A stretch of DNA of 12,345 bases from positions 1 to 12,345 of the forward strand of contig NZSH01000049.1 in the NCBI GenBank assembly GCA_002696705.1. The letters run 5' to 3'. Positions 1 through 12,345 of this stretch are shown here, piece after piece (within the stretch, counting starts at the first letter, position 1; every line of letters begins with the position of its first letter). The notes below the pieces were generated by a model that was not told the DNA's origin, did no database searches, and saw only the letters and a list, made by a program, of their open reading frames with translations. The position numbers and the translations under genes are program-made. Source of the stretch: Woeseiaceae bacterium (GTDB lineage Bacteria > Acidobacteriota > Vicinamibacteria > Vicinamibacterales > UBA823).

Positions 1-971
1 TGTTGCCAATTTGGGTGTTGCTACAGCCACGCGCTTACATCAATGGGGTCCAGTTATTTGTCGGCTTAATTCTGGTGTACGCCACAGTCTTTATTGCCGG
101 GCCGACAATTGTGGCCCCGGCATTCAATTTGGATCTGCCGGCTAATACGCCAGACCTCCTGCCGCTTTTGTTTGTAACGGTTGGTTGTGGTGCAGTCTCA
201 GGGTTCCATGGCCTAGTCGGGTCAGGTACGACATCGAAACAAATCAACCTCGAGACCGATGAACGATTTGTGTGCTATCTCGGTTCTGCTGGGGAAGGTG
301 CCCTCGCGCTCGCTGCCATTATTGCCGTAAGCGCAGGATTTGCCTCACTTGACGAATGGCGGGTCGTCTATTCAGAGTTTGGTAATGGAGGTATCCCAGC
401 CTTCGTTCAGGGAGGTGCAACGATAGTTTCCAACGGCTCTGGTGGTCTTCTTCGGCATGAAACCGCTGCAACGCTACTCACGATGATGGCAGTGCTATTT
501 GCCGGCACTACAATGGATACTGGCGTCAGACTCCAACGTTACATTGTTCAAGAATGGGGCGATATCTACGGCATACGATTACTTCGTAATCCTCATATCG
601 CTACTGCCGTCGCCGTAGGTGCCTGCCTCACACTGGCTTTCGCCGCAGGTGGTCCTGACCTCACAGGTGGCATGGCGCTCTGGCCGCTGTTCGGAACAAC
701 CAATCAATTACTCGCTGGCTTGACGCTCCTCGTAATAAGCGTGATTCTGGTCAAACAACGAAGGCCGATCAAGTACACATTAATTCCTATGGCATTCGTT
801 ACAACAGTGGCCTTGCTAGCAGCTATCTATCAACTCGACGATCTATATGAAAAGGGGCAATTCCTGTTGCTCGGTGTTGATATCGTGATTGTAATCTCCG
901 CGGTTTGCGTCCTCTTAGAAGCTAGTTCAGCTTTAAAGAGAAACCTGAGAATCTCCTCAAGCAAAAAATAG
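1..971 (+). CDS. cstA: CstA-family carbon starvation transporter, C-terminal part (5' end outside window)
   Basis: This is the 3' part of an inner-membrane CstA-family transporter; members import peptides or pyruvate. The first complete codon is at 3 and the reading frame is open to the window edge. Family motifs visible in the roughly 322 residues are PIWVLLQPRAYING at the start, VSGFHGLVGSGTTSKQ near residues 63-78, GTTMDTGVRLQRYIVQEWG near 169-187, and a late segment with GGMALWPLFGTTNQLLAG. Several hydrophobic helices follow and the protein ends in a short basic, Ser/Lys-rich tail, as expected for the cytoplasmic C terminus. Full-length relatives are around 550-700 residues, so a substantial N-terminal part is missing only because of the window boundary. 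It is followed by about 300 bases of noncoding and leader sequence before the LysW operon and probably belongs to a separate transcription unit. Family assignment is firm; substrate is not determinable. Confidence 0.93.
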   Translation, partial: LPIWVLLQPRAYINGVQLFVGLILVYATVFIAGPTIVAPAFNLDLPANTPDLLPLLFVTVGCGAVSGFHGLVGSGTTSKQINLETDERFVCYLGSAGEGALALAAIIAVSAGFASLDEWRVVYSEFGNGGIPAFVQGGATIVSNGSGGLLRHETAATLLTMMAVLFAGTTMDTGVRLQRYIVQEWGDIYGIRLLRNPHIATAVAVGACLTLAFAAGGPDLTGGMALWPLFGTTNQLLAGLTLLVISVILVKQRRPIKYTLIPMAFVTTVALLAAIYQLDDLYEKGQFLLLGVDIVIVISAVCVLLEASSALKRNLRISSSKK

Positions 972-1048
972 AAGACTGGTCTATCCGAAACCTACTGATC
1001 GCCGTTTGTGCGACATCCGTAATTACTCAAATATCACCGACAGCTTGC

Positions 1049-1078
1049 TTGACCAACTGATTAACTGCGTTCTATACT
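1049..1078 (+). promoter_or_regulatory. Sigma70-type promoter for the Lys/Arg leader and LysW operon
   Basis: A -35 box TTGACC (1049-1054) and a -10 box TATACT (1073-1078) are separated by 18 bases. Both are close to the housekeeping consensus. Transcription would start near 1085, about 12 bases before the leader-peptide ATG and about 190 bases before lysW. The position fits a dedicated promoter for the biosynthetic operon. Predicted by eye only. Confidence 0.65.
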
Positions 1079-1096
1079 TTTGAGCAGTTTTCAACA

Positions 1097-1192
1097 ATGC
1101 CTAGAACATATGATTCATCCGCCAACGGTCAGCACGATAAACGAAAGCGGAAGCGTTCGTACATCGGCGGAACATGTTGGGCAAAACGTTAA
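1097..1192 (+). CDS. Putative 31-residue Lys/Arg leader peptide (attenuator)
   Basis: An ATG about 12 bases after the predicted transcription start opens a 31-codon frame ending in TAA at 1190-1192. Codons 15-20 (1139-1156) read Lys-Arg-Lys-Arg-Lys-Arg, and the last two sense codons (1184-1189) are again Lys-Arg. Five of the 31 residues are Arg-or-Lys pairs' lysines and arginines beyond chance expectation: 4 Lys and 5 Arg in total. The ORF sits between a strong promoter and an intrinsic terminator preceding lysW, the standard arrangement of an amino-acid attenuator, so the peptide is probably made only to sense charged tRNA. The 5' leader is very short and lacks a strong Shine-Dalgarno; GAG at 1082-1084 is the only candidate and may lie upstream of the transcript start. 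Translation is therefore the weakest point. Upstream in-frame coding is not expected, because this ATG is nearest the start site. No function for the peptide product itself is inferred. Confidence 0.7.
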   Translation: MPRTYDSSANGQHDKRKRKRSYIGGTCWAKR

Positions 1193-1254
1193 GCAACCGT
1201 TACGCGCCACACTCAATATCCCGCCGACCGTTTATACGCTTCGGCGGGTTTTTT
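1118..1254 (+). promoter_or_regulatory. Transcription attenuator with mutually exclusive hairpins upstream of lysW
   Basis: Four complementary segments are visible. A is TCCGCC (1118-1123), B is TCGGCGGA (1164-1171), C is CCCGCCGA (1220-1227) and D is TCGGCGGG (1241-1248). A can pair with the last six bases of B. B can pair with C over seven bases (1164-1170 with 1221-1227). C pairs with D over eight bases to form the terminator. The Lys/Arg codon run (1139-1156) lies between A and B. A ribosome stalled at the first Lys or Arg codon would cover or disrupt A and leave B free to pair with C, preventing termination. An unstalled ribosome allows A:B and C:D. This matches the logic of the trp and his attenuators; pairing was judged by eye without energy calculation. 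Confidence 0.72.
1220..1254 (+). terminator. Intrinsic terminator in the lysW leader
   Basis: CCCGCCGA (1220-1227) and TCGGCGGG (1241-1248) form a perfect 8-bp GC-rich stem. A 13-base loop contains a further CGT/ACG pairing. The stem is followed directly by six T residues (1249-1254). It ends 13 bases before the lysW ribosome-binding site GGAG (1268-1271), so it must be bypassed for the operon to be expressed from the 1049-1078 promoter. Confidence 0.85.
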
Positions 1255-1276
1255 ATATGCATGCTCTGGAGAACTG

Positions 1277-1441
1277 ATGCCTAACTGCCTTGAATGTGAT
1301 GCCAATATTGTTTTAGACCAAAAAGTTGAAATCGGGGAGATCGTCGACTGCCAAGACTGCGGCACTGAATACGAAGTCCGTTCCATAGATCCCCAACAGA
1401 TTGATTACGCTCCCAAAGAAGAGGAAGACTGGGGCGAGTAG
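1277..1441 (+). CDS. lysW: LysW amino-group carrier protein
   Basis: This is a 54-residue acidic carrier protein. In the LysW pathway the side-chain carboxylate of its C-terminal Glu is bonded to the amino group of 2-aminoadipate or glutamate, protecting that group and presenting intermediates to the later enzymes. Two Cys pairs form the zinc-binding core: Cys4/Cys7 (CLEC) and Cys25/Cys28 (CQDC). The C terminus reads EEEDWGE, matching the conserved EDWGE tail with Glu54 as attachment residue. Length is typical of the family, about 54 residues. Ribosome-binding site GGAG (1268-1271) lies 5 bases before the ATG. It is the first gene of a six-gene operon, immediately downstream of the attenuator terminator and 12 bases before lysX. 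All signature residues are present, so the identification is secure even though the gene is very short. Confidence 0.95.
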   Translation: MPNCLECDANIVLDQKVEIGEIVDCQDCGTEYEVRSIDPQQIDYAPKEEEDWGE

Positions 1442-1453
1442 AAAGGGTCCTTC

Positions 1454-2311
1454 ATGCGTCTGGGCATTTTATGCTCCATTGTTAGAACCGAAGAAAAGCT
1501 CATTTTCGAAGCCTTTCGAGGTCTCGGAGTCAAATTCGATCGAATCGATGATCGAGGGCTAATTCTCGACCTAAATAATGGCAACCATCCGTGGGACATA
1601 GTCCTTGAACGTGCAGTCAATCATTCCAGAGCCCTGCATACGTTAAAGATCCTCAACGACCGGGGTATTACAACCGTTAATTCCTGGAACGTTGCGAACA
1701 CCTGTGGGGACAAAGTCCTAACCAGCAATGCCCTCGTTACGCACAACGTGCCAACGCCACGTACATTGATTGCCTACACACCGGAATCTGCCCTTGAGGC
1801 TATTGACCAACTCGGCTACCCAGTTGTCCTTAAACCAGCGGTAGGGTCTTGGGGCCGTTTAATTGCTCGGGTCAATGATCGTTATGCTGCCGAGGCACTT
1901 CTCGAACACAAGCAACGGCTCGGGTCATACCATCATTCAATTTTCTATATTCAAGAATATGTACCGAAAGGCAATCGTGACATCCGAGCGTTCGTGGTCG
2001 GGGAAGAAACGATTTGCGCAATCTATCGCCATAGCGAACACTGGATTACCAACACCGCACGGGGAGCCCATGCAACAAACTGTCCGGTGACTGACGAACT
2101 GCACTCAATCTGCCTAGCGGCCAGTCAAGCAGTTGGAGGAGGTGTGCTAGCCGTCGATGTCTTCGAGTCGCCCAAAGGGTTGTTAGTAAATGAAGTGAAT
2201 TACACGATGGAATTTCGTAATAGCATTAGTGTCACGGGAATCCCGATTCATGAGCGCATTGCGGCCTATACACTTGGCGTTGGCGAAGCAAAGGCAACTG
2301 CGACGCTATGA
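1454..2311 (+). CDS. lysX: LysW ligase, LysX/ArgX (RimK-type ATP-grasp)
   Basis: This cytoplasmic ATP-dependent ligase joins the amino group of 2-aminoadipate and/or glutamate to the C-terminal Glu of LysW. The 285 residues match the family's usual length. ATP-grasp features include GDK (85-87), [11 protein letters not shown] (125-135) with Lys127, [19 protein letters not shown] (165-183), an NTARGAHA loop (200-207), Asp235 in AVDVF, and the metal-binding NEVN (246-249) followed by TMEFRNS (251-257). This last motif resembles the LysX type as I remember it from Thermus (a TMEFKNS motif). AAAGGG (1442-1447) precedes the ATG by 6 bases, and its stop overlaps the next gene's start as ATGA, suggesting translational coupling. 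Whether the enzyme prefers aminoadipate, glutamate or both cannot be read from sequence here. No second copy of the ligase lies in the operon, which leaves a dual role open. Confidence 0.93.
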
Positions 2312-3348
2312 ACGTTAGTATCTTAGGCGGCTCCGGCTATGTTGGTGGTGAGCTAGTTCGACTACTCCTTGATCACCCACACGCAACCCTGCTAAACATC
2401 ACCTCCGAACGTCACGCCGGTCGATTAGTGAGTGCGGTCCATCCCAACCTACGTCGTCACACTTCTCTAAGGTTTAGCCGCATGGACGACCTAGGACCTT
2501 GCGATTTACTTTTTTCTGCGCTGCCACATGGAAGTTTCGCCAAACATTTTCATGCCTTCAAGTCCGTTGCACCACGAATAATCGATTTAAGCGCAGATTT
2601 TCGTTTGCGTTCGGCAGACGACTACAAACACTGGTATGGCCACGTTCATCCTAATCCGGAGACCCTTAACGACTTTGTCTACGGTATCGTTGAAATCCGG
2701 CGAGACGAAATCCGCAATGCGAACTATGTAACTGGTGCTGGCTGCCTAGCTACAGCCGCTATCCTTGGGCTCTTACCACTTTTTAAGAACGGTCTTGTCA
2801 ACGATGGGGAACCGGTAGTCATCGAAGCTAAGGTTGGCTCGTCTGCGGCGGGTAACAAGGAAAGTCCTTCAAGCCATCACCCAGAACGCAGTGGAGCCGT
2901 CCGATCATTCCAGGCTACTGGACACCGGCACACCGGCGAAATCATACAGGAACTTGCTTACCACGGTACACCGACGGTGCACTTTTCTGCTACGGCCATT
3001 GAGTTGGTGCGAGGCGTTCTCATCACAGCTCATTTGCGACTCGCAAAACCACTGGACAACAAGGCCCTCTGGAATGTTTACCGTAACGCTTACGATGCGG
3101 AACCGTTCATTCGCATTGTCAAGGAAACACGAGGCGTGTTTCGGTACCCAGAGCCAAAGATATTATCTGGTTCTAACTTCTGTGATGTTGGCTTTGAAAT
3201 CGATCCTTTTGGTGAAAGATTGGTAGTGCTTGCAGCTCTCGACAATCTGATGAAAGGCGCTGCCGGTAATGGCGTGCAGGCCATGAATATCATGGCCGGC
3301 TGGGATGAGCGCGCAGGCCTGCACTTCCCGGGCCTACACCCTGTGTAA
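2308..3348 (+). CDS. argC: LysW-linked acyl-phosphate reductase, LysY/ArgC type
   Basis: NADPH-dependent reductase converting the LysW-bound aminoadipyl or glutamyl phosphate to its semialdehyde; homologous to N-acetyl-glutamyl-phosphate reductase ArgC. The N-terminal Rossmann motif [14 protein letters not shown] covers residues 7-20. SADFRLR (95-101) is a family landmark. The catalytic Cys146 lies in [17 protein letters not shown] (142-158), and a conserved His lies in GHRHTGEI (205-212). [12 protein letters not shown] (175-186) is close to what I recall of the LysY branch. The length of 346 residues is normal. The start overlaps the lysX stop by four bases (ATGA), and the nearest purine-rich site, AAGG at about 2290, is distant, so coupled re-initiation is likely. 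Placement between lysX and lysZ gives the LysW-pathway assignment rather than the acetylated route. Intact, with no missing key residue noticed. Confidence 0.93.
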
Positions 3349-3371
3349 GCGTCCAGCGTGACAGACATTCA

Positions 3372-4199
3372 ATGTTGATAATCAAAGTGGGCGGTGGAGA
3401 GGGTATCTACTACGAAACAGTCTGTAGTGATCTTGCCAGACTGTACCACCAAGGTCGTTCCTGCTTGCTCGTCCATGGTGGCTCGCATGAAACAAACATC
3501 CTGTCTGAAAAGCTTGGCCATCCGCCACGTTTTGTCACGACCGTGTCTGGATATGAAAGTCGATACACGGATCGAAAAACAATTGAAATATTTGAAATGG
3601 CTTATTGTGGAAAAATTAACAAGATGATCGTGGAGATACTTCAAAGCCACGACGTGCCAGCCATTGGACTGTCAGGATTAGATGGCAGACTCCTGTTAGC
3701 GACACGTAAGCCCACGCTGACAATTGTCGAAAACGGAAAGAAGAAAGTACTCCGAGACGACTATACCGGTAAGATCGAATCGGTCAATACCGACTTGATT
3801 CATCTACTAGACCAAGCAGGTTATGTAGTAACTGTGTGCCCTCCAGCCATTAGCCGTGAACACCAAGCAGTCAATGTCGATGGAGACAGGGCGGCTGCCC
3901 GTATTGCTGAAGCAGTGAAAGCGGATGACTTGGTGATCTTATCTAATGTGCCAGGTCTATTAGAGAAAATAGATGATCCAACAACACTCATAAAGGACAT
4001 CACATTAACCAACATCGATCAATATTTCGAATATGCAAAAGGTCGCATGAAGCGAAAACTCCTTGCAGCGAAAGAAGCGCTGCTGGGCGGTGTTACGCGG
4101 GTTACATTGGGCGACGCTAGAATTGACTCCCCTATTACGCATGCACTTTCTGGAAATGGCACAGTAATCACAAGGCGTGATGACTCTTCAAGAGATTGA
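3372..4199 (+). CDS. lysZ: LysW-linked aminoadipate/glutamate kinase, LysZ (ArgB homologue)
   Basis: Amino-acid kinase that phosphorylates the side-chain carboxylate of LysW-bound aminoadipate or glutamate using ATP. The 275-residue sequence begins MLIIKVGGGEG, the LysZ-type opening with Lys5 and a Gly-rich loop, and continues with LLVHGGSHETN (32-42), HPPRF (50-54), DRKTIEIFEMAYCGKINK (67-84) and IGLSGLDGRL (98-107). The nucleotide-binding half shows VNVDGDRAAA (167-176), ILSNVPGLL (189-197), KGRMKRKLLAAKEAL (223-237) and the terminal GNGTVI (261-266). These are much nearer to remembered LysZ than to classical ArgB. It follows argC after a 23-base gap with no clear Shine-Dalgarno, and its 3' end overlaps lysJ by 20 bases or more. 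Function in the operon is secure; the exact substrate is not. Confidence 0.93.
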   Translation: MLIIKVGGGEGIYYETVCSDLARLYHQGRSCLLVHGGSHETNILSEKLGHPPRFVTTVSGYESRYTDRKTIEIFEMAYCGKINKMIVEILQSHDVPAIGLSGLDGRLLLATRKPTLTIVENGKKKVLRDDYTGKIESVNTDLIHLLDQAGYVVTVCPPAISREHQAVNVDGDRAAARIAEAVKADDLVILSNVPGLLEKIDDPTTLIKDITLTNIDQYFEYAKGRMKRKLLAAKEALLGGVTRVTLGDARIDSPITHALSGNGTVITRRDDSSRD

Positions 4200-5334
4200 A
4201 CAATCCTTTACGTCCGGGCTTTACCACAAGCGCCCCATCACGCTAGTGCGTGGAGCAGGCGTTCGAGTCTGGGATTCCGAAGGACACGAATATATAGATT
4301 GTACATCGGGCATAGGTGTGGCAGCGCTGGGTCACGCACATCCTGTGATAGTAGCAGCGGTTCAAAAACAATCTGAACTGCTCATTACCTGTCACGAAAT
4401 GTTTTATAACAACTCGCGCGCAGAATTATTACGTTGCTTATCAGGACTTCTACCAAAACCCCTGACTAAATTCTTCTTCAGTAACTCAGGAGCCGAAGCT
4501 AACGAAGCGGCCATCAAATTCGCACGTGCAACAACCGGCCGATCGGCAATCGTGTCGGCCAGGCGTGGCTACCACGGGAAAACTATGGGAGCGCTGAGTG
4601 CGAACTGGGATAGAAAGAATCGCGAACCCTTCGAACCCCTTGTGCCAGACTTCGAGTCTCTTCGATTCAATGACTGCACAACCGCGAAGGAAGTGATTAC
4701 TGAGCATACAGCAGCAGTAATCATTGAGGTAATTCAAGGTGAGGGAGGTGTTCGACCTGCTTCCCAAGATTTTCTAAACACTTTAAGAAAAGCCTGTAAC
4801 GATTGTGGCGCCCTACTCATCATAGATGAAGTACAGACTGGCTTCGGACGGACTGGCCGCATGTTTGCATTTGAACATTATGAAGTTATTCCAGACATCC
4901 TTACCCTCGCCAAGGCGGCTGGTGGAGGACTACCTATCGGCATTACAGCATTTCACAATAAAATCGATAACCTTGCAAAGTTAAGTCATACCACGACATT
5001 TGGTGGCAATCCTCTGGTCTGCGCTGTTGCTACATCAGTGATCGAGCATTTAGTCAGAGAGGACATCCCCAAGAGAGCAGCTGACCGTGGTGCGTATTTT
5101 ATCGAGCAACTACGTGCGATCGACCATCCAGAAATTCGCGAAGTGCGAGGTAAGGGACTCATGATTGGAGTCGAGTTAAAACACCCTGCAGGTTCAGTCG
5201 CGCGAAATATGATGAATGAAGGCGTTTTAGCCTTGCTTGCCGGAAACAACATTCTTCGCTTCCTTCCCCCATTAATCATTGACACTACTGACATCGATCA
5301 AGTCGTGAGCGCACTAAGGCGTGTACTCACCTAA
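4180..5334 (+). CDS. lysJ: LysW-linked semialdehyde aminotransferase, LysJ/ArgD (PLP-dependent)
   Basis: Class III PLP aminotransferase that uses glutamate to convert the LysW-bound semialdehyde to LysW-lysine or LysW-ornithine. Counting from the ATG at 4180, cofactor-site motifs are SNSGAEANEAA (101-111), YHGKTMGALS (131-140), IIDEVQTGFGRTG (214-226) with Asp216, the Schiff-base Lys245 in LTLAKAAGGGLPIG, and TTFGGNPL near 272-279. Length is about 384 residues, as in ArgD/LysJ. A GTG at 4177 directly precedes the ATG and is an alternative start; AAGG at 4172-4175 is close to either. The gene begins inside the end of lysZ, consistent with translational coupling. Annotation pipelines would probably call it acetylornithine aminotransferase; the neighbours argue for a LysW-bound substrate. 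All catalytic residues are present. Confidence 0.93.
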   Translation: MTLQEIEQSFTSGLYHKRPITLVRGAGVRVWDSEGHEYIDCTSGIGVAALGHAHPVIVAAVQKQSELLITCHEMFYNNSRAELLRCLSGLLPKPLTKFFFSNSGAEANEAAIKFARATTGRSAIVSARRGYHGKTMGALSANWDRKNREPFEPLVPDFESLRFNDCTTAKEVITEHTAAVIIEVIQGEGGVRPASQDFLNTLRKACNDCGALLIIDEVQTGFGRTGRMFAFEHYEVIPDILTLAKAAGGGLPIGITAFHNKIDNLAKLSHTTTFGGNPLVCAVATSVIEHLVREDIPKRAADRGAYFIEQLRAIDHPEIREVRGKGLMIGVELKHPAGSVARNMMNEGVLALLAGNNILRFLPPLIIDTTDIDQVVSALRRVLT

Positions 5335-5348
5335 GGGGCAAGTCACTG

Positions 5349-6395
5349 ATGGATGATCAACAGGCAGTAGCCCTCCTTCATGATTTGTGTGCAACCTATT
5401 CACCTTCCACACATGAAAAGGCTGCAGTCACCCTATTAGTCGAACGTGCAAACGCGTCAGGTCTTCATGCCCATACTGACGACGCCGGAAATTTCATTGC
5501 TGAACGTGGCTCTGGAAAACGCACTGTCTTACTGCTCGGCCATATTGATACGGTGCCAGGCTTCATTGAACCTCGTCTTGAAGGAAACTTACTGCATGGA
5601 CGAGGTACCGTTGACGCAAAAGGACCACTCGCAGCTTTCTTGGTAGCAATCGCTCGAGCAAGCCATCAGAACGATATCCGCCTCATTACAATAGGAGCCG
5701 TGGAGGAAGAAGCGCCTACATCTAAAGGAGCTCACTACATCACCAACAAATATCAACCAGAAGCTGTAATTATTGGAGAGCCCAGTGGTACGTCTGGAAT
5801 CACACTCGGGTACAAAGGTCGCGTAAACCTTGATCTTAACGCAACACAGGCTCATGCCCACAGTGCTGCGGCCAATCGAAGTATCGCTGCTCATGCGGCG
5901 GAATTCTGGACACGTTTGGAAGACTGGTGTAACTCGTTCAATCAAGGTAAACGAATCTTCGACCAAGTCGACCCTCATCTGATTAATATCAACTCACAGA
6001 CGGATCATTTCCAGGATCAGGTTAGCTTAAGCGGCAGCCTTCGCCTTCCTCTTAACTACTCCCTGGAAGACCTTAAAAGTAAAACCACTGCATTGGCTGG
6101 CACATGGGGCAATGTGACACTCAGACACTTTGTACAGCCTTTTAAAGCCGATCGACGTACACCTTTAGTCCGCTCGCTATTGCGAGAGATTCGAAAAGAA
6201 GGACTAGAACCAATCTTTAAATTGAAGACAGGAACATCAGACATGAATGTGGTTGGCCCAGCTTGGCAGTGCCCAATCGTAGCCTACGGCCCAGGAGACT
6301 CAAGACTGGATCATACGGCTGAAGAACACATCAGCATTCAGGATTACCTTAAGTCGATCTCAATCCTCACACGTGTATTAGATGGATGGGTCTGA
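5349..6395 (+). CDS. lysK: LysW-lysine/ornithine hydrolase, LysK/ArgE type (M20 metallopeptidase)
   Basis: This M20-family metallohydrolase carries out the last step, cutting lysine or ornithine from the LysW C terminus and regenerating the carrier. In the 348 residues the metal-site motifs are LLLGHIDTVPG (61-71; His65, Asp67), GRGTVDAKGPL (84-94; Asp89), IGAVEEEAPTSKGA (115-128; Glu119/Glu120 as base and ligand), GEPSG (143-147; Glu144), KTGTSDMN near 294-301, and a C-terminal DHTAEEHI with His322. The opening LCATYSPS resembles the LysK branch and differs from typical ArgE/DapE. AAGGGG (5333-5338), overlapping the lysJ stop, is a good ribosome-binding site 10 bases before the ATG. It ends the operon, and 34 bases later a - strand gene ends convergently. 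No strong terminator with a T-run is seen after it, only a 5-bp hairpin (6419-6423 with 6431-6435). Confidence 0.92.
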   Translation: MDDQQAVALLHDLCATYSPSTHEKAAVTLLVERANASGLHAHTDDAGNFIAERGSGKRTVLLLGHIDTVPGFIEPRLEGNLLHGRGTVDAKGPLAAFLVAIARASHQNDIRLITIGAVEEEAPTSKGAHYITNKYQPEAVIIGEPSGTSGITLGYKGRVNLDLNATQAHAHSAAANRSIAAHAAEFWTRLEDWCNSFNQGKRIFDQVDPHLININSQTDHFQDQVSLSGSLRLPLNYSLEDLKSKTTALAGTWGNVTLRHFVQPFKADRRTPLVRSLLREIRKEGLEPIFKLKTGTSDMNVVGPAWQCPIVAYGPGDSRLDHTAEEHISIQDYLKSISILTRVLDGWV

Positions 6396-6429
6396 AGGGT
6401 GGTTCGAAAGCGTTATACCGATAGCCGAG

Positions 6430-6927
6430 TTATCGATCAGCCACGATCATCACAAGTCCAGTACCTAAAATGGAAACTGAACCTGCTAACAAGGCGTAGT
6501 CAATCATTTCAGCCTGGGTATCCCGTGTGGTTACTTGCCCTCCGCTTGAGCCTGCATTTCGCTTAAGGAAGTAGCCGAACAGCACGCCACCAATAACGGC
6601 CGCTATCACGGGACCTACTATGCTTTGAGATTGTTGAGGTTCACTATCCTCAGTGGGTTGCGTAGAGCCCTCTTGGGTAGAAAAGAATTGTCTATTCCAA
6701 GGTGCTGACGGAGGCAAAAGTATTTCTGAAGCAACGGGAGAAAAGATATTCTCCGGTCTCGCAATTAGCTCTTCTCGAATGTGCTTCAGTTCATTCGACC
6801 TGGCATGCACCAAAACCTCGTCTACCACTTGAGTCGGAAAATTACTCCTTGATTGTCCGACAACTGGAAAACCTATACTGACAATTGATGCGGCCAACAC
6901 TAACGCACAAAGTCGCTTCCAGATCAA
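6430..6927 (-). CDS. Unrecognised exported or membrane-anchored protein
   Basis: I do not recognise a family for this 165-residue protein. It opens with a short basic segment and a hydrophobic stretch (roughly residues 5-24, ending GFPVVGQS) that looks like a signal peptide, with a possible cleavage site after VVGQ. Residues about 25-100 are polar, with a Gln/Ser/Glu/Pro-rich linker before residue 100. A hydrophobic segment follows at about 102-120 (ending FGYFLKR), then a second at about 143-162 before the C terminus ADR. This suggests a periplasmic N-terminal part held by two C-terminal helices. The start codon is TTG (6925-6927), supported by an excellent ribosome-binding site GAGGAG (complement of 6935-6940) 7 bases upstream; the ATG further upstream is out of frame and soon stops. 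It is convergent with lysK and divergent from the exchanger gene. No function is proposed. Confidence 0.7.
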   Translation of the reverse strand: MIWKRLCALVLAASIVSIGFPVVGQSRSNFPTQVVDEVLVHARSNELKHIREELIARPENIFSPVASEILLPPSAPWNRQFFSTQEGSTQPTEDSEPQQSQSIVGPVIAAVIGGVLFGYFLKRNAGSSGGQVTTRDTQAEMIDYALLAGSVSILGTGLVMIVADR

Positions 6928-6985
6928 TGCTGATCTCCTCGCTTCATTTTACGTCCTCAGCTTAATAGAATCCGGATGATTACGC

Positions 6986-7016
6986 ATTATAGATCAACCA
7001 TCTATTATCTTTACAA
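6986..7016 (-). promoter_or_regulatory. Candidate promoter for the - strand gene ending at 6430
   Basis: On the minus strand a perfect -10 box TATAAT (6986-6991) is preceded, after 19 bases, by TTGTAA (7011-7016). The -10 is strong, but the spacing is longer than ideal and the -35 only partial. It would start transcription near 6979, about 50 bases upstream of the TTG start. Confidence 0.45.
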
Positions 7017-7044
7017 ACTCTAGACGGCCCCATATATCCTGCCG

Positions 7045-7073
7045 TTGTTGGAATATGGTTAGTCGGGTACACT
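7045..7073 (+). promoter_or_regulatory. Candidate promoter for the CaCA exchanger gene
   Basis: TTGTTG (7045-7050) and TACACT (7068-7073) are separated by 17 bases, a moderate sigma70-like match. The transcript would have a 5' leader of about 118 bases. The inverted repeat GTTAGT/ACTAAC (7058-7063 and 7071-7076) overlaps the spacer and -10 and could be an operator. The rest of the 270-base intergenic region shows no gene. Confidence 0.35.
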
Positions 7074-7197
7074 AACAAAGCAATGCGACTACGACAGTTA
7101 ACAACGAAACGATTATTCCAAAACACACTGAGTCGGGAAACTGAGTCTTTCCAGAACTACTAGCTTGAAAGTCGTGCTTTACGCGGACGAGTCCTGA

Positions 7198-8163
7198 ATG
7201 ATTTATGAGATAGGTGGTCTGATAATTGCGTTCGCCTTTGTCGCTAAAGGCGGCGACATGTTTGTTGATTCAAGTGTACAAATCGCCAACACCTTACGAG
7301 TGCCACGCCTGATCATCGGAGGAACACTCGTTAGCCTCGCCACGACCATTCCAGAGTTAGTTGTTTCAGTTACCGCAAGCTACCTTGGCGATTCCGGCAT
7401 TGCATTAGGGAATGCTGTCGGCTCCGCTATCGTGGACATGGGACTTGTCACCGGAACAGTGGCACTAATTTTACCAGTGACAGTTGACCGGACAGTCTTT
7501 CGGAGACGAGCATGGTGGGTAAGAATCGCAGCTATTCTGCTTGTGATCGTTTCGTGGAACCAAGTCATTGGCCAGCTGCCTGGCTTTGGGCTGTTTATTT
7601 TTTCCTGCCTGTACCTTTTTGCTGACTATCGATACATTAGACGGAAACAGAATCAGGAACCACGTTCCTTAGACGACGCTCCTCCTGAAAATGGAAGATC
7701 CAACATAAATATTGCATTACGATTCATTCTTGGGGCAGTTTTAATCGTTATTGGCAGTCGACTGCTCTTGGAGACTGGCACCTCACTTGCGACAAGAATG
7801 GGAGTCCCCTCGGTCCTTATAGGACTCTCAGTCGTGGCAATGGGAACATCGTTACCAGAATTAGTAACCGGCATTTCGGCTGCACGTAAGGGTGTGCCAG
7901 ATCTTTCCGTGGGAAACGTCCTTGGTGCTAATTTATTAAATATCGCAATGATCGTCGGACTGGCAGGGACAATTAGACCACTTATCGTAGCGGATTTCGT
8001 ACAGTGGTATTCGTACCCATGGCTATTTGTGTTTATAGCGACACTTGGCCTGACACTTGGCCGATCGGGAACCTTAGACCGTCGAGGTGGCATGGTACTC
8101 GTCGGCCTCTACATCGTGTACGCAACTGGCCTTGCGGTCTCCGGCACCTTGGCCCTTTACTGA
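7198..8163 (+). CDS. CaCA-superfamily Na+(H+)/Ca2+ exchanger, YrbG-like
   Basis: Inner-membrane cation antiporter, probably exchanging Ca2+ for Na+ or H+. The 321 residues form two homologous halves separated by a hydrophilic loop (about 146-170), the normal CaCA layout of about ten helices. The first alpha repeat (about 41-83) has LATTIPELVVS with Glu53 and GNAVGSAIVDMG with Asp80. The second (about 207-252) has AMGTSLPELVTG with Glu221 and GNVLGANLLNIAM with Asn248. Both acidic residues central to ion binding are present. The first repeat departs from the usual GTSLPE and GSNxxN patterns (TTIPE, GSAIVD). The start at 7198 places the first helix as in YrbG relatives, but no clear ribosome-binding site precedes it; instead a small inverted repeat GGACGAGTCC (7185-7194) lies just upstream. 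It converges on the following - strand gene. Ion specificity is not certain. Confidence 0.9.
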   Translation: MIYEIGGLIIAFAFVAKGGDMFVDSSVQIANTLRVPRLIIGGTLVSLATTIPELVVSVTASYLGDSGIALGNAVGSAIVDMGLVTGTVALILPVTVDRTVFRRRAWWVRIAAILLVIVSWNQVIGQLPGFGLFIFSCLYLFADYRYIRRKQNQEPRSLDDAPPENGRSNINIALRFILGAVLIVIGSRLLLETGTSLATRMGVPSVLIGLSVVAMGTSLPELVTGISAARKGVPDLSVGNVLGANLLNIAMIVGLAGTIRPLIVADFVQWYSYPWLFVFIATLGLTLGRSGTLDRRGGMVLVGLYIVYATGLAVSGTLALY

Positions 8164-8171
8164 TCGTCGGT

Positions 8172-8186
8172 CGTTTCTAAGAAACG
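8172..8186 (+). other. Short perfect hairpin between convergent genes, possible bidirectional terminator
   Basis: CGTTTC (8172-8177) and GAAACG (8181-8186) form a 6-bp stem with a 3-base loop. GGT and ACC flanks (8169-8171, 8191-8193) can extend it across an internal loop. It lies in the 54-base gap between two convergent genes. There is no strong T-run on either side, so terminator activity is only possible. Confidence 0.3.
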
Positions 8187-8217
8187 TCGAACCTCTTGCA
8201 TCTCAACAAACTCATCA

Positions 8218-9528
8218 TTAGAGCGTCGGTGTATCCCTCGTCGCCCGCCAACATGCCGGCATCAAGAGAATATTCGCGCAAATCCTACCCAACACGATGG
8301 CGGTGACCGCAGCCATTACGCCAACCGAATTGAAGTGTTGAATTGCAATCCATAGAATCATCGCAATTCCTACCACCTCGATTGCAGTTGCCCAAGTGAT
8401 GACTTTCGTCGTTCGCGCGTTCACCAATAAAGCACGCTGAAACGAAAGCAGCACAGACAGGGCTGGTAAAAGAACTAGAATTTTAAGTGGGGGAATGGCA
8501 AATTCAGTCAACCCAATCGAAAGACCCGACACGTCATAAAACCACAAAAAGGATAAGGGGCTGTAAGCTATCACAGCTAAACAGACCGACGTAACGATGG
8601 CCAACGTACAGGCGACGTTTCGGAGTGGGCGGTACTGTTCCATATGGTCGCCCAGCAATGCGATAGAAGCATCCTGGAACGATAGGCCAAGACTTCGAAA
8701 CAGAAAAGTTAAGCCGTTTAACACCGGAAGAACAGCCAATGATTCAAGAGCCATCCGACTCTGCCCCATGAAAAACGTTACCATTGGTTGAACCCCCATT
8801 GCCAAAAAGGAGCTCAACGCTAACGGAACATAGAATTTAACGACATTGCTCAATGTCAACGGCTGCCCTTCTGTTTTTCTTCGGTCCATTAAGGCTCGAA
8901 TTGCTCGCCTCGACATTCTACGCACGGCCAATGCTTCTGCAACCACGGCGACAGATAAAGCTAACGCGCCTACAAGCGCCCCGGATATGGACAACCACCA
9001 CCCTGCAATGACTGCTGTCGCACACATCGTTACTAACCGGACCACAGTGCCATACGCAACGCGACGAGTCATATCGTGCCGAATGAGTAGTCCTTGAAGT
9101 AAACGTCGATATCCGATCGCTCCTGGCCATGGCAACATCAGAATCAGCGCTTGATGAGTCAGACTTGCCACAGCAACTGGTAGATTCAACCAGGACGCTA
9201 ACGTGTCAAATACTGGTGGCATAACAATGATCACCATTACACCGGTCATCAATGCAGAAAGCGCGATCGTGAACCGACGAAAGACAAGGTAACTGTCACG
9301 ATTGTTAACAAGCGCTGTTGATGCGCTCATCAACATGATGACCGGCGACTCTACGATGATAGCGAAGGCAAACGCGACTCCGTAAGCAGCAAGGTTAGGA
9401 GCTGCGTCAGGTAAGCGGGCAATGACGGCAGCTAAGAATGGACCTTCGACTGCCATCATCAACCAGGTGCCAGCCAAAGGCATCCAGAAAACAAGAATGC
9501 GTCGCGTCTTTAAGGGTTCTGCAGTCAT
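8218..9528 (-). CDS. Multi-pass membrane protein, MATE/MOP-like (possibly ANK-type)
   Basis: A 436-residue, strongly hydrophobic protein with about twelve predicted membrane segments, no signal-peptide cleavage site and a short polar C-terminal tail. It has two-fold architecture: FWMPLAGTWLMMAVEGPFLAAVI near residues 13-35 and FYVPLALSSFLAMGVQPMVTFFMG near 230-253 look like equivalent first helices of two halves. This is the hallmark of the MATE/MOP exporter fold. The segment NLAAYGVAFAFAIIVESPVIMLMSASTALV near 45-74 has the arrangement I associate with the ANK (progressive ankylosis) branch rather than classical drug-efflux MATE proteins. The ATG (9526-9528) has AGG 7 bases upstream. The gene stands alone, convergent with the exchanger and divergent, 36 bases away, from the YtxJ-like gene. 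Substrate unknown; a transporter or flippase role is inferred from fold alone. Confidence 0.75.
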   Translation of the reverse strand: MTAEPLKTRRILVFWMPLAGTWLMMAVEGPFLAAVIARLPDAAPNLAAYGVAFAFAIIVESPVIMLMSASTALVNNRDSYLVFRRFTIALSALMTGVMVIIVMPPVFDTLASWLNLPVAVASLTHQALILMLPWPGAIGYRRLLQGLLIRHDMTRRVAYGTVVRLVTMCATAVIAGWWLSISGALVGALALSVAVVAEALAVRRMSRRAIRALMDRRKTEGQPLTLSNVVKFYVPLALSSFLAMGVQPMVTFFMGQSRMALESLAVLPVLNGLTFLFRSLGLSFQDASIALLGDHMEQYRPLRNVACTLAIVTSVCLAVIAYSPLSFLWFYDVSGLSIGLTEFAIPPLKILVLLPALSVLLSFQRALLVNARTTKVITWATAIEVVGIAMILWIAIQHFNSVGVMAAVTAIVLGRICANILLMPACWRATRDTPTL

Positions 9529-9564
9529 CTAAGACCTGGATCGAACATTCGTCCGTTCCCTGCT

Positions 9565-9951
9565 ATGATGAAACAAATGCCTAACACTCTCAGGCCACTT
9601 CGAAGTATCACTGCTTTTGAAAAGGCAATTACTGAATCGAGCGAGAAGATTGTCTTAATTTTTAAACACTCCAATTCCTGCGACCTAAGCGCCATGGCTT
9701 TAGATGAAGTCACCCAGCACCTTGAGCAGGCTTCTTCTTTGACGATTTATTATCTCATTACGGTTCAATCAGAACGGGAGGTGTCAAACGATGTGAGTGA
9801 GCGACTTGGTATCCCTCACGCCACGCCACAAATCATTCTAGTGCGTAACGGAAAAGCTCTCTGGAGCGCGTCTCACCTGCAAATTACAAGAGAAACTCTA
9901 CGGGAAGCTGAAGCGACTCATACACAGACTGCTACCGTGCCGAATACTTAA
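9565..9951 (+). CDS. YtxJ-like monothiol bacilliredoxin-type protein
   Basis: A thioredoxin-fold protein of the YtxJ family, whose members are proposed monothiol bacilliredoxins acting on mixed disulfides in the cytosol. The core reads VLIFKHSNSCDLSAMAL (30-46), with a single active-site Cys39 followed by Asp-Leu-Ser, so CxxS rather than CxxC. LGIPHATPQIILVRNGKALWSASH (about 81-104) supplies the cis-Pro strand and the conserved C-terminal WSASHxxIT motif. At 128 residues it is slightly longer than usual because of a Thr-rich tail. ATGs at 9565, 9568 and 9577 are all in frame and none has a good ribosome-binding site. TATGAT (9564-9569) could itself be a -10 box placing transcription start at about 9576, giving a leaderless message from 9577. 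Family assignment is good; whether the host makes bacillithiol is unknown. Confidence 0.82.
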   Translation: MMKQMPNTLRPLRSITAFEKAITESSEKIVLIFKHSNSCDLSAMALDEVTQHLEQASSLTIYYLITVQSEREVSNDVSERLGIPHATPQIILVRNGKALWSASHLQITRETLREAEATHTQTATVPNT

Positions 9952-9978
9952 TTATATCACTTAAACTAGAGCCGCAGG

Positions 9979-9990
9979 CGGGACGTCCCG
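9979..9990. repeat. 12-bp perfect palindrome between convergent genes
   Basis: CGGGACGTCCCG is fully self-complementary. It lies in the 79-base gap between the 3' ends of the YtxJ-like gene and the HicB-like gene. It could be an operator or part of a terminator, but no T-run follows. Confidence 0.4.
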
Positions 9991-10030
9991 AGAAGTTTCG
10001 AGTGTGAATCTATAGCCTAATAATCAGTTC

Positions 10031-10357
10031 TCAACAACAATCGAATTCTCTCACATCAATTTTTTGAGAATGGAACTTCGTGGCTACCGCTTCCCTCCCT
10101 AAATCAATCTGGCATCCTTTAATTAGCTCTGCCTGTTCCAAACGCTTCCAATAATGTAACGGCGCCTGTCGAAATAGATTGATTTGTGCGTTCTTTGCTA
10201 CCGCACTTTGTATCCTAATCCGAATGAGATTGTAGAGTGACGTGACCACACGATCGCGCGACCGTCCACTCGTGCAAAAATCCATCTCAAGGCAATGTGC
10301 AACAAGCTGGCTGTCTTTCATGTAAACAAGCACGGTGAGCGGTGGAATAACAGTCAC
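10031..10357 (-). CDS. Solitary HicB-like small protein
   Basis: A 108-residue protein whose first half resembles the HicB/UPF0150 RNase H-like antitoxin fold: a beta strand LTVLVYMKDSQ (8-18), then LVAHCLEMDFCTSGRSRDRVV (18-38), the usual position of the A-x-x-x-E-x-D segment, then a helix (about 39-57). The second half (NLFRQAPLHYWKRLE, about 60-74, and a short polar tail) matches what I recall of acidobacterial and related hypothetical proteins of this type. No HicA-like toxin ORF is adjacent, so a toxin-antitoxin function is not supported. The start is GTG (10355-10357), chosen because AGAGGA (complement of 10363-10368) lies 5 bases upstream. It diverges from the AP-superfamily gene across 178 bases, which hold two 5-bp hairpins (10449-10465 and 10475-10491) and no clear promoter. 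Confidence 0.6.
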   Translation of the reverse strand: MTVIPPLTVLVYMKDSQLVAHCLEMDFCTSGRSRDRVVTSLYNLIRIRIQSAVAKNAQINLFRQAPLHYWKRLEQAELIKGCQIDLGREAVATKFHSQKIDVREFDCC

Positions 10358-10535
10358 GATTGTCCTCTAACGCTTGCAGACTGGACTCAATATTCCAATC
10401 AACGATAGACCGGAACCCCAAATTAGCACTCTCTTATGGAATATCGGTCAGATCTGGATAATCTGTAGGCGTTTCACAGTTGATTTCTGTGGAGTGATAC
10501 ACTCAAGAATAGGCAAGATTTAGGAGATTACGCCC

Positions 10536-12119
10536 ATGGGAACCCTATTACCCTTCATCCTCGTTGGCTCTCTCATTTTTGGTCAGGCGGGGAGTGACAC
10601 AGAACTAGATCGCACTCAAGATTCCATTGGCGATAAATCCCACCATTGGACCCTACAAGCAGGAATCCAATCGGAAGATAGTTCTCCCCCTAAAACTCAA
10701 AGACAAAAACACTTAGAGATGTTCGCTAGAGCATATTATCCAGGTCGCAGTGGGCAAATCATGCTTGTTCCTGTTGAGGGTGAGATGGTGCTAGAACCAG
10801 ACGACCACCAATATCGATTCATGCACGGTAGTCCATGGACCTATGATGCAAAAATTCCACTAGTCTTCTTCGGTCCTGGTTTTATTCGTCAAGGGCAATG
10901 GATGGAGCCAGTTGTCCAACAAGACATCGCGACGACCCTAGCAAGTCTGCTCGACCTTTCCAAACCAGCTTCAATGACCGGCCGCACCCTTTCCACGGCG
11001 CTTTTAGAAACTAACTCACTGCCTCGCGCAATCTTGCTAGTTGTCCTAGATGGCATGAGGTTCGATTATCTTGATCGCTACACGAACGAGATGCCGACTA
11101 TTACTCGCCTTCGCCACGACGGTTCGTCGTTCGAAAACACACGAGTAAATTATCTCCCCACTCTGACTAGTGTCGGGCATGCAACGATCGTAACTGGTGC
11201 TGACCCTAAGATTCACGGTATCGCAGCAAATACGATGTTCGATCACGTGTCAGGGCGCTCAACAGGTGCGTATCCAGACTATTCGCCAGCAAACCTAATG
11301 GCGTTAACCCTCGGCGACCTTTGGAATCTTCGAACGCATGGTCGCTCGGTCATTATCGCCCAAGGCACAACGGCACGAGCAACCATTCCTCTCGCAGGTC
11401 ATGGTGGCTGCATGATCAACGGGCATCCAACTTTATTAGCTATGTTCGAAGGTTCAACCGCACGTTGGGTCGGTGATACAGACTGCTATCGACTACCCAG
11501 TTATCTTCGTGATGTAGATGCAAGTACGCTCTGGACAAACCCCAATGAGGTTTCGAGTGACTATTCTATTTCTTCAGGAAGCACACTACTACGCACTCCC
11601 CTTTTCCCAGTTTTCCAAGTCGATGCGCTTGTTACAATGATACAAAACGAACGGGTCGGTGTAGATGCGATTACAGATCTGGTGTTTGTGAATTTTAAAA
11701 CGCCAGATTATGTCGGACATCAATATGGACCAAACTCACAGGAATTACGTGAAACGCTTGCTACACTCGATGAGCAGTTAGGTCGCGTGATCCAAACGCT
11801 GGATGCCCAGATAGGTGATGATGGGTATGTTATTGCTTTGACTGCCGACCATGGTATGCCTTCCGAAGCGGGTAATGCTTGGCGAGGACGTCATTACACG
11901 AATGAGATCGTTTCCACACTGCACGACCAGTTTGACCCAGACGGTCGCCGAGTTGTGCTCTTCTATGGCGATCCAGCAGACAATCAAATCTTCGTTGACA
12001 CAGAACGTGCGGAGGAGTTGGGACTGACTCTGGATGAGATGGCGGCCTATCTTGAAACGTTACCATTCATCTCAGCCGCATTTACTGAAACGGAAGTGGC
12101 TAGCGCGGTGATGCAATGA
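10536..12119 (+). CDS. Alkaline-phosphatase-superfamily hydrolase with permuted domain order
   Basis: A 527-residue metallo-phosphohydrolase related to PafA/NPP-type enzymes. Predicted metal and catalytic residues are Asp172 (VVLDGMRFDYL), nucleophile Thr209 (YLPTLTSVGHATIVTG), Asp391 and His395 (DYVGHQYG), Asp438 and His439 (TADHGMP) and His97 (FMHGSPWTYD). The order is unusual. Residues about 61-156 (YYPGRSGQIMLVPVEG, HGSPWTYDAKIPLVFFGPG, DIATTLASLLDL, GRTLSTAL) correspond to what is normally the C-terminal end of the family. The catalytic N-terminal domain starts only at about 163. The protein ends where canonical members would continue into the YHPGRSG segment. Residues 1-18 are hydrophobic and may be a signal sequence, though without a basic N-region. 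AGGAG (about 10522-10526) precedes the ATG by about 9 bases. A secreted or periplasmic phosphatase/phosphodiesterase role is likely; substrate unknown. Confidence 0.88.
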   Translation: MGTLLPFILVGSLIFGQAGSDTELDRTQDSIGDKSHHWTLQAGIQSEDSSPPKTQRQKHLEMFARAYYPGRSGQIMLVPVEGEMVLEPDDHQYRFMHGSPWTYDAKIPLVFFGPGFIRQGQWMEPVVQQDIATTLASLLDLSKPASMTGRTLSTALLETNSLPRAILLVVLDGMRFDYLDRYTNEMPTITRLRHDGSSFENTRVNYLPTLTSVGHATIVTGADPKIHGIAANTMFDHVSGRSTGAYPDYSPANLMALTLGDLWNLRTHGRSVIIAQGTTARATIPLAGHGGCMINGHPTLLAMFEGSTARWVGDTDCYRLPSYLRDVDASTLWTNPNEVSSDYSISSGSTLLRTPLFPVFQVDALVTMIQNERVGVDAITDLVFVNFKTPDYVGHQYGPNSQELRETLATLDEQLGRVIQTLDAQIGDDGYVIALTADHGMPSEAGNAWRGRHYTNEIVSTLHDQFDPDGRRVVLFYGDPADNQIFVDTERAEELGLTLDEMAAYLETLPFISAAFTETEVASAVMQ

Positions 12120-12141
12120 AGATCGATGATCACCCAAACAA

Positions 12142-12345
12142 TCACAACCAACTATCTAGCAGCGTACCATCACGAATAATCGTCTCAGCACGGTCAGAAC
12201 CAGTCGAAACAATCACGACTGGAACACCCGTAACTTCCTCAATACGGCTTACGTAATTCTTGGCTTCCTTTGGTAGGTCCTCATAATTTTGTGCACCCCG
12301 AGTGGGCGTAGACCATCCGGGAAGCTTTTCGTAAATTGGCTCAAA
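12142..12345 (-). CDS. purA: Adenylosuccinate synthetase PurA, C-terminal part (5' end outside window)
   Basis: The last 67 residues of PurA, the GTP-dependent enzyme that joins IMP and aspartate in AMP synthesis. The fragment begins [11 protein letters not shown], continues with [18 protein letters not shown] and [10 protein letters not shown], and reaches [12 protein letters not shown], the conserved C-terminal pattern (LPGW, LP-x-x-A-x-x-Y, GVP, S-x-G-x-x-R). A short tail [11 protein letters not shown] follows. The stop codon TGA is the complement of 12142-12144. It converges on the AP-superfamily gene with only 22 bases between stops and no obvious terminator. The gene runs off the window edge, so start, length and promoter are not visible. 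Confidence 0.92.

Follow-up and report, generated by a model that had tools for sequence, protein, structure and literature searches.

A putative lysine-sensing leader-peptide attenuator upstream of the lysW operon in a marine acidobacterium

The lysW operon of a marine acidobacterium is preceded by a leader that, with a probability we set at roughly 70%, works as a ribosome-mediated transcription attenuator of the trp/his type and measures charged tRNA-Lys. The leader was analysed within a stretch of 12,345 nucleotides, hereafter the window, and compared against 193 genomes of its class, taken to be the Vicinamibacteria. The comparison suggests that the lysW leader is one member of an attenuator family spread across the class. 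The Arg codons that alternate with its Lys codons are probably, from the codon content of the related leaders, a contextual or structural part of the element and no second sensor.

The gene upstream of the leader ends at 971, and lysW starts at 1277. The interval holds a promoter, a short ORF and a hairpin, listed here with the genes that follow.

1049..1078, + strand: sigma-70-like promoter TTGACC-18-TATACT (10 of 12 matches; 18 nt between the -10 element and the ATG)
1097..1192, + strand: leader ORF of 31 codons, peptide MPRTYDSSANGQHDKRKRKRSYIGGTCWAKR*, intact with 31 codons in six of seven loci including the window
1118..1123, + strand: segment A (TCCGCC), with its pairing partner at 1166-1171 (6 pairs)
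1139..1156, + strand: run K15-R16-K17-R18-K19-R20, with the core CGA AAG CGG AAG at 1142-1153
1164..1170, + strand: segment B, 5' arm of the antiterminator, encoding I-G-G (conservation and folding)
1186..1207, + strand: stop-codon hairpin (RNAalifold), which belongs to the antiterminator cap and may act as an RNA polymerase pause site
1220..1254, + strand: intrinsic terminator, a G+C-rich hairpin with a T run (six T), kept in six of seven loci
1220..1227, + strand: segment C, common to antiterminator and terminator (folding)
1241..1248, + strand: segment D, 3' arm of the terminator (folding)
1277..1441, + strand: lysW, the first gene of the operon (TIGR01206 over cut-off)
1454..6395, + strand: lysX and genes of argC/lysY type, [LysW]-aminoadipate kinase type, lysJ/argD type and [LysW]-lysine hydrolase type (profile matches)

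The promoter match is weak alone (one found versus 1.6 expected in shuffles); across seven aligned loci, the window counted, TTGACC is invariant in all and TATACT in six. Among the 238 window ORFs of at least 15 codons, the leader is the only one with a K/R run of at least five, and an ORF with a K/R run of six arose in a fraction of 0.0001 of 20,000 dinucleotide shuffles of 1079-1219. The terminator, folded as 1215-1256, reached -18.1 kcal/mol (z -3.9), and none of 200 shuffles was as good; a simple terminator scan of the window did not include it in its list. The antiterminator formed by B and C (1158-1230; -23.0 kcal/mol, z -2.7) is mutually exclusive with the terminator. The locus thus combines three features of a leader-peptide attenuator: a short ORF between promoter and lysW, an intrinsic terminator and a mutually exclusive antiterminator. 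These results bear out the preliminary description as regards the promoter at 1049-1078, the 31-codon ORF with six alternating Lys and Arg codons (an ORF of this length is intact in five relatives as well), the strong intrinsic terminator before lysW, and the four segments A to D with a competing B:C antiterminator.

Translation of the leader, ribosome stalling, the signal and its direction are predictions from the sequence. With Lys-tRNA plentiful, the ribosome would pass the K/R codons, cover segment B and reach the stop codon; with B covered, C would pair with D, the terminator would form, and the lysW operon would be left untranscribed. With Lys-tRNA short, the ribosome would stall on the AAG/AAA codons that immediately precede B, leaving B to pair with C ahead of the synthesis of D, and RNA polymerase would continue into the operon.

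The six intact leaders were folded with the ribosome placed at codon 17. While D was not yet made, the minimum free energy structure of the RNA beyond the ribosome paired C with B in every leader. Once the full terminator was made, C:D exceeded B:C in stability in every leader, a result that allows antitermination only as a kinetic effect. Without a ribosome, C paired with B in the window and in G004, whereas the remaining four leaders paired it with D; for the window and G004 read-through would be expected without stalling, which counts against the attenuator model. RNAalifold returned the terminator, the stop-codon hairpin and a hairpin within the K/R codons. In the stop-codon hairpin, 94.4% of 54 cells were paired and no two-sided change was seen, and the window lacks three of the nine pairs; this hairpin is therefore compatible with covariation, although unproven by it. 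The K/R-codon hairpin survives G-U/G-C exchanges that replace the encoded amino acids, also with no two-sided changes. A GNRA hairpin, considered as the reason for CGAAAG, was inconsistent when checked by eye. The preliminary description also proposed an A:B helix. Its six pairs exist in the window; however, its position is not conserved. G002 and G004 allow six pairs (one G-U) elsewhere in the ORF, and G003, G005 and G169 allow only four or five. Comparable pairing occurs in three of six leaders, at differing places, and A:B was rejected as a helix kept in place.

To follow the leader in close relatives, LysX was searched at E<=1e-60 and found in 29 genomes (31 places). Thirty LysX loci were read: lysW lies in the flank of 28, and a homologous leader region occurs in seven, including the window and one decayed copy. 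No leader was seen by eye in the remaining 21 lysW-bearing loci. Among 80 named loci, 68 of them with lysW, no leader was found beyond the known L086 (G005) and L087 (G169), in a weak check that combined reading by eye with a simple text test that missed the L086 peptide. The lysW leader and LysX on the 6.2-kb contig C76 of G169 (L031/L054/L087) closely resemble those of G003; this contig, in a genome of another family, is possibly misbinned.

The six intact leaders share M1, G11, R16, K17, K19, I23, G24, G25, C27 and R31, with a common core R-K-(R/W)-K ... I-G-G. RKRK is present in five and RKWK in one; among the five relatives, four read RKRKC and one RKWKC. The leader ORF, terminator and antiterminator upstream of lysW are kept in these five relatives, whereas the strict K/R alternation on which the preliminary description relied is not. 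Variation is free in codons 2-15, where codon positions 1, 2 and 3 have 10, 12 and 12 variable sites. Codons 16-24 have only four variable sites, all at first positions; their third positions never vary, which indicates that an RNA-level constraint is present too. In codons 25-31 the variable sites number 3, 1 and 6 by codon position, so that six of the seven third positions vary. Six of the seven loci keep the promoter and the leader ORF together with B, C and D. The seventh, L006 (G001), is a natural loss: damage has reached the start codon, the ORF, the B arm and the terminator alike, and lysW and lysX are still open.

For the class-wide search, a covariance model from the six lysW leaders (R1) matched the seven known genomes and ten more at E 7e-5 to 0.05. 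In five of these ten, asd, lysC or hom is preceded by a leader ORF that contains R-K-R, Thr or Met codons. The asd gene (TIGR00978) is present in 124 of the 193 genomes; 70 upstream regions were examined, 33 of them with a terminator by scan. In the 32 asd leaders read, an exact in-frame CGA AAG CGG occurs in 23 and CGA AAG occurs twice in 8. A second model (R2) was trained on 28 asd and four lysW leaders, leaving out asd leaders L208, L215, L217, L238 and L245, in which a terminator was seen by scan. With E<=0.05, a limit that should admit about ten genomes by chance, R2 had 127 matching places, spread over 104 of the 193 genomes. The stricter E<=0.001 left 94 genomes, of which 32 had contributed training rows; of the 70 asd regions, 39 matched at this limit, 28 of these being training rows.

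We read 84 of the 127 R2 places (86 matches minus two, the second, antisense match in L054 and L324). Forty-nine lie before asd and 11 before lysC; the others precede dapB, hom, metY, thrB, hisI and pheA. For 36 further places, 30 downstream proteins were scanned and gave asd, aspartate kinase, dapB, homoserine dehydrogenase, thrB, metY, hisI, pheA and trpD; no family was found for the protein downstream of L308. An ATG ORF is in the modelled frame in 79 of the 84 matches versus 2 and 9 in the other frames (47, 1 and 8 of the 52 non-training matches). In 51 of the 84, the complementarity of B and C exceeds that of mononucleotide shuffles (p<=0.05, among related sequences); p 0.05 was not reached by the dapB, thrB, pheA and trpD singletons or by the lysW leader of G004. 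In the window's own family (G000-G004), asd has neither a terminator by scan nor an R2 match. The attenuation control, leuA, lacked a convincing leader in all 11 loci examined, and the one locus scanned has a divergent LysR-type gene upstream. The codon counts take L289 and L311 in frame +2, and trpD (L322), L308 and L323 gave no ORF. L260, L280, L281 and L288 were counted as asd by their position beside asd matches, L294, L318, L319 and L320, with no identified gene, stayed outside the gene classes, and L301 has one 720-aa ORF whose only recognised domain is dapB.

The codons of these leaders follow the downstream gene. Lys is present in 63 of 68 lysine-branch leaders and absent from five, versus one of nine others (Fisher 5e-7); with training rows removed, the counts are 33 of 36 versus one of nine (6e-6), p-values that ignore shared ancestry and come from a model trained mainly on Lys-bearing leaders. 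At least two Thr codons occur in 49 of 60 asd/lysC leaders versus two of eight leaders of the lysW/dapB type (0.002); the two are L299, for which a long peptide was counted, and the window leader, a point against the lysine reading. The hisI leader reads HHHVHHH, the pheA leader has three Phe, and two metY leaders are Met-rich, one also with a Lys. Leaders with matching codons before hisI, pheA, metY and hom (Thr/Met) were noted in L311 (G026), L317 (G022), L300 (G024), L315 (G070), L292, L306, L310 and L321; from sequence, attenuation may be widespread in amino-acid operons of the Vicinamibacteria. Since the codons follow the products, the lysW leader, Lys-rich and Thr-poor, reads as a lysine sensor.

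Behind these leaders there may be a common origin, which we rate slightly short of an even bet. One homologous attenuator scaffold would have been copied in the Vicinamibacteria before asd, lysC, dapB, hom, metY and, in one lineage, the aminoadipate-type lysW operon; the sensed codon would have been exchanged (Lys, Thr, Met, perhaps His), and the Arg-bearing scaffold kept. Its features are a promoter just before the ATG, sensor codons that include an R-K-R unit, a B arm that is often (V/I)-G-G, and a CCCGCC-type terminator.

The Arg codons need a separate account. Leader peptides that respond to more than one amino acid are known, and the preliminary description proposed an OR gate, in which shortage of either charged Lys-tRNA or charged Arg-tRNA would stall the ribosome in the alternating run and turn the operon on. 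We consider a dual sensor of this kind unlikely, although part of the evidence speaks for it. In the aligned core, Arg occupies codons 0 and 2 in 65 and 61 of 67 leaders and Lys codon 1 in 58 of 67, and a merely passive Arg fails to explain conservation equal to that of Lys. Of 141 Lys codons, 113 stand next to an Arg codon, many more than an Arg frequency of 0.171 would give, and R-K-R is kept with specific codons, as in the exact CGA AAG CGG of the asd leaders. In addition, LysW pathways are able to serve arginine in some organisms, as passages of PMC10433800 indicate. However, Arg is present in 68 of 68 lysine-branch and nine of nine other leaders (77 of 77 scored), that is, whatever the product, and is therefore not a product signal; since arginine is not the product of asd, lysC or dapB (nor of hom or metY), the signal is likely to be Lys. 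In two asd leaders, L257 (G012) and L258 (G034), Met stands in place of Lys and the preceding CGA is kept. R2, trained mainly on Lys-bearing leaders, found no match in the arginine-cluster loci of G000, G002 and G004, and one lysW leader has RKWK. Thus, the attenuator with its conserved K/R codons stands from the earlier proposal, whereas the Arg input is opposed by Arg before non-arginine genes and by the RKWKC relative. The persistence of CGA/CGG may reflect a role in structure or translation, descent of the unit from a shared ancestor, or a genuine input from Arg.

The genome also speaks on the pathways. The preliminary description credited the operon's enzymes with a capacity for both lysine and arginine synthesis; that the operon serves both is doubtful, as the window genome (G000; a 1.72-Mb assembly, 75% complete) encodes a separate acetyl-ornithine arginine cluster on one contig elsewhere, with argH, argG, argR and argC-argB-argD-argJ-argF together. 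Among solved structures, the entries nearest to the window LysX are labelled lysine biosynthesis enzyme or RimK-like; we take them to be Thermus-type LysX of Thermus origin. Lysine is the predicted product of the lysW operon from the leader codons. Against it stand lysA and dapF, also encoded elsewhere in G000, and the lack of a homocitrate synthase over cut-off in the 13 genomes searched; the homocitrate-synthase-like matches scanned in G000 and G001 were 2-isopropylmalate synthase. No dapB over cut-off was found in the six family genomes carrying LysX (G000-G005), and weak dapB matches in two of them were rejected, being nearest to 2,4-diaminopentanoate dehydrogenase and below its cut-off. 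Two further window ORFs, 6430-6927 (-) and 8218-9528 (-), of 165 and 436 aa, had no NCBIfam match at E<=0.001.

The RNA-level constraint raises the question of whether the leader is an RNA element, such as an aptamer or a protein-binding site, with the K/R reading as a by-product of a purine-rich motif. The invariant third positions of codons 16-24 and the K/R-codon hairpin, kept despite amino-acid changes, would fit. We hold this explanation to be improbable, as the matches are overwhelmingly in the modelled frame, CGA AAG is repeated in frame in a quarter of the asd leaders, the content of Lys, Met, Thr and His codons tracks the downstream gene, and codons 25-31 vary mostly at third positions. 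Moreover, neither the window nor ten related loci gave an Rfam match at the gathering threshold, including the lysine riboswitch and T-box. Those two systems likewise control lysine genes through termination in a 5' leader; in the lysW leader, however, the likely sensor is the ORF.

A nascent-peptide sensor, in which the end I-G-G-(P/T)-C-(W/R)-x-x-R would stall the ribosome on a small molecule, is proposed by analogy with the Salmonella speF leader, where a small molecule reportedly makes the nascent peptide stall the ribosome. The invariant I23, G24, G25, C27 and R31, with third positions of codons 25-31 mostly free, are consistent with it; nevertheless, I-G-G is dictated by the B arm, and the peptide end is not common to the asd and lysC leaders (by eye), so we judge it very improbable. 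A constitutive terminator of the upstream gene, or a chance ORF, with no regulation is hardly credible: equilibrium folding prefers C:D over B:C in the stalled-ribosome model, but a conserved promoter separates the upstream gene from a conserved ORF, the elements decayed jointly in L006, and the arrangement recurs across the class.

The reading as a lysine-sensing attenuator resembles several known systems. Like the trp, his, thr and ilv attenuators of Proteobacteria and Actinobacteria, the lysW leader has a short ORF with putatively cognate codons, an intrinsic terminator and a competing antiterminator; it differs in its occurrence in Acidobacteriota, in the likely sensing of Lys, in the embedding of Lys in R-K-R, and in a 1:2 helix not established as conserved. 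For the lysine cluster of Thermus thermophilus, Tsubouchi and colleagues are said to have described leader-peptide attenuation in 2005. By that account, a LysW/aminoadipate-type lysine operon is under a leader peptide there too, whereas the window leader looks like those that precede aspartate-pathway genes in its class. The speF leader of Salmonella, as outlined in part of PMC6386406, is also an Arg-codon leader controlling a cationic amino acid gene, although speF encodes a catabolic decarboxylase. The portions consulted of a 2010 survey (PMC2965389) describe leader-peptide systems as known from Proteobacteria and Actinobacteria, add Firmicutes, and give hardly any predicted Acidobacteria attenuator with an associated function. 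In the open-access literature on lysine/arginine leader attenuation, LysW leaders and Acidobacteria attenuators, we found no description of the class-wide leader family.

If the family in 104 of 193 genomes is real and its codons follow the gene, it would amount to a code by which a phylum with few cultured members regulates its amino-acid operons. Leader codons would then help to predict the products of orphan operons, as with the lysine predicted here for a LysW operon that has no recognised homocitrate synthase.
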